Shown here: positions 1 to 64,000 of the stretch, one piece after another | How the letters are laid out: every line of letters begins with the position of its first letter | Numbering within the stretch: position 1 is the first letter of the stretch | DNA from: Chryseolinea serpens | GTDB taxonomy: Bacteria; Bacteroidota; Bacteroidia; Cytophagales; Cyclobacteriaceae | DNA length: 64,000 nt | Reading direction: 5' to 3' | Assembly (NCBI RefSeq): GCF_900129725.1 | Contig: NZ_FQWQ01000001.1 | Span: 3,286,001 to 3,350,000 of the forward strand | Made by a program: the position numbers and the translations under genes | The notes under the pieces: generated by a model | What the model saw: only the letters and a program-made list of their open reading frames with translations | Database searches by the model: none | What the model was told of the DNA's origin: nothing

Positions 1-290
1 TTCAGCAAGGTGACGCCTTCTTTGAGGTTAGTGAAAATAACAGCTGTTTCTTCGGGGGCCCAATAACTGTTCAGGAAACCCAGCCGGTTTAGGGTGAGTG
101 TATATTGCTGCCAGTCCTTATTTTTCCGGGCCAGCTCAAGTGACTTCATGTAGCTGGCAAACGCGCCACGCGGGTTGCGCCGGACCATGGTGCCTGCCTT
201 CTGGTAATAGGGATCGGGCGATTGAGCACACGTCAGCCCGGGCAATAGTAAAAAAATAACGCCAAAAAGGGATCTAACAAAAGCTTTCAC
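1..290 (-). CDS. Secreted protein, probably TPR-like, 3' end cut by window edge
   Basis: The first 96 codons of a minus-strand gene are visible and the rest lies beyond position 1. The N-terminus is a typical signal peptide: a positive start, a hydrophobic run and a signal peptidase I-like site ending T-C-A-Q. After it come amphipathic helices (YYQKAGTMVRRNPRGAF, then SYMKSLELARKNKDW) of the kind seen in tetratricopeptide repeats of exported Bacteroidota proteins. No in-frame ATG exists: the frame upstream is closed by TAG, so GTG at 290-288 is the best start, although an AAGGA sits almost against it. The family cannot be named from this fragment. Confidence 0.55.
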   Translation of the reverse strand, partial: MKAFVRSLFGVIFLLLPGLTCAQSPDPYYQKAGTMVRRNPRGAFASYMKSLELARKNKDWQQYTLTLNRLGFLNSYWAPEETAVIFTNLKEGVTLL

Positions 291-516
291 ATCCTTGAAG
301 ATAGGGATAACGCCCTACAATCATGTATTTCCCGATGATAATCTGCCGTACATACACGCCCATCCGCCCTGCGCACGCAGGGTGTGCCGGTTTGACATTC
401 TTTGCGCCCAATGGAAACAATGGATAGACGTTGTATGTGCTGCGAGGTAACGCATGTCGGCTGTCTGGTAACGTTACTTCGGCTATTCGGATTGCCCGGC
501 AAGGCCGCTTTCGCCA

Positions 517-669
517 TTATATATTTGCTTTTCTTGGCAATTTTGGATCTCCGCCAGGAGCGTCGCTCTTCAATAGTTTACCGGCTTTTTTTACAACTCT
601 TTTCTTGGCGGCCTTCTTGGCAGCAGTTTTTTTTGCCGTCACTTTTTTTGCGGCAGACGTTTTTTTCAT
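517..669 (-). CDS. Small lysine/alanine-rich histone H1-like DNA-binding protein
   Basis: A 50-codon frame starts at ATG 669 and ends at TAA 517. The product begins MKKTSAAKKVTAKKTAAKK and continues with more AAKK and VVKKAGKLLK units before a short proline-containing tail (SDAPGGDPKLPRKANI). Lysine and alanine dominate the first 35 residues, and KKxAAKK repeats are the hallmark of bacterial histone H1-like proteins (Hc1/HctA, AlgP type) and of small basic proteins found in many Bacteroidota. Such proteins bind and compact DNA without sequence specificity. A 6-bp hairpin with a four-base loop (714-729) lies in the presumed 5' untranslated region. The gene is too short for most ORF lists and is overlapped by spurious plus-strand frames rich in F, A and V, which are simply its antisense. 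The call rests on composition, not on an alignment. Confidence 0.65.
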   Translation of the reverse strand: MKKTSAAKKVTAKKTAAKKAAKKRVVKKAGKLLKSDAPGGDPKLPRKANI

Positions 670-995
670 AGGATTTTTTGTTTGAAATGTCGCACATTCC
701 TACTCTGTTAAATGGGTTTTCGGAAACCCCCAAGTATGATGATCTCTAAGTCGATTGAATAAAAGATTTGGCTCCAGGCCCCGGAACAATCGGTGAAATC
801 TTCCGGGCGCAATAAAATTACATTTCTAAGATAGCGCGAATTAAAACGAAGTCAAAGGGGATCTGCCTGTATTCAGGTGGCACATTGAATCAATGGTCGA
901 TAAATGTTCGAACACAAGTCGATTGGTGTGGCCCCGGTCATCGCGCGGGCTCTTTTGTTTTCGCATGAAAAGACTCCGGCCGGAAGCAGCGCCGA
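670..995. other. Intergenic stretch, no gene seen
   Basis: About 325 bases between the histone-like gene and the broken AraC gene. It holds a small hairpin, GGGTTT-TCGG-AAACCC at 714-729, just upstream of the histone-like gene, and presumably the promoter for that gene. No convincing ORF, tRNA or strong terminator is visible. Confidence 0.5.
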
Positions 996-1909
996 TCAAT
1001 TGAATGACTGCCTAAACTCCAAAGGCGACAGATTTGTCTTGGTCTTAAACAATTTACTAAACGACGCCAGATGCTCGAACCCCAATTCATAGGCAATCTC
1101 ACTAACCGACAGTGTCGTAGTCGATAACTTCTCTTTCGCCAGCCCGATCAGTTTGTCATGCAGGTGCTGCTGGGTGCTCTGGCCGGTGAGGTTTTTGAGC
1201 AGGCCACTTAAGTAGTTGGGAGATACGTGCAGGGCATCGGCTATGTAAGCAACTGTAGGTAGACCTTCTTTGATCAAAGAACCGCTCGCAAAATAGTCGT
1301 CGAGCAAGGTTTCCATTCTAGTGAGTATTTCATGGTTGGCCACCTTGCGGGTGATGAACTGGCGTTGATAGAACCGGTCGGCATAGGTCAAGAGCAGCTC
1401 CAGTTGGGCAATGATCACCGGCAGGCTAAACTTGTCGATGTTGGCCTGGTATTCGTGTTCTATATTTTTTGCAATGCCACTGATCATCGCCTCCTCTCTG
1501 TCGGAAAGGTGCAGGGCTTCGTTGGCGGCATAGTCGAAATATTCATATTGTTTGATCGTTTTTGCGAGCGGCGTGTTCCACAATAGATCCGGATGGAATA
1601 AGATCATCCATCCGGAAGGATCGTGTACCAAGTCTTTGTTGATCGTCACGGTGATCACCTGTCCTGGGGCCATGAAGTGGAGGACGCCATCATCAAAGTC
1701 GTGGGGTTGCTGTCCATAGAGCATCGGGAGGTGGAAGTTTTTTTTAGGGAGATGGAATAAAAATCATAAACCCTGCTATACGTCCCTTCCCGCGGTTGCC
1801 CCATCATCTTCAGATCGACCAGCGTGATGAGCGGATGCTGCGGCTTGGGCAGATTCGCGAGCCGGTGAAATTCGCTGATGGTTTTGAAACGGATGAGTTG
1901 TTTTGTCAT
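996..1909 (-). pseudogene. AraC-family transcriptional regulator, frameshifted in an A8 run
   Basis: Two overlapping minus-strand frames together encode one AraC regulator of about 304 residues. The first (from ATG 1909) gives the usual N-terminus of this family, with FKTISEFHRL and HPLITLVDL, and reaches DFYSISLKK. There the reading leaves the frame and the correct continuation (NFHLPMLYGQQ) is found one base away. The break is a run of eight A on the coding strand (1738-1745); nine would restore the protein. The second part holds the cupin-like sensor (HFMAPGQV) and a complete C-terminal HTH_18 domain (ALHVSPNYLSGLLK, then SVSEIAYELGFEHLASFSKLFK), and stops normally at 996. The upstream SDR gene ends 25 bases before it, so the two were probably one operon. 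A sequencing error in the homopolymer is as likely as a true loss; a slippage-expressed gene is a third option. Confidence 0.85.
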
Positions 1910-1934
1910 GGCACTACAAGGTAAGTGTAATCAT

Positions 1935-2834
1935 TTAAAAGTAGATACCGTTGGCAAGGTCGTCCGATAAAGTGGGGTGCACCGTTTTCCAATTCAAACG
2001 TTTTTGGGTGAGCTTACTAGAAGCCGGACAATCCAGGGAGGCCATCATGCCAAACCAGCCAAAGTGTGCTGGCGCTTCTTCCGGAGTGATGGATCTCACC
2101 GGGAGGTTCAACTGCCGGCCGATCACTTCAGAGATGGCTTTTAGTGTGATGCCCTCATCGCCCACGGCATGATATTTCATTCCGGTTTCGCCCTTCTCTA
2201 AAGCCAGTCGATACAAATGCACAGCATCCAGGCGGTGTACCGCGTTCCAGCGATTGAGGCCCTCGCCAACATAAGCGACAACGCCTTTTTGCCGGGCAAT
2301 GTTGATCATTGTCGGTATGAAACCGCGGTGGTCACCTTCGCCATGAACGGATGGCGCCAATCGTACAACGGCTGTGCGCACGCCCTGCGATGTAAATGGA
2401 TCCAACGAAGATTCTGAGACACGCGGAGACAGGGTGGCATCATGCTCGTTGGCCATATCTTCGGTCGCCATAATACCCTGGTTGACCATGGCCGTGCCCG
2501 ACGTGACGATAAACGGGCGATTGGAACCGGCCAGTACTGAGCCCATGGTCTCTATCGCCACCTTATCAATCTGACATACTTCTGCAAAGCGCGTGAAATC
2601 ATGTACAAACCCGGCATGGATCACCCCGTCGGCTGCTGCCGCTCCGGCGCGCAAACTATCCAGGTCTTCCAGGTCGCCCTGTTGAACTTCGGCGCCGGCG
2701 GCTTTAAGTTTTTCAATCGAAGCCGCAGAACGGGCAAGCCCTAAAACGCGGTGACCTGCTTTTGTCAATTCCTGAACGAGCGCCGTGCCAATGAAGCCGG
2801 TGGCTCCTGTAACAAATACTTTCATATGTTTCAT
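1935..2834 (-). CDS. NAD(P)-dependent SDR oxidoreductase (extended/atypical type)
   Basis: The 299-residue product starts with the Rossmann motif VFVTGATGFIG (GxxGxxG) right at the N-terminus, followed by GHRVLGLARS and an acidic QQGDLEDLDSL stretch, as in extended or atypical short-chain dehydrogenases that bind NAD(P)H. The usual YxxxK catalytic pair is not obvious; the segment where the Ser and Tyr would lie reads FIVTSGTAMVNQG, then VRLAPSVHGEGDHRGF. The substrate cannot be deduced. ATG 2834 (MKHMKVF) is used here; ATG 2825 is equally possible. It lies directly upstream of the AraC regulator on the same strand, a common pairing in which the regulator controls the enzyme. Confidence 0.85.
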   Translation of the reverse strand: MKHMKVFVTGATGFIGTALVQELTKAGHRVLGLARSAASIEKLKAAGAEVQQGDLEDLDSLRAGAAAADGVIHAGFVHDFTRFAEVCQIDKVAIETMGSVLAGSNRPFIVTSGTAMVNQGIMATEDMANEHDATLSPRVSESSLDPFTSQGVRTAVVRLAPSVHGEGDHRGFIPTMINIARQKGVVAYVGEGLNRWNAVHRLDAVHLYRLALEKGETGMKYHAVGDEGITLKAISEVIGRQLNLPVRSITPEEAPAHFGWFGMMASLDCPASSKLTQKRLNWKTVHPTLSDDLANGIYF

Positions 2835-3026
2835 GTTTTTTGATGAAACAAAATTCGCTCACGCCCGGCAAAGCGATTTATCCAAATCTACTTTTGGTTT
2901 TGCCAAAACGGGGTTTGATCTTTGAGTGTGTGCGGCGGTTCAGTTCGGTGCAGCAACAGGCGCAGCCCACGGAGCAATCACAGGCACCGTAAAGGTGGAG
3001 ATAGACATTCTATACTAAATGACACT

Positions 3027-3377
3027 ATGTCTTTGCTGAGCAGCACCCGGTATAAGTTTTCCTTTCGGCCGGCATACGGCTCAGATAAAATGCTGATCGA
3101 ATTTATTACCGGCGCAGAACGAGAAGAATTTCTGCCCGACTTTTTGGATGCGCTCAAAAGTTTTAATCCAAAACTTGAAAGCACACTCGACCTTTGGATG
3201 AATGATGAGATACAAGTTAACGTCAATTCGGATCTTGGGAATTTTTCACTTTCAAAAGATATCTGGGGTTTTGCTTTCGCTTGGGCGGATGAAAATCAGC
3301 AGTGTGTAAAAAAAATTAGTGACCTGCTTGCGCATGACCATCGGTTTGAAGCGGTGGATCACCTCGACAAGGTGTAG
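3027..3377 (+). CDS. Conserved-looking hypothetical protein (116 aa)
   Basis: I do not recognise this protein. The frame is open further upstream, but the upstream part is Arg/Ser-rich and looks non-coding, so ATG 3027 (MSLLSSTRYKF) is the likely start. The product is soluble, acidic and has no signal peptide. It contains an IEFITGAEREEFLPDFLDAL segment and a C-terminal FAFAWADENQQCVKKISDLL helix. It stands alone: the SDR gene upstream is divergent and 344 bases of non-coding sequence follow it. Confidence 0.6.
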   Translation: MSLLSSTRYKFSFRPAYGSDKMLIEFITGAEREEFLPDFLDALKSFNPKLESTLDLWMNDEIQVNVNSDLGNFSLSKDIWGFAFAWADENQQCVKKISDLLAHDHRFEAVDHLDKV

Positions 3378-3721
3378 ACCGGCAGAGCGTATAACAACGT
3401 TTTGACTTGTGCGTTTGAACCCTCAAAGTAAAGCATCCGCATCCCGGATTTCCGTCTGACCACTTATCTACCGCGAAATTTACCCTCCTCGGTATTGCAA
3501 AAGTGCATACTGTTTTCTACATTCATTCAAGAGAGAGCCCATCTACTCATCGACCTACTTGTTAAAAAAGTATCGTGGTGAGCAGGTGGGCTTTCGCTTT
3601 CCTTTTTGATTTGGTCCCTGAAACGCGTGAGGCGTAAAATGAAATGGGTTGGGCGTATTGTGAAAGATGATCGGGCCAAATCAGCACTCTTCTCTCCGGA
3701 CGAATATAAGTCGCTAATATT
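3378..3721. other. Intergenic region upstream of the DUF2589 cassette
   Basis: This 344-base stretch separates the small hypothetical gene from the four-gene cassette and presumably carries the cassette promoter. No exact TTTG-N19-TAnnTTTG match, RNA gene or clear hairpin was seen. A plus-strand frame at 3606-3809 is a shadow that runs into the next gene. Confidence 0.4.
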
Positions 3722-4492
3722 ATGGCTAAATCAAAAGAACCCGATGAACCGACCGAACCTAAAGGCTCCAGCTCGATTTCATTGTCGGAGGCATTATTGG
3801 CTCCCTTGAGTTCCATTTTCGAAGCTCAGATCCATGCGTCCCGCGCGTTTCTAAACTTCTTCCTTCAAATGGGGTTCCGGCATAAATATACGGACGAGGA
3901 TCTCGCGTTGTTAAACGAGGACCGCGAGAAAAACAAAGAGATCCTCCAGCAGATTGATGATGAAAAAAAAGGCAATAAGGAAATAGAGGAATTGTCGGCA
4001 AGAAAGTTGGCGCTTGAAGCGAAGACAGAATTAACTGACGCGGACAGAGAAGAGAGCGTAAGGATTTCAAAACGCCTCAAAGAGCTAAAGATCAGGTGGG
4101 GTGTGTTGTATCAGCAGCCGATAGAGTATTTTGATCAAGATGGAAACGAGCGTACCATTTTCATTCCCAACCTATCGTTGCTCCCCATCAAGCCCCTGGC
4201 CATCAACAATGCAAACTTCAAGTTCGAATTGAAAGTAAAGGACGACATCCATTCGGTCAGTTCCACGATCCGGTCAGCCACCGGCGCCAGTCCGAAAAGA
4301 CCCTGGTTCCTGATCGAAGACCCTAAGACCATCGAAGGCGAATTCGTTCCGCAGCAGGAATCGGGAAATTCAACGGAGAAAACCATCAAGATCGATGTGA
4401 CGGTTGGGGCTGTGGAAACGCCCTATGGTCTTCACAAGCTGATCAGTTCGCTGACCGGTTTGGCCGGCGACTCTGAAAAAACAAAAGCATAG
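3722..4492 (+). CDS. DUF2589-related protein with central coiled coil (256 aa)
   Basis: First gene of a tight four-gene plus-strand set. Residues 15-50 form an amphipathic helix (SEALLAPLSSIFEAQIHASRAF), residues about 57-130 are strongly charged and heptad-like (coiled coil), and the C-terminal half is beta-rich and ends in ETPYGLHKLISSLTGLAG. The M/Y-P-x-G-L-x-K-x-I/L-x-x-L ending and the short helix before it match the pattern of DUF2589 proteins, as in the next gene (MPPGLLKVINALV). No signal peptide or membrane segment is present, so it should be cytosolic or attached to a particle. The function of DUF2589 is not known. The next gene starts 50 bases downstream. Confidence 0.7.
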   Translation: MAKSKEPDEPTEPKGSSSISLSEALLAPLSSIFEAQIHASRAFLNFFLQMGFRHKYTDEDLALLNEDREKNKEILQQIDDEKKGNKEIEELSARKLALEAKTELTDADREESVRISKRLKELKIRWGVLYQQPIEYFDQDGNERTIFIPNLSLLPIKPLAINNANFKFELKVKDDIHSVSSTIRSATGASPKRPWFLIEDPKTIEGEFVPQQESGNSTEKTIKIDVTVGAVETPYGLHKLISSLTGLAGDSEKTKA

Positions 4493-4542
4493 ACCTTCAC
4501 AAAACAAAAAATATAGACCCTCACCCTTAACCCCTTTACATC

Positions 4543-5160
4543 ATGGCTAAAAAAGATGCAGTAGCGGAGAGTGCGCTGAACGTCAGTCCCGCCGAGTTTG
4601 AGAAAATTCCCCTGGAATTTGTCATTGCCACACCCTTGTTAACCACCATCAAAGCGCACCAGGTGGCCGCGCAAACCACCCTGGAGTTTGTGAAAGGTCT
4701 GCTGAACAAAGACGGCGTGATGCCGACCGTCGAGTTTACGATGCAGGTCAAAGAGACCAGGGACGGTAAAGAGGTCCTGGTGGACCGGAAGATCACCGTG
4801 CCGCTGATCACCCTGGTGAAGGTGCCCAGTTTGAATTTTGATTCGCTGAGCGTCAGTTTCAATTACAACATCAGCCAGGTGGTGACCGATAAAAACGCGG
4901 CCGCACAAAGCGCTAAGCTGCAGATCGGAACCACCGGGATCCTAAGCAAATTCGTGAATGCATCCCTGTCGGGATCGATCGATCATTCCCGGTCAACCGA
5001 AAACACGGCCAATCGCGGCGGTAGCCTGGACATTAAGATTCACGTGAGCGAATCGGCCATGCCTCCAGGACTATTAAAAGTTATCAACGCATTGGTTGAC
5101 AATATCAACACGCCGGAGCAAGAAGCAGCCCCTGCCCCCGTAGAGGGCCCAAACCCATAA
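4543..5160 (+). CDS. DUF2589 family protein (205 aa)
   Basis: The clearest DUF2589 member of the set. Residues 20-55 make an amphipathic helix (FVIATPLLTTIKAHQVAAQTT). A long beta-rich core follows (VPLITLVKVPSLNFDSLSVSF, then IDHSRSTENTANRGGSLDIKI), and the protein closes with the family ending MPPGLLKVINALVDNI and a Pro/Ala/Glu-rich tail. There is no export signal. Its layout parallels the upstream gene, which points to duplication and perhaps hetero-oligomer formation. An ATG overlaps its stop (TAATG at 5158-5162) and could start a 58-codon frame (5160-5336), but that frame overlaps the next gene and I do not favour it. Confidence 0.85.
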   Translation: MAKKDAVAESALNVSPAEFEKIPLEFVIATPLLTTIKAHQVAAQTTLEFVKGLLNKDGVMPTVEFTMQVKETRDGKEVLVDRKITVPLITLVKVPSLNFDSLSVSFNYNISQVVTDKNAAAQSAKLQIGTTGILSKFVNASLSGSIDHSRSTENTANRGGSLDIKIHVSESAMPPGLLKVINALVDNINTPEQEAAPAPVEGPNP

Positions 5161-5245
5161 TGCCAGATGATGGATTCAGGTTGTTCGCGTCAAGAATTCC
5201 GATCTTCCATCACTGGCTGAACTTCAAAGAAAAAATAAGAGCGTC

Positions 5246-5713
5246 ATGGGGACAGCTGGAAAAACAAGTGAAATACAGCCTCACTTTCAGGGAATGGCTT
5301 CCCAAATCCTTAAGGAGGTTATTCGGGCAGATATGAGCATGCACCAGGCGCAAATAGAGGCCTGGCAATGGTTCTCAACCCATTTGCCCAAAGGAGAATA
5401 TATCAACGACGACCTGCGCGATGGCTTGCCGCGGAACATGTATCTCGCCATGAGCGATCTTTCACTGACGTTTTATGTAAAGCCCGTGGCCTTGGATTTT
5501 TGGCCACGACTTCGACTGGGGTGGAAGGTTTTGCGGGGACGGGTTCCCGGATTTGTCAATCATCCGAACGCTTACGTGATCTGCTCCCCGTCCGACGAAC
5601 TGGCCATGCAGGTAAAAATAAATGTGACCCGCAATAAAAATGGAACCGTCAAAGCCACCTATGGGCCGGCCGATGCGGTGACCGCCGAACTACTTAAAAC
5701 CCCGCGCAAATGA
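5246..5713 (+). CDS. Hypothetical protein of the DUF2589 cassette (155 aa)
   Basis: I do not recognise a named family. Residues 14-50 repeat the plan of the two upstream proteins: an amphipathic helix (ASQILKEVIRADMSMHQAQ, then EAWQWF) followed by a beta-rich part (MYLAMSDLSLTFYVKPVAL, then DELAMQVKINVTRN). The similarity is one of layout rather than sequence identity. ATG 5246 is used as start; ATG 5294 (MASQILKEV) is the alternative and would leave the helix intact. The stop overlaps the start of the next gene by four bases (ATGA at 5710-5713), so the two are translationally coupled. Confidence 0.65.
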   Translation: MGTAGKTSEIQPHFQGMASQILKEVIRADMSMHQAQIEAWQWFSTHLPKGEYINDDLRDGLPRNMYLAMSDLSLTFYVKPVALDFWPRLRLGWKVLRGRVPGFVNHPNAYVICSPSDELAMQVKINVTRNKNGTVKATYGPADAVTAELLKTPRK

Positions 5714-6546
5714 TTCGATCCATGCTTCAAAATGCGATGATGCGATACCTTTATCCGGAGGGTCTGCCCGATGGATTGGAAGGACTGGAGGACAAGATCG
5801 TGACACGACCCGGCGAATCGCTGATCGAAGCCAGTCAACGGGCGGGCATTGTCGACATCGGCGAAGTGAAGAACCTGAACAAAACGTTCAATGAAAAAGA
5901 CAAGTCACAACCCCAGGTTCTAAAAACCGCCGGAGAACCTGAGCGACTGCCCACCGACGTGAAGGCCATCATCAATGCGATGGAAACTTTGAAGTATAAA
6001 GTCAGGAAGGATGATACGAGAAACTACAATTTGAACATCGTCGGTCTCCGGAACGAAGAGGTGAAGGTCAATAAATTCAATGACGAACTGTGGGTCTTCT
6101 GGAAGTATGAAAACCTGTGGAAGCTGAACAAGTACAAGATCACCACCAACCCCGGATTGTTCTGGCTGAACAATCCCATGGGTCAAAGGGGAACAGCCAT
6201 CCTTAAAGAAGGACAATACATCGACTCACATTTGTTTGGCAAACACAAGGGAAAGTATGAAGCGCTGGTGCAGGCCACTCCGTTGACCGTGATCCGCGAC
6301 ACGAACAAAGACGCCAAGATCGACTACGATTCGAAAAAAACGCAGACCGGTTTGTTTGGTATAAATATTCACCGGGCCTCGGAAACACACGAGTCCAAAC
6401 AGGTTGACAAATATTCTGCCGGCTGCCAGGTCTTTGCGAACCCCACGGAGTTTGCTGAGTTCATAAAACTCTGCAAGATCTACCTGGCCGAGTGGGGAAA
6501 TAAATTCACCTATACACTGATCCGGAAAAGTCAGGTTAAAATCTGA
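5710..6546 (+). CDS. L,D-transpeptidase-like (YkuD-type) protein with H-x-S-x-G-C centre
   Basis: Last gene of the cassette, 278 residues. The C-terminal half has the layout of an L,D-transpeptidase-like catalytic domain: TGLFGINIHRAS with His near residue 221, then SAGCQVF with Cys near residue 239, followed by FAEFIKLC and KFTYTLI. This matches the H-x(n)-S/T-x-G-C signature of YkuD-type cysteine enzymes that act on peptidoglycan cross-links. Bacteroidota and their phages have proteins with the same order of blocks: NLNIVGLRN, WLNNPMGQRGTAIL, EGQYIDSHLFGKHKG, VIRDTNKDAKID. No signal peptide is seen, which is odd for a wall enzyme and suggests delivery by another route, such as lysis or a contractile or phage-like particle. 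The Asn that usually follows the Gly-Cys is replaced by Gln. Confidence 0.7.
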   Translation: MIRSMLQNAMMRYLYPEGLPDGLEGLEDKIVTRPGESLIEASQRAGIVDIGEVKNLNKTFNEKDKSQPQVLKTAGEPERLPTDVKAIINAMETLKYKVRKDDTRNYNLNIVGLRNEEVKVNKFNDELWVFWKYENLWKLNKYKITTNPGLFWLNNPMGQRGTAILKEGQYIDSHLFGKHKGKYEALVQATPLTVIRDTNKDAKIDYDSKKTQTGLFGINIHRASETHESKQVDKYSAGCQVFANPTEFAEFIKLCKIYLAEWGNKFTYTLIRKSQVKI

Positions 6547-6700
6547 ATTAAGAAAAAAATAAACGGTGAGCCTGCGATCGCAAATGACCAGGATTGTCCG
6601 CATTCGCCCGCTCTCTAATACAGGTTATGTCAACAAGCCAGGGAAATCTCGTAATTTAGAATTGGCTTAATTCTTGACCTTGCTGGCAAAACCTTCGTCT

Positions 6701-9082
6701 ATGTTTAGAAATTATCTCACCATGGCCTGGAGAAATCTCCTGAAGCACCGGCTCTTTTCCTTTATCAATATCGCTGGCTTGTCCCTTAGCATGGCCGTTT
6801 GCATGATGATCATGGTGAGGACGATCGATTTTTTCCGCTACGACACCTTTCATCCCCACATTCAGCAGACCTACCGTATCCTCTCCAAAATCAATAGCAC
6901 TCCCGGCGACTCCTGGACGCTTGCCAGCACACCGCTGCCCCTGGCGGAAGAGCTGACGTCATACGATCAGACGATTGCCGCGGCAACAAGTTTGTATCCG
7001 GTAAGCGCGACCCTGAGTGGTGGCGTAGAGGAAATACCCTTGCAGGGAGCCTTTACACAACCCTCCTTCTTCGACGTATTCGGATTTTCATTGCTGTATG
7101 GAAATACGAATAGCACGCTGAGTTATCCTTACAGCATCGTTCTATCTCAAAAAGTGGCGGTCAAGATTTTCGGAGACGTCAATCCGCTGGGAAAAACGAT
7201 CACGCTAAAAAATCTGGGTGAGTTTATGATCACGGGCGTTTTGAATGAACCTCCCGGCAAGTCGCATTTTGAATTTGATGCCTACCTTTCATCCTCCACG
7301 GTCTCTTCACTGGAAAAGCTTGGGCATTTACCAAAGAAATCAGACACCTGGGATTCCTTTGAACTGGGTTATACTTACGCTGTGTTACAACCCCAGGCCA
7401 CGGCGTCATCGTTGCGCCGTGTTCTAGAAGAAATTGGCAACAGCGTCGCTCAGAACGCCAATGAAAAGGAACGCTTTGCGTTTATGTTTCAGTCCGTGGC
7501 TTCGATCACGCCAAGCTGGGATCGCCTAAACAATGACATCGCCCGCGGCGGTTCATGGGGAAAGATCATTACCGAAGTAGGCATCGCCCTGATCATTCTG
7601 GTGTCGGCAACCTTTAACTATACCAATTTATCGATCGCCCGTTCGCTGTCGCGAACCCGGGAAGTGGGCATACGCAAGTTGGCGGGTGCGCGCCGTGGGC
7701 AGATCTTTTTCCAATACATCCTGGAGGCGATCCTTATTGCCCTGGGCGCATTTTGTTTTGCGCAGGTCATGCTCGGTTTCATCCTGGAGTTTAAGCCGTT
7801 CAATGATGGATACGAGTTTGTGCCCAGCATCGCGTTGGATTGGCAGATCGCCGCATGCTTTTTGGTGTTTGCTTTTGTGGTGGGAATTCTGGCGGGATCA
7901 TTGCCCGCGTGGATCTTGTCGTCGTTTCGCCCGATAAAGATGCTTCAAAATGTGGGGTCGCAACGGATCATGGGCGGTCTTACGTTTCGAAAGACGTTGC
8001 TGGTATTTCAATTTTCATTGTCGCTGCTGGTGATGATTTTTCTGAATGCATTCTACCGGCAGTTTTCATTTCTAGCCAGCGGCGACAATGGCTTTCAAAA
8101 AGATAATCGCCTCAGCATCCCCATCAATCCAAAAGATCAATCCATCTTCAAAACATCGCTGGATGCGCAAAGCACTGTGGAAAAAATTGCCGCAACTTCT
8201 CAAGGCTTTGGCTATCGTGCTCTTTCTGAGATAGCGGTGGAGGGCCAGAGCCCGCAAAAAGTGACGCTCACCAACTACTTTGGTGACGCCGGCGTGATAC
8301 CCGTGTTCGGGCTCACCTTGGTGGCCGGATCAAACTTTAGCGAGACCGCTGAACAAAGCGGAGACCAGGTGTTGATCAATGAGGCGGCCATAAAAGTCCT
8401 GGGGTTTAAAACAAGCGGCGAGGCCGTCGGAAAATTTCTTCGCGCAGACGATAGCGTCAGCTTGCAGGTTGCCGGTGTCTTGCAGGACTTTTACCACGAA
8501 GGTCTTGGGAATGCTATCCGGCCGATGGCCATACGGTGCAAGCCTGATGGCTATGCCCTGTTGACCATGGCGGTGCTCCCTTCAAAAAAAACGGCGGCTT
8601 TGCGGGACCTCGAAAAAACATGGAAAAACATTTACCCGCAACATCCCTTTGTTTACCACTGGCTGGATAGCACGCTGGAAGAACTTCATTCACAACGCGC
8701 CACGGTCTCTTTGTTGGGGTTCCTGGCCTTTACAACGTTGTGCATCGCCGCGCTGGGTCTGTTGGGACTTGTCGTGTACACGGTAGAAACGCGTCGGAAA
8801 GAAATCAGCATCCGCAGGATAATCGGCGCCCGCATCGGCTCTATTATTTCCTTGCTCTCAAAAGGCTATGTGAAGTTGCTGGCGCTTGCGGGAGCCATTG
8901 CCTTGCCCTTAGGGTACCTCTTAAGTGAATTTTTTCTGATGAATTTTGCCAACCGGGTAACGGTGGGAATCGGAAGTCTGTTGTTGTGTTTTGGCACCCT
9001 GCTGTTGTTGGGGATGGTGTTGATCATCCCGCAAACCTATCGCGCTTCTGTGGAAAATCCTGCGGAGAATTTGAGAGAATAG
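6701..9082 (+). CDS. ABC transporter permease, MacB/FtsX type (793 aa)
   Basis: A long permease of the kind common in Bacteroidota. It starts MFRNYLTMAWRNLLKHRLFS (ATG 6701; upstream TTG codons in frame are unlikely starts), with TM1 right after it. A periplasmic MacB-type core domain follows (about 50-280), then a first FtsX domain with three TM segments (about 290-410; the SRTREVGIRKLAGARRGQIF motif precedes it), a second periplasmic domain and a second FtsX domain (about 675-785; ETRRKEISIRRIIGAR). It ends RASVENPAENLRE, as usual for this group. No ATPase gene is adjacent, so the partner is encoded elsewhere. The family exports or extracts substrates such as antimicrobial peptides or lipoproteins; the substrate here is unknown. 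Confidence 0.92.
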   Translation: MFRNYLTMAWRNLLKHRLFSFINIAGLSLSMAVCMMIMVRTIDFFRYDTFHPHIQQTYRILSKINSTPGDSWTLASTPLPLAEELTSYDQTIAAATSLYPVSATLSGGVEEIPLQGAFTQPSFFDVFGFSLLYGNTNSTLSYPYSIVLSQKVAVKIFGDVNPLGKTITLKNLGEFMITGVLNEPPGKSHFEFDAYLSSSTVSSLEKLGHLPKKSDTWDSFELGYTYAVLQPQATASSLRRVLEEIGNSVAQNANEKERFAFMFQSVASITPSWDRLNNDIARGGSWGKIITEVGIALIILVSATFNYTNLSIARSLSRTREVGIRKLAGARRGQIFFQYILEAILIALGAFCFAQVMLGFILEFKPFNDGYEFVPSIALDWQIAACFLVFAFVVGILAGSLPAWILSSFRPIKMLQNVGSQRIMGGLTFRKTLLVFQFSLSLLVMIFLNAFYRQFSFLASGDNGFQKDNRLSIPINPKDQSIFKTSLDAQSTVEKIAATSQGFGYRALSEIAVEGQSPQKVTLTNYFGDAGVIPVFGLTLVAGSNFSETAEQSGDQVLINEAAIKVLGFKTSGEAVGKFLRADDSVSLQVAGVLQDFYHEGLGNAIRPMAIRCKPDGYALLTMAVLPSKKTAALRDLEKTWKNIYPQHPFVYHWLDSTLEELHSQRATVSLLGFLAFTTLCIAALGLLGLVVYTVETRRKEISIRRIIGARIGSIISLLSKGYVKLLALAGAIALPLGYLLSEFFLMNFANRVTVGIGSLLLCFGTLLLLGMVLIIPQTYRASVENPAENLRE

Positions 9083-9288
9083 GCCAGGATGATGTACGCG
9101 CCCATCAATCAACGTTAAAAAATAAAATGGCCTAAAATTGCCCCCATGGGCATGATTTTAGAATATCGCAACATGCCTCCGGACTGGAATGGCGAATATA
9201 TTCGGGGACCTGTGTGCGGCGGCAGGTGTTCTCTTGCATCATGAGGATTTTTTTCCAATCTTTCATTTTCCCTAACCCAAGCCTCGTG

Positions 9289-10308
9289 ATGTCTGACGAC
9301 CAGTTCCATTTTTCGGGAGCACCCGAACCTCATCGTATTCGCACCCTCCAGATCCTGAAGCAACATCCGGAGGTGAAGGCGCTGATGGGGAAAAATCCGT
9401 TCACAAGCCTGGCGATCGTCGGCATGGTGGGGGCTATGATCGGTCTCTCCTATTGGGTGAAAGACAGTGCGTGGTGGATCATCCTGCTGCTGGCCTATGG
9501 AGTCGGCGCTTTTCTGAACCATTCACTCTTCGTGATGATCCACGAGTGCTCGCATTATCTGCTGTTCCGCAGCAAGGCGCTGAACAATATCTTTGCCATC
9601 ATGGCCAACCTGCCGCATGTGGTGCCGTCGGCCATCTCGTTCAAGCGTTATCATATCAAGCATCATTCCTTTCAGGGCGTCCATGAGCTGGATGCCGACC
9701 TTCCGGACTTTTGGGAAGCGCGGCTGATCCGCAATTCCACTGCCGGCAAAGCCCTCTGGCTGTTGCTGTTCCCATTCTTCCAGGTGACGAGAACCTTCCG
9801 GCTAAAGGAGATCAAACCCATCGACGGCTGGATCGTGATCAACTGGATAGTACAGATTGCCTTCAATGTTGCTATCTGGATCTACTTCGGCCCTGGCGCG
9901 CTACTGTTCATGTTGTTGAGTTTCTTTTTCTCGGTGGGACTCCATCCCCTTGGTGCACGATGGATCCAGGAACACTACCTCACGCTGGACGAGAACCAGG
10001 AGACATACAGCTACTATGGTCCTTTGAATGTTGTCGCCTTCAACGTGGGCTTTCACAACGAACACCACGACTTTCCTTCCGTGCCCTGGAACCGGTTGCC
10101 GCGACTGAAGAAGCAGGCGCCGGCATTCTACGATACCCTGTTGTCGCATGCCTCTTGGACACGGCTCTTTTTCCGCTTCTTGTTCGACAAGAATATCTCA
10201 TTGTTCTCGCGCACGGTGCGACAGGAACGAGGCAAGGTGAAGCTGACGGACGAATCGAAACCAGATCTCGAGTTGGTGGAAGCGGGACCCCTGGCTGCAA
10301 AATCCTGA
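9289..10308 (+). CDS. Fatty acid/sphingolipid desaturase, dihydroceramide Delta4-desaturase (DES1)-like
   Basis: The product (339 residues from ATG 9289, MSDDQFHF) has the three histidine boxes of membrane di-iron desaturases: HECSH near residue 85, HIKHH near 122 and HNEHHDFP near 256. The last box, NVGFHNEHHDFP, and the N-terminal part with EPHRIRTLQILKQHPEVK and LMGKNP follow the plan of eukaryotic sphingolipid Delta4-desaturases (DES1/DEGS), including the short N-terminal Lipid_DES region. Four or more TM segments lie between the boxes. Many Bacteroidota make dihydroceramides, so a ceramide-like substrate is a reasonable inference, but an acyl-lipid substrate cannot be excluded. An ATG at 9241 would add 16 residues (MRIFFQSF). 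It is a single gene, convergent with the next one. Confidence 0.85.
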   Translation: MSDDQFHFSGAPEPHRIRTLQILKQHPEVKALMGKNPFTSLAIVGMVGAMIGLSYWVKDSAWWIILLLAYGVGAFLNHSLFVMIHECSHYLLFRSKALNNIFAIMANLPHVVPSAISFKRYHIKHHSFQGVHELDADLPDFWEARLIRNSTAGKALWLLLFPFFQVTRTFRLKEIKPIDGWIVINWIVQIAFNVAIWIYFGPGALLFMLLSFFFSVGLHPLGARWIQEHYLTLDENQETYSYYGPLNVVAFNVGFHNEHHDFPSVPWNRLPRLKKQAPAFYDTLLSHASWTRLFFRFLFDKNISLFSRTVRQERGKVKLTDESKPDLELVEAGPLAAKS

Positions 10309-10352
10309 AGCCAACGCTCAGTCGACTTTCCGAATAGCAAGTCAAGTGATGG

Positions 10353-10796
10353 CTATGGCTTTGGCATCTTTTCCATTTCCAGGGCCAGCGGAGTTTCGTA
10401 GATAAGAAAAATCAACTTGCCATTCTGCTCCTTTACGAATATCTGCATAAGATTTTCTTTCAGCGTTCCGATCGAGATCATGGACTTGTCCGGATAAAAG
10501 AACCATTTCCGGTTGTTTAGAAAACTCATTTCCTTCACGACTGCCGGGCTTTCTTTGGGAAATATCAAATTAAAAGTCCCATCGGTTTTAAAGATAAATC
10601 GCGAATTCAAAAAGCCCTTCTTCATCGTTTCCATGACGGCCTTGGTTTCCGGATCGTCGGCCAGGTTGGTCACCTCCCGGCAAAGCCATTCACCATAGAG
10701 GGCTTCCTTGGTTAACGATTCCTGAGCATAAAGTCTGTGGCACCCCGCAAGAATAAATAAGAAGATGATGAGTTTCAGGGTTTGCTTTTTTGTCAT
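10353..10796 (-). CDS. Small lipoprotein or secreted lipocalin-like protein (147 aa)
   Basis: The N-terminus is a signal peptide with a possible lipobox (FILAGC, Cys near residue 19); alternatively cleavage could occur after LYAQ. The mature part has the pattern of small lipocalin-like proteins: LYGEWLCREV at the start, then FIFKTDGTFNLIF, KWFFYPDKSMISI and GKLIFLIYETPLAL, a run of short beta strands. No function can be assigned. It is divergent from the Lgt-like gene and convergent with the desaturase gene. Confidence 0.65.
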   Translation of the reverse strand: MTKKQTLKLIIFLFILAGCHRLYAQESLTKEALYGEWLCREVTNLADDPETKAVMETMKKGFLNSRFIFKTDGTFNLIFPKESPAVVKEMSFLNNRKWFFYPDKSMISIGTLKENLMQIFVKEQNGKLIFLIYETPLALEMEKMPKP

Positions 10797-10899
10797 ATGA
10801 AATTAGTTTTCACGCTTACCGCTATCTTGTTTAAGATGACGGGCCAATATACGCGCATCCACTAAATATTTCTCGCTATTTTTGTTTAAACCCGACGCT

Positions 10900-11661
10900 G
10901 TGTTGTCCATTCCTTTTGAAATTACGATTGCTGGGATTCCGTTAAATATTCATTTGATCCTGGAATATTTAGCCTTCTTTTCCGCCTATCGATATTACGT
11001 CTACTTACGGAAAAACCGTCTTGATCCCATAAACCATTCGAACAGGCTCTCTATTATGTTAGGGGCAGCGTTAGGCGCCTTTCTGGGTTCGCGTCTTATG
11101 GGGTTTCTCGAAAACCCGGTTCTGGATATCAGCGCTGTGAGCTTCATGCAGCTATACAATCTCAAAACCATCATGGGTGGATTGTTTGGAGGGCTGCTCG
11201 GTGTGGAACTGGCCAAGCGGATCATCCATGAAAAAAATTCTTCCGGCGATCTCTTTACGTTGCCGATCATACTGGGTATCTTCATCGGCAGGATCGGTTG
11301 TTTCCTGTCGGGCGTGAATGAGTTTACGTATGGGACCACGACTTCCTTTGCTACCGGAATGGATTTAGGGGATGGGTTGAAGCGCCATCCGATTGCTTTG
11401 TACGAAATCTTGTTTCTCGTTCTATTATTCGTTTTCTTGAGGAAGTTGTACCTCCAAAACAAATTCGAAAACGGGCTCCTCTTCAAGCTCTTTATGGTAA
11501 GTTATTTCGGGTTCCGTTTTCTGATCGAGTTCATCAAACCCAATGCGTTTTTCGTGTTGGGACTGAGCAGCATTCAGTGGCTTTGCATCGTATGTTTTGT
11601 TTATTATAGAAAAACCTTAATCCATCTTCCCCGTGCCTACGCGAAAGTATACCTATTATGA
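10900..11661 (+). CDS. Lgt-like membrane protein (divergent prolipoprotein diacylglyceryl transferase family)
   Basis: About 253 residues with at least six TM segments. Signature blocks of Lgt are visible: IGRIGCFLSGVNEFTYG (matching GRxGNFxNxExxG), RHPIALYEI (matching RHPxQLYE) and FRFLIEFIK with the conserved Arg. Two key positions differ. The F-H-G-G-L motif reads GGLFGGLLG with no histidine, and the Asn of GNF is Cys. The enzyme may therefore not modify prolipoproteins. There is no in-frame ATG at the start; GTG 10900 or TTG 10903 fits the length of the paralogue at 40363. A TATTTTTG at 10877-10884 matches the Bacteroidota -7 element (TAnnTTTG) and would give a very short leader. The radical SAM gene begins inside its last codons (29-base overlap), so the two are translated together. 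Confidence 0.8.
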   Translation: MLSIPFEITIAGIPLNIHLILEYLAFFSAYRYYVYLRKNRLDPINHSNRLSIMLGAALGAFLGSRLMGFLENPVLDISAVSFMQLYNLKTIMGGLFGGLLGVELAKRIIHEKNSSGDLFTLPIILGIFIGRIGCFLSGVNEFTYGTTTSFATGMDLGDGLKRHPIALYEILFLVLLFVFLRKLYLQNKFENGLLFKLFMVSYFGFRFLIEFIKPNAFFVLGLSSIQWLCIVCFVYYRKTLIHLPRAYAKVYLL

Positions 11662-13018
11662 TTTCACTTTAAGTCTCTGCCCGGAGTGCCTGAGGCGTAT
11701 CGACGCAAAAATTGTGTTTGAAGACGAGAAGGTATACATGCTGAAGCGCTGCCCGGAACACGGCGCGTCAAAAGTGATCATTGCCGACGATGTTGCTTAC
11801 TACAAGAACATCCGGAACTATAACAAGCCCTCGGAGACACCGTATACATTCAACACCAAAACACACTATGGCTGTCCTTACGATTGTGGGCTGTGCCCGG
11901 ACCACGAGCAACACTCCTGTCTTACCGTAGTGGAAATTACCGACCGTTGCAACCTGACTTGCCCTACTTGCTACGCCGGTTCATCGCCGGCCTATGGCAG
12001 ACACCGTACCCTGGAGGAAGTGAAAAAAATGTTGGATGCCGTGGTCACCAATGAGCACGAGCCGGATGTTGTCCAGATCAGCGGAGGCGAACCTACGCTG
12101 CACCCTCAATTGTTCGAGATCCTCGACTACGCCAAGTCGCTGCCCATAAAACACCTCATGCTCAATACCAATGGCATCGAGATCGCCAAGAATTTTGAAT
12201 TCGCCAAGCGGCTGGCGTCCTACGCACCAAACTTTGAGATCTATCTGCAATTTGATTCCTTCAAAAATGAAGTCCTGCAAGTGATGCGGGGAGCAAGCCT
12301 TTCCACCATTCGCGAAGAGGCGCTTGAACATTTGAATGCGCTCAACTTGTCGACTACCCTGGTCGTCACGGTCCAGAAAAATCTCAACGACAATGAGATC
12401 GGGAAGATCATTGAATTTGCATTGAAGCAACGTTGCGTCCGCGGTGTCACCTTGCAGCCCACACAAATTGCTGGGCGGCTTGAAAACTTCAATACACTAA
12501 CCGATCGGATCACGCTTACGGAAGTGCGCAGAAAAATTCTGGAACAGACCGATATTTTTAACCCCGACGACCTGATCCCCGTACCTTGCAATCCCGATGC
12601 GCTGGTGATGGGTTATGCGCTGAAACTGGGTGATGCTGTATTTCCGCTCACACGCTATATCAATCCCGCAGATTTACTGGATAACAGCCGCAATACCATT
12701 GTGTATGAACAAGACCCGCAACTCCATTCGCGCATGATCAAATTGTTTAGCACAGGAAATTCAGTAGAATCCACCACGGAACAACTGCATTCGTTGCTTT
12801 GCTGCCTGCCTCAAATCCATGCGCCTGCACTCTCGTATGACAACCTGTTCCGGGTGATCATCATGCAGTTTATCGATGCCTACAACTTTGATGTACGCTC
12901 GGTGAAGAAATCGTGCGTGCACATTGTGAACAAGGATTACAAAATCATTCCATTCGAAACCATGAACCTGTTTTACCGCGATCACAAACGGGAATATTTA
13001 CAAGAACTTATCAACTAA
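11633..13018 (+). CDS. Radical SAM protein of the MJ0619 / tetraether lipid synthase-like family
   Basis: The 461-residue product begins at GTG 11633. The N-terminal domain has SLCPECLRRIDAKI and LKRCPEHG, then YGCPYDCGLCPDH, an extra C-x3-C-x2-C site. The radical SAM motif follows as CNLTCPTCY (near residue 104), and SGGEP binds the SAM amino group. This order of cysteine sets is typical of the group that includes Methanocaldococcus MJ0619, first described as a methyltransferase and later shown for close homologues (Tes) to join lipid chains by C-C bond formation. In bacteria, relatives are candidates for membrane-spanning lipid synthesis. The overlap with an Lgt-like membrane protein, which handles glycerophospholipids, fits a lipid substrate. 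The exact reaction is inference. Confidence 0.85.
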   Translation: MPTRKYTYYDFTLSLCPECLRRIDAKIVFEDEKVYMLKRCPEHGASKVIIADDVAYYKNIRNYNKPSETPYTFNTKTHYGCPYDCGLCPDHEQHSCLTVVEITDRCNLTCPTCYAGSSPAYGRHRTLEEVKKMLDAVVTNEHEPDVVQISGGEPTLHPQLFEILDYAKSLPIKHLMLNTNGIEIAKNFEFAKRLASYAPNFEIYLQFDSFKNEVLQVMRGASLSTIREEALEHLNALNLSTTLVVTVQKNLNDNEIGKIIEFALKQRCVRGVTLQPTQIAGRLENFNTLTDRITLTEVRRKILEQTDIFNPDDLIPVPCNPDALVMGYALKLGDAVFPLTRYINPADLLDNSRNTIVYEQDPQLHSRMIKLFSTGNSVESTTEQLHSLLCCLPQIHAPALSYDNLFRVIIMQFIDAYNFDVRSVKKSCVHIVNKDYKIIPFETMNLFYRDHKREYLQELIN

Positions 13019-13029
13019 GCAGCATCCCT

Positions 13030-13206
13030 ATGGAAGCACTAATATTACTTATCCTGCTCGTCATGTTCGGCCCGCCGGTGTTATTCCTCATCGTGGGACT
13101 AGTGAAGCGAAGTCGCAACCAGGATTCGGCCAAGGTCTTTTTTATTCTTGGGGCCGTGTGGCTTATTGTTGGGGGCGGCATTTGCGCTTCACTACTTATG
13201 TCATAG
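13030..13206 (+). CDS. Small two-TM membrane protein (58 aa)
   Basis: Starts at ATG 13030 (MEALILLILLVMFGPPVLF), 11 bases after the radical SAM stop. Two hydrophobic segments (residues 2-22 and 37-57) flank a basic loop KRSRNQDSAK, so both ends are probably outside and the loop inside. No family is recognised. Its position suggests co-transcription with the Lgt-like and radical SAM genes. The second Lgt-like gene (40363-41130) is likewise followed by a small membrane protein gene. Confidence 0.6.
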   Translation: MEALILLILLVMFGPPVLFLIVGLVKRSRNQDSAKVFFILGAVWLIVGGGICASLLMS

Positions 13207-13244
13207 TATTGAGAAAAATGGCTCAGCGCCGGGAGCCCATCTCC

Positions 13245-13694
13245 CTACTTCTTCATCACAAAATAAATTCCCGCAATCATCAGGACAATTCCCGAGATCC
13301 TGCTGATGTCCAATGAGCGCACCGTCACATTGAACAAACCAAAGTGATCGATGATCACCGCGGCGATGATTTGGCCGGTAACGATCAGGGCGATCGCGGC
13401 ACCGACGCCAATGCGAGGCACTAAGATGGTGATCATGACCACGTAGGTCGCCACGATTATTCCACCGGCGTAGCCGTACCAGGGAACCGATCGCAGCTGC
13501 TGAAACGAAGGCGCAGGTGCCCTCATGAGAACTGCCATAACCAGCATGGCCACCAATCCGATAACAAATACCGCGACGGAGGCGATGAGCGGGCTGCCGG
13601 TGCTTTTACTGAAAACGGCATTCGTCGCTGCCTGAATGGGGATCAATGCGCCGGTGATCAGCGCAAGTCCGAGATAGAGGGTGTTTGTATTCAT
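13245..13694 (-). CDS. Small DMT-superfamily transporter (DUF606/YdcZ type)
   Basis: A 149-residue, almost entirely hydrophobic protein with five TM segments. The blocks ALITGALIPIQAATNA at the N-terminus and PRIGVGAAIALIVTGQIIAA in the middle are typical of the short EamA-related DUF606/YdcZ family, which form dimers or pairs. The substrate is unknown. Its start overlaps the nagA stop by four bases (ATGA at 13691-13694), so it is the last gene of the amino-sugar operon and may export or import a product of the pathway. Confidence 0.85.
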   Translation of the reverse strand: MNTNTLYLGLALITGALIPIQAATNAVFSKSTGSPLIASVAVFVIGLVAMLVMAVLMRAPAPSFQQLRSVPWYGYAGGIIVATYVVMITILVPRIGVGAAIALIVTGQIIAAVIIDHFGLFNVTVRSLDISRISGIVLMIAGIYFVMKK

Positions 13695-14884
13695 TTCCTT
13701 TTGCTTTGGCGCACTATCCTGCCGCCGATCATCGTCATCGAAATATTTATCGCATCATCAAAAAGAACAATATCCGCATCTTTCCCGACCACCAATTCAC
13801 CTTTGCGATCCTGTACCCCCAAAATGCGGGCAGGTGTGGCCGCGGCCATTTTTATGGTGTCGGTTAGAGAAACTTCTGCCATTGATATCATGGTCCTGAT
13901 CAGGCGATCGGCGGTGGCAACACTTCCGGCGAAGGATGTGCGATCGGGCAATTTTGCCACGCCATCTTCGACAATTACTTTTAACCCAACGTCTTTATTC
14001 CCCAAAACACTTTCGGTCACATTCGTACCCGCGGCGCGCATCGCATCGGTGATCAGGGCTGTGCGGTCGGGGCCTTTTATTTTATAGACCAATTTCAGTA
14101 ACGGCGCGGGCAGGTGTGCACCGTCAGTGATAATTTCCACATCCATGTCGTCGATGAGAAACGCACTTTCGATAACCCCCGCATAGCGAAACGCATTTCT
14201 TCGCGTGACGCCCGACATGGCGGAGTATAAATGCGTGGCGAGCGTGTAGCCAACATCAAATGCTTTAATCACATCTTCATAAATAGCATCGGTATGCGCT
14301 ACGGCCGGTAATATTCCTTTCGATTTTACATACTTGCCAAATTCGATTGCTCCTTCGAGTTCCGGTGCTGCGCTCCAGCGCCGGATACAGGAAGTTTTTG
14401 CTAAAATATCTCTGTACTCCTCAGGATCTGGATTGCGGATATATTTGGGGTCCTGTGCACCGCGTTGGCTCAAGGCGAAGTATGGTCCTTCCAAGTGCAT
14501 GCCCAGAAATTGAGAGCCGTTTGTGTTCTTCCGATTCGCTTCTTCATAGACCGCGAGGGTCTGCAGCATTCCCTCTTTTGTGCTGGTGAGGGTTGTGGGC
14601 AACATCGCGGTGGTTCCATATTGCGCATGGGTCTCCGCGATTTTCAGGAAAGCCGTCTCCTGCGCGTCCATAAAATCATATCCGCCGCCTCCGTGAACGT
14701 GTATGTCAATGAAACCCGGCGATATGTATTTCCCCTGGGCATCGATCTCGATCGCGTCGTTGACTTCGATATTCTTTTGGCCTACATCCGTGATGACGCC
14801 GTCGGTGATGACGATGGTTCCCTGCGGAATGATCCCCGAGGGGGTGATGAGTTTTCCGTTATATATTTTTTGTCGCTGCGGCAT
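13691..14884 (-). CDS. nagA: N-acetylglucosamine-6-phosphate deacetylase
   Basis: The 397-residue product has the amidohydrolase layout of NagA: DARGxG-like GKYISPGFIDIHVHGGGGYDFMDA (metal-binding H-x-H), GTTAMLPTTLTS, the metal ligand region HLEGPYFA, VAHTDAIY, ATHLYSAMSG and the catalytic Asp in ALITDAMRAAG. It removes acetate from GlcNAc-6-P (or GalNAc-6-P) in the cytosol, giving the substrate for NagB. It overlaps the sugar permease gene upstream by 26 bases and the transporter gene downstream by four, which indicates translational coupling. As the cluster also has a GalNAc-releasing enzyme, an AgaA role on GalNAc-6-P is possible. Confidence 0.93.
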   Translation of the reverse strand: MPQRQKIYNGKLITPSGIIPQGTIVITDGVITDVGQKNIEVNDAIEIDAQGKYISPGFIDIHVHGGGGYDFMDAQETAFLKIAETHAQYGTTAMLPTTLTSTKEGMLQTLAVYEEANRKNTNGSQFLGMHLEGPYFALSQRGAQDPKYIRNPDPEEYRDILAKTSCIRRWSAAPELEGAIEFGKYVKSKGILPAVAHTDAIYEDVIKAFDVGYTLATHLYSAMSGVTRRNAFRYAGVIESAFLIDDMDVEIITDGAHLPAPLLKLVYKIKGPDRTALITDAMRAAGTNVTESVLGNKDVGLKVIVEDGVAKLPDRTSFAGSVATADRLIRTMISMAEVSLTDTIKMAAATPARILGVQDRKGELVVGKDADIVLFDDAINISMTMIGGRIVRQSKRK

Positions 14885-16217
14885 CGTTTAGAGATGGTTT
14901 GTAAAAGCCCCAATTCCTGATCTTGTGTCCCGAAAAAGCATAAAACACAAGATAAAGATAACAGGGGAACAATACCCAATAGGCCGCCCGCGCGGTAAAT
15001 TGATCGGCAAAATATCCATATAAAGGTGGCAAGATCGCGTTGCCGCAGAGCCCCATGATCATGACCGATGCACCGAGTTTTGTGAAACGTCCGAGCCCAT
15101 CCAAGGCCAACGGCCATAGGCCGGCCCACACCAACGAGTTGGCCAGGCCCAACAACACCACGAACCAGATCGAGATGTCGGTGACGTGACCAAAGAGAGT
15201 GACCTGTCCGTTTGCAAAAACAATCAGCAGGGTCAGCACCGTTCCCAGCAGCGTGCAGATCCGCAGGGCGTTTACCTGGTGGATGAATTTCGGAATGCAG
15301 ATGATCCCGAGAATGTACCCACACATCGTGGCCGCGAGGGTATAGGAGGGAAACACTTTCGCTTCCATCAGGCCGATGTGCATGGAGTTAGCGTAGCCGA
15401 TAATGGAATCAATGGCAATCACCTGTGTGCCCACATGCAGAAAGATGCCGACCGCGCCCAGGATGAGGTGTGGAAATTGAAAAATACTTCTCTTACCCGA
15501 GTTCGACGCCGCGAGCTCCGTGCTCTCCTGTTCCGTGTTAATCTCAGGCAAGGGCGAGTAAAGCACCATGAGCCCGAGGCCCAGCAACACGCTTCCCACG
15601 ATGCTATAGGGAACAACGACTCTTCGTATCAGTTCATCCAATGCAACATTCCTTGTCGCTTCATCCATGGTGCTCAACGCCTTGAACAAATCGGTGTCGG
15701 TTGCCTTGAAGATCACCGCGGCAAACACCAGCGGCGCGAGGATTCCCGCGCCCTTGTTGCAGATGCCCATCACGCTGATGCGTTGTGCGGCCCTTTCTTT
15801 CGGGCCCAACACGGTGATGTAAGGATTGGCGGCGGTCTGGAGGATCGACAATCCTATTCCTATTGTAAAAAGACCCAACAGAAAAATTTCATAGGTACGG
15901 GTATACGCGGCGGGCACAAAAATAAATGCACCAAGAGACATGGCCAGGAACCCGATCATCATGCCCTTTTTAAATCCAACTTTCTTCAACAGGTAGGACG
16001 AGGGCACCGACATCACGAAATACGAAATGTAAAACGCAAAGGCGACCAGGTAGGATTGAAAATTGCTGGTGAGGGCGCAGGCGATCTTGAAGTAGGGGAT
16101 CAGGATGGCATTCACCCAGGACACAAAACCAAAAATAAAAAACAACAAGCCAATGATAAGAACAGAAATGATCGTTTGCCTTTTCGTAAGCGAACTGACC
16201 TCTATTTTATTCGTCAT
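14859..16217 (-). CDS. nagP: Sugar MFS permease (FucP/NagP-like)
   Basis: A 452-residue protein with about 12 TM segments. Diagnostic stretches of the FucP/GluP/NagP group are present: FGFVSWVNAILIPYFK in TM1, FAFYISYFVMSVPSSYLLKK, and GIGLSILQTAANPYITVLGP followed by ISVMGICNKGAGILAP in the middle. Members take up fucose, glucose/galactose or N-acetylhexosamines by proton symport. The position between nagB (28 bases away) and nagA (overlapping) makes an N-acetylhexosamine the likely substrate. Confidence 0.88.
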   Translation of the reverse strand: MTNKIEVSSLTKRQTIISVLIIGLLFFIFGFVSWVNAILIPYFKIACALTSNFQSYLVAFAFYISYFVMSVPSSYLLKKVGFKKGMMIGFLAMSLGAFIFVPAAYTRTYEIFLLGLFTIGIGLSILQTAANPYITVLGPKERAAQRISVMGICNKGAGILAPLVFAAVIFKATDTDLFKALSTMDEATRNVALDELIRRVVVPYSIVGSVLLGLGLMVLYSPLPEINTEQESTELAASNSGKRSIFQFPHLILGAVGIFLHVGTQVIAIDSIIGYANSMHIGLMEAKVFPSYTLAATMCGYILGIICIPKFIHQVNALRICTLLGTVLTLLIVFANGQVTLFGHVTDISIWFVVLLGLANSLVWAGLWPLALDGLGRFTKLGASVMIMGLCGNAILPPLYGYFADQFTARAAYWVLFPCYLYLVFYAFSGHKIRNWGFYKPSLNDAAATKNI

Positions 16218-16245
16218 TTGTCCGGGTTTGATCTCCTGGTGAAAA

Positions 16246-16998
16246 CTAGGCTATAGGCGAAGTATTCTTCGAAAGCAAGCCCACTGAACTCTTATCCAAA
16301 TAAAGCCGGCAATCGGCATGCTGTTGCAAAATGCTGGCCGGGTAAAGATTGCTGACCCTCTGCTCGACGGTGTTCCTGACGGCGACGGCCTTGCGGCTGT
16401 CGGGCACCGAACAAATGATTATTTTCGATTTCAGGATCTGTTTCACCGACATACTGATCGCCCGGGGCGGAACCTCTTCCAAAGATTTAAACCATCCCTC
16501 ACCCAACTGCTGCTGACGGCAAGCTTGATCAAGCTCAACGATGATGTACGGTTTCTCCGTAGCAAAGTCAGCCGGCGGATCATTAAAGGCCAGGTGACCA
16601 TTTTCTCCAATCCCCACCAGTGCCACATCGATCGGGTGGCTCGTTATGGCTTTCCCGAGGCGATCACATTCGGCCGTTGGATCCGTTTCTCCGTTCACCA
16701 AATAGGCCGCCTTCAAAGGAGGCACTTTCGAGATGAATTTTTCCTGCAGATATTTTCTGAAACTGGCGGGATGTGTGACCGGCAAATGGATGTATTCATC
16801 CAAATGAAACATCGTCACTTTACTCCAGTCGATGTCTTCTGAAATCAGTTGCTTCAATGTTTCGAACTGGCTTGTTCCGGTAGCCAGAATAATATTGGCC
16901 GTGCCCTTTGATGCAATGGTTTCACGTATGGCTTGTGCCGCAGCAGCTCCTGCACGCTTGCCCAACGCAGAAGCATCGTCAGCTATTTTAATGTCCAT
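16246..16998 (-). CDS. nagB: Glucosamine-6-phosphate deaminase (NagB family)
   Basis: 250 residues, close to the length of E. coli NagB. Motifs: [11 protein letters not shown] (phosphate-binding loop), [10 protein letters not shown] (catalytic Asp and Glu region), [16 protein letters not shown] (the NagB GIGxDGHIAFNEP signature) and [11 protein letters not shown]. It converts GlcN-6-P to fructose-6-P and ammonia. In a cluster with a GH109 enzyme it could instead act on galactosamine-6-P (AgaS/AgaI role); the sequence alone does not decide this. Confidence 0.92.
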
Positions 16999-17054
16999 TT
17001 TCTGGGTTTTTATATTGTAGAACTAATTTTATGAATTACTTATCAAATGCCCTC

Positions 17055-18182
17055 TTAGATCCTGAAGAATATTTTCTTTTTATACAAAAAGTAACACAAG
17101 CCCCATTCGAGTGCAAATATGCAGAGGGATGAAATGATCGCACCGACTACGACCGGTGTATGGATGAGCGTCAACAACCCGCCGACCAAGGCAAAGATAT
17201 AGTCATTGAACCAGCGTGACCCTACAATGGCGAAAAACAGGTAGATGAAGATCGAATTCATGCCAATAATAGCAAAGAACTGGAGGTATTTCTGGTGTTT
17301 CAAAACATCGATCCACCAATAACAACCCGCATAGGCGGCCAAACAAATGCCCAGGGAAACGATCGTAAACGAGGATGTAGCAATGTGTTTGATCACCGGA
17401 CTGATGCCGGCGACATCCAACCCCAGTCCAACGATCAGGCAGATCACTGCCCAGATGAGCATGGTTTTTATTTTCTCTTTTCCCGACACCAGCAACTTGC
17501 CTGTCAACGCTCCGGCAATGGTGTGCACCGCGGTGGGAATACAATTGATCGAGACCCATCCCTCCTCGATGATGCGTCCCGAATAGATCAGCTCCACATA
17601 GTTACCGAAATTATGCTGATTGATGTCGGGCTGATCAAAACCGGGAATGTTTGTAAAGTGATACAACGCATCCCGAAGCAATAATAAACCGATACACACA
17701 GCAATCTGTGCCACCGCCGACCAGCGAAAGATCAGGAACGCCACGAGCAACGTAAACGACAGCTGTGTGAGCACGTTGGTCAATCTAAGGTGCAAGCCAT
17801 CGGCATGTACCGCATAGTTAAGCACGCCAAACGCCAGCAGCCCTGCAGAACGCTTCAGCATCTTCTTGAACGACTCCTTCCAGGCCACTCCTGCCGCTTC
17901 CTGCTTGACCAACGACAACGCCAGGGCTACCCCGGCCATGTACATAAAACCGGGCTGTATTAAATCCCAGAACCGCAGGCCGTGCCAGGGGTGGTGAAAG
18001 AACTGGAGCCACACGCCTTGCATAAAACTTCCTTCTGATGCTTCAAAAAGTGTGTCAAAGAGTCGGCTGGCTTCCAAGGCCAGCAGCACCATGATAAATC
18101 CCCGCATAAAATCGAGCGAGAGCAGTCGTTGTGAAGCCTGGACCGTTGTTAAAGGAAGTGTTTTTTGGGCTTGCTCTACCAT
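17055..18182 (-). CDS. NagX / heparan-alpha-glucosaminide N-acetyltransferase-like membrane protein
   Basis: 375 residues with about ten TM segments. The N-terminal RLLSLDFMRGFIMVLL with LDxxRG is typical of the DUF1624/DUF5009 acyltransferase-like family that includes lysosomal HGSNAT and bacterial NagX. A conserved His-containing region follows (FFHHPWHGLRFWDLIQPGF), and residues near GMNSIFIYLFF close the domain. NagX genes are found in chitin and GlcNAc utilisation clusters, where an inner-membrane acetyltransferase acting on glucosamine groups has been suggested. Its start codon overlaps the stop of the GH109 gene by one base (TAATG). Confidence 0.8.
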   Translation of the reverse strand: MVEQAQKTLPLTTVQASQRLLSLDFMRGFIMVLLALEASRLFDTLFEASEGSFMQGVWLQFFHHPWHGLRFWDLIQPGFMYMAGVALALSLVKQEAAGVAWKESFKKMLKRSAGLLAFGVLNYAVHADGLHLRLTNVLTQLSFTLLVAFLIFRWSAVAQIAVCIGLLLLRDALYHFTNIPGFDQPDINQHNFGNYVELIYSGRIIEEGWVSINCIPTAVHTIAGALTGKLLVSGKEKIKTMLIWAVICLIVGLGLDVAGISPVIKHIATSSFTIVSLGICLAAYAGCYWWIDVLKHQKYLQFFAIIGMNSIFIYLFFAIVGSRWFNDYIFALVGGLLTLIHTPVVVGAIISSLCIFALEWGLCYFLYKKKIFFRI

Positions 18183-19585
18183 TACATGATCACTTTTGTG
18201 GTGCCGCCGTTCACTAGAGAAATGTCAACCGGTTGATTTGTTTTCCAGGAGCCCGAAGTAAAGTCGGGAATGTCTACGGAATTGGAGCGGTTGGCAACCG
18301 ACTTCTCGCTCAGCGGAGCAATGGCACTCCAGAGGGCCGCGTCATAAACATCCATGTCCATGGGCAGGCCGTTGCGCAGGCAATCGATCGTGCGCCAGTC
18401 CATCAGGAAATCCATGCCGCCATGACCGCCCACCTGTTTGGCCATCTCTCCCACTTTGCTGACGATCGGCGCCGTGTATTTGCTCTCCAGGTTTTTATAT
18501 TCTTCATCGCTCACCCAGCCTTCATGACCGAATGCGATCTTACCGGGCTCCGGGTATTTCAAACAAGAGCCTTTTGTGCCACTGATCTTGTGAATGCGCG
18601 AATACACATTGGGCGATGTAACATCGTGCTGCAACATGATCGTGCGGCCTTTGTTGGTGCGGATGGTGGTGGTGTTCATGTTCCCGCGAAACTTCTTGTT
18701 GGCGTAGGCTTTATAGAAATCGTCCTTCGCCGCCAGTTCATTTGCCATGGCAGCCATTTGAAAATCATTGCCGGACATGGCCACGAGGTAATCCATTTTA
18801 TCGCCGCGATTAATGTTCAGGGCTTGTGCGACAGGTCCCAATCCATGGGTCGGGTATAAGTTGCCGTTCCGCAAATTTTCTTTCAGGCGCCACATGTCGT
18901 AATATTTTTCTTTCGAAAAATTATCGGTGAGCAATGTGTGGATGTACGCACCTTCACCGTGTACAAGCTCTCCGAATAAACCCTGGCGGGACATGTTCAA
19001 CGTCAGCAACTCGAAAAAGTCGTAGCAGCAATTTTCCAGGATGATGCAGTGTTTCTTTGTGCGCTCCGATGTCTCCACCAACTGCCAGCACTCTTCCAGC
19101 GTTTTGGCGGAAGGCACTTCCACGCAGACGTGTTTACCGTGGTTCATCGCATACACGGCCATCGGCGTATGCAGCGCCCAAGGGGTAGCGATGTACACCA
19201 GGTCAATATCGGCACGCTCGCAGATCTTTTTCCATTCTTCTTCTTTCCCTGTATAGACATCCGGGTGATGGATGGAGCCTTCCAGTTTTTGTTTCACCGC
19301 GTTGGCTTTCTCCGGGCGCAAGTCGCACAAGGCCTTTATATCGGTTCCTTCGATGTGCATCATTCGCTGAACGGCACCTGGGCCCCTGTTTCCCAACCCG
19401 ATGAAGCCGATGCGAACGGTTTCAATCCTTGGCGCTGCATAGCCACACATATTGAAATGGGGTGGTGCGGGTTTCTTTGTTTTATCTTCCTGGAGAGGAT
19501 CATAACCTTTCAGAACAGAAGTGCTGGCCAATCCCATGCCCGTGAGGCTTGAAATTTTTAAAAATTCTCTACGACTTGTACTCAT
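18182..19585 (-). CDS. Gfo/Idh/MocA-family glycosidase, GH109 alpha-N-acetylgalactosaminidase-like
   Basis: Start is ATG 19585 (MSTSRREFLK), 467 residues; an upstream extension is open but lacks a Tat context. The twin-arginine signal SRREFLKISS at the N-terminus sends the folded protein with bound NAD across the membrane. The Rossmann part has RIGFIGLGNRGPGAVQRM, and the family continues with YIATPWALHTPMAVYA, KHVCVEVPSAKTLEECW, ILENCCYDFFEL, HGEGAYIH and the key YPTHGLGPVAQALNINRGD. These are the marks of GH109, which hydrolyses terminal alpha-GalNAc through an NAD-dependent elimination. It is co-transcribed with nag genes, which would take up and break down the released sugar. Confidence 0.9.
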   Translation of the reverse strand: MSTSRREFLKISSLTGMGLASTSVLKGYDPLQEDKTKKPAPPHFNMCGYAAPRIETVRIGFIGLGNRGPGAVQRMMHIEGTDIKALCDLRPEKANAVKQKLEGSIHHPDVYTGKEEEWKKICERADIDLVYIATPWALHTPMAVYAMNHGKHVCVEVPSAKTLEECWQLVETSERTKKHCIILENCCYDFFELLTLNMSRQGLFGELVHGEGAYIHTLLTDNFSKEKYYDMWRLKENLRNGNLYPTHGLGPVAQALNINRGDKMDYLVAMSGNDFQMAAMANELAAKDDFYKAYANKKFRGNMNTTTIRTNKGRTIMLQHDVTSPNVYSRIHKISGTKGSCLKYPEPGKIAFGHEGWVSDEEYKNLESKYTAPIVSKVGEMAKQVGGHGGMDFLMDWRTIDCLRNGLPMDMDVYDAALWSAIAPLSEKSVANRSNSVDIPDFTSGSWKTNQPVDISLVNGGTTKVIM

Positions 19586-19617
19586 TTTTTTATAGTTAAT
19601 AATGTTTTGAGATCTGC

Positions 19618-20916
19618 TTATCCTTTGAGCCATTTGTCAAACCAATTAAACGCATCGGCTTGCATCTTTTTGTCGAATTTATGTGGACCGGGGTAATAAT
19701 TACATTTGTAGTGATCGGTCGCTCCCGCTTTCGAGTATACTTCAGTCAGTATTCTATCGGCGCTTTTCATTTCATCCAGTGTATACAGCTCGTCTTCGGT
19801 ATCGTTCAGCACCATCGTGGGCAAGGGTGCGCGCAGGCCAAGGATCTCCGGGAAATCCAATTCGTTTGGCAGCAACGGGACATAGGTCATCCAGGTGTGA
19901 TTGACGGATTTGTTCAACACAAAATCCTTCCAGGTGGTCATGAATCCAACACAGACGGCGCATTTGATGCGGTCGTCCTGACCCCCCATGAATACGGTGC
20001 GCATGCCCCCGCCGGAGAGTCCGCAGCAGCCGACGTTTTTTACATCCACATCGGGGCGGCTGCAGAGTATGTCCAGGGCCTTTTTGTCTTCGGCAAAGAA
20101 GACACCGGGCCACGTTGTGCCTGCGCTGAGCAAGGATTTAGACATGATGTGCTCGTGGTCGGAAGCCCATTTGTTGCAGGCTTCTATGTGCTCTGAGTTT
20201 TCAGGGTCATCGTCATTCAGTCCGTGGCGTAACGTTTCGGGGGCAACATCATTCATCAGTACCCTACGGCTTGCAAAAGGAAAGGCATCGGAAACCAGCA
20301 CGACGTAACCGCGTTTAGCCACTTCGTTAGCCCAAGCCAGATCTTCATAGTAGTCCTTTTGATGTTGGGCCATGAGCGGATGAAGGACATCCGATGTGCG
20401 GGTTATCTTTCGCGTCCCGAAATATTTCACGCCCCCGTGATCATGGAAGGCGAGGATACCGGGCAACTTACCCTTTGCGTTCATGGGCTTCAAGAGAATG
20501 GCTTCGGTAGCCGCGCCGTAAGGCAATTGCCAGCTCAGTTCTTCGATGTGCAGGCCATCGTATGCATATTGTTTTTTTACAATTACGTTAGGCATCCCTC
20601 CGATGTCCGGTATGGCCAGTCGCTCCGCCAAGCGCTTGCGCGCATCTTTTCTCCATGCGTCTATGTTGGTAAACTCCTTTTTCCGGAATGACAAGGCGGG
20701 CAATTTGTCTCCGGTCAAACCCGCGGCCCATTTACCATAAGCCCCGATCACGCTGGAAGTTTTATCGTCCACCATTGCAGTTTTTAGTGCGGATTCTTTC
20801 TCCATGGCATTTGAATAATTTAGGGTTGCGCCAAAAACATTAGAGAGACCACCTGTGGCTAAACCCAGACCGGTCATCCCCGTAAGCTTCAGGAAATCTC
20901 TTCGCTTATTTTTCAT
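19618..20916 (-). CDS. Tat-exported alpha/beta hydrolase (dienelactone hydrolase / acetylxylan esterase-like)
   Basis: First gene of the amino-sugar operon, 432 residues. A Tat signal (NKRRDFLKLTGMTGLG) precedes a catalytic domain of the Abhydrolase_7 type. Visible elements are LPGILAFHDHGGVKYFG (oxyanion region), VLVSDAFPF, VGCCGLSGGGMRTVF (nucleophile elbow G-L-S-G-G), VLNDTEDELYTLDEM (acid) and YYPGPHKFDKKM (His). It probably removes an ester, such as an O-acetyl group, from a glycan before or after GH109 acts; this is inferred from the neighbourhood. The GH109 start lies 32 bases downstream. Confidence 0.8.
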   Translation of the reverse strand: MKNKRRDFLKLTGMTGLGLATGGLSNVFGATLNYSNAMEKESALKTAMVDDKTSSVIGAYGKWAAGLTGDKLPALSFRKKEFTNIDAWRKDARKRLAERLAIPDIGGMPNVIVKKQYAYDGLHIEELSWQLPYGAATEAILLKPMNAKGKLPGILAFHDHGGVKYFGTRKITRTSDVLHPLMAQHQKDYYEDLAWANEVAKRGYVVLVSDAFPFASRRVLMNDVAPETLRHGLNDDDPENSEHIEACNKWASDHEHIMSKSLLSAGTTWPGVFFAEDKKALDILCSRPDVDVKNVGCCGLSGGGMRTVFMGGQDDRIKCAVCVGFMTTWKDFVLNKSVNHTWMTYVPLLPNELDFPEILGLRAPLPTMVLNDTEDELYTLDEMKSADRILTEVYSKAGATDHYKCNYYPGPHKFDKKMQADAFNWFDKWLKG

Positions 20917-20944
20917 GTTTATACAAGTTTCTCAATCGAAAAAA

Positions 20945-20958
20945 TGATAGCGCTTCCT
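20945..20958. promoter_or_regulatory. Possible LacI-family operator upstream of the amino-sugar operon
   Basis: TGATAGCGCTTCCT matches 11 of 14 positions of the common LacI/GalR-family operator TGAAAGCGCTTTCA, including the full central AGCGCT. It lies 29 bases upstream of the first gene of the operon (start 20916), a suitable place for repression. No LacI-type regulator gene is in the window. Confidence 0.35.
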
Positions 20959-21099
20959 TTGGTACAGCTGTGCCTACAATTAAAGAAGAGTCGTTGTTGG
21001 CATTTTTCTAATCATTCTTTTGTCTTTTTCACCTGTTCGCTCTTTAAATACGCCTCGATCGTGGAGAATAGGTTATAAAAGGTGTCTGTGGTATTTGGG

Positions 21100-21140
21100 C
21101 GGCTCGCCTTCGCCAAGGCTTCGGCGAGCGAGGCTCGCCA
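21100..21140. repeat. GC-rich hairpin repeat
   Basis: GCTCGCC at 21102-21108 pairs with GGCGAGC at 21123-21129, and GGCTCGCC recurs at 21132-21139, giving nested palindromes. Read in one minus frame the element encodes SLARRSLGEGEPP, a peptide I associate with dispersed palindromic repeats in Bacteroidota and Cyanobacteria. It is much richer in GC than its flanks, which suggests insertion. Confidence 0.5.
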
Positions 21141-21314
21141 TTCGTGACGGATCGAGGGTTCCTTTTCTTTTTAGGGTAGTTAAAACTTGATTCGGCTCCT
21201 TAGCTGAGACCTGATAAAGCTGATGATTGACAATCCATTGGTAAAGCGCCACAAATACACTTCCCGCGCTGAACTGTGGGACATCATTGACTTTATGATT
21301 AAATATACAGAGAA

Positions 21315-21824
21315 ATGAAAAACAGCGCACACCGACGAAATGTCTTATTCCTTTTATTTGCACTGCTTTTTTGCTCGTCTTGCCAATACGAGCGAGGATT
21401 TGAGGTCTATAGGGTTAAGGAGATTCACCCGGACCAAAACGCTACGGCATCGAACTGTCACTACTGCCTTGACCCAACAAAAGATGTCCTATTTGATGAG
21501 CCCTTAATTGAGCGATCAGACGTCGAATATTTTGACTGGCAGAGTCAGCGAATTCAACTGAATGAGGCGGGGCGAGCGAAAATAAAAAGGTTAAAAATTC
21601 CATTAGAGGGATTACCCGTCGCCGTCGTCGTGGACGGGAAGCCAATCTATGGCTTTTGGCTTTGGAACCTGTATTCCTCATTCGGTTGTGACAGGGTCTA
21701 TACCTATCCTATGCTGGGGTTCAAAATAGGATTTGGATTACCCAACGATAACACCTACGGGGAAGATCCCAGATTCGACAACCGATTAAAAGATTGTTTG
21801 ACAAGAGATGGCTTGTTAAGATAA
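21315..21824 (+). CDS. Lipoprotein of unknown function (169 aa)
   Basis: A lipoprotein signal peptide is clear: NVLFLLFALLFCSSC, with the lipobox Cys near residue 23. The mature part contains CHYCLDPTKDVLF with a C-x-x-C pair, a domain with VEYFDWQSQRIQLNEAG and GLPVAVVVDGKPIYGFWLW, and an odd Trp/Tyr-rich end (YSSFGCDRVYTYPML). The block beginning FDWQSQRIQL followed by a V-V-V-D-G-K strand recalls small substrate-binding domains in SecD-like and peptidase-inhibitor folds, but no family name is justified. Confidence 0.65.
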   Translation: MKNSAHRRNVLFLLFALLFCSSCQYERGFEVYRVKEIHPDQNATASNCHYCLDPTKDVLFDEPLIERSDVEYFDWQSQRIQLNEAGRAKIKRLKIPLEGLPVAVVVDGKPIYGFWLWNLYSSFGCDRVYTYPMLGFKIGFGLPNDNTYGEDPRFDNRLKDCLTRDGLLR

Positions 21825-21919
21825 CGAGCCATTTCAACGGCTCGACACAAGCGGTGAAAATTTTACCATGACGCTTTTCGTCGTTATTTTGGCGTGGCGT
21901 TTCATCAAGCGAATTGAAA

Positions 21920-22870
21920 ATGAGAAACATCTTTGCAAAATATGGAGGCATCATCCTCGGTTCGGTTTACGGACTGATCATGAGGGAATTTTTTGGGATA
22001 CAGGACAACGTCGAATTTGTTGATCTGTTTTCCGTCACCTTCGTTTGGATCGTGCCGTTCGTTGTCGGGATTACGCCCCTGTTTTTTGCAACGAAAGAGC
22101 AACTCGCGTCAAGCCGCTACTGCATAAGCCGCCCGATCCTCGCCGTGTTTCTTTTCTTTGTGATCGCCTTCTGGACGGGCAAAGAAGATATGATCTGTAT
22201 TGTTATCATTTCAATCCCATTTCTTATTGTCGCCGGATTCGGGGGGTATGTTTTTGGAAAGTTTATCGAAAGGAGAAGAAATAAGAATGGCGTGCTCTAT
22301 TCACTTTTTATTCTCCCGCTGGTAGCCGGGTTTGCAGAAGTGAAATTCCCGACACCATCCCAGACCTACGAAGTGGAGACCATTGTCATCATCAACGCCA
22401 AACCCGAGACCGTCTGGGAAAATATTGTGAGGGTAAAAGAGATCGGCCAGAAAGAATACAAGAAAGGTTTTTTTAACTATGCAGGTATCCCCAGGCCACG
22501 CTATGCAGAACTTGACAGGGACACGATTGGAGCCACGAGAATCGGGCACTTCGAGGGTGGGTTGACGTTTAAGGAAACGGTGACCACCTGGGAAAGAAAT
22601 AAACGGGTAGCGTTTACGATCGCCGTCATTCCCTCGTCAATAAGACAGACTGTTTTTGACCAACATATCCTGAAAGGAAATCATTTCATCTTTCTGAATG
22701 CGTCCTACAACCTGGAACCGCTGGGAGAACGCCAAACAAAATTGACGCTCTCTTCCGCTTACCGGCTCGACACCCATATCAATGGCTATAGCGCGTTCTG
22801 GGGACAAACACTTTTAACGGACTTTCAGGAAAGACTTTTGGAAGTCATTAAAAACAGGTGTGACGAATGA
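21920..22870 (+). CDS. Membrane protein with C-terminal SRPBCC (polyketide cyclase-like) domain
   Basis: Start ATG 21920 (MRNIFAKYGG), 316 residues. Residues 1-130 carry four TM segments ending in an ERRRNKNG loop and a fifth hydrophobic stretch (LYSLFILPLVAGF). The rest (from about 150) is a soluble SRPBCC/START-like domain: VETIVIINAKPETVWENIV is the usual first strand and helix of this fold, and LYNLEP-like ASYNLEPLGERQTKLTL closes it. Such domains bind small hydrophobic ligands. An independent promoter is likely, as 95 bases separate it from the lipoprotein gene. Confidence 0.7.
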   Translation: MRNIFAKYGGIILGSVYGLIMREFFGIQDNVEFVDLFSVTFVWIVPFVVGITPLFFATKEQLASSRYCISRPILAVFLFFVIAFWTGKEDMICIVIISIPFLIVAGFGGYVFGKFIERRRNKNGVLYSLFILPLVAGFAEVKFPTPSQTYEVETIVIINAKPETVWENIVRVKEIGQKEYKKGFFNYAGIPRPRYAELDRDTIGATRIGHFEGGLTFKETVTTWERNKRVAFTIAVIPSSIRQTVFDQHILKGNHFIFLNASYNLEPLGERQTKLTLSSAYRLDTHINGYSAFWGQTLLTDFQERLLEVIKNRCDE

Positions 22871-23033
22871 GCATGGCCGGGGCCAAAAGATAAGCGCCAG
22901 CATCAAACCAACGGCAGCCCACCCGGTCAATCTAACCTTGGAATAATTGCTATCTTTAAGTTATGAAGCAAGCCTCCCGGATGACTATACCGGGAAACCA
23001 TGGTTGGCAATAACCCTCAGACGCTGTGTCAAA

Positions 23034-24329
23034 ATGAGAGAACACCTGAAAAAGCTTATCCATCTCGGCTGGCATGCGGGGATGGATCAGTCGGAGCGGG
23101 CACGACTCGTGTCCATCAATGCCTTCCTGGTGTTGTCGCTGGTGCTCACCGTTTTATTTGTTCTTGTATTTCTCAGTTTAGGCTCCCTGAGTGTTTTACA
23201 GGCATTGGGTTATGTGCCCATGCTCCTGCTGGTGCTTTACCTGCACTCCAAATTCGCTTTCCGGACGGCCCGCGTCCTCGTTTCCTACGGATTTATGGGC
23301 ATGGTTTTAACACTGGCACTGCTGGAAAGGCGATCGGGCACGGAATATCTTCTCATTGCGTTGGGGTGTTGCTCCGTTGTCGTCTTTAATAAATTGACGA
23401 ACGTGATTGCTTCCTTCCTGTTCGCGTTCCTGTGTTATGTTTTCTATAAATGGTATGATAGCCATGTGCCCTTTGTTCCCAACCCAACCGTTCCCTATGC
23501 GCTGGCACAAAACTCGATCATGTTTCTTTCCGGGTTTATTGTGCTCGCCCAATCGTTAGTGTTCCGGTGGCTGATCCGGGACTACGCCGAAAAACTGACC
23601 ATGGCCAATCGCGAAACGCAGGCCATGAACGAAGAACTCCAGGCAACCAATGAAGAGTTGACGGCATTTTCTGAAAACCTCGACCTGATGGTGCGTCAAA
23701 AGAGCGCCCAGCTCCAGGCCTACATCGACGCCATTGACGTGAGCATCTACTCGGTCGTGAGCGACCTGGACGGCAACTTTATGAAAGTTAATGACCAGGT
23801 AATCGCCATCTCCGGCTACACCAGGGAAGAGCTCATCGGCAAGCACTACCGCCTGTTGACATCCAGCCAATATTCCGATGCGTTTTTCGATGAACGAAGA
23901 CAAATCCTTATGGAGGGAAAAACCTGGCGCGGCGAAGTGGAGCACCAAACCAAACAGGGCACGCTCATTTGGTTCGACTGCATCGTGATCCCGATCCGCG
24001 ACAGCGATGGGATCATAAAGAGTTTTCTCACGCTTGGATTGTCCATCACCGAACGGAAAATGCATGACAAACTTCAAGAGGATACGATCACCTTACTGGA
24101 GTCCATTGCCTTCCGGGCGTCGCACGGTATTCGCGGACCACTGGCGCGAATAAACGGGCTCTCCTACCTGGTGAGAAGAAATGTTGTTGATCAAACCGAG
24201 TTCGAGCTGATTGCCGAGAAATTGATCACCTGCTCGCAAGAGCTCAACGCAGCAACAAGCGAGTTGGTGACGTACGTTTCCGACCACCAGGAGCTGATGA
24301 TGGATAGCCGGCAAAATAACGGCCGGTAG
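23034..24329 (+). CDS. Membrane PAS sensor with DHp-like helix but no ATPase domain
   Basis: ATG 23034 (MREHLKKLIHLGW) gives 431 residues. Five or six TM segments lie between residues 25 and 190, a coiled coil between 200 and 245 (ETQAMNEELQATNEELTAF), and a PAS domain between 245 and 370 (IYSVVSDLDGNFMKVNDQV, then ISGYTREELIGKHYRLLTS, with a PAC end LGLSITERK). The last 80 residues resemble a HisKA helix pair: FRASHGIRGPLARINGL retains the His and the R-x-P-L, but the usual Glu after His is Gly, and the protein stops before any HATPase_c N, G1 or G2 box. It cannot phosphorylate itself. It may regulate or be phosphorylated by the kinases encoded 4 kb away. Confidence 0.75.
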   Translation: MREHLKKLIHLGWHAGMDQSERARLVSINAFLVLSLVLTVLFVLVFLSLGSLSVLQALGYVPMLLLVLYLHSKFAFRTARVLVSYGFMGMVLTLALLERRSGTEYLLIALGCCSVVVFNKLTNVIASFLFAFLCYVFYKWYDSHVPFVPNPTVPYALAQNSIMFLSGFIVLAQSLVFRWLIRDYAEKLTMANRETQAMNEELQATNEELTAFSENLDLMVRQKSAQLQAYIDAIDVSIYSVVSDLDGNFMKVNDQVIAISGYTREELIGKHYRLLTSSQYSDAFFDERRQILMEGKTWRGEVEHQTKQGTLIWFDCIVIPIRDSDGIIKSFLTLGLSITERKMHDKLQEDTITLLESIAFRASHGIRGPLARINGLSYLVRRNVVDQTEFELIAEKLITCSQELNAATSELVTYVSDHQELMMDSRQNNGR

Positions 24330-24347
24330 TCACTCATGCTGACGCAT

Positions 24348-26318
24348 TTACTGCCCCCCTCCTGTTTGCGGCAGCCACACTTTCATTTTACCAGCCCCGC
24401 GGTTCGACCACAAGTAATACGGGATCAATGTCAGATTTTCGTTTTGAATTTTGCCCGTGAGCACATTCACGGATTGACCCAAAAGCTCCTGCCTTTTAGA
24501 CTGCAAGCTCACATCGTTGGGTAGGGCAAGGGTTGAAAGATTGGGATTGTCTATTCCCTCGGCACAATAAACAATAGGGCCTCGCTCGAACGCTACCTTG
24601 TGCACGTTGTCCGCAACCGGCCCGTTGGTCACTACCTTGTGGATGTTCATCGGCAATGACACTTCAACAACGTCACCTTTTTCCCATTCTCTTGTAATGG
24701 TCATGTAGCCGTTTGAGATCTCGGGCTTTTCCGCTTTTCCGTTGATGGTCAATGACGGCGTAGCAGGTTGGGCATTCACGTAGGCATAAAGATTTCCTGG
24801 CACCGCTTCATTTCTAAGCCAGCCCGGAACGCGGATTTGCAACGTGAATTTTGTTTTCTTTTCGGGCTCGATCGTAAAAGCGACATCGCCTCTCCAGGGA
24901 TAGCCTGTCTGTTGACTTAATTTGATCTTCCCGTTTTTGCTTTGCAATTGCGCCTGGCTTGATATGAACAAGTTGGCATACACGGTATCTTCTTTGGAAG
25001 CATAGATCATTCCCGCCAGCGACGGAATAAACCGGATCATGTTGGTGGGACAACACGAGCAATCAAACCAGGATTGGCGCGTGCAGGCTCCTTTATTAAA
25101 TTGAAATTTTCCGTCCGATTCCAGGGGATTGGTATAGAAGAACTTTTTTCCATCCGTCGACATGCCGGAGATCAAGCCATTATAAAGCGTTCTTTCGAGG
25201 ACGTCGTAGTATTTGACATCTCCTGAAAGCATGAACATTTTTTGATTCCACCAAACACTTCCAATGGCCGCGCAAGTTTCACCGTAGGCCGAAAGGTTCG
25301 GAAGCTCAAAATTATCGCCAAAGGCCTCACCATCATGTCTTGCTCCCACGCCACCGGTGAGGTACGTCTTTTTATCTACCGTATTATCCCATAACCTGTC
25401 GAGTGCTTTCAAATAGGAGGTGTCATGGTAGATGGCGGCGATATCGGTCATGCCCGCGTATAAATATTCCGCTCTCACCGCATGGCCCACGGCCTCCGAT
25501 TGATCGATCACGGGTATGTGATCTTGATAGTAAGCACCGTACAACGGATGCGTGGTGCTGTCGCCGCGGAGGTCGATAAAATATTTGGAAAGCTTCAGAT
25601 AATCTTCCCTGTGGGTGATGTCGTAAAGTTTGATGAGTCCCGTCTCCACGATCTGGTGACCGGGAGGGCGATGTAAATGGTCGGGCTTAAAGTTGGCCAC
25701 GAGCAGGTCGGCATTTTTTAGTGCGATGTCCAGCAGACTTCTCTTTCCCGTGGCCCAATAGTGAGCGGCTGCCGCTTCGAACAAGTGGCCACTGTTGTAG
25801 AGTTCGTGGCTCGTGATTTCATTCTCCCATCTTTCCTTGGAAGGCTTCACCCAGTCGGCGGGCGGATGGGCGCGGTCGATGGTGAACCATGTGGTGATGT
25901 ATCCATCGGGTTCCTGGCCAATTTTGATGATGGAGATGATCGAGTCGAGATAGGCATCCAATGTTGGGTTGGGCATACTGATCAACGAATACGAAGCGCC
26001 TTCAATGGTCTTGTATAGATCGGTATCATCAAACGGCATTTTCCCCCGGGCTTTCCCCGGCTTGGTTTTGCCCGCGATCAAAAAGTTGTCCATGCGTCCT
26101 TCTTCGGCGCACTTTTCAAAGGCGTGTTTGATGGTGGTGTCTTGAATCAATTTGACTTTGGGGAGCCAGAAGCTATCGGTTAGAATTACATTCTTGATAT
26201 CGATGGAGGAGATAGGGTAGCGCATTTGCCCTTTCGGCTCCTCGTGTTTGGCGCAGTTCAGCAATGAGAGTGAAGCACTGGCAATCAAAAAGATCCCTGC
26301 GGTTTTTAGAGTCTTCAT
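24348..26318 (-). CDS. GH127 family beta-L-arabinofuranosidase-like lipoprotein
   Basis: 656 residues with a lipoprotein signal (ASASLSLLNC, Cys near residue 22). The catalytic (alpha/alpha)6 barrel shows SFWLPKVKLIQDTTIKHAFE, YKTIEGASYSL, NSGHLFEAAAAHYWATGKR, YLTGGVGARHDGEAFG and TCAAIGSVWWNQKM. The cysteine cluster FDCSCCPTNMIRFIPS is the zinc-binding and catalytic cysteine site of GH127. A C-terminal beta-sandwich follows (VPGWLRNE, NGYMTITREWEKGDVVEV, VAFERGPIVYC). These enzymes remove beta-L-arabinofuranose from plant glycoproteins and pectin side chains. The gene stands alone and is convergent with the sensor, 18 bases away. Confidence 0.92.
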   Translation of the reverse strand: MKTLKTAGIFLIASASLSLLNCAKHEEPKGQMRYPISSIDIKNVILTDSFWLPKVKLIQDTTIKHAFEKCAEEGRMDNFLIAGKTKPGKARGKMPFDDTDLYKTIEGASYSLISMPNPTLDAYLDSIISIIKIGQEPDGYITTWFTIDRAHPPADWVKPSKERWENEITSHELYNSGHLFEAAAAHYWATGKRSLLDIALKNADLLVANFKPDHLHRPPGHQIVETGLIKLYDITHREDYLKLSKYFIDLRGDSTTHPLYGAYYQDHIPVIDQSEAVGHAVRAEYLYAGMTDIAAIYHDTSYLKALDRLWDNTVDKKTYLTGGVGARHDGEAFGDNFELPNLSAYGETCAAIGSVWWNQKMFMLSGDVKYYDVLERTLYNGLISGMSTDGKKFFYTNPLESDGKFQFNKGACTRQSWFDCSCCPTNMIRFIPSLAGMIYASKEDTVYANLFISSQAQLQSKNGKIKLSQQTGYPWRGDVAFTIEPEKKTKFTLQIRVPGWLRNEAVPGNLYAYVNAQPATPSLTINGKAEKPEISNGYMTITREWEKGDVVEVSLPMNIHKVVTNGPVADNVHKVAFERGPIVYCAEGIDNPNLSTLALPNDVSLQSKRQELLGQSVNVLTGKIQNENLTLIPYYLWSNRGAGKMKVWLPQTGGGQ

Positions 26319-26884
26319 GCGTGGAAAAAGATTGAGTCTTTTATAATTGAGCTTATAAGTGTCTAAAATACGCTTTTTTCAAATCACACATTTATTGGGT
26401 TTAACTTTTCTTTGAAAAAAGGCCGAATGAAGACGTTGGCTTATTTTAATAACACAAGTCTAAGCGGATTTAGTAAAGGATGGCTATTAGCAAAGACCAG
26501 CAATGATTGTGTGTCGCGAGGCAAAGGCGTAGTCAGGGCTAAAGCCCGGATGGGTGGGGCGTTTTTACCCTGGCCTAAAGGCCAGGGTTATTCAGAGCGG
26601 ACGTCTTGCCAACGCACGTCGCCACAAACTTCAGAGAGCGGCCGGAGCTGAATAACAGAGACCATACACCACAACCCGCCAAGGAGGGTTACCATTGGGC
26701 TTAGCTCCACATGAACTGGCAAAAAAAATTGCACCCAAGCCCGTAGGGCTTCCCTATCATAACGCCCGGTGCAACCGGGCGAAGCGAGTCCATGCATTGC
26801 AACCCTGTAAGGGTTACATCAGTGCAGGGATTACATTAGTACTAGCCTTTAGGCCAGGGCAAAAGTACCTTCTCCTCCCAGGCT
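26319..26884. other. Gene-free region rich in small hairpins
   Basis: 566 bases between the GH127 start and the MFS permease stop. The first 200 bases should hold the GH127 promoter. The rest is a series of short palindromes, entered separately. ORFs here are broken by these palindromes and look random. Confidence 0.6.
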
Positions 26885-26895
26885 TTAGCCCTGAC
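26530..26895. repeat. Cluster of six short palindromes (REP-like)
   Basis: Perfect stems found by eye: GGGCT/AGCCC at 26536-26547; ACCCTGGCC/GGCCAGGGT with loop TAAA at 26567-26588; CGCCCGGT/ACCGGGCG with loop GCA at 26763-26781; AACCCT/AGGGTT at 26801-26815; GCCT/AGGC at 26845-26854; GGCT/AGCC at 26881-26890. Several share the words ggcctaaaggcc, agggct and ttagccct, so they are probably diverged copies of one unit. The last one supplies the stop codon of the MFS gene. Confidence 0.6.
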
Positions 26896-28072
26896 CACTC
26901 ACAAGAACACTCGATTTTTCTTTTCTCAGCAAAGCGACAAGTCCCAACACCGGTCCGATGGCCAATAATGTATAGACGTATTGCGTATCTATTCTATACG
27001 AAAGCGCATTTATAAATTGAATACTCACAATGGTGATCGAGAACCCGATACAATTCACGATCGTCAGTGACGTGCCCCGCGATTCTTCTGGTGCATTTCG
27101 CGCGACCAGTGTTGAGAACAGCGGAGAGTCGGCGATCACGACCAGCCCCCAAACGACCAGGAAGACGATCAATAAAATAATTGAATCCGATACCAGGAAA
27201 AGCGGCGAAGTAATACAGCATAAACAAGACAAGGACAATGCGATCGTGGCCACTCGCTTCGCCCCAAAATACTGCGACAAGATTCCACTAAAAACACAAG
27301 CCAGTCCACCCGATGCGATGATCAGGAAGGACCACAGCGAGACGTTCAGGTTTGTTTCCGGATAGCGGTTGTTATAGTTTATCAGCATCACCGGCAGGAA
27401 GGCCCAGAACGTGTACAATTCCCACATGTGTCCAAAATAGCCAAAGGATACTGAGCGAAAATCCGGCAGCCTGAATCCCTTCATGAATGCCGTAAAGTTT
27501 AATCGTTGACCTGACTTGCGATAGGGACCGTTGGGCACAAATAACAAAATAGAAAGTCCGCCCAATAGCGAGAGGGCTGTGGTGGCATACACAATATATT
27601 TCCAGGGGAAGCCGCCTATACTATTCTTTAACAAATGCGGAAACGCTGTCCCCAGCACCAAAGCTCCCACTAAAAAACCAAGGGACTTGCCAAGGCCCTC
27701 CTTATAATGATCGGATGCTATCTTCATACCCACGGGGTATATGCCCGCCAGAAAAAATCCGGTTAAAAATCTGAAAAGAAGCAACCCGGTGGTATGCATG
27801 TCTGGGAGGCTCATCCCGAGATTAAAAAGTCCCGCGAAGATGGAACTACAAAAGAATACCCAAGAAGGAGAGAAACGATCCGAAATGGAAAGGATCGCGA
27901 AAAGCAAGGTCCCGGTAATAAAACCAAATTGTATGGCGCTTGTCAGGTGCGCCAGAAAGTGTTGATCGAGGTGAAGATCCCTGGCGATGTCGGGAGCGAT
28001 GGCATTGCCGGCAAACCAAAGCGACGTACAAAAAAATTGAGAAAGTACGATGACGGGTAGAACAAGTCGCAT
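26885..28072 (-). CDS. MFS transporter, 12 TM segments (395 aa)
   Basis: ATG 28072 (MRLVLPVIVLSQFFCTSLWF) is the start, since the frame further upstream is not protein-like. Signature blocks of the major facilitator superfamily are present: LWFAGNAIAPDIARDLHL in TM1, FRFLTGFFLAGIYPVGMKI in TM4, and ARNAPEESRGTSLTIVN before TM11. The substrate is not evident. The last residues (VSGQG) and the stop lie within the hairpin cluster, so the natural C-terminus may have been replaced by repeat sequence. Confidence 0.88.
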   Translation of the reverse strand: MRLVLPVIVLSQFFCTSLWFAGNAIAPDIARDLHLDQHFLAHLTSAIQFGFITGTLLFAILSISDRFSPSWVFFCSSIFAGLFNLGMSLPDMHTTGLLLFRFLTGFFLAGIYPVGMKIASDHYKEGLGKSLGFLVGALVLGTAFPHLLKNSIGGFPWKYIVYATTALSLLGGLSILLFVPNGPYRKSGQRLNFTAFMKGFRLPDFRSVSFGYFGHMWELYTFWAFLPVMLINYNNRYPETNLNVSLWSFLIIASGGLACVFSGILSQYFGAKRVATIALSLSCLCCITSPLFLVSDSIILLIVFLVVWGLVVIADSPLFSTLVARNAPEESRGTSLTIVNCIGFSITIVSIQFINALSYRIDTQYVYTLLAIGPVLGLVALLRKEKSSVLVSGQG

Positions 28073-28375
28073 TTTGACGATTTGATTATTCAATCCTGCA
28101 AAGTAAAACGTATTTCCGTGAAAATATCTGCCGTCCACAACATCGCCACAACGCATTCATCTTCAAGACGACAAACGAACCGGCCAATTTTCTTCAGCAA
28201 TGTTTGTGAGCGTATAGGCAATTCCGTACCTTGATCTAGCCCATCCATGGCTTCGCCTCCGAAGCATGTGATGGGTTTGTCTTTTTTGATGGCGATGGAT
28301 TTTTATCCGGGAGCTTGCCTGTCGAGTAAGCACCGCCCGGACCGGTATATGCATTAGACTAACACGCGACGTTAC
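28073..28375. other. Divergent promoter region
   Basis: 303 bases between the start codons of the MFS permease (minus) and the first kinase of the signalling cluster (plus). It must hold both promoters. I see no RNA gene, strong palindrome or full consensus promoter. Confidence 0.4.
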
Positions 28376-29425
28376 ATGAATAGCACGAATGAACTTCATT
28401 GGAAAGCGCTTGACGAAGTGGATGAGTATGCCATTTTGATGCTCGATAAAGAAGGCCTCGTGAAGAAGTGGAACAAAGGTGCCGAAAAACTGAAGGGCTA
28501 CCGGGCCGAAGAGGTGTTACAGAAATCTTTCAGCATGTTTTACACGGTCGAAGATCAAGTTGCCGGGATCCCCGAAAACCTGTTGCGACAAGCCGCCAAC
28601 AAAGGGAAAGTGGAGCACAACGGATGGCATGTGGGCAAAAATGGCAGGATGTTCTGGACCAGCGAGGTGATTACGGCCTCGCGCGATGACGACAACGGCC
28701 TCACCGGCTTCATCCAGATCTCGCGGCATCGCGAAGGCAATCGCGATTTCCTCGCCAACATGTCACACGAACTGCGCACCCCCCTCAATGCCATCCTCGG
28801 GTTCTCGGAGTTGCTTATCGACCAGAAGATCGGGCCGCTCAATACACGGCAGCGGCAATACCTTCAGGATATTCATGAGAGCGGTTCACACTTGCTTCAA
28901 CTCATCAACAACGTACTCGATCTGGCAAAGATCGAATCCGGTAAGACAGAGCTTTCCGTTGAGATCTTCTCGCTCAACGAGGTCATCGCCGGCGTCATCA
29001 CCACGTTGGAGTCAATTGCCACCGAAAAAGACGTGACCATCCGCCTGGAGCTTTCCAAGGCGTTGTCGTTTGTTTGCCTTGATAAAAATAAATTCCGGCA
29101 GGTCCTGTATAACCTTTTGTCCAATGCCATCAAGTTTAATCGGGAAGGTGGCGAAGTGCAAATCAGCACCCTGCCGCACCAAGCCGACACGTTCATGGTG
29201 CGTGTGAGCGACACAGGCTTGGGCATCCCAAAAGAGGATCTAAAAAAATTATTCATGCCCTTTGTGCAACTCGATTCCGGCACAGCCCGGCAACATGAAG
29301 GTTCGGGATTGGGACTGACGCTTACCAAAAACATCGTCGAGCTTCATCGGGGTCAGATCGGCGTCGACAGCGAGCCGGGCGCCGGCTCCACCTTCTGGAT
29401 CATCATGCCCCTGCGCATCACCTAA
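28376..29425 (+). CDS. Soluble PAS sensor histidine kinase (349 aa)
   Basis: Cytosolic kinase with no TM segments. An N-terminal PAS domain (about 10-120) is of the YxxEEVLQKSF type (YAILMLDKEGLVKKWNKGAEK). The HisKA domain has DFLANMSHELRTPLNAILG (phosphoacceptor His near residue 130). The ATPase domain has FRQVLYNLLSNAIKF (N box), DTGLGI (G1), and GSGLGLTLTKNIVEL (G2). All catalytic boxes are intact. It is the first gene of a plus-strand four-gene set: a receiver follows 16 bases downstream. Confidence 0.92.
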   Translation: MNSTNELHWKALDEVDEYAILMLDKEGLVKKWNKGAEKLKGYRAEEVLQKSFSMFYTVEDQVAGIPENLLRQAANKGKVEHNGWHVGKNGRMFWTSEVITASRDDDNGLTGFIQISRHREGNRDFLANMSHELRTPLNAILGFSELLIDQKIGPLNTRQRQYLQDIHESGSHLLQLINNVLDLAKIESGKTELSVEIFSLNEVIAGVITTLESIATEKDVTIRLELSKALSFVCLDKNKFRQVLYNLLSNAIKFNREGGEVQISTLPHQADTFMVRVSDTGLGIPKEDLKKLFMPFVQLDSGTARQHEGSGLGLTLTKNIVELHRGQIGVDSEPGAGSTFWIIMPLRIT

Positions 29426-29441
29426 CCCAGCGATTTGTGAT

Positions 29442-29810
29442 ATGACGACAGAAAAAATCATTATGATCATAGACGACAATGCCACCAATCTAACGTTGGC
29501 TTCCGATGTCCTTGAACTCGAGGGGTTTCGCGTCGTGCGTTGTTCCGACGCCGAGGGCGCGCTCGCTGCCATCGGCGAAAAACATCCTGACCTGATCCTC
29601 ACAGACATTGCCCTACCGGGCATCGACGGCTTGGAGCTTACGCGCATGTTGAAAGCCAATGACACCACCCGTCAAATCAAGATCATCGCGCTGACCGCCT
29701 TTGCCATGAAGCAAGACCATGAAAAAGCACTCGCCGCCGGGTGCGACGGTTTCATCACCAAACCCATCGACACACGCCGGTTCAAAGATCAAATTACCCC
29801 TTACCTGTAA
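29442..29810 (+). CDS. Stand-alone receiver (REC) protein (122 aa)
   Basis: A single CheY-like domain: MIIDDNATNLT gives the acidic pair, DLILTDIALPGIDG the phosphoacceptor Asp, ALTAFAMK the Thr/Ser switch and ITKPID the conserved Lys. There is no output domain, so it acts by protein contact or as a phosphate shuttle or sink. The spacing to the next gene is six bases. Confidence 0.92.
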   Translation: MTTEKIIMIIDDNATNLTLASDVLELEGFRVVRCSDAEGALAAIGEKHPDLILTDIALPGIDGLELTRMLKANDTTRQIKIIALTAFAMKQDHEKALAAGCDGFITKPIDTRRFKDQITPYL

Positions 29811-29816
29811 TCCTGC

Positions 29817-32396
29817 ATGAACGCATACAAGCTATTGGTCGTTGATGATTCGGCCCTGTCGCGCAAATTGCTCGAAGCTGCCTTTGAGACCGAAGGTTAT
29901 GTCACCCTTGCCGCACGCGATGGCCAGGAAGCGATGGACATCCTGCTCACCGAAGCCGTCGATCTCATCGTTACCGACATTCTCATGCCCAACGTCGACG
30001 GCTATTATCTGTGCTACAAAGTTCGGCACCACGAAAAACTGCGCGGCATTCCCATCATCATCTACACCGCCACGTATACTTCACTTAGCGAAGAGAAGAT
30101 CGCCGAAGACATGGGCGCCGATCTGTTCATCCGGAAGCCTGCGCCGATTCACGTCCTGGTTGAGGCTGTGCGAAAGTTGTTACTTGAGCCCTCGCGTCCG
30201 CGGGAAGTGACGAAGAACCCGTCTATCTCCATGGAAGTTATGCACCAGTATAGCTCCGACCTGGTGAACAAGCTCGAACAGCGCAACATTGCCCTGGAAG
30301 AGACGCGTCGCAACCTGGAGCATACGGTTCAGGAAAGAACCCGGGAACTTCAACGCTCCAACGAGGAGCTGATGGCTTCCAATGAAGAGTTGCAAGCGAT
30401 CAACGAAGAATTGTCGACGACCAACGACAAGCTGGTCGACGCCACGCTGGTGATCCATCGACAAGCGGAAACCATTCTTGTGACGGAACGCAGGTTGCAT
30501 GAGATGGAGATGCAAAAGAGCCAGCACCTCCTGGTCAAAGCTTACGAGATCGCCAAGATCGGTTACTGGACCTACGACACCGAAGCGGATCGCGCCGAAT
30601 GGAATGACCAGACCCGAAAGATCTTCGGGGTGTCGCCCGCATACCAACCCGCCCTGCAGAGCTACCTGGCGCTGGTTTATCCTGATGACCAGCAGCGCGT
30701 GAAAGACGATGCCCTCCGGGCGATAACCAAAGGCGAGCTGTTCAACGTGGAGCACCGCATCATTCGCAAAGACGATGGCTCGCTTCGCTGGGTGCACGTG
30801 CGCGCGGATTTTGTTCAAAATGAAAATGACGCACGCCTGATGCTGGGGGTGATCCAAGACGTATCGGACCGCAAGACCTTCGAAGAAGTGCTGCTGGAAT
30901 ACAACCAACGCTACGAGATCCTGTCGCGTGCCACCAACGATGCCATCTGGGACAGGGACATCGAACACGACGCCGAAGTTTGGAACCACGGCATCGAGAC
31001 CATCTTTGGCTATGCCGACCGGCAGATCAGCACCGCCACGGAATGGTGGAAAGAAAAAATTCACCCGGAAGATTTTGAGCGTGTGACCCTGGAGATCGGG
31101 CAAGCCTTTGCGCAGCTGCGCACCAACTGGATCTCCCAATACCGGTATCGCTGCGCGGATGGCACGTATAAATATGTGTTGAATCGCGCCTACATCATCT
31201 ACCAGGACGAACGGCCCGTTCGGATGATCGGCTCGATGCAGGACATCACGGGTCAAAAAGAATTTGAGCGCAGCATTACGGCCATCGCCCGCGAACTTTC
31301 GGAGCTGATCCAGCATGCCAATGCTCCCATCTTCGGGTCGGATCGAAACGGTTATATCAACGAATGGAATCGCGTGACCGAGGAGCTTACGGGGTACAGC
31401 AAAAACGAAATGCTGGGGAAGAACATCGGGCTTTGTATCCGCGACGATCACCGTCAGGAATTTATGCTTTTGCTCGAGCGCGTCTTCAAAGGCAGCCCGC
31501 TCGACAACCTGCAGTTGCCGATGATGTCGAAAGACCAACGCGACCTCATCTTCCTGCTCAACACCACGCCCCGGCGAAACTCGGAGCAACAGATCATGGG
31601 CGTGTTGATGGTGGGTCAGAACATCACCGAGCTCATCGAATACCGCGTCAACCTGGAAGCGAAAGTACAGGAACGCACGCGGGAACTGAATGAGGCGCTG
31701 CGCAAAGAGAAAGAACTGGTGGAAATGAAAAGCCGGTTTGTCTCCATCGCCTCGCACGAGTTCCGCACACCGCTGTCGACCATTGCGCTCGCCACCGGTT
31801 TCCTGCGGAAGCATCGCGAAAAAATATCGTCCGATGATTTTGTAAAAAAGCTGGCCACCATCGAAAAGCAGGTGGACCACATGACCTACCTGCTGGACGA
31901 CATCCTGATGATCGGCAAAAGCGATGCCGGCAAGATCAAAACTAAATACACGCCGGTTGACATCGAAACATTTTTTCAGCAAACCGCCCGCGAAGTGGAA
32001 GAAAGCATGCGAACCCACCAGGTGCAAATCTTTATTCAGTGCTCGGTGAAGTCGTTTGCTGCCGACGAAAAATTGCTGCGCAACATTCTGATCAACCTCA
32101 TCACCAACGCCATCAAATTTTCTCCCGATCAAAAATCGGTCATGCTGCGCGTCACCAATTCACCGGATTTTCTCAAGGTAGAAGTAAAAGACAAAGGCAT
32201 CGGCATCACGCCCGAAGATCAGCAAAACATCTTTTCGGCATTTCACCGGGGCGCCAACGTGGGCACTATTCAAGGCACGGGTCTCGGTTTGTCGATCGTA
32301 AAAAAAGCGGTGGATCTGTTGGCCGGACAAATTCACCTGAGCAGCCAGGCAGGCGATGGCACGTCATTTACCGTTACCCTACCCTTGCGCGTATGA
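29817..32396 (+). CDS. Hybrid kinase: REC - coiled coil - PAS x3 - HisKA - HATPase (859 aa)
   Basis: Domains in order: an N-terminal receiver (1-125; LLVVDDSALSRKLLE, Asp in DLIVTDILMPNVDG), a long coiled coil (145-235; ERTRELQRSNEELMASNEEL), three PAS/PAC domains (about 240-350, 365-485, 495-615), a second short coiled coil, HisKA with FVSIASHEFRTPLSTIAL (His near 645), and HATPase_c with LLRNILINLITNAIKF, DKGIGI and GTGLGLSIVKKAVDL. There are no membrane segments. A receiver at the N-terminus means the kinase is probably itself controlled by phosphorylation from another kinase of the cluster. The last codons overlap the next gene (ATGA). Confidence 0.93.
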   Translation: MNAYKLLVVDDSALSRKLLEAAFETEGYVTLAARDGQEAMDILLTEAVDLIVTDILMPNVDGYYLCYKVRHHEKLRGIPIIIYTATYTSLSEEKIAEDMGADLFIRKPAPIHVLVEAVRKLLLEPSRPREVTKNPSISMEVMHQYSSDLVNKLEQRNIALEETRRNLEHTVQERTRELQRSNEELMASNEELQAINEELSTTNDKLVDATLVIHRQAETILVTERRLHEMEMQKSQHLLVKAYEIAKIGYWTYDTEADRAEWNDQTRKIFGVSPAYQPALQSYLALVYPDDQQRVKDDALRAITKGELFNVEHRIIRKDDGSLRWVHVRADFVQNENDARLMLGVIQDVSDRKTFEEVLLEYNQRYEILSRATNDAIWDRDIEHDAEVWNHGIETIFGYADRQISTATEWWKEKIHPEDFERVTLEIGQAFAQLRTNWISQYRYRCADGTYKYVLNRAYIIYQDERPVRMIGSMQDITGQKEFERSITAIARELSELIQHANAPIFGSDRNGYINEWNRVTEELTGYSKNEMLGKNIGLCIRDDHRQEFMLLLERVFKGSPLDNLQLPMMSKDQRDLIFLLNTTPRRNSEQQIMGVLMVGQNITELIEYRVNLEAKVQERTRELNEALRKEKELVEMKSRFVSIASHEFRTPLSTIALATGFLRKHREKISSDDFVKKLATIEKQVDHMTYLLDDILMIGKSDAGKIKTKYTPVDIETFFQQTAREVEESMRTHQVQIFIQCSVKSFAADEKLLRNILINLITNAIKFSPDQKSVMLRVTNSPDFLKVEVKDKGIGITPEDQQNIFSAFHRGANVGTIQGTGLGLSIVKKAVDLLAGQIHLSSQAGDGTSFTVTLPLRV

Positions 32397-32763
32397 AAAA
32401 GTTAAAAATCTTGTTGATCGAAGACACACCCGATGTGCTGGAAGGCCTACTCGAACTGTTGGAGATGGAGGGTTATGAAATGGCGGGCGCCACGAATGGC
32501 AAGGACGCGCTTGAGAAATTACAAACTTTCACGCCCCACCTGATCATCACCGACCTGCGCATGCCGGAGATGGACGGCTTCACGTTCCTGAGGAACGTGA
32601 AGTCAAACCCCGTCCACAACACCATTCCTGTTCTGGTGTTCTCCGCCAACGCCACACCTGAAAATGAAGACAAAAGTCTACACCTCGGCGCCGCAGGTTT
32701 TTTGAAGAAGCCCTGTAACACGGATAGGTTACTCGAGCATATTCAGACTTTGCTGCACCATCG

Positions 32764-32767
<4 letters not shown>
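32393..32767 (+). CDS. Stand-alone receiver (REC) protein (124 aa)
   Basis: ATG 32393 lies within the stop of the hybrid kinase gene (four-base overlap). It is a CheY-like fold: LLIEDTPDVLEGLL, DLRMPEMDG with the phosphoacceptor Asp, VLVFSANATPE, and FLKKPCN with the conserved Lys. No output domain. Its stop codon TAG shares the palindrome CTAG (32764-32767) with the stop codon of the opposite hybrid kinase. Confidence 0.93.
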
Positions 32768-35700
<2,933 letters not shown>

Positions 35701-35711
35701 GTTCGTTGATC

Positions 35712-36137
35712 TTATTTAGCGACGAATGACTTCAGGTTTTCCAAAAAATAGCGGACCTCTTCTCTTAACAAGCTTATGGTGTCCGCGATGCGGCTTGTAC
35801 TTTGAACCATCTCCATGCGGGTGAGGGCACCGATGTTGCTTTCCAGAACGGTCATCGTCTTCACAAAGACAGGAGAAGCAAACAAGCCCATAGCCGACTT
35901 GATCTTATGAAGCTGCGCACGCACGCGCTCGCGGTCGTCGGTCCAGGCGGCGTCGGCAAGATCCTGTGTCATCGTTGGCATATGCTTGATAAACGCCGAG
36001 GCCGTGGCACGCATCACGCCGTCGTTGGAGCCTGTGAAGGAGAGAAATCTTTTTTCATCCAATACGATGAAAAGTGGACTTCCATCGGGAGCAGTTTCGG
36101 TGATGGTCGAGACAACCTCGTTAGATTTTGTTTTCAT
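35712..36137 (-). CDS. Hpt (histidine phosphotransfer) domain protein (141 aa)
   Basis: A single-domain helical protein. The segment RAQLHKIKSAMGLFASP has the His and following Lys/Gly spacing of the Hpt motif (HxxK/R-xxxxx-G/A), and the surrounding helices (AFIKHMPTMTQDLADAAW before, REEVRYFLENLKSF at the end) fit a four-helix bundle. It would pass phosphate between the receiver of the 978-residue kinase and the stand-alone receivers or the NarL-type regulator. The N-terminal 30 residues are an unrelated extension. Confidence 0.8.
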   Translation of the reverse strand: MKTKSNEVVSTITETAPDGSPLFIVLDEKRFLSFTGSNDGVMRATASAFIKHMPTMTQDLADAAWTDDRERVRAQLHKIKSAMGLFASPVFVKTMTVLESNIGALTRMEMVQSTSRIADTISLLREEVRYFLENLKSFVAK

Positions 36138-36324
36138 GGTATACAGAGTAATCGGTTATTTGTTGATCAAAATTGCAACCCCAGAGGGTGGCGAACATCA
36201 GTGGAGCACGGATTTTCAAAAATCAGGAAGTTGGCGGTGGCATCAGGAAATCCCTGATATGACAGTCCGGCCTAAACCGCCCAAACGACCCATCCGGGTG
36301 ACCATCCTAAACCAGGCAAGCTTT

Positions 36325-37083
36325 TCAGGGCATTAAATTGGGTATGGAGATCAGAAAGGTAGACCCCTTCCCTTCCAACGACCGCACGGTGATCGACCCT
36401 TTCATCTTATGGAGAACCTCCTTCACGATGTAGAGCCCCACTCCCGAACCGGTGGACTGCATCGAGCCACGATAGAACAGGTCAAAAATATGCGGGCGGA
36501 CCTGGTCCTCGATGCCCATGCCGTTGTCGCGCACCTGCACGGTGCAAAACGACGGGAACACTTTCACCTGGATGCGCACTTCCATCTGTTCTCTTTCATT
36601 GTTCCGAAAATGAATTGCATTTGAGATGAGGTGCGTCAAGATCACGCGGAAGCGGTTGTTGTCGGTGTAGAGGGGCACTGGCTGATCGCAGGTCACGGAA
36701 ACCTGAATGCGCTCGGCGTGCACCACGTCCTGGAAATCCTGCAATACTTCATCCACAACCGCTCTCACCTCCACCGGGTGGGCGACTACGCGCTGACGCG
36801 AATTCGAAAGGAATTGCTCGAAATCGTCGAGTAGCAATTCCATTTTGCTGCATGTTTTTTCGATCGACTCCAGAAAGAATTTCGGATCGATCTCCGGGTT
36901 GTTGGTGTTGCTCTTCAGCAGGTGGACCAGGCCGGCGATGGATTTCAACGGCGCCCGCAGGGTATGCGAGCAGCTATAAATAAATTGTTCGATCTCTCCT
37001 TTCGCCTTCACCAGCTCCAGCCCGGCAAGCGAAGTAACATTTTCCTGGGCAACGGTCCCGCCTTCAATCTTTGTGTCCCTCAT
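36325..37083 (-). CDS. Soluble sensor histidine kinase without input domain (252 aa)
   Basis: ATG 37083 (MRDTKIEGG) is chosen over a TTG further upstream. Almost the whole protein is catalytic: HisKA with FIYSCSHTLRAPLKSIAGL (His near 45; the Glu after His is Thr), and HATPase_c with RVILTHLISNAIHFRN, DNGMGIED and GSGVGLYIVKEVLHK. No PAS or membrane part is visible, so it must be activated by a partner. It lies between the NarL-type regulator upstream and the Hpt gene downstream. Confidence 0.88.
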   Translation of the reverse strand: MRDTKIEGGTVAQENVTSLAGLELVKAKGEIEQFIYSCSHTLRAPLKSIAGLVHLLKSNTNNPEIDPKFFLESIEKTCSKMELLLDDFEQFLSNSRQRVVAHPVEVRAVVDEVLQDFQDVVHAERIQVSVTCDQPVPLYTDNNRFRVILTHLISNAIHFRNNEREQMEVRIQVKVFPSFCTVQVRDNGMGIEDQVRPHIFDLFYRGSMQSTGSGVGLYIVKEVLHKMKGSITVRSLEGKGSTFLISIPNLMP

Positions 37084-37209
37084 CGTCGTGTTGATTTGAT
37101 GAGACAAAATTGCATTTTGGCCAGACCCCCTGCATCGGGGAGCGGCGGATTCTGAAAAATCAGGAATTTGTACGGGACATCAGGAAATAACTGAGGCTCC
37201 CAGACCAAC

Positions 37210-37884
37210 TCACTTCTTGCGGTTCACAGAAATGAGGTCGTGTTCGATGGCATATTTCACCAATTGCGCAGTGTTGGTGAGACCGAGTTTATCCTGGATG
37301 TGCATCTTGTGAGTTTCGACGGTCTTTACACTGATAAAAAGAATCTCGGCTGCTTCTTTCAGCGTTTTGCCGTCGGCGATGAGCACCAGCACTTCTTCTT
37401 CACGCTTTGTGAGCTCACTCGTCTTGCGCGTCGGAAGCCCCGTGCCGTCTTTCTCTTTTAAATAAAAATCCTGGAACACCAGGGCGGTGATCTCGGGACT
37501 GAAATGCCGCTCGCCTTTCATCACGGTTTGTATGGCCTGGAGCAAGGTCTCTTTGTCAGAATCTTTGGGAAGGTAGCCGTCGATGCCCGACTTTATGCCG
37601 GCCGTGATGAAGTCTTTGGTCACTTCGCCCGAGACGAGGATGATCTTGATCCTGGGGTTCTGCTCTTTGATCCAGCGGGTGGCTTCGATGCCCGTCATGC
37701 CTTTCATGACAATGTCCATGAGGATCAGGTCGGGCGCCTGGTCGTTGGCAAAGTTCACAGCGCCTTCGCCACTTTCGAGGGTGCCGACAATTTCGATGCC
37801 GGGTACGCTTCCAAGCATGGAGATCATGCCTTGCCGCATCAGGCCGTGATCGTCGACAATGAGTGTGCGGATAGTCCTTTCCAT
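37210..37884 (-). CDS. NarL/FixJ-family response regulator (224 aa)
   Basis: ATG 37884 (MERTIRTLIVDDHGLMRQG). The receiver has VDDHGLMRQG, DLILMDIVMKGMTG with the phosphoacceptor Asp, and YLPKDSD. The C-terminal LuxR-type helix-turn-helix reads ELTKREEEVLVLIADGKTLKEAAEILFIS, then VKTVETHKMHIQDKLG. It is the only DNA-binding regulator in the signalling cluster and the first gene of the minus-strand operon. The divergent neighbour is a lipoprotein gene with about 290 bases between. Confidence 0.93.
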   Translation of the reverse strand: MERTIRTLIVDDHGLMRQGMISMLGSVPGIEIVGTLESGEGAVNFANDQAPDLILMDIVMKGMTGIEATRWIKEQNPRIKIILVSGEVTKDFITAGIKSGIDGYLPKDSDKETLLQAIQTVMKGERHFSPEITALVFQDFYLKEKDGTGLPTRKTSELTKREEEVLVLIADGKTLKEAAEILFISVKTVETHKMHIQDKLGLTNTAQLVKYAIEHDLISVNRKK

Positions 37885-38177
37885 GATAAAAAACGGTTTA
37901 GTATGATCGCACGAAACGGCCTCCCCACCCCCTAGTGCCCATCCTAATTTAGAAACTTTGGCGGCGCCGAAAAAATGAAACGTCATAATTTATTCCCGGA
38001 CGTGTTGAAGGGAACACATGCCTTGCGCGGTAGTCGTTACCCATAGAGTTGTCCGTGTGCCGCGCAGCAGGAGCACCCCGAATTCCCATAGCCCTTAGGA
38101 GGGAAGCTTTCGAAAGCCTAAATTAGATCAGCAACGTATTTTTAGACCTTCAACGACGGCCTAACCTATTTTAGCTT

Positions 38178-38924
38178 ATGAAACACTCCCGTCAACTAGC
38201 CATCATACTTTTCGCGATCAGCGCGTGTGCGCCTTCACGTCGCGACGACACGGTTGATTATGCCACTGCCAAGCGCGCCATATTAGACATCGACTCCGTT
38301 ATGCGGGCGGCGCGTTTGGGCAAGCAGAACCTTGAGCAATACAAAAATTTGTGCGAAGACTCCGTCGTGGCGACCTACAACGAATGGTATGTGGAGTCGG
38401 CCGATGCGTTGGCTCGCGATCTATTGAATGGCGTCACAACACCTCGCCGGGATGTCAGATTTCATCTCTACGGAACAACGGCCATTTTAAGTTACCTGGA
38501 AACCCCGACGGAACACATCAATAATGATACGATCATTCATACTATTCGCATCACAAAAACTTTTGCCCTTCGCGATGGTCAATGGAAGATGGCGGCCATC
38601 AATATTAGTCCGCAGCACAAAAACTATTTTAAACCGCTCGCCAAACAACCCAAGATCGTAGCCGGCTATACCGGAGATTACCGATGGTCTCCCACCAATG
38701 GAATGCCCACGGTCATCAACTCAATTTATACCAGGGGCGATACGCTTTTTTTCAAGAACCCCGACACGGAGGGTATTCCCATGTTTGCTGTGGATGATTC
38801 TACATACATGGTAAAGGATGATTTGATCCGCACCCGGTTTGGCAAAGACCCGAAAGGCAAGGTGACGCATTTGATCTATGTGCTTGACGATGGCCAGACG
38901 ATCAGGCTACCAAAGGTGGAGTGA
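38178..38924 (+). CDS. Lipoprotein with NTF2-like (DUF4440/SnoaL) domain (248 aa)
   Basis: The signal peptide ends in the lipobox ISAC (Cys near residue 17). Residues 30-155 resemble the DUF4440/SnoaL-like fold: AILDIDSVMRAA at the start, a DSVVATYNEWYVESADAL helix, and TKTFALRDGQWKMAAINIS at the end. The C-terminal 85 residues form a beta-rich domain (GYTGDYRWSPTNGMP) such as those that follow peptidase or DUF4440 domains in Bacteroidota. No function is known. Confidence 0.7.
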   Translation: MKHSRQLAIILFAISACAPSRRDDTVDYATAKRAILDIDSVMRAARLGKQNLEQYKNLCEDSVVATYNEWYVESADALARDLLNGVTTPRRDVRFHLYGTTAILSYLETPTEHINNDTIIHTIRITKTFALRDGQWKMAAINISPQHKNYFKPLAKQPKIVAGYTGDYRWSPTNGMPTVINSIYTRGDTLFFKNPDTEGIPMFAVDDSTYMVKDDLIRTRFGKDPKGKVTHLIYVLDDGQTIRLPKVE

Positions 38925-38981
38925 TTCTCAACACAATGAAATTGGAATTCTCACGAGCGAATGCAGAAAATTATCGACCAA

Positions 38982-40235
38982 CTACAAATCGCTCCATTCG
39001 ATCATTGTTTCATAGGTCATTTCACAAAGCGCCCCTTTGATGGCGATGGATCCAGCCGCTATATCGACATGCATAACAACCTCCAATTCGTTAGGGGAAA
39101 TCCGGAGAATTTTATAGAATACAAGTGCATTGAAGATCAAATTGTCACCCTCCATTTTGCAGCCGATTATTTCAGGAACCTTTCTCTTTCCAGTGGCACA
39201 TATAACTTTCCCGCTATCGGTTAAATCCATGACGTCTATCATCTCCATTCCAAACATGCCCTGTGGTTTCTGTGCCGTCGGCGCGAGTTTCCAGTGCTTT
39301 AGCTTCCATACTTTGTGAAGGGAGGTTTGCTCTCGCACCGGCGGGCTGGCCGTTTGCGCGATGTGTTGCTTCAATACCTCAAGCAGTTCGGTCTCTGTCT
39401 TTGAAAACGGCTTGATCCATTCCGAAAACCCAAATCGCTGATCTCCGCGCAGCGGGCATCTCGGCGGCACGGATGGCCCAAACAATCCCGTGTAAATTGA
39501 GTCGCTGTACGCATCGATGTTGCCACCATAGGTCTGGACGTAGGCTGAGATGCCATCGATGGTGGAAATACCGATGTCGTAGGGAATAAATTTATACGTG
39601 GGGAACCATTCTTTGATCTTGGTCTGTAATTGAAGGAACGCCAATTCATATTCAAACACGGGCGAGACCGTCGCGACGTGATTGGCGTGATAGGACAGGA
39701 TGCGGGTTTCCTCATTTTTAGACGGACCCATTTTTGTTGGCAGCTTCACTTCCGAACGATCCATGGCATAAACCGTGTAGTAGGGACCAAAGACACTAAT
39801 AAAATAATGCAACATTTTTGTCTTGGCATACTCCGGGGTCACCAGTTTATCGATCGTAACGCCTCCGCCAAAACAAGTATCGACCAAGGTGTGTGCATCG
39901 TCCATTTTCTTGTCTATTGATCCCTGCAAAAACTTTTGAAACGCGGTCCACCGTTCTTTGTAGTTCCTCTTGTTAAAGAAATTCTCATCGACAAGCTGGT
40001 TTATCTTTTTATAACCATCAAACGTCTTAAGGGTCTCCCGTGTATATTGTTTATATCCCCCTTCAATAGGATAGTACTCTTTTATGGTATCGTAGATGGC
40101 GCGAAAATCATAATCGTATAACTCGGGTTGAAATTCCATGCGACGGTAATTAAGACAAGAAGATAACAAGAGAAACAGCGCTTGAACGATCCTCGCCACA
40201 AAAGCTGTCCGGGGAAATTCCGGAAAAAAATTCAC
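38982..40235 (-). CDS. Predicted lipoprotein of unknown function (417 aa)
   Basis: The frame starts at GTG 40235; the N-terminus (RIVQALFLLLSSC) has a lipobox Cys near residue 27. The following 260 residues contain YDYDFRAIYDTIKEYYPIEG and DAHTLVDTCFGGGVTIDKL, reminiscent of the N-terminal and tricorn-core parts of C-terminal processing peptidase-like proteins, though no catalytic Ser-Lys is evident. The C-terminal 150 residues are beta-rich. I do not recognise a named family. It is convergent with the upstream lipoprotein gene. Confidence 0.55.
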   Translation of the reverse strand: MNFFPEFPRTAFVARIVQALFLLLSSCLNYRRMEFQPELYDYDFRAIYDTIKEYYPIEGGYKQYTRETLKTFDGYKKINQLVDENFFNKRNYKERWTAFQKFLQGSIDKKMDDAHTLVDTCFGGGVTIDKLVTPEYAKTKMLHYFISVFGPYYTVYAMDRSEVKLPTKMGPSKNEETRILSYHANHVATVSPVFEYELAFLQLQTKIKEWFPTYKFIPYDIGISTIDGISAYVQTYGGNIDAYSDSIYTGLFGPSVPPRCPLRGDQRFGFSEWIKPFSKTETELLEVLKQHIAQTASPPVREQTSLHKVWKLKHWKLAPTAQKPQGMFGMEMIDVMDLTDSGKVICATGKRKVPEIIGCKMEGDNLIFNALVFYKILRISPNELEVVMHVDIAAGSIAIKGALCEMTYETMIEWSDL

Positions 40236-40362
40236 ATTAATTTCTTTATCTCACCATTTTTCACAAGATTTCCTGATCGCGTGATTTCACGGGTGGCCTG
40301 GACGGATCAATTCCCCGCGCCGTGAAAATCATATCAGCGCTAGAATTTGACAAGTCTGCAAC

Positions 40363-41130
40363 ATGCCTTATCCCTTGCCCTTCAGTTCTCCCGGTTTCAG
40401 CATGAAGGCGCACCTCTTTTTTGAAACCCTTGCCTTTTTTGCAGGCTATCGATATTTCGTTTACCTGAGAAAAACAAAGTCAGACCCCATACCGGAAACC
40501 AAACGCATCTGGATCATCATTGCAGCCGCATTTGGAGCGTTCTTCTTTTCGAGACTGTTGGGCTCCCTGGAAGATCCGATCCAATTCATCAACTCCCCCG
40601 CGCCGTTGATTTATTTCTACGCCAATAAAACCATCGTTGGCGGCTTATTGGGTGCATTGATCACGGTTGAACTCACAAAAAAAATACTGCATGAAAAATC
40701 TTCTTCGGGCGACCTGTTCACCTATCCCCTCATCCTTGCCATGATCATCGGGAGAGTTGGATGTTTTTTGGCGGGTGTTACGGAGCCTACCTATGGCGTT
40801 GCCTCATCCCTGCCCTGGGCCATAGATTTGGGTGATGGCGTGCCTCGCCACCCCATAGCCCTGTATGAAATTGTGTTTCTTGTTGCCCTCTGGATCAGTC
40901 TTGTTCAAATCGAAAAGCCAGTTACCCTGGCCAATGGGGTGAGATTCAAAATGTTTATGATCGGCTATCTCGTTTTCAGGTTATTCATCGAGTGGATAAA
41001 ACCTGCGCATTTTTTCTCCATCGGCATCACCACCATTCAACTGGCGTGTCTCGCCGGGTTATTCTACTATTATAAAACGGTATATTTCCTTGCCTTAAGG
41101 CCATCGAAACTTATTGTGCAGGCGGATTGA
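40363..41130 (+). CDS. Second Lgt-like membrane protein
   Basis: 255 residues, paralogous over its whole length to 10900-11661: LAFFAGYRYFVYLRKTKSDP against LAFFSAYRYYVYLRKNRLDP, HEKSSSGDLFTYPLILAMIIGR against HEKNSSGDLFTLPIILGIFIGR. Lgt marks are IGRVGCFLAGVTEPTYG, RHPIALYEI and FRLFIEWIK. As in the first copy the canonical F-H-G-G-L histidine is missing (segment GGLLGALIT) and the GNF Asn is Cys. Here no radical SAM gene follows; an 91-residue membrane protein does, 84 bases downstream. The shared substitutions indicate a subfamily with its own function. Confidence 0.78.
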   Translation: MPYPLPFSSPGFSMKAHLFFETLAFFAGYRYFVYLRKTKSDPIPETKRIWIIIAAAFGAFFFSRLLGSLEDPIQFINSPAPLIYFYANKTIVGGLLGALITVELTKKILHEKSSSGDLFTYPLILAMIIGRVGCFLAGVTEPTYGVASSLPWAIDLGDGVPRHPIALYEIVFLVALWISLVQIEKPVTLANGVRFKMFMIGYLVFRLFIEWIKPAHFFSIGITTIQLACLAGLFYYYKTVYFLALRPSKLIVQAD

Positions 41131-41214
41131 AAAAAATGTATATCATGATCACACCATCAGCCTTGCCATCGTCATTGAAGAATTGTTTAACAACGAGCCA
41201 TAACAGGGTCCACT

Positions 41215-41490
41215 ATGAATAAACTAGGTAAAGTAGCAGGCATAAATCTATTGATCTTATTTTGCTACATGATATTCATCTATATCAGCAACAAAGGCAC
41301 GGGTGAAGCCGAGCTTGGCATTTTGATCTTGGCCGCGTTCTGCATCACGATTCATGTTTTTCTAAACTTCGGGCTTGGAATTTATTTTGTGTTCAGACAC
41401 GACAAGGCCCTAGGTCGGGCATTTTTTTTGAGCGCAGGCATCGTCTTGGTTGTTGGCTTCTCATCATGCTTGGGCAGTGTTGCCCTGTAA
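41215..41490 (+). CDS. Small membrane protein (91 aa)
   Basis: Three hydrophobic segments (about 8-24, 35-58, 70-90). The product starts MNKLGKVAGINLLILFCYMI and ends FSSCLGSVAL. No family is recognised. Its place after an Lgt-like gene parallels the 58-residue protein near the first Lgt-like gene, although the sequences are not obviously related. Confidence 0.6.
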   Translation: MNKLGKVAGINLLILFCYMIFIYISNKGTGEAELGILILAAFCITIHVFLNFGLGIYFVFRHDKALGRAFFLSAGIVLVVGFSSCLGSVAL

Positions 41491-41559
41491 GATTTGAAGC
41501 ATGTCCGGGATTCGTCAAGAACATTTCGCCAATGCCTACACAGCCATTCTCCGCGACCG

Positions 41560-42615
41560 TCACTCATAAACCTCAAAGGCATCGATAATGTCCAGGTAAA
41601 CCCCGTCAAAACCCGCAGTTAATATTTTCTTCAGATACGATTGATCGTTGCCGAAAATAATGTGCTGCCATTCCGGGTCCCAGTATTTCACTTTGAAGTT
41701 CCCCGGCCAATCCGGATTTTCGGCATCCATCCAGGGGGGCTTGGTGGTGTTCCAGGCGGCTTGCCAATAGTAGCGATAATTTTCCGCTTCGCCGATGGAC
41801 ATATACGAAATGACCAGCCGCTTTCCGCCATTGGCCTTGCTCTTCAATTGCGCCACTTCCGCTTCTGTGAAGGCTGTGCCATCCGTAAAGAACAAGTCCA
41901 TGATCAGGAGATCATAGTTTGTGGCCTTCACCGCGTTTATGAAATCTGTTTTGGTGGGAAAATCAGCCGGGTTGATGAGATACAAAAAATTCTTCACCTG
42001 CGACAACGAAGTCACCACCGCATTGTTTTCTCCGTGGATCGGGTTCGGAACTGTTGGGATGACGTTCAGTTCTCTTTGTGTGGCGGCAAAGGAGACATAG
42101 CCGGCGTTGCTGTTTTGAAGATAGGAGTCCTCGATGTTTGAAGTTGTGGAGCAATAGTCGGTTACCAATATGGTGTTGCCGGCGTTCTTTGAAATATCCA
42201 ATAGCTCTTTCAAATAAGTGCGCACGTCGCTGGGTGTAGCCTGGTCGTCGTTGTCATAGCCGTACCACAGATCTTCCTGGCCGTTGGCGTCGATCGCATT
42301 TAAATAGGCCGTGTGGGGTGCGCCGGAATTGTCGCCGTTGGTGCTGACCAATTCGATCCCGTTTTGTGGAATGATGTTGAAGGTTGGATTTGCTGCTTTG
42401 GCATATTGGCTTATGCTGATCACGAAGTCTCGCATTTTCTGCTTGAATTCGGTGTCGCCGACGGTGCCCTTATCTTCCTCATCATCTTTGCAGGAAACGA
42501 ACGACGTGGTTGCCATGCATCCAAACATTAGTGTTATCAACAAGGCTTTGTTTGTTTGTAAAAACACCTTATGAAAACTCGATCGTGTTTGGGCAGAGGG
42601 TTGGTGGCGTTTCAT
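41560..42615 (-). CDS. GH114-like (endo-alpha-1,4-polygalactosaminidase / TM1410 family) lipoprotein
   Basis: 351 residues with a long N-terminal extension and a lipoprotein signal (MATTSFVSC, Cys near residue 42, then an acidic KDDEED). The TIM-barrel of the TM1410/GH114 family is visible: NTILVTDYC, VKNFLYLINPADFPT, YDLLIMDLFFTDG, RLVISYMSIGEAENYRYYW (catalytic Glu region), WDAENPDWPGNFKVKYWDP-like WMDAENPDWPGNFKVKYWDP, and AGFDGVYLDIIDAFEVYE at the end. Fungal members cut polygalactosamine; the bacterial substrate is less certain. It stands alone. Confidence 0.8.
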   Translation of the reverse strand: MKRHQPSAQTRSSFHKVFLQTNKALLITLMFGCMATTSFVSCKDDEEDKGTVGDTEFKQKMRDFVISISQYAKAANPTFNIIPQNGIELVSTNGDNSGAPHTAYLNAIDANGQEDLWYGYDNDDQATPSDVRTYLKELLDISKNAGNTILVTDYCSTTSNIEDSYLQNSNAGYVSFAATQRELNVIPTVPNPIHGENNAVVTSLSQVKNFLYLINPADFPTKTDFINAVKATNYDLLIMDLFFTDGTAFTEAEVAQLKSKANGGKRLVISYMSIGEAENYRYYWQAAWNTTKPPWMDAENPDWPGNFKVKYWDPEWQHIIFGNDQSYLKKILTAGFDGVYLDIIDAFEVYE

Positions 42616-42813
42616 AGCAAGACGATTTATAAAGAGAACGATATTTATAAGGAGAACGACATTTAAATGTACTCATTTAAATCGCGAGCAAGCAATAACC
42701 CTTTCGGGTGATCGATAAACCTGAAAAAGTTTACCAGACAAAACCGACGGCCTTTCAGAAAAAGCTGGAAAATTCTGAAAGCGTTGATACCTTAGAAGAG
42801 AAAAACAAGCCCT

Positions 42814-43281
42814 ATGAGCACTCCAGTTTCTTCGACATCTCCCGAGAGTCTATCGACCGCCATGCAGGGTATCTGGTGGTTGGTTTCGCGTGAGGATTAT
42901 ACAAAAGATGGACAGCGGAGGACCGATCCTGTGTTGGGTTCGGATCCGATCGGGATTCTTTCGTATGCAAAGGATCGTTTTTCCGCTCAGTTTATGAAAC
43001 GCGACCGCACAGAAGCGTCCGGTCAACCGGTGTTTGGTGCGGGGCAAAATAATACCAGCGCTGTGGGGGGTTATGATGCTTATTTTGGGACGTATGTTGT
43101 GGATAAGAGGACCGGGACTGTTGCACATACTCTTGTCGGGTCTATCACGGCTGCCAATATTGGGATGACGGTTTATCGGGATTTGAAGGTTGAGAATAAT
43201 CGGTTGACGATTCAGTTGGAGACGTCGACGCCGGAGGGTGAGGGGGTTGTTCGGACTTTGGTTTGGGAAAGGATTAGTTGA
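42814..43281 (+). CDS. Lipocalin-like domain protein (155 aa)
   Basis: No export signal. After a Ser/Thr/Pro-rich start the sequence has the pattern of the Lipocalin_5 family: MQGIWWLVSREDYTKDGQ, PIGILSYAKDRFSAQFMKRDR, GYDAYFGTYVVDKRTGTVAHTL, DLKVENNRLTIQLET and a terminal TLVWERIS. Members are often annotated as small-molecule binding proteins or as part of epimerase-like enzymes; no substrate can be proposed. Confidence 0.75.
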   Translation: MSTPVSSTSPESLSTAMQGIWWLVSREDYTKDGQRRTDPVLGSDPIGILSYAKDRFSAQFMKRDRTEASGQPVFGAGQNNTSAVGGYDAYFGTYVVDKRTGTVAHTLVGSITAANIGMTVYRDLKVENNRLTIQLETSTPEGEGVVRTLVWERIS

Positions 43282-43348
43282 TTTTTTTTGTTGTGATGAA
43301 CGTCATTTTGATGTGTCGTCGAGGAAGAGAAGAGAATGCAATTGTGCT

Positions 43349-43575
43349 GAACGTTCGGTGGGATAGTTTGTTTGGAGCGAAAAGCTTTTCGCGCATTTCA
43401 TAGCTCCGCTCCGGGGCCGCGGGGGCCCCGCATGTTCCCATCAGGGCTTAACCCTATCCGTGCATGCCACTGCCAGGCCAAAGATAGGCTTAGGCCCTGA
43501 TGGGAACATGCTGGAATTGGTGTGGGGGTGGGTTAGGGTGGGTGCGTTTGGGTGCGGGGGTGGGTTTGTAAATGG
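43349..43575 (+). repeat. Palindromic repeat, copy 1 (core 43431-43512)
   Basis: The 82-base core is bounded by GCATG/CATGC and has arms CATGTTCCCATCAGGGC and GCCCTGATGGGAACATG that pair with few mismatches, around GCATGCCACTGCCAGGC. Upstream it carries cgcgcatttcatagctccgc and a GGGGCC/GGCCCC palindrome; downstream it has a tail of GT-rich bases starting tggaattggtgtggg. Same orientation as copy 2, on the other side of the ADP-ribosylglycohydrolase gene. No coding capacity. Confidence 0.9.
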
Positions 43576-43700
43576 CGTTTGATTTAGTAGAGAGGGATTA
43601 GGGAAGTAAATTCTTTGGAAGCAGGAAAAAAGTGAGACCTTGCTTTGGGGAGCCGTCTGCGTGACTGAGACGGCCGATGTATATAATAATTGAAGTCTTC

Positions 43701-44576
43701 ATGAGTTTAAGGGAAAAATTAAAGGGTTGTTTGGTGTTGGGGGCTATTGGTGATTCCATCGGGAGCCGGTTTGAGGGAAATGGGCCTGTTGAAAAAGTAA
43801 GCTATGATTTTCATTGGTCGGTCTCCGACGACACGCAATTGACGTTGGCTACGTGTGAGGCAATCTATGCTTCCGAAAAGGTAATGCCCGAGTTGGTCGC
43901 CATGAAATTTCTGGAGTGGTTTAATCGGCGGAAGTTAACGGGGTTAGGGTCCAGCACTTTAAAGGCGCTGAGAGAATTGCAAGTTGGGGGTCATTGGGCG
44001 TTGGTTGGAAATACGGGCGAACGTGCTGCAGGAAATGGTGCCGCGATGAGGATTGCACCGCTTGCATTCAAACGAAACATGAGCCGGACGACCATTAAAG
44101 ATGTCTGTTCGATTACACATAAAAATGATGAAGCGTATACGGGTGGACTAGCAATCTATTACTCCATACGAAATGCGCTTGATGGTGGATGGAAAGGCGG
44201 TCAGGATTTAATTGAGAAAATCGTTGACGAATTACCCGATACGAATGTCAGAGATAGATTAATGGAGTTGCAAGAATTGAAACAGCTTTCGCTTGTCGAA
44301 ATAGGGCAGCGCTTTAAGCCAACGGGCTATGTGGTTGATTCAGTTCCTGTTTCTGTGTTTGCGGCACAACAGATTGGCAAACTTGGAGCGGATCAGATAT
44401 TCCAGGAGTTGGTCAAGATGGGAGGCGACACTGACACGACATGTTCGATGACGGGGCAAATTATTGGGACGCTGCTTGGGTATAATGAGATTCCAATGGA
44501 ATGGATGGAGAAATATAATAGTGATTTGAGGGTTAAGGAGTCTGTGGATTTGTTCGTTGAGGGATGGAGGGAATAG
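43701..44576 (+). CDS. ADP-ribosylglycohydrolase (DraG/ARH family)
   Basis: ATG 43701 (MSLREKLKGCLVLGAIGDSIG), 291 residues; an ATG eight codons upstream is less likely. Family motifs: GAIGDSIG (metal and ribose binding), WSVSDDTQLTL (S-D-D-T metal ligands), GERAAGNGAAMRIAPLA, ITHKNDEAY, and the C-terminal GGDTDTTCSMTGQIIG (G-D-T-D-T ligands). These dimagnesium enzymes remove ADP-ribose from proteins, or hydrolyse related compounds. No matching ADP-ribosyltransferase or DarT-like gene is adjacent. The gene is flanked by two direct copies of the palindromic repeat (43431-43512 and 44704-44785) and its base composition is lower in GC than the neighbours, both hinting at acquisition. Confidence 0.93.
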   Translation: MSLREKLKGCLVLGAIGDSIGSRFEGNGPVEKVSYDFHWSVSDDTQLTLATCEAIYASEKVMPELVAMKFLEWFNRRKLTGLGSSTLKALRELQVGGHWALVGNTGERAAGNGAAMRIAPLAFKRNMSRTTIKDVCSITHKNDEAYTGGLAIYYSIRNALDGGWKGGQDLIEKIVDELPDTNVRDRLMELQELKQLSLVEIGQRFKPTGYVVDSVPVSVFAAQQIGKLGADQIFQELVKMGGDTDTTCSMTGQIIGTLLGYNEIPMEWMEKYNSDLRVKESVDLFVEGWRE

Positions 44577-44620
44577 TTGAAGGCGTTCTCTGCTGAAATC
44601 GCTTACTCTATTTTCTTACC

Positions 44621-44867
44621 GAACCGTTCGATGCGATAGTTCGGGTTAGTGGCGAAATGTTTTCGCGCATCTCATAGCTCCGCTCCGGGGCCGCTGGGGG
44701 CCCGCATTTTCCCATCAGGGCTTAACCCTATCCGCACATGCCACTGCCAGGCCAAAGATAGGCTTAGGCCCTGATGGGAACATGCTGGAATTGGTGTGGG
44801 GGTGGGTTAGGGTGTGAGTGTGGGCGTGAGTGTGAGTGTGAGTGTGAGTGTGAGTGTGAGTGCGAGT
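44621..44867 (+). repeat. Palindromic repeat, copy 2 (core 44704-44785)
   Basis: Same 82-base core length and upstream arm (cgcgcatctcatagctccgc) as copy 1, with one base changed in the left CATG (CATTTTCCC). The GT-rich tail expands into a run of GTGAGT units. It abuts the 3' end of the GMC oxidoreductase gene (stop at 44871). Confidence 0.9.
44812..44866 (+). repeat. GTGAGT hexanucleotide microsatellite
   Basis: About seven tandem GTGAGT units with small variants (GTGGGC, GTGCGA). It ends four bases before the stop codon of the GMC oxidoreductase gene, so length changes would not alter the protein but could affect transcript ends. A matching run in the opposite orientation accompanies copy 4 (56815-56860). 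Confidence 0.9.
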
Positions 44868-44870
44868 TGG

Positions 44871-47225
44871 TCAGTTTCGGTGGAAGATTTCTTTTAGTTT
44901 GGAGACGAAGTAGGTGTCCCAGAGGGCGCCGGCGAAGAGCTTGCCGAAGGCGGAGATGGCGTGGAGCTTGTCGGTGTTTTTGGTGGCGTGGACGGCTTTC
45001 ATGGTGGTGACTTGGATGGCGAGGTCTTCGGGTTCGATTTTGAGGATGCCCATGCCTTTTATGGGGCTTTGGTCATTGTCGCCTTCGTAGACGGTGATGT
45101 AGAGGACCGTTGTGTCTTTCCAGAGGTCGATGCCTTTGTTGTCCTGTACGTCTTTGTAGCCTTTGAAGAAAAATGTTTTGCCTTCTTTGCTGTGCAGCTT
45201 CATTTCGTACTTCATTTTCTTTTTGTAGGACGCAGAGGGCTCGGGGACAAAAAGGTTGAAGCGGCCTGCACTTATCGTGAGGGGTGACGCCGAGAGGCTG
45301 GGCGCTTTGACGGTGCCGGCCATGCCGGCTTCGTGGTCGGGGTCTTTCACGAAACGATCTACGTCCTGCGACTGGATGGTGAGGGTGAATTCGAAAGGCG
45401 ATGATTGGGCCTTGCCTTGTTCGAAAGCTTTGGCGTAGTCCTGTTTCTCGGCGGTGGAGAAAAATCCTTTCATGGTCTCGGTGAATTCGATGCCGACGGT
45501 GCTTGGTGTTTCTTCCCCGGACACGGGAGAAAAATCATAGTGCAGTGGCCACCCGTTCGCGGTGGCAATGATCTTTGCATTTCTTTCGGCAAGACCTGAA
45601 ATGGTGAGCAACGGGTTGGTGCCTAGCGGGCGGGGAATAATTGAACCGTCCATGACGAACAGGTCGGGGTGCAACTCCTTGCCAGAGGCATTTGCAAACA
45701 CCTGGCCTTTGTGGTCCACCACGCCACGTGTAGCATCGTCGCCCATCACGCAACCGCCGAGGGGATGGACCGTGACAAGGTCATAGTTCAGGAGGGGCGT
45801 CCACGTTGGATTCACCACGAAGGTGCCGCCCAGCGCGGTCGTTGCATCTTTCAGTTTGCCGGATACTTTGTTGAATATCTTTTGCTTGCCCACGTCCGGC
45901 CAGGAGATGGAGGGGTTGTCGTGTTCAAGAGACATGCTGCCGTTGCCATCGTCGTGGGTCATCACCAGGTAGATTTGCGTGTTGTCTATCGCACCGCGAT
46001 ACGGACCACCGAACATGCTTTTCAACTCGCGCCATTTCCCTTTCAGAAAGTCGGCAAATCCCGTATCAGCGTTTTTGCTGAGCAGCCGCGATAGCGGAAC
46101 CAGGGAGGAAACCAATATCGACCCGATCGGGCCGGGCACGCTCCCTTCCTCGAGCGTCATGCCATCGTCCAACACCGGCCTGTTGCGCATGTCGATCACA
46201 CTAGTGATGCAAGGGCCAACATTGGCGACGCCCTTGACCCTGTCGCCAAGTCCCACGCCGTGTACAGGGTTATCGTTGTTATAACCAAAACCGAGCACAT
46301 CGCCATTGCCGGTGAACCGCTTGCCCAGCATGCCCGAAAGCGACAACCCCTGCTGTGCAGAGCGAAGCAATATTTCTGTGCTGCCGATGGCGCCGGCACC
46401 CAGGAAGACCATGTCTGCCGTGATGAAAAGATCGGGTGCGTTGAATTTTTCGCGGCCAACGCCATAGACCTCAAACCAGATCACCCATTTGTTTCCGGCG
46501 CGTTCGATGTAGCGCACGCCCACTTCTGTATAGATCTCTGCACCGTGATTATAGGCATCCGGCAGATAGGTCATCTGTGTGGTGTTCTTCGACGTATGAT
46601 TGCAACCCGTCACGCAGTCCCCGCAGTTGTTGCAAGCCTTTTGAAAAACGCCTGACGGATTTTTTTGGTCTTCGAACGTCACGTTGATGTCGAGCAACCG
46701 AAACGTCTCACCCATTTTGGCGGCCGATTTTTTCATACCGGTTGTTTTTTCCAGTGTGGGGTATCCTCTTTTTCCTTCGGGGTAAGGATTGGGTCTCAGC
46801 ATCTCGCGCGCATGGGCCATGCCTTCCTTTAGGGCCGGGAGCGTATTTCGCACTTCCGCGGGCCAATGTTCATCCTGGAACACACGGTCCTCGGGCTCAA
46901 TGGAGACGTTGGCATTCACGAGGGAAGTTCCTCCCAGACCACATCCTTTAAAGACATTGATATCGTCGCCCGCGATGAACTCATACAATCCATTGTGCGA
47001 TCCGAAGTGCGTCTTGCCTTTGGTGAACTGCATTTCGCTCATGGCCTCCGGTAGTGTGGAAGGAAATTCGCCCGGCAGGAACTCTTTGCCTTTTTCCAGA
47101 AGACAAACCTTCTTGCCGCAACGCGCCATTCGCGATGCCGCGATGCTGGCACCATAGCCCGAACCAACCACGACGATCTCATAATCGTGTTGAAGCTCTG
47201 TGATGGGTTTTGATAATCTTCTCAT
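44871..47225 (-). CDS. GMC oxidoreductase, cholesterol oxidase-like, with ferredoxin-like cysteine motif
   Basis: ATG 47225 (MRRLSKPITEL), 784 residues. The FAD-binding Rossmann motif is VVVGSGYGASIAASRMAR. Four cysteines in CNNCGDCVTGCNH (near residue 190) look like an iron-sulphur cluster site, a feature of one group of GMC oxidases. GMC end motifs are HPLGGCVMGDDA and MDGSIIPRPLGTNPLLTISG. A C-terminal beta-rich domain of about 190 residues follows. Members oxidise sterols or other alcohols. In several bacteria this enzyme is fused to an alpha/beta hydrolase; here that hydrolase is a separate gene (52220-53239) in the same operon. It is the last gene of that operon. Confidence 0.9.
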   Translation of the reverse strand: MRRLSKPITELQHDYEIVVVGSGYGASIAASRMARCGKKVCLLEKGKEFLPGEFPSTLPEAMSEMQFTKGKTHFGSHNGLYEFIAGDDINVFKGCGLGGTSLVNANVSIEPEDRVFQDEHWPAEVRNTLPALKEGMAHAREMLRPNPYPEGKRGYPTLEKTTGMKKSAAKMGETFRLLDINVTFEDQKNPSGVFQKACNNCGDCVTGCNHTSKNTTQMTYLPDAYNHGAEIYTEVGVRYIERAGNKWVIWFEVYGVGREKFNAPDLFITADMVFLGAGAIGSTEILLRSAQQGLSLSGMLGKRFTGNGDVLGFGYNNDNPVHGVGLGDRVKGVANVGPCITSVIDMRNRPVLDDGMTLEEGSVPGPIGSILVSSLVPLSRLLSKNADTGFADFLKGKWRELKSMFGGPYRGAIDNTQIYLVMTHDDGNGSMSLEHDNPSISWPDVGKQKIFNKVSGKLKDATTALGGTFVVNPTWTPLLNYDLVTVHPLGGCVMGDDATRGVVDHKGQVFANASGKELHPDLFVMDGSIIPRPLGTNPLLTISGLAERNAKIIATANGWPLHYDFSPVSGEETPSTVGIEFTETMKGFFSTAEKQDYAKAFEQGKAQSSPFEFTLTIQSQDVDRFVKDPDHEAGMAGTVKAPSLSASPLTISAGRFNLFVPEPSASYKKKMKYEMKLHSKEGKTFFFKGYKDVQDNKGIDLWKDTTVLYITVYEGDNDQSPIKGMGILKIEPEDLAIQVTTMKAVHATKNTDKLHAISAFGKLFAGALWDTYFVSKLKEIFHRN

Positions 47226-47238
47226 GGGGATCTTATTT

Positions 47239-48951
47239 TTAAATGTCAAAAGGTTTTTCAATAAAATCGCATACCGCCGGGCCACCAGTGAAACGAGGCT
47301 TGTCTTCGGGGCCCTCTTTTTTCCAGTTCGTTACGACTTTTTTAACACCGATCGGATAGACCGTGACCTTGTCTTTGGTGACGTGTATGCGCAAGAAATT
47401 TTTATAGCCCGTCCACCGCAGCGATGAATAGGCTTCGGTGGGGTGGCATTTGAAGACGAGGGTGCTGATGAGCAGGTAGACGCCGAATACAAAGCTGCTG
47501 ACGATCCCACCAACAAAGATCATTTCAACAATAAAAAGACCTACCTGCCGCCAATCCTCAACGTCTAAGTTTAAATAGGGCCCGTCAAGGTTGACGACTG
47601 ACAAAGCCCAAACGAGCAGGTAAAATACCCCCAACTGTGTCAAGGCATGTGCGAAGCCAGCGACAAGATTCAATCTCCCTCTGCCTAGCTTGGTGTCGGT
47701 GAAACCCACGATGCCAAAGAACAAAATCATGTTGAGCACAACTACCGAAGGATTGTGCGCCAACGATTTCCGGACGAGGTCGCCCACCTGGCAGATATCG
47801 CCAGGCCGACAGGACGCGATGCTTTCCATAAAGGAAATCTCACCATGGAATTTTGTATTGCTCTGCAAAAACCAACACATGATCAGGAAAAATGCTCCCA
47901 GCAAAACTGCCAGCCGGATGTTGAGAAACGGGAACAATAGATTCCGGAACGCCATTGCCCGGGAAGTTGCCGGCGACGGAAAAGTTGCCAGGAGTTCACT
48001 GTCCTTGACACCCTCTATTGGGATTCCGTCTACCTCAAGTTTGTCTTTCAAAAAATGAGTGGGATGCATGAATGCACCACCACCACCGGCTGTAATATAA
48101 TGGCTCTGATGTCCATCGCCATCAGTAATCTTGTAATGGGAGTAGTGATGCAGATCGCCGGTGAGCATGGCGAGCAATGCAAAACCGTGCTTGCAGACAT
48201 AATTTGTCTTGAAGAATTCGAGCCTTTCATAAGCCAAATCCTTTTTGGTGAGCGAACGATATACCCAGGCCGGTTCGGCTGTGCATAATATTACCCGGTC
48301 GCCTGGCAGCATACTGTCGGCAATCGTTTGGAAATAGTCGCGCTGTGGCTGATCGATGTCAGAGCTGAGCTGTACATCGATGCCCCAAATCCATATCCGG
48401 TACGGGAGTTTCAACGCAAAATAACTTCGCTTTTGTTGTGTGTGCCAGTTGCCAAGCGCACGACCCTGGCAGAATAGTTTTATGAAGTTGGTCAGTCCAT
48501 CATACCAATCGTGATTGCCGGGTAACGCAAAAAGATGAGGAAGGTCGGTGTTGTTGTCCCAGGGATAGGCTGCATTGTAGGGTCCCTGGAGTCTGTTTTC
48601 GTATTCTTGTTTTTCCGGCGTTGGATACACCTGGTCACCGCCCATGATGAGGATGTCGCCGCGATTTATTTTTATTTTCATTTTCTCGCCGTTCACCTCC
48701 AGTTGCTCCCTGGCCATGAGGTGGGCCATGGTGTAGGTGGAATTGAAGCCATCGCCGAGGTCGGCGATGTAGTCGATCCAGATCTGATCGTGGTTGGAAT
48801 AATCGAAGGGAGCCTCTTCGCTGAGCACGGCCTGCATCTCGCGTTTGTCGGCAAAGTTTCCAAAGATGGTGGAGATCACGGTTTTGATGCCAGTAGAGGC
48901 CAACTGTCGGGCATCGTACCATTGCACCATGCGTTTTTGTTCGAACTTCAT
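47239..48951 (-). CDS. Membrane-anchored metallophosphoesterase (570 aa)
   Basis: The N-terminal catalytic part (about 1-320) has the calcineurin-like metal motifs ILIMGGDQVYP (GD), FALPGNHDWYDG (GNHD) and MLTGDLHHYSHY. The C-terminal part carries four TM segments (NIRLAVLLGAFFLIMCWF, VVLNMILFFGIVGF, LVAGFAHALTQLGVFYLLV, IVEMIFVGGIVSSFVFG) and a final cytosolic tail. It follows the patatin gene with stop and start touching (TAAATG), and the GMC gene begins 13 bases downstream. It may hydrolyse a phospholipid or phosphorylated sterol product; inferred only from its neighbours. Confidence 0.88.
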   Translation of the reverse strand: MKFEQKRMVQWYDARQLASTGIKTVISTIFGNFADKREMQAVLSEEAPFDYSNHDQIWIDYIADLGDGFNSTYTMAHLMAREQLEVNGEKMKIKINRGDILIMGGDQVYPTPEKQEYENRLQGPYNAAYPWDNNTDLPHLFALPGNHDWYDGLTNFIKLFCQGRALGNWHTQQKRSYFALKLPYRIWIWGIDVQLSSDIDQPQRDYFQTIADSMLPGDRVILCTAEPAWVYRSLTKKDLAYERLEFFKTNYVCKHGFALLAMLTGDLHHYSHYKITDGDGHQSHYITAGGGGAFMHPTHFLKDKLEVDGIPIEGVKDSELLATFPSPATSRAMAFRNLLFPFLNIRLAVLLGAFFLIMCWFLQSNTKFHGEISFMESIASCRPGDICQVGDLVRKSLAHNPSVVVLNMILFFGIVGFTDTKLGRGRLNLVAGFAHALTQLGVFYLLVWALSVVNLDGPYLNLDVEDWRQVGLFIVEMIFVGGIVSSFVFGVYLLISTLVFKCHPTEAYSSLRWTGYKNFLRIHVTKDKVTVYPIGVKKVVTNWKKEGPEDKPRFTGGPAVCDFIEKPFDI

Positions 48952-50388
48952 TTACGTATACAGGTTAGTTACCATTCTAAAGTGCTCTTTTAGTTTTGAC
49001 CCTGGTCCGTAAAAATTCCTGAGGCTGGCGTTGGCCAGCATCCTGAAACGGTCCCACGCAGTTTGCGACAACACGGCTTTGGCAAAAGATTCACGGCTCC
49101 CGCTCTGCCGGATCTCCAACGTCATGTTCTTGAACTCAAGTCCAAGCCACCAATGGAGCCACGAGTTCAACGGAATGTCCGCCTGCAGGTCATAGCGTGT
49201 TCCGTTACAAATGAGACCTCCTGTGAGGGTGATCTTCTTTTTGTTCTTATCCGAAATGAACAGGGCCTTGCCATCGCCGACCGACACCTCTCTTTTAAAA
49301 TCACCCAGGTCAATGCTGGCATGAGCCTCGAGCGACAAGACACCATTTATTTTTCGGAAGCAGAATGACGGCGAAAACCGTATGGGAGATGTTCCGCTAC
49401 TGGTCTTGGCAACCCCCGCGAAATGGTGCCGGAAACTCAAGGCGACACCGGGGTCGCTCATTTTTGTCGACTGCTTGTCGAATGCCACGCCTCCTTCAGG
49501 AATACGATCCAGGTATTTCCTTGCGTTGGCGTAGCCGATGTTGATGAGCGTGTTGGTATCTATCTTTTTAAAAAAGAGATCAGGATCCAGCGGCAGGGGG
49601 AATTCGGGTTTTATAACATGCAGCACGATAGGCTTCTTCTGGTGGAAAGGAGAATCGCCGCGGGCAATCCGTTCATTGAGGCTTTTGATCTGTTCGTATT
49701 CCTCCAGCAGACCACCGTTGGCGCTCATCTCGATCATGTGCACATACTGATTGAACGACCCATCTAAATATTCCCGGCAGTTGCCAATGGCCCACACCAG
49801 CCAGATCTCTTCGGCTCCCCTTCTCACGGCCTCCATGAGGTTTGCGTCTTTGATCCACACGGCGTCGGAGTACCAGTTGTTCTGGATGCGGATGGCCGGC
49901 ATAAAGATGGGCAGCGACATGCCCGCGATGAGATGATCTTCCGTGACCAGGCGAGAAGGAATAGACTCGATCGACTTATCCGAAAAATTGCAGACGTTAA
50001 ACGTCGCGTTAACCTGGGTGTTTGCCCGGATCTTCTCCAGGTCGATCCCCAACGATGGGAAGATCTGTTTGCGAATGCCATCCGCATCGCCAAAGGCTGC
50101 TAACCGCGCCGGCTTAAAATAGCTATTCACCGGCACGCCCGACATGAAGTGCTTGATCTTCACGTTCCGCCAGCGCATAGCGATCTCGTTTGGATCAAGC
50201 CCCGAAGCCAGCATGGCGGAACAGAAGATCCCGCCAGAGGTTCCATCGACGTGATTGAACTGCAGGCCGTGTTCTTCCAGGGCTTGCAACACGCCCGCCT
50301 GGTAGGCGAGCCTCACTCCGCCCCCGGCGAGAATGAGCGATCGCTTCACGCCGTCTTTTGTTTCACTGGTTATTAGGGGACGCGCCAT
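48952..50388 (-). CDS. Patatin-like phospholipase (478 aa)
   Basis: The N-terminal patatin domain has all expected elements: SLILAGGGVRLAYQAGVLQAL (oxyanion G-G-G-x-R), DGTSGGIFCSAML (nucleophile in G-T-S-G-G) and WYSDAVWIKDANLMEAV (catalytic Asp region). The C-terminal 180 residues form an extra beta-rich domain (GVLSLEAHASIDLGDFKRE) not found in minimal patatins. It hydrolyses acyl esters of lipids in the cytosol or on the membrane. No signal peptide is seen. Confidence 0.9.
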   Translation of the reverse strand: MARPLITSETKDGVKRSLILAGGGVRLAYQAGVLQALEEHGLQFNHVDGTSGGIFCSAMLASGLDPNEIAMRWRNVKIKHFMSGVPVNSYFKPARLAAFGDADGIRKQIFPSLGIDLEKIRANTQVNATFNVCNFSDKSIESIPSRLVTEDHLIAGMSLPIFMPAIRIQNNWYSDAVWIKDANLMEAVRRGAEEIWLVWAIGNCREYLDGSFNQYVHMIEMSANGGLLEEYEQIKSLNERIARGDSPFHQKKPIVLHVIKPEFPLPLDPDLFFKKIDTNTLINIGYANARKYLDRIPEGGVAFDKQSTKMSDPGVALSFRHHFAGVAKTSSGTSPIRFSPSFCFRKINGVLSLEAHASIDLGDFKREVSVGDGKALFISDKNKKKITLTGGLICNGTRYDLQADIPLNSWLHWWLGLEFKNMTLEIRQSGSRESFAKAVLSQTAWDRFRMLANASLRNFYGPGSKLKEHFRMVTNLYT

Positions 50389-50444
50389 GTTACATTTTTT
50401 TTACAGCGGCTGCATACGTTTCAAAATCCAATTCCAAAAAATGC

Positions 50445-50831
50445 TCATGCCGTCTTTTTGTTTTTAACCGCTTGCCAATACATCAAAAAAAGGATCCCCG
50501 AAAGAAGATCGAAGCCTGCCACGGCACCAGCAACAACCGCAAAGATTCCATTCACAATCCCGATGCCGACGGCGACGGAGGCGCCAAACTTCTGAAAAGC
50601 CGCCCACAGAATGGCCACCCGGCTTGTCTCCACACTGTAGACCGTGTGAAGCATCAGGCCACCGAACAAGACCATGAACATGCCAACGATCGCAAAGAAA
50701 TGCGCACTGGTGGATGTGATGTCGGCGCCCACAAATCGCAACACAAAAGAGGGCGCGACCATTTGGGTGAATCCGGAAACCACGGTTGCCAAAGAGATGG
50801 CCACGACAATGAGGGTAAGACGTTTGTTCAT
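50445..50831 (-). CDS. Four-TM membrane protein of the GMC operon (128 aa)
   Basis: ATG 50831 (MNKRLTLIVVAISLATVVSG) overlaps the stop of the upstream membrane protein by four bases. Four TM segments with GLMLHTVYSVE between the second and third. No family is named with confidence. A partner role to the adjacent 162-residue membrane protein is likely from the overlap. Confidence 0.7.
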   Translation of the reverse strand: MNKRLTLIVVAISLATVVSGFTQMVAPSFVLRFVGADITSTSAHFFAIVGMFMVLFGGLMLHTVYSVETSRVAILWAAFQKFGASVAVGIGIVNGIFAVVAGAVAGFDLLSGILFLMYWQAVKNKKTA

Positions 50832-51316
50832 GATCGTTTGAGGGTTTTGTAACGGTAGTAGCTCACCGAGAAGAAGATCATCATCAACAACCACTGGCCC
50901 GTCCACAACAAGACGCGAATCACATTGAGGCGCATCCATTTTCCCAACACCTCTTTCAACTGGACCGGATCCTTTATGCCGGCGGCCATCTGCTCATTGT
51001 AGGTAAAAATGTATTTGGTGGTGAGCAAGGTGGCGGCGATGACCAGCAGCAGTACGCCAATGGGATACCATTTCACGTTCGTCCGCCATTCTTCGATAAT
51101 AAAAATCACACAGCAGGCCATCATCACCATCGTCATGTAAGTAAAGAACTCGGTGGCGGCGTGCACTTGTGGAACAAACTGATCGTAGTAGTTATCCGGC
51201 GTAAGCTTTGGCGCAATCGGAAACGTGAAGAGAATGAGCGACCAGCCTGTGCCAAAATACATGGACGCGAAGGCAAACAACAGCGCTTTGTTCAAGACGA
51301 GGAGCTTTTCTTTCAT
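50828..51316 (-). CDS. Four-TM membrane protein of the GMC operon (162 aa)
   Basis: MKEKLLVLNKALLFAFASMYF opens the first TM segment; four in total, with a conserved-looking acidic/aromatic loop (DNYYDQFVPQVHAATEFF). The final segment (IRVLLWTGQWLLMMIFF) ends in basic residues. I do not recognise the family. It begins eight bases after the acetoacetate-decarboxylase-like gene. Confidence 0.7.
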   Translation of the reverse strand: MKEKLLVLNKALLFAFASMYFGTGWSLILFTFPIAPKLTPDNYYDQFVPQVHAATEFFTYMTMVMMACCVIFIIEEWRTNVKWYPIGVLLLVIAATLLTTKYIFTYNEQMAAGIKDPVQLKEVLGKWMRLNVIRVLLWTGQWLLMMIFFSVSYYRYKTLKRS

Positions 51317-51323
51317 GGACGCC

Positions 51324-52214
51324 TTATTTTATCCTGTATTTTTCATAATCCTTTACCGACGGCGGCGCCAGCCACTCTTCGCTTAGCCCCAGGTTATAAA
51401 TGCTCTCCAGTCCTTCCGGCATAGAAGTGGGCTTGGTGTCGTAGGTCATGAACCAGCACTCGAAGTAGTCATCGAGAACACCGTTTGCTTTTGGCATGAA
51501 CATGGTGAAGAAAGGATCTGGATTGATATCGATGTTTCTCAAATAAGAAACATTGGGATGATCGCCGATGAATAGCCGGCCCGTCGCTTTCTTGAATAGG
51601 TTTATGCCGGCCCTCGAGTCGAAGTAGATGTAGGACGCCATCAGCATGTTTCTGAAACGACAGTAGTTCGTTGACCCAACTTTGATGTGAATGGTGGGAG
51701 AGGTTGGCCTGTCAATCTCGATGCGGAACGCGAACTGTCCGCCCTTTTCATATTGCGCGGAGACCATCTTATCGGTGATGATAAAGTCCAGGTTCGCTTT
51801 GTGTTTCGGCATCCCCCAGATGCCTTTCCCTCCCTTGACCGACACCTCAGAACTCACGGGCAGATCGAGTATGTATTGGCCGGTACCGTAAGTCTTCATA
51901 AAGATGGCAGGCCATAACCGGGGTCCCGGTTTGGAGCCGTGGGTGCAGGCGAGGGCGATGCTGTATTCGATATATTTTCCGATGCTGGTGTTCACATAGT
52001 TGATCACCGTCACCATCAGTGCAGCCCTGCCGTTGGGGAGCTTGAGGGCGTGGATCTCGTTGCCCGGCAACAACGCATTTGCTTTTTCATAGTCACACGA
52101 AAATCCCGCCATCAGCGCCGGGGAGTCTTTGGCAAAGACCGGCATCTCATAAGGAATATTGTCCACCAGGGCATAGCGTCCTTTATAGTTCTTGATTCGT
52201 TTGGGTATGGCCAT
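51324..52214 (-). CDS. Acetoacetate decarboxylase family protein (296 aa)
   Basis: The family pattern is visible: FSCDYEKANALLPGNEIHAL at the start, then YSIALACTHG, and the active-site strand VKGGKGIWGMPKHKANLDFI, where a Lys would form the Schiff base. The length and extra N- and C-terminal parts are larger than in clostridial enzymes. Many members act on other beta-keto acids or only bind ligands. In this operon a keto product made by the GMC oxidase is a possible substrate; that is inference. Confidence 0.82.
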   Translation of the reverse strand: MAIPKRIKNYKGRYALVDNIPYEMPVFAKDSPALMAGFSCDYEKANALLPGNEIHALKLPNGRAALMVTVINYVNTSIGKYIEYSIALACTHGSKPGPRLWPAIFMKTYGTGQYILDLPVSSEVSVKGGKGIWGMPKHKANLDFIITDKMVSAQYEKGGQFAFRIEIDRPTSPTIHIKVGSTNYCRFRNMLMASYIYFDSRAGINLFKKATGRLFIGDHPNVSYLRNIDINPDPFFTMFMPKANGVLDDYFECWFMTYDTKPTSMPEGLESIYNLGLSEEWLAPPSVKDYEKYRIK

Positions 52215-52219
52215 AATGG

Positions 52220-53239
52220 TTAAGGGTTGTTTAATTCTTTTAGCATCAGGGGAAAAACGTCCTCATGGGCATTCTTGCCGAGGAAGACATCGAGGTGACT
52301 ATAGCCTTTTAAAATATAGAGCCCATGATACTTCGGCTTCAGTCGGTCGAAGTGTTCGAAGGTGCGTTGTTGACTCTCCGCCTTAAAGCAGTGATTCAGT
52401 TCGCCAGCAAACAACACAATCCTGGCAGTCGATTTAAATCCCGACACATAATCAGAGGGCAACCGGTTGTCGGCATGGAAGGGAACCAGCGCTCCGTTTG
52501 CCACACACTTTTTCATGTGATCAAAAAACGTGAGCGGCACGGCAGCAAACTCTTGTTGGATCCAGTCCCTTGTGGCCGCATCGATATTCTCCATCTGCCA
52601 GAGGGCGGGAAAGCCCGCGCCATAGGTGAAGCTCACAAACTTTCCGACCAAGGTGTCGTCTTCAAAGTGCGTGCCCTTCACAATCCATCGCAACATCTTT
52701 TCGCGCCACGTCGGCGCCGACAGTCCCCACTGCGGATTGAGATATTTAAAGAGCAGTTTCACCACCGGAACAAACACCTTCAACTTCACCCTCGAATAGC
52801 GCGGCACCACCGGATGTAACGACACGGCGTTGCTGATGATGAGGTCCACTTCCGGCAGCAGGCCCAGGGAGGCAGAGATCATAAAGCTTGTGCTGCCCTG
52901 GCAGTGGATGATGGCCTTTATATTTTTAGCGCCCGTGACGCCCACGATTTTTTTAACGGCCGCCGGGTGATCATTCAACGCCACCTGGTCGAGGTCCCAC
53001 TCGTTGGGCGGCAGATCGATGCTGGCCCGCCAGTTCTCGAGCCAAACATCATAACCATTTTCCGCCAGCATGGTGACGATATTTTTCTTGGTCGGTGGAT
53101 TGAAAATATTCGCTCGCACCCCGGCACCGTGCACCAGCAACACCGGCGTCTTGGTGGCCGGTGTGTCGCGACGAAGACGCAGCAGATCACATGCATGACC
53201 ATCGCTCGCCTGAAAAGCGATACGTTCAAACTGATTCAT
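52220..53239 (-). CDS. Alpha/beta hydrolase with Cys at the nucleophile elbow (339 aa)
   Basis: First gene of the operon. VLLVHGAGVRANIFNPP is the oxyanion region; the elbow reads IIHCQGSTSF, so the nucleophile position is Cys instead of Ser, as in dienelactone hydrolases. LFAGELNHCFKAESQQ (acid region) and KGYSHLDVFLGKNA (catalytic His) follow. The protein resembles the hydrolase half of large bacterial GMC oxidase-hydrolase fusions, consistent with the GMC gene at the other end of this operon. It lacks a signal peptide. The next gene starts five bases downstream. Confidence 0.82.
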   Translation of the reverse strand: MNQFERIAFQASDGHACDLLRLRRDTPATKTPVLLVHGAGVRANIFNPPTKKNIVTMLAENGYDVWLENWRASIDLPPNEWDLDQVALNDHPAAVKKIVGVTGAKNIKAIIHCQGSTSFMISASLGLLPEVDLIISNAVSLHPVVPRYSRVKLKVFVPVVKLLFKYLNPQWGLSAPTWREKMLRWIVKGTHFEDDTLVGKFVSFTYGAGFPALWQMENIDAATRDWIQQEFAAVPLTFFDHMKKCVANGALVPFHADNRLPSDYVSGFKSTARIVLFAGELNHCFKAESQQRTFEHFDRLKPKYHGLYILKGYSHLDVFLGKNAHEDVFPLMLKELNNP

Positions 53240-53561
53240 AAAGTATGTTCGGTATAGAGAAAAAAAAATACCTTGTTTTCTGTAGCTACTCCGGCTTGCC
53301 GTTCTTCCTGTCTTGCTAACTCACATCACATCGTTCAATTATTACACACCTGGCGCGCGTAAAAATAAAACGCCCATCTACCTGATCCGGGGGACCAAGA
53401 AGGACGGGCTCTCACATCTAATATAATCAATCCGAAATGGATATGCCATAAAACAGATTTTTTATTTGGCATCATTTCCAGGTGATGTATATTGATGTTC
53501 CTTTTTGTTTAAACTTCTAATTGTCGATTGCCCACATCCTCACTGCTTACAGCGACACCAC
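53240..53561. other. Divergent promoter region between the GMC operon and the bestrophin gene
   Basis: 322 bases. It holds a good promoter for the plus-strand bestrophin gene (listed separately) and must hold the promoter of the minus-strand operon, for which no full consensus was found. No RNA gene was seen. Confidence 0.5.
53465..53495 (+). promoter_or_regulatory. Bacteroidota-type promoter of the bestrophin gene
   Basis: TTTG at 53465-53468, 19 bases, then TATATTGA at 53488-53495, close to the primary sigma consensus of this phylum (TTTG - N19 - TAnnTTTG, one mismatch in the -7 box). The start codon is 66 bases further on. Confidence 0.5.
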
Positions 53562-54569
53562 ATGCATACCGGTAAATCCTATAAACTTTTTGAGTTCCTG
53601 TTCTGGACACGGAGAGACATCTATCGCCTGGTGGTGATTGGCGTTGGAGCCGTTGTGCTTTACCAAGTGGTGGGATGGACATGGTTGGCTGTACCGTGGA
53701 CAGTGGTGGCGCTTTTGGGTACGGCTACCGCGTTTATTGTGGGATTTAAAAATACACAGACCTACAACCGGACCTGGGAGGCGCGGCAGATCTGGGGAGA
53801 GATCGTGAACAACAGCAGATCGTGGGGAATCATCGCCCGCGATTTTCTGAGCCATCCAGAGAAATCAAAGCTGCTTATCTACCGGCACCTGGCTTGGCTC
53901 ACTGTGATGCGTTTTCACATGCGTGAAAAAAGGGCGTGGGAAAATGTTCGCAAGCGATATAATGTAGAGTATCAAAAATATTATCGCATTCCCGAAAACG
54001 AGACTTCATTGGAAGCCGAACTTTCCAAATATCTTTCTCCGGAAGAGTTGACGTATATCTTATCCACAAAAAGCAAAGCAACACAGATCATGGCGCTGCA
54101 AAGCAAAACCTTAAAAGAACTGTATGCCAACCAGGAGATCGTCGTGCTTCAACTGGTAGAGATGCAACGGACGCTCAAAGAATTTTATACGCAACAAGGC
54201 AGAAGCGAACGGATAAAGAACTTTCCTTATCCCCGGCAATTCGCCACCATCAATTCCATGTTTATCAAACTGTTCACCTTTCTTCTTCCCTTCGGCATGC
54301 TGCGCGAGTTCGAGAAGCTCAACGAAAGCGTCGAGGGGCTTATGAAGGGGAACATGATCTGGTTGGTCATTCCTTTTAGTGTGCTGATCTCGTGGGTGTA
54401 TACTTCCCTGGAGCAGGTTGGCGAGAGCACGGAAAATCCCTTTGAAGGAAACGCCAATGATGTTCCCATTTCGCAGTTGTGCAGAATGATTGAGATCGAT
54501 CTCCTGGAAATGCTGGGAGAAACCGTTTTGCCTCCTCCCCTGGAGCCAAAAAATAATGTTATTCTTTAG
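53562..54569 (+). CDS. Bestrophin/UPF0187 family chloride channel-like protein (335 aa)
   Basis: ATG 53562 (MHTGKSYKLFEFLFWTRRDIY). The family marks are TRRDIYRLVVIGVGAVVLYQ (TM1), ALLGTATAFIVGFKNTQTYNRTWEARQIWGEIVNNSRSW-type sequence with F-K-N-x-x-x-Y-x-R-W/T-E-A-R, and at the C-terminus FLLPFGMLREF and PISQLCRMIEIDLLEMLG. Bacterial bestrophins form pentameric anion or cation channels in the inner membrane. A single gene with its own promoter and a terminator-like hairpin after it. Confidence 0.92.
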   Translation: MHTGKSYKLFEFLFWTRRDIYRLVVIGVGAVVLYQVVGWTWLAVPWTVVALLGTATAFIVGFKNTQTYNRTWEARQIWGEIVNNSRSWGIIARDFLSHPEKSKLLIYRHLAWLTVMRFHMREKRAWENVRKRYNVEYQKYYRIPENETSLEAELSKYLSPEELTYILSTKSKATQIMALQSKTLKELYANQEIVVLQLVEMQRTLKEFYTQQGRSERIKNFPYPRQFATINSMFIKLFTFLLPFGMLREFEKLNESVEGLMKGNMIWLVIPFSVLISWVYTSLEQVGESTENPFEGNANDVPISQLCRMIEIDLLEMLGETVLPPPLEPKNNVIL

Positions 54570-54574
54570 TTCGG

Positions 54575-54607
54575 AAGGCCGTTACTTTTAAAAAAAGGCG
54601 GTCTTTT
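54575..54607 (+). terminator. Terminator-like hairpin after the bestrophin gene
   Basis: AAGGCCG at 54575-54581 pairs (one G-T) with CGGTCTT at 54599-54605 over an A-rich loop and is followed by Ts. It lies six bases after the stop codon. The stem is short and the loop long. Confidence 0.5.
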
Positions 54608-54841
54608 TACTGTGGGCCCCAAAAAGCTTTTCCGGATTTGTTCATTCCCGACATTGAATGTCTTCAGACATAGTCGTCATCAAAAAGTTTGGAAATTATA
54701 AAAATTTGTCTACAGACTTTTTCAAATGACCACTATCGCACCCGTTATCTTTAATTGACTAGCGTGATGTAAGAAATGCATCAAAAACGCAAAATAAACA
54801 ATTAAGCCGTGGTTAGCTTTGCGCAAATTTTAAAACTCTAT

Positions 54842-55672
54842 ATGAAAATTGTGCAAAAATTATTCTGTGCCTTCGCTATCATCGTAGCCCTGGCAAGTTG
54901 TTCAGACAGTGCCCCCGACGTTGTATTACCCGTCATCAGCATTGACGATGTCACGGCCTCCGAAGGGAGCCAGTTGCTTTTTACTGTGTCGATCAACACC
55001 GTGAGTGAAGACACCGTAACGTTCAGTTACAAAACGGAAGACATCACCACCACTTCCGCCGATTTAAATGCCGTTATTGCGGCCACCGGAAAGATCATGC
55101 CCGGCCAGACATCCGTTAAAATACTGATCAGCGCTAAAACCGATGCGGCGACAGAAACGGATGAAAAGTTTAAAATCATTCTTTCCAATGCGAAGAATGC
55201 CCAGATCAGCGATAGTGAAGGTGTGGGTACGATAACGAATGTTGTCGGACAAACAGCCACATATTACATGAAAGTAAAGATCGGCGGAACACAATGGACC
55301 TCCATCATCGGCGGCTTCTTCGGTGCCGAAATGATCGGGAATACTTTTGCAGGTTACGGCACGGAAGGCAATTCACAGCTCTCTTTTATCTTTAGGGACA
55401 CGCCTTCAGGGCCTAAAACTTATGCGATCATCCCGGGTGGCGCTACAAGCGGCGATAACGTAAGTGTTTATTATTCTCCCACCTTCTTTAGCTCAGGTGG
55501 CATGGGACAGTCCTGGCTTGGTCAAGCCGCGGAAGGCGAATTTAAAATTACCAGCTACAACGCAACGACTAAGGTTGCTGAAGGGACGTTTAAATTTAGC
55601 GCGAAAGGAGAAACTGATGGAACGGTTCTTCAATTTACGGAGGGTATTTTTAAAGTGCCTGTCACCAACTAA
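54842..55672 (+). CDS. Calx-beta domain lipoprotein (276 aa)
   Basis: ATG 54842 (MKIVQKLFCAFAIIVALASC) starts a lipoprotein signal (lipobox LASC, Cys near residue 20). Residues 35-135 are a Calx-beta-like domain: VTASEGSQLLFTVSI, DTVTFSYKTED, and TETDEKFKIILSNAKNAQI with SEGVGTI at the end, which binds calcium in related proteins. The C-terminal 130 residues are a separate beta-rich domain ending in ATTKVAEGTFKFSAKG, a repeat-like piece common in Bacteroidota surface lipoproteins. A TAGCTTTG at 54814-54821 matches the -7 promoter box. Confidence 0.8.
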   Translation: MKIVQKLFCAFAIIVALASCSDSAPDVVLPVISIDDVTASEGSQLLFTVSINTVSEDTVTFSYKTEDITTTSADLNAVIAATGKIMPGQTSVKILISAKTDAATETDEKFKIILSNAKNAQISDSEGVGTITNVVGQTATYYMKVKIGGTQWTSIIGGFFGAEMIGNTFAGYGTEGNSQLSFIFRDTPSGPKTYAIIPGGATSGDNVSVYYSPTFFSSGGMGQSWLGQAAEGEFKITSYNATTKVAEGTFKFSAKGETDGTVLQFTEGIFKVPVTN

Positions 55673-55690
55673 GTTGCCTCTAACGTTTTC

Positions 55691-55726
55691 AAAAAAGAGG
55701 GTGTCTGTAAAGGCATCCTCTTTTTT
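55691..55726 (+). terminator. Rho-independent terminator
   Basis: AAAAAAGAGG at 55691-55700 and CCTCTTTTTT at 55717-55726 form a perfect 10-bp stem ending in a T run, 18 bases after the lipoprotein stop. Confidence 0.8.
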
Positions 55727-55764
55727 ATTATGGGTTCACTAACGTAGCTATAGGTTCCCATCTA

Positions 55765-55965
55765 CATCGCACTGGTGAGATAGCTTCTCTCTACGTTCAT
55801 TTTTCTTGTGCATTTCATAGCCCCGCTCCTGGGCCGCGGGGGCCCCGCATGTTCCCATCAGGGCTTAACCCTATCCGCGCATGCCATTGCCAGGCCAAAG
55901 ATAGGCTTAGGCCCTGATGGGAACATGCTGGAATTGGTGTGGGTGTGTAGGGTGTGGGTTGGTTA
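55765..55965 (+). repeat. Palindromic repeat, copy 3 (core 55847-55928)
   Basis: Core of 82 bases identical in layout to copies 1 and 2 (GCATGTTCCCATCAGGGCTT at the start). The part upstream of the core is more diverged (cttgtgcatttcatagcccc). The GT-rich tail is short. The rest of 55727-56358, about 390 bases downstream of the repeat, shows no gene. Confidence 0.9.
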
Positions 55966-56358
55966 TGCGAATTGAGGCAATGTTTGCTTGAAAGGATGGA
56001 GCCTTCTTGGTATAAATCCGAACAGGAAGATCCGAAGATTGAAATTAAAGTATGTGTGCCTTCAAATTTTATTGTCCCGGTGGTTTCAATGTGATTTTAT
56101 CCGGCCAAAATAATGACGCACAAGTTTTATCCAATCAAGAGGTCTTGATAGCAATTGTAAAATCCTTCGCCCGATTCACATTTCTTCATTCCACAGCTCA
56201 ATTTTTTTCATACGGATCCTGCAATTTGCGCAAGCGTGATTTAAGCGTTACATTCATTTGCCCCTCATCACCGTCTATCAACTGGCAAGATGATCGCCAT
56301 CGAAAAGACGAAACACTTCAACGTGAGATTTTAGTACCGACCAAAAACAACCATCCGC

Positions 56359-56745
56359 ATGAAAGAATTTATGTTCTACATCCGCAACGAAAAGGACGCA
56401 AAGAAATCCCTGACCGGCGACAAACAGCTCGCATTCATCAAAGCCTGCGAAACCTATATCGGCGTACTGAAAAGCAAAAACACCCTGATCGCAGCACAAC
56501 CCCTGGTGAGAGAAGGAATCGTACTATCAAAAACAGGCACGTCCTGGAAAGAACGCAGCATTGCCACCGACAAAGAAGTGCAAGTGGGATACTATCATAT
56601 CCTGGCAAAGGACATACAAGAGGCCGTCACCATCGCCAAAGACAACCCAGAATTCGCCTACGTCCCCTTCGCCACCATCGAAATCCGCCCCATCAAAACC
56701 AAAGAAGAAGAAACAGCTTTTGTATACCCCACCCAGCAAGGATAA
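56359..56745 (+). CDS. YCII-like (DGPF) family protein (128 aa)
   Basis: The product starts MKEFMFYIRNEKDAKKSL, as in the YCII-related group often labelled DGPF or PhnB-like small proteins. The middle has GTSWKERSIATDKEVQVGYYHILA and DIQEAVTIAKDNPEFAYVP, then ATIEIRPI, matching the alpha-beta plait of the family (helix for segment position, then a strand). The fold is ferredoxin-like; the biochemical role is usually unknown. Flanked by copy 3 (direct) and copy 4 (inverted) of the palindromic repeat. Confidence 0.85.
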   Translation: MKEFMFYIRNEKDAKKSLTGDKQLAFIKACETYIGVLKSKNTLIAAQPLVREGIVLSKTGTSWKERSIATDKEVQVGYYHILAKDIQEAVTIAKDNPEFAYVPFATIEIRPIKTKEEETAFVYPTQQG

Positions 56746-56811
56746 ATTTCGCGCTACTCACTAAGTTCGTTCGTTTCACACTCCCCAGGACTAACTCACA
56801 CCACGCCCCAG

Positions 56812-57072
56812 CGCCCACACCCACACTCACACTCACACTCACACTCACACTCAAACCCACACTGCGCCAGCACACACCTCACACCCACCCCCGCACAATC
56901 TCCAGCATGTTCCCATCAGGGCCTAAGCCTATCTTCGGCCTGGCAGTGGCATGCGCGGATAGGGTTAAGCCCTGATGGGAACATGCTGGGCCCCCGCGGC
57001 CCTCGAGCGGAGCTATGAAATGCGCGAAAGATTCCCGCACCAAACCAACCTATCGCACCGAACGTTCGACCC
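56812..57072 (-). repeat. Palindromic repeat, copy 4, inverted (core 56905-56986)
   Basis: Reverse orientation relative to the other three. Core of 82 bases, flanked on the right by gagcggagctatgaaatgcg (the reverse of the upstream arm of the other copies) and on the left by CACTCA repeats, the reverse complement of the GTGAGT tail of copy 2. The order core - GT tail is thus kept. Confidence 0.9.
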
Positions 57073-57352
57073 GAACGGCCAGGCACACCCAAACAAAAAA
57101 CAACACCCAAATCCTGGAAAATTCCCCAGTATTGCGGTGCCAACAACCACCCAAAATGTTCGCCATCATTCCATGGCGAATCCCAAGAAATAACTTTATT
57201 TTGCGAGAATCCGAAGCGATCAATTGTGTGCTATGACGTTGAATTGGCCCAATACTATTATAATCTCAACCAACACACAGGCAACATGCCAACACCACAC
57301 CCTTTGAAAATCAAAGCAGTCCCTTGATAAAAAAACATTAACAAAAATTACA

Positions 57353-58660
57353 ATGAGCGAAAAAACGATTGAGAGTTTAAGGGAAGCCTTAAAATACTCC
57401 CCCGACAATGTTGCGTTGCGGCTCCTCTTGGCACAAACCCTTTTGTCACTAAACAAACTCGAAGAAGCAGAACGCGAATACACCTTCATCCTCACCACAA
57501 ACAACGACCCCAAAGCCAAGTCGGGCCTGGCCCGCGTCTTCTATACCAAAGGAAGCTACTCCGCCTGCAACGTCATCCTCGAAGAATTGATCGAAGAAGG
57601 CAGCCAGGACACCGAAGTACTCACGCTCTACGCGAAAGGCTTGTTAAAAGAAAACTACGTCAGCAAAGCCATCGAAACCTACAAAAAGGTATTGGCCCTC
57701 GACCCCAAGGCGTACGATGAAGAACTCGACAGTCAGCTTCGTTTGAAGGGCACCCTGGAAGCCCCCGAATTGGATGAAGAAGTTGACAATCGCTTTTTAC
57801 AAAAACCAACCATTAATTTTGGTGATGTGGGAGGAATGGAGGCCGTAAAAAAAGAGATCGAGCTCAAGATCATCAAGCCGCTGATGCACCCGGAACTCTA
57901 CAAAGCCTACGGCAAAAAGATCGGCGGTGGCATTCTGTTGTATGGGCCCCCAGGCTGTGGCAAAACCTATCTCGCCAAAGCCACGGCCGGGCAAGTGAAC
58001 GCCCGGTTCATCAACGTGAGCCTGAACGACATCCTCGACATGTGGATCGGCAACAGCGAAAAGAACCTCCATGAAATTTTTGACCTGGCCCGCACCAACG
58101 CACCTTGCGTTCTGTTCATCGATGAGATCGATGCCTTGGGAGCGAGCCGCACCGACATGAAACAATCTGCCGGACGACACCTCATCAATCAATTTTTACA
58201 AGAACTCGATGGCATAAACAACAACAACGAAGGCGTGCTGATCCTTGGCGCCACGAACACTCCCTGGAACCTGGACCCCGCCTTCCGGCGCCCCGGAAGA
58301 TTTGACCGCATCATCTTTGTTCCACCTCCCGACGAAGTGACGCGGGAATCCATCTTGCGCCTCAAACTAAAAGACAAGCCCACCGAAACCATCGACTACA
58401 ACCAGATCACAAAAAAAACGGAGAACTACTCGGGGGCCGACATCGATGCCATCATCGACATTGCCATCGAACTGAAACTGGAAGCCTCCTTCACCGATGG
58501 CATCCCAAAACCCATCGACACCAAAGACATTCTCGCGGCCGTAAAAAAACATAAACCCAGCACACAGGAATGGTTTATGACCGCCAAGAATTTTGCCATG
58601 TTCGCCAACGACGCAGGGTTGTATGACGATATCCTCCATTATCTTAAAATAAAGAAATAA
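57353..58660 (+). CDS. TPR - AAA ATPase, CDC48/FtsH-like type (435 aa)
   Basis: Residues 1-125 carry three or four TPR-like helical pairs (LRLLLAQTLLSLNKLEEAER). The AAA domain starts at INFGDVGGMEAVKKEIE and has GPPGCGKT (Walker A, near 198), CVLFIDEIDALGASR (Walker B, near 252), GATNTPWNLDPAFRRPGRFDRIIF (sensor 1 and arginine fingers) and SGADIDAIID (sensor 2 region). The DVGG start and R-R-P-G-R-F-D are typical of classical AAA proteins such as CDC48, katanin and FtsH. There is no membrane segment or protease domain. The partner gene starts one base after its stop, so the two are coupled. Confidence 0.92.
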   Translation: MSEKTIESLREALKYSPDNVALRLLLAQTLLSLNKLEEAEREYTFILTTNNDPKAKSGLARVFYTKGSYSACNVILEELIEEGSQDTEVLTLYAKGLLKENYVSKAIETYKKVLALDPKAYDEELDSQLRLKGTLEAPELDEEVDNRFLQKPTINFGDVGGMEAVKKEIELKIIKPLMHPELYKAYGKKIGGGILLYGPPGCGKTYLAKATAGQVNARFINVSLNDILDMWIGNSEKNLHEIFDLARTNAPCVLFIDEIDALGASRTDMKQSAGRHLINQFLQELDGINNNNEGVLILGATNTPWNLDPAFRRPGRFDRIIFVPPPDEVTRESILRLKLKDKPTETIDYNQITKKTENYSGADIDAIIDIAIELKLEASFTDGIPKPIDTKDILAAVKKHKPSTQEWFMTAKNFAMFANDAGLYDDILHYLKIKK

Positions 58661-58661
58661 T

Positions 58662-59918
58662 ATGTTCGACGACGTCAGACTATCGAAGGTCAATATCCTC
58701 ATACAACAAAAGAAATTCGCCGAAGCCGAAAAAATCCTGAAAGATTCGCTCGCCCAGGATGCCAACAACATCCACCTGTTGTCGTTGCTCGCCGAATGTA
58801 ACCTCCAGCAGGACAACCTGGATGCCGCCACGACGATCATCAATCAAGCGATCGGACTGTCGCCGGACACGCCGCACTTGTTCTATATCAAATCGAGGAT
58901 CTCCATACAACAACAAAACTACCCCGCCGCCGAAGAGAACGGCAAACAAGCCGTCGCACTCGACCCTGGCGACGCCGACTATCACGCGCTGTTGGCCAAC
59001 ATCAAGCTGGCACGAAAACGCTATCAAGAAGCGCTGGAGCTGGCCAACAAGGCCCTCGAGCTGGATGCGGAAAATTTGCTGGCGCTCAACACCCGGAGTA
59101 CAGCCCTGCTGAAATTGAACAAGCCCGATGAGGCCTTTGCCACCATCGAAGGCGCGCTGCGCGAACAACCCAACAATCCGTATACACACGCCAACTACGG
59201 CTGGAGTCTGTTGGAGAAGGGCAATCACAAAAAGGCACTGGAACATTTCGCAGAAGCCCTGAAACACGACCCCACGTTTGGCTACGCCCGGGCCGGCATG
59301 GCGGAAGCCTTGAAGGCAAGCAATCCCGTCTACAAATTATTTTTGAAATACGCCTTCTTCATGGGCAACCTCACCTCCAAATATCAATGGGGTGTTCTCA
59401 TTGGCTTTTCCATCGGGGTACGGGCGCTTAGAAACATCGCGCGATCAAACGAAGGCTTGCAACCTTACCTGGTGCCGATCATCATCGTGCTCTCGCTGAT
59501 GGCCTTCTCCACCTGGGTCATCACCCCGATCAGCAACTTGTTTCTCCGCTTCAATCGCTACGGACAACTCTTGCTCGAAGACAACGAAAAAACCAGCGCC
59601 AACTTTGTAGCCACCAGCCTTGCCCTTTGCATCGCCGGCCTCCTGCTCTACGGGGTGCTGTCCGACGAAAAGTTCCTGGCCATCGCCGCCTTTGGTCTCG
59701 CCATGATGGTTCCCCTGAGCGTGATGTTCTCGCCGTCGAAACATAAATACGCTTTGTTGATTGGCACGCTGCTCCTGACAGGCCTCGGCCTCTCCGCCAT
59801 CGGCCTAACATTTTCGACCGGTCAACTCTTCAACATCATGACCCCGATATTCCTTTTCGGGTTTGTCGCGTTTCAATGGGTGACCAACTACTTCCTGATA
59901 AAGGAAGATAATCGGTGA
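58662..59918 (+). CDS. TPR membrane protein, partner of the AAA ATPase (418 aa)
   Basis: Residues 1-210 contain about six TPR units (KVNILIQQKKFAEAEKIL, ALLANIKLARKRYQEALEL, HANYGWSLLEKGNHKKALE). The C-terminal part has five TM segments (IGFSIGVRALRNIA at about 245 to the end, ILLLGFVAFQW-like FLFGFVAFQWVTNYFL last). Its TPR domain resembles that of the AAA protein. It probably anchors the ATPase to the membrane or recruits substrates. Confidence 0.85.
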   Translation: MFDDVRLSKVNILIQQKKFAEAEKILKDSLAQDANNIHLLSLLAECNLQQDNLDAATTIINQAIGLSPDTPHLFYIKSRISIQQQNYPAAEENGKQAVALDPGDADYHALLANIKLARKRYQEALELANKALELDAENLLALNTRSTALLKLNKPDEAFATIEGALREQPNNPYTHANYGWSLLEKGNHKKALEHFAEALKHDPTFGYARAGMAEALKASNPVYKLFLKYAFFMGNLTSKYQWGVLIGFSIGVRALRNIARSNEGLQPYLVPIIIVLSLMAFSTWVITPISNLFLRFNRYGQLLLEDNEKTSANFVATSLALCIAGLLLYGVLSDEKFLAIAAFGLAMMVPLSVMFSPSKHKYALLIGTLLLTGLGLSAIGLTFSTGQLFNIMTPIFLFGFVAFQWVTNYFLIKEDNR

Positions 59919-59994
59919 TGTTCACGGTTGCTGATGATGGCGGCGTTTGCATGAGTGTTGCTTTCGTCATCGGCCGACCCGCTCAGAAGTTTCC

Positions 59995-60033
59995 AATGAC
60001 TAAATAGAAAGTAAATTTTTCTATTTAGTCATT
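59995..60033. terminator. Perfect 16-bp inverted repeat, possible terminator
   Basis: AATGACTAAATAGAAA at 59995-60010 and its exact complement at 60018-60033 with loop GTAAATT, between the TPR gene and the RDD gene. The stem is AT-rich, so it may be a terminator or a binding site. Confidence 0.5.
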
Positions 60034-60083
60034 TCATTTAAACCTGTTTTTCTGCCAACCCGAAAATAAAGTTGCCATTCACT

Positions 60084-60875
60084 ATGCGAACCACCACCAC
60101 AAAACCTAACACCTTTTACCTTGTCTTGTCTCTTCTCCTCCTTGCCGAGATGTTCTTCTTTTTCAAAGTGATGCAAGTGGGCAATGGCGATGTATCCGGC
60201 GTCATATTCAAAAGTGTCCTGATCGTGGCGCTGTTCTTTTTTGCCTACCGCGGCATGAACTGGATTCGGTGGATCGTGATCGTTCTTCTCAGCCTCCTTG
60301 CACTGGCATGCCTGCTCGCAGGCTATGCGAATAGCGATTGGAGCTTCGTGATCATCACCATTTGCTACGGCATATGTGCGGCCCAGGCCTATCGCATGAA
60401 ACCAGCCGTCACGTCGCTCACATCGGAAGAAGCTGTCGCCGCAGAAAAGAATGAGCCCTTGCCACCCGGCACTTTCATTGCACAAGGAATCGAATACACC
60501 TATCCCACGCTCCTCCGCCGGTTCGCTGCCGTCGCATTGGATGCCTGGCTGGGATGGTTCTTAATGATCATCACCATGGTGATCCTCGATGACCACGAAA
60601 GCCGCTCCACCATTATGATCACCTTGGCCGCCACGTTGCTCTTGGGCTACGATCCCCTGCTCACAACCTATTCTGCTACCCTCGGCCAGCGCCTCATGAA
60701 GATCCGCGTGCGCGCCTATCACGACCCATCACAGCGCATCCCCCTCTGGAGGGCCTATGCCCGGATTGTGGTGAAATTCTTTCTCGGAACCATCTCGTTC
60801 TTCACCATTCATTCAAATGTCGAGCACAGAGCCATACATGATTTCGCTGGTGAAAGTGTGGTGATCAATGTTTGA
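60084..60875 (+). CDS. RDD family membrane protein (263 aa)
   Basis: ATG 60084 (MRTTTTKPNTFYLVLSLLL). Residues 1-110 hold four TM segments. The RDD domain starts at YPTLLRRFAAVALDAWLGWFL (the R-F-x-A-x-x-x-D-A start) and includes SATLGQRLMKIRVR and LWRAYARIVVKFF, then HDFAGESVVINV. RDD proteins are poorly understood membrane transport proteins. Single gene. Confidence 0.88.
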   Translation: MRTTTTKPNTFYLVLSLLLLAEMFFFFKVMQVGNGDVSGVIFKSVLIVALFFFAYRGMNWIRWIVIVLLSLLALACLLAGYANSDWSFVIITICYGICAAQAYRMKPAVTSLTSEEAVAAEKNEPLPPGTFIAQGIEYTYPTLLRRFAAVALDAWLGWFLMIITMVILDDHESRSTIMITLAATLLLGYDPLLTTYSATLGQRLMKIRVRAYHDPSQRIPLWRAYARIVVKFFLGTISFFTIHSNVEHRAIHDFAGESVVINV

Positions 60876-60941
60876 ATCGGGAAATGCCGCGCCTCATCTA
60901 TCGTCAATAATGATATAAAATAAGTTCGAAAGAGCATTGCA

Positions 60942-61289
60942 TTAAAGCACGCCAGACGACTTCAAGAATTTTATATAGTTATCCAGCAGCGAAGCGATGT
61001 TCACCTTAGCCACCGGGTTTGAAGAATGGACGTTGAATTTTAGTTGGGAGAGATCAAGGCCACTTTCATAGACCAACCATTTTGCCGCATCATATCCTTC
61101 GAGCAAGGGAACTTCATTCTCATCACAGCCCAGGTCGTTGTCGAAGCTTATGAATTCGGGTAGGCCGTTTTGTTGAATGGTCTTGATGAAATCGGCACAG
61201 GAGCGGACGATGACGAAGTCGGATTCGGCGGCGTGGGGGTAGATGGTCTGGACGTGGCGGAGGTCGTCGAGGAAGAGTTTGTAGTTCAT
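60942..61289 (-). CDS. cREC-like (cyclic-phosphate processing receiver) protein (115 aa)
   Basis: ATG 61289 (MNYKLFLDDLRHVQ) is chosen over TTG 61310 as it begins directly at the conserved start and has an AAAGAA just before. The blocks YKLFLDDLR, ISFDNDLGCDENEVP, LEGYDAAKWLVYESGL and FNVHSSNPVAKVNI follow the cREC family (receiver-like domain, with acidic residues where phosphate and metal are bound). The family was proposed from genome-context work to handle cyclic phosphates in RNA or conflict systems. The function is not proven. Confidence 0.7.
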   Translation of the reverse strand: MNYKLFLDDLRHVQTIYPHAAESDFVIVRSCADFIKTIQQNGLPEFISFDNDLGCDENEVPLLEGYDAAKWLVYESGLDLSQLKFNVHSSNPVAKVNIASLLDNYIKFLKSSGVL

Positions 61290-61369
61290 TTCTTTGGCCG
61301 TGACTTTCAAAGGTAAGTTATAGCGTTCGCATACATAACAGATGATTTATGGTGTTTATTTATGTTGCC

Positions 61370-62359
61370 TCACTCAGGCCATTCCAGAATTTCGATTGTG
61401 GTGCTCGTTCCAACTGCAATTTTTCGCTCAGAAAGGGCTAGGGCCACAGGCGGCATTAACTCGGGATGATGCACGATGGCCGTGCGCTGTTTACCGGATT
61501 CGATATCGGGAAAGGTTTCTAAAACGCTACCCGTATTTATGTCAATAACCTTGGGATGTTCATACAGATCCAAAACATAATCCACAGTCATCGGTATTAA
61601 AACCCCAAATTCTCTATCAACAGAACACGTCTTTATGAATCGATTTTTGGCTATGGAGAACAATCCGATTTGATTGGCTCCCAAACCAGGCTCCTCCGGT
61701 TCATTAGGGTCCATGAACCCTTCGCCGGTTGTTCCCACAACAAAAAGATCGTCATCCAGAAACGCCGCCGAACCTACTTCGTCATGAATCGGAAGGCTAA
61801 ACGACGAGTTGTCGAATTCGTTGTTGTCTTCAATTGCTTTACGCACATCATGTAGCTCCAGAAATCCATAGGGATGCCACACCCAGCCTGCATTTAGCAG
61901 ATGTGTGTTTGACGGGTTGGTCTGGAACCTGGCATGAAAACAATCACCGGGATGCCGGCCTTCCATTTTAGTTATTCTCCTCCCGGACTCGATAAGTTCA
62001 ATTTCAATCTGGTTGTATTTGTCCGGACAGTGAATCAAGGCGTAGCCCTCGGGCAGCTTTATTATTTCGACTGGATACTCATAGGCTTCGGCACAGTAAT
62101 ACGAACGACTAATTTCTCTTAGAATTTCTCCTTGTTTTAATATTACAGCCTTCGTTCCGAGCCTTTCGTAAATAACGGCATAAACGCCATCAGGGGAATA
62201 CCTGACTGCATCAAAGCGGTAGCCCATTTTATACCCGATGCGTTGCTTCTCACCATCCAATTTATGCAGAATACCAGACACCCAATCCATCAGCGCACCA
62301 TTATACCAATGGAGCGAGCGTGGGGCGTAATCCACTTTAATACTACTTCGTTTTAACAT
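61370..62359 (-). CDS. Predicted beta-propeller-like hypothetical protein (329 aa)
   Basis: No export signal. Repeated blade-like pieces are visible: RFDAVRYSPDGVYAVIYERLG, HARFQTNPSNTHLLNAGW, EVGSAAFLDDDLFVVGTTGEG and IAVGTSTTIEILEW at the end, with about 45 residues spacing. I do not recognise a specific family. It lies 31 bases downstream of the protease fusion and is probably co-transcribed with it. Confidence 0.55.
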   Translation of the reverse strand: MLKRSSIKVDYAPRSLHWYNGALMDWVSGILHKLDGEKQRIGYKMGYRFDAVRYSPDGVYAVIYERLGTKAVILKQGEILREISRSYYCAEAYEYPVEIIKLPEGYALIHCPDKYNQIEIELIESGRRITKMEGRHPGDCFHARFQTNPSNTHLLNAGWVWHPYGFLELHDVRKAIEDNNEFDNSSFSLPIHDEVGSAAFLDDDLFVVGTTGEGFMDPNEPEEPGLGANQIGLFSIAKNRFIKTCSVDREFGVLIPMTVDYVLDLYEHPKVIDINTGSVLETFPDIESGKQRTAIVHHPELMPPVALALSERKIAVGTSTTIEILEWPE

Positions 62360-62390
62360 TTTTCATTTTTATTTATTGTTATTAATTCTT

Positions 62391-64000
62391 TTATCCCCGC
62401 GTCACTTCAGCAATAAGCTCTTCCATCACCGTCTCCGCTTCATTGCTTTCCAACGCTCTCAACTGCTCCTCCATCACCGTATTGAACCGATAGTACTGAT
62501 CCTTCTTTATCAGTCCCTCCGACTCCAACCACGATTCCTTGCCATATTTCATGACATACTCCGCGATCAAAGCCTCTTCCATCTTCGAGTGTTTGGTGAG
62601 ATACTCCGCCATTTTCAACAACAGCAATTTGTTACGGAGCAGGATTTTTTCCGCTTCGTTTTCTCCATCTCTGATGATCTTAATCGCCTCCGTTGCATAG
62701 CGCTCGGACAAAAAGAAAGCATCCTCATTTAACGTATTCTCCACCGCCAGGAAGATCGGGTCAGAGCCCATCGCATACTGCCGAACAGCCTTGTTCGCCA
62801 GCGACGACGCTTCTTCGATATCCGCAGACACACCCGAGCACGTCATCTCTTCTCCAAAAACAATTCGCTCCGCCACATACCCTCCCAACGTGATGACAAT
62901 GTCTTTCTTCAACGTCTCCCTTGTCACAGGACCTTTGGGAAAATTGACCAAACAAAATCCCTCCGCCTCAGAAGCCGTTCGCGACACGACCACGGATGGA
63001 ACGATGCGCAACGTGAGCGCGGCCAACACGGCGTGACCCGCTTCGTGCACAGCGGTGTGGGCTTGCAATTCGGGGTCGACACTCTTGCGGAGGTTCTCCA
63101 GTTTCAGGCGGGCTTTGTCCGAAAGACTGGATACCGTTTCGCCTTGGTGGTCTTTCAGCGTGTACACAAAGTGTGTGTCATGGAAAGCCCATACAATTTC
63201 ATGAACGGACCATTGGTATTCGAGAATGGAAACGGCGAGGTTGCTGATGCGGGATTCGATCAGGTTTTTCACCGTGGTCAGCACGGGGCGTGTCCCCTGG
63301 GCGGGGAAAACGCCTTCGGCATAGACCACGTTCACGACCGAGTCGTCGAAGGTGATCTTCCATCCGAATTTTTGCTGGATGAAGTCGCCTACGCGGCTCA
63401 ACTCCTGCTGGATGAGCTGGCGGAACTGGGCACTGTTGAACGATTTGTAGATGACGTGGTTGTTGCCCAGCCGCGCAATCTGCTCGGCCCTGAATCGCTT
63501 GCGCAGTGCGCGTTTGATGTGCGCGATCGTGATCTTGCCGGTTTGCTCATGAAACTCGTCGGCGTTGATGTCGGGGTTCATGTTGCGGCTCATGGCGTAG
63601 GCCTCGTCGAGGTTGCCCAACACAAAGATGAAAGCCCGCGAAAGGTCCAATGTCTTTGTGGCGGATCTCGACTCCATGCCTTCAAACACAAACGCCAAGA
63701 GCTCGGCGAGCGAGCCGGCCTTGATGCGTTGGCGGATGTACTCTTTGGAATACTCATCGTTGTCGAACAGGTAGTACATGCCGTCGATGAAGTCTTCGGA
63801 CGTAAAATAGTCGGCCGTCATGGGCGCGTCGCCGTCGTCGAAGTAAAATCCTTCGAAGATTTTCAGGAAGGTGTCTTTTCCGGAGACCACCTTGCCCTGC
63901 TCCAATTGCACGTCACTTTTTAACGCGCGCTCCAGGCGTCGCAGTCCACTTTCGGCGCGGAAAAGATAGAACGAGCCGTAGTTTGGAGTGTATTCGATTT
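62391..64000 (-). CDS. Clp-type AAA+ module fused to FtsH-type M41 protease, 5' part beyond window
   Basis: The frame is open to the window edge (the last visible upstream residues read IEYTPNYGSFYLFR), so about 536 residues of a longer protein are seen. The N-terminal half has AFIFVLGNLDEAY (sensor 1), RKRFRAEQIARLGNNHVIY (the F-R-x-E-x-x-R arginine-finger part of ClpA/B) and GVFPAQGTRPVLTTVKNLIES (ClpB D2-small domain: G-A-R-P-L-K). The C-terminal half is an M41 metalloprotease with HEAGHAVLAAL zinc site and SGVSADIEEASSLANKAVRQYAMG (the third ligand Asp). M41 normally follows a classical FtsH AAA domain. No membrane anchor is visible in this part. Confidence 0.85.
   Translation of the reverse strand, partial: IEYTPNYGSFYLFRAESGLRRLERALKSDVQLEQGKVVSGKDTFLKIFEGFYFDDGDAPMTADYFTSEDFIDGMYYLFDNDEYSKEYIRQRIKAGSLAELLAFVFEGMESRSATKTLDLSRAFIFVLGNLDEAYAMSRNMNPDINADEFHEQTGKITIAHIKRALRKRFRAEQIARLGNNHVIYKSFNSAQFRQLIQQELSRVGDFIQQKFGWKITFDDSVVNVVYAEGVFPAQGTRPVLTTVKNLIESRISNLAVSILEYQWSVHEIVWAFHDTHFVYTLKDHQGETVSSLSDKARLKLENLRKSVDPELQAHTAVHEAGHAVLAALTLRIVPSVVVSRTASEAEGFCLVNFPKGPVTRETLKKDIVITLGGYVAERIVFGEEMTCSGVSADIEEASSLANKAVRQYAMGSDPIFLAVENTLNEDAFFLSERYATEAIKIIRDGENEAEKILLRNKLLLLKMAEYLTKHSKMEEALIAEYVMKYGKESWLESEGLIKKDQYYRFNTVMEEQLRALESNEAETVMEELIAEVTRG

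Follow-up and report, generated by a model that had tools for sequence, protein, structure and literature searches.

Organisation and conservation of the locus

The window analysed here, a stretch of 64,000 nucleotides from Chryseolinea serpens, contained three adjacent genes (the trio) encoding an Lgt-like membrane protein, a radical SAM protein and a small membrane protein with a lone cysteine at the end of its last helix, called Cys-tail protein below (Table 1). A second Lgt-like gene lay further downstream and was followed after 84 bases by a second Cys-tail gene, with no radical SAM gene alongside (locus B). The 29-base overlap between the first Lgt-like gene and the radical SAM gene, noted in the preliminary description of this DNA, was borne out by the coordinates of the open reading frames. 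The reading frame of Cys-tail A is open from position 12913.

Table 1. Coordinates and properties of the genes considered in the window
Feature	Coordinates	Strand	Properties
Lgt-like membrane protein A	10882..11661	+	259 aa, TTG start as called; PF01790 E=9.7e-25
Radical SAM protein, MJ0619/Tes/TrsS group	11633..13018	+	461 aa, GTG start; PF23545 + PF04055
Cys-tail small membrane protein A	13030..13206	+	58 aa from ATG; ends GGGICASLLMS
Lgt-like membrane protein B	40363..41130	+	255 aa; 50% identity to Lgt-like A
Cys-tail small membrane protein B	41215..41490	+	91 aa; ends GFSSCLGSVAL

A contig scan gave at least 585 pattern matches and at least 540 confirmed relatives, of which the best 80 were taken as loci; all of them are titled Bacteroidota. 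The coupling of the Lgt-like and Tes-like genes that had been proposed recurred in these 80 other loci (the best 80 of at least 540), so the pair is not peculiar to this genome and the association of the trio genes cannot be put down to chance. In this Bacteroidota survey an Lgt-like partner was found in 79 of the best 80 loci of at least 540, at a distance of at most 1.5 kb in 75 and with an 11-base overlap in 45. In the 80th locus (L081) the contig begins 72 bases before the radical SAM gene, and the contig end cuts the locus. An lgt that seemed to be split in L058 was explained by the edge of the locus together with an independent C-terminal fragment. Similarly, a supposed in-frame TGA in the radical SAM gene of G178 was placed by its coordinates at the gene's own stop.

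By the curated cut-offs the proteins are neither Tes, nor TrsS, nor true Lgt. Neither the pair nor the trio carries a name in Pfam or NCBIfam, against which the proteins were scanned. No description of the trio was found in the literature as judged by titles and abstracts, most subscription papers lying outside the search.

Just upstream of the trio lies a gene (9214-10308) for a fatty-acid desaturase with matches to PF00487 and PF08557, the latter corresponding to the N-terminal part of sphingolipid Delta4-desaturases. It was rejected as a part of the trio, being present in only two of the 85 loci searched, namely the window and G001, where it is about 7 kb away from the radical SAM gene. When the neighbours at 103 loci were clustered, no constant fourth gene emerged. 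The next most frequent neighbours occurred in at most 41 loci and were housekeeping-like genes, which we take to be dus, lepA, a LolC/E-like permease gene and rbfA. Within one genus the surroundings of the trio were common to G000 and G001 and different in G002 and G003.

The Lgt-like proteins

Lgt-like A is clearly a member of the Pfam family LGT (87.7 bits; cut-off 24.9), yet it scored only 45.1 bits against the NCBIfam model for lgt, TIGR00544 (cut-off 118.9), in agreement with its earlier designation as a divergent Lgt-like protein. Its AlphaFold model (pLDDT 79.5) matched E. coli Lgt (PDB 5azb) with E=1.4e-4 and a TM-score of 0.59 by query length, and this was the only PDB match below 0.001.

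The fold and the family are therefore shared with Lgt, and so are several residues. The equivalents of Arg143 (in the motif GRxGC), HP..YE, Glu202, Tyr235, Arg239 and one Gln were invariant in all 17 aligned Lgt-like proteins. In contrast to Lgt, the catalytic His motif (SHGG/HGGL) was absent from 17 of 17 aligned rows, the window protein reading GRIGC, and the position of Asn146 was occupied by Cys, likewise in 17 of 17; the same Cys was found in 35 of 35 close rows. The Lgt-like protein keeps most of the phosphatidylglycerol-site residues of Lgt but lacks the His credited with activation of the thiol. According to the available text of PMC8689077, E. coli Lgt is inactivated by changes of His103 or Asn146. 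Because both the His motif and Asn146 are missing in the Lgt-like proteins, ordinary Lgt catalysis seems unlikely, and this counts against their carrying out lipidation of the Lgt type.

It might be argued that lipid plays no part here at all. The Cys tail would then serve in redox reactions or in sulfur handling, with the Lgt-like protein as a catalytically altered partner (in a disulfide, in a persulfide or as a receptor) and not as a lipid transferase. Such a role would agree with the missing His motif, the new invariant Cys (17 of 17) and the lone Cys of the partner protein, but it would have no need of the equivalents of Arg143, Glu202, Tyr235 and Arg239 that are invariant in the same 17 rows, and we regard it as very unlikely.

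The host genome possesses four genes of the LGT family, two high-scoring ones and the two Lgt-like genes. The catalytic His motif is also missing from an LGT-family protein encoded at L222 4561-5304 (it reads GLTFYGGLL); no trio was noticed around it, and it is possibly a further Lgt variant.

The Cys-tail proteins

The small membrane protein had been mentioned as a mere addition to the enzyme pair. It proved to be the most telling part of the locus: it is duplicated and divergent around a constant lone terminal Cys. There are one to four copies per locus. Among the best 80 loci of at least 540 many carry two or three Cys-tail proteins, and G047 has four as counted by reading. No family in Pfam or NCBIfam matched above its cut-off. 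The proteins are scarcely alike between lineages, and the terminal Cys is their one constant feature. Cys-tail A and Cys-tail B have only the last helix in common (E=0.046), and no second copy of Cys-tail A was detected in the genome at E<0.2.

For counting, a fixed rule was used: 17 hydrophobic residues before a Cys in the last 18, basic residues upstream, location on the same strand and a distance of at most 1.5 kb. By this rule a Cys-tail ORF was present in 80 of 80 Bacteroidota loci (the best 80 of at least 540 relatives), while 505 kb of distant flanks, counted on both strands, yielded 19 such ORFs as background; the loci are mostly related by descent, so these counts are not independent trials. 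This background supersedes a smaller one, with Cys tails in 126 of 138 near and 4 of 19 far cases, in which the far sample was small. In a second set of 26 loci (the window, L032-L035, L155-L158, L160-L172, L175-L177 and L206) 22 passed by script, and L158, L177 and L206 were added by reading or by a looser rule, which gives 25 of 26; no Cys-tail protein was found near the radical SAM gene of L165. Applied to the 64-kb window, a slightly looser rule picked out the two Cys-tail genes and, as the third and last ORF, one of 45 aa that lies against another gene on the opposite strand.

The surroundings of the terminal Cys are also biased. Position -2 was Gly in 105, position -1 Ile in 68 and position +1 Gly in 92 of 117 tails, and in 83 of 114 distinct tails the Cys stood 17 residues past the last basic residue. 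In these loci, 44 canonical lipoprotein signals picked out by a pattern search gave a median of 14 for the distance from basic residue to Cys. The tails do not match the standard N-terminal lipobox, whose consensus is given as [LV][ASTVI][GAS]C in the available text of PMC8689077: the Cys is C-terminal, with Ile at -1 and Gly at -2. From the distribution of charges the tail Cys is predicted to face outward.

Locus B adds to this picture. Cys-tail B is 45% identical (40 of 88 residues) to the Cys-tail protein of the trio in G003, and Lgt-like B shares 60% identity with the Lgt-like protein encoded there; in that trio the radical SAM gene stands between the Lgt-like and Cys-tail genes. The pairing at locus B together with this likeness to G003 indicates that Lgt-like and Cys-tail genes go together. 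Possibly one radical SAM enzyme serves both pairs of the window.

The radical SAM protein

In addition to PF04055 (Radical_SAM), the radical SAM protein matched PF23545 (Zn_ribbon_HMPTM, E=8.9e-21). Its best PDB match was Tes/GDGT-MAS (7tol, E=1.1e-71). As previously suggested, it has the cysteine layout of the MJ0619/Tes group, and the residues of all the Tes-type metal sites were found. They are C16-x2-C19-x20-C40-x2-H43, C81-C85-C88-H91 and C106-x3-C110-x2-C113, matching the rubredoxin, N-auxiliary and radical SAM sites of Tes as described in the accessible part of PMC9433317. Thus it shares with Tes (MJ0619; NF045702) the N-terminal zinc-ribbon/rubredoxin site, the N-auxiliary site and the radical SAM core, as well as an FxDAYNFD-like stretch near the C-terminus. 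The likeness to Tes expected from the preliminary description therefore stood for the three upstream metal sites; it did not extend to two C-terminal positions, Tyr459 and the PFC Cys of Tes, which are replaced by I431 and E442. Met439 of Tes aligned with M411 in one comparison, yet the Bacteroidota Tes L159 has no Met at that column. C319, C390, C391 and C428 were invariant across 30 close rows. An AlphaFold model of the protein (pLDDT 60.4) was too poor for use.

Against NCBIfam the best match was TrsS (NF045646) with 325 bits, below its cut-off of 490, and the score for Tes was 297.8 bits against a curated cut-off of 450. The partners differ as well. Loci that we label Trs-type from their methyltransferase partner have the methyltransferase gene adjoining and no Lgt-like gene, and the candidate true Tes of the sampled set, L159, lies at a locus without an Lgt-like gene or a Cys-tail protein, unlike the trio loci. 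By the fixed rule none of the six Tes or Trs-type loci (L159, L173, L174 and L207-L209) contained a Cys-tail ORF. In a tree of 26 radical SAM rows the 21 of the Lgt group fell on one side of a single branch; this split is weakly supported (76/91), and the branches of the tree are long. The host genome has one full-length copy of this type; the other match was 28% identical over 185 residues (E=3.4e-7).

Two groups of relatives deserve mention in their own right. The protein encoded at L159 7864-9321 in the Bacteroidota genome G124 exceeds the Tes cut-off (493.8 bits), has no Lgt-like gene alongside and is a candidate for a true tetraether-synthase homologue. Related radical SAM genes are also found on a plasmid of Mycolicibacterium vanbaalenii and on four haloarchaeal plasmids (L173, L174, L207-L209). 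There a methyltransferase gene adjoins, a redoxin, DUF547 or thiol-oxidoreductase gene is often nearby and no Lgt-like gene is present. Here the same group of radical SAM enzymes has another set of partners.

These comparisons bear on the function proposed in the preliminary description, the joining or methylation of acyl chains, as in membrane-spanning lipids. The radical SAM enzyme would couple or methylate the acyl chains of free phospholipids, the Lgt-like protein would present or transfer the glycerolipid, and the small protein would be an accessory or scaffold. The closest solved relative is indeed the lipid-coupling Tes, whose metal sites are kept and which binds phospholipid tails according to the accessible part of PMC9433317, and Lgt binds phosphatidylglycerol. 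However, the missed Tes cut-off and the changed C-terminal positions do not favour such a function. It also gives no reason for the duplication of the small proteins and their divergence around one terminal Cys, or for the existence of an Lgt-like/Cys-tail pair without a radical SAM gene at locus B. The idea of a free-lipid pathway is possible but on balance unlikely, and it passes over the likely substrate, the Cys-tail protein.

Genes for RiPP precursors are typically short and variable and stand in tandem next to that of a radical SAM enzyme. The Cys-tail genes show these features: they are small, variable and in tandem beside the gene of a modifying enzyme. The radical SAM enzyme might thus modify the Cys-tail peptide itself, for example by introducing a thioether crosslink, while anchoring or handling of the product might fall to the Lgt-like protein. 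A combination of a metalloenzyme step with lipoprotein-type lipidation on peptides has been reported for the DAG-RiPPs, small encoded peptides that also occur in Bacteroidota (PMC12636315, as far as its available text goes). According to the same text, however, DAG-RiPPs have an N-terminal lipobox, pass through the general lipoprotein pathway and depend on an MNIO enzyme, whereas the trio comprises an Lgt paralogue of its own and a radical SAM enzyme, and its Cys is C-terminal. Moreover the Cys site is predicted at the outer end of the helix, far from a cytoplasmic enzyme, and the closest solved relative of that enzyme works on lipid tails. A pure peptide modification of this kind seems to us unlikely.

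Distribution of the trio

Among 59 genomes (the host and relatives) a full-length orthologue of the radical SAM protein was present in five, and an Lgt-like protein with E<1e-70 in exactly those five; the best matches in the remaining genomes were 8.5e-11 and 1.3e-10. In a sample of 395 Bacteroidota genomes 33 encoded the radical SAM protein (E<=1e-40), and 32 of these 33 had an Lgt hit (E<=1e-12), the two genes being unlinked in two of the 32 (G092 and G327). The exception was G124, whose radical SAM protein was the only one of nine scored to exceed the Tes cut-off. Conversely, Lgt hits at E<=1e-12 were obtained in 38 of the 395 genomes, six of which lacked the radical SAM gene. All but one of these six hits were weak: four showed the canonical SHG motif (G139, G232, G365 and G377) and one did not (G224); no Cys-tail gene was noticed by eye near the latter.

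Two cases count against a three-part system. G075 encodes a clear Lgt-like protein (L219 4653-5498, E=1e-74), but no radical SAM gene was seen at E<=1e-40, and the 10 kb that were read contained no Cys-tail ORF. L165 has neither an Lgt-like nor a Cys-tail gene next to its radical SAM gene; its genome contains an Lgt-like gene elsewhere, with no Cys-tail gene in the 9 kb read there.

The position of the Cys-tail gene varies in distant relatives: it may follow the radical SAM gene, separate the two enzyme genes or follow the Lgt-like gene. Both a Cys-tail protein and an Lgt-like gene, the latter at most about 1.1 kb away, are retained in L155-L158, whose radical SAM proteins show 37-40% identity. 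In L157 an isoprenylcysteine methyltransferase-like membrane protein is encoded between the radical SAM and Lgt-like genes (4784-5377; NF040696, 81.3 bits, cut-off 160). The trio was also found in actinobacterial records of PLSDB, from Mycobacterium branderi (L175), M. avium (L206) and Nonomuraea (L177), the last of which is named a plasmid but is 11.9 Mb long. Their radical SAM proteins are 31-32% identical over 72% of the query, and the two mycobacterial plasmids encode two Cys-tail proteins each. The cysteines of the N-auxiliary cluster are missing from L175, L206, L177 and L158. L158, although from a Bacteroidota genome, grouped with the actinobacterial rows (support 100/100), and this placement suggests transfer between phyla. 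In the plasmid records the genes are called radical SAM protein, prolipoprotein diacylglyceryl transferase family protein and hypothetical protein; such generic names conceal the trio on the mycobacterial plasmids.

Possible function and significance

The three-gene system probably attaches or rebuilds lipid on the Cys-tail membrane proteins. In our preferred reading, to which we give a probability of roughly 45%, the trio would be a three-part maturation system with the Cys-tail proteins as substrates, the Lgt-like protein as the enzyme lipidating the Cys and the radical SAM protein as the one altering lipid or peptide. The last helix of the substrate would begin at a basic end, probably in the cytoplasm, cross to the outer side and stop at the Cys, with few residues to follow, resembling a lipoprotein signal peptide with the lipobox placed at the C-terminus. 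The Lgt-like protein would transfer a glycerolipid onto the Cys of the tail, perhaps by way of its own invariant pocket Cys. The radical SAM enzyme would then join or alter the lipid tails, or it might prepare the lipid or the peptide beforehand.

We infer the substrate role of the Cys-tail protein from its multiple copies, its divergence, its one constant Cys and its pairing with an Lgt-like gene at locus B; the tandem copies and the divergence are what a substrate could be expected to display. Retention of the trio at 31-40% radical SAM identity and in altered gene order would likewise support a maturation system. On the other hand, a tail unlike the standard lipobox argues against lipidation, and it is not obvious how a radical SAM enzyme in the cytoplasm would reach a Cys that faces outward, which argues against maturation in this form. 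By analogy, the system as a whole would work like lipidation or RiPP-like maturation joined to a radical enzyme for lipid tails. The chemistry might be formation of a diacylglyceryl thioether, coupling of tails or crosslinking of the peptide. A bolder version, in which a Cys-based Lgt paralogue lipidates the tail Cys and the radical SAM enzyme couples the attached tails across the bilayer, would yield a protein-anchored membrane-spanning lipid and with it a new class of proteolipid common to Bacteroidota and mycobacteria; we hold it to be quite unlikely.

According to the available texts of PMC8941075, PMC9433317 and PMC11868695, the role of Tes-family radical SAM enzymes in bacteria is unproven. 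The trio provides a concrete partner set for one clade of them. It is common, both enzymes being encoded in 32 of 395 sampled Bacteroidota genomes, and it also occurs on mycobacterial plasmids. It may represent a second route of protein lipidation, with an Lgt paralogue of its own and a C-terminal Cys signal.
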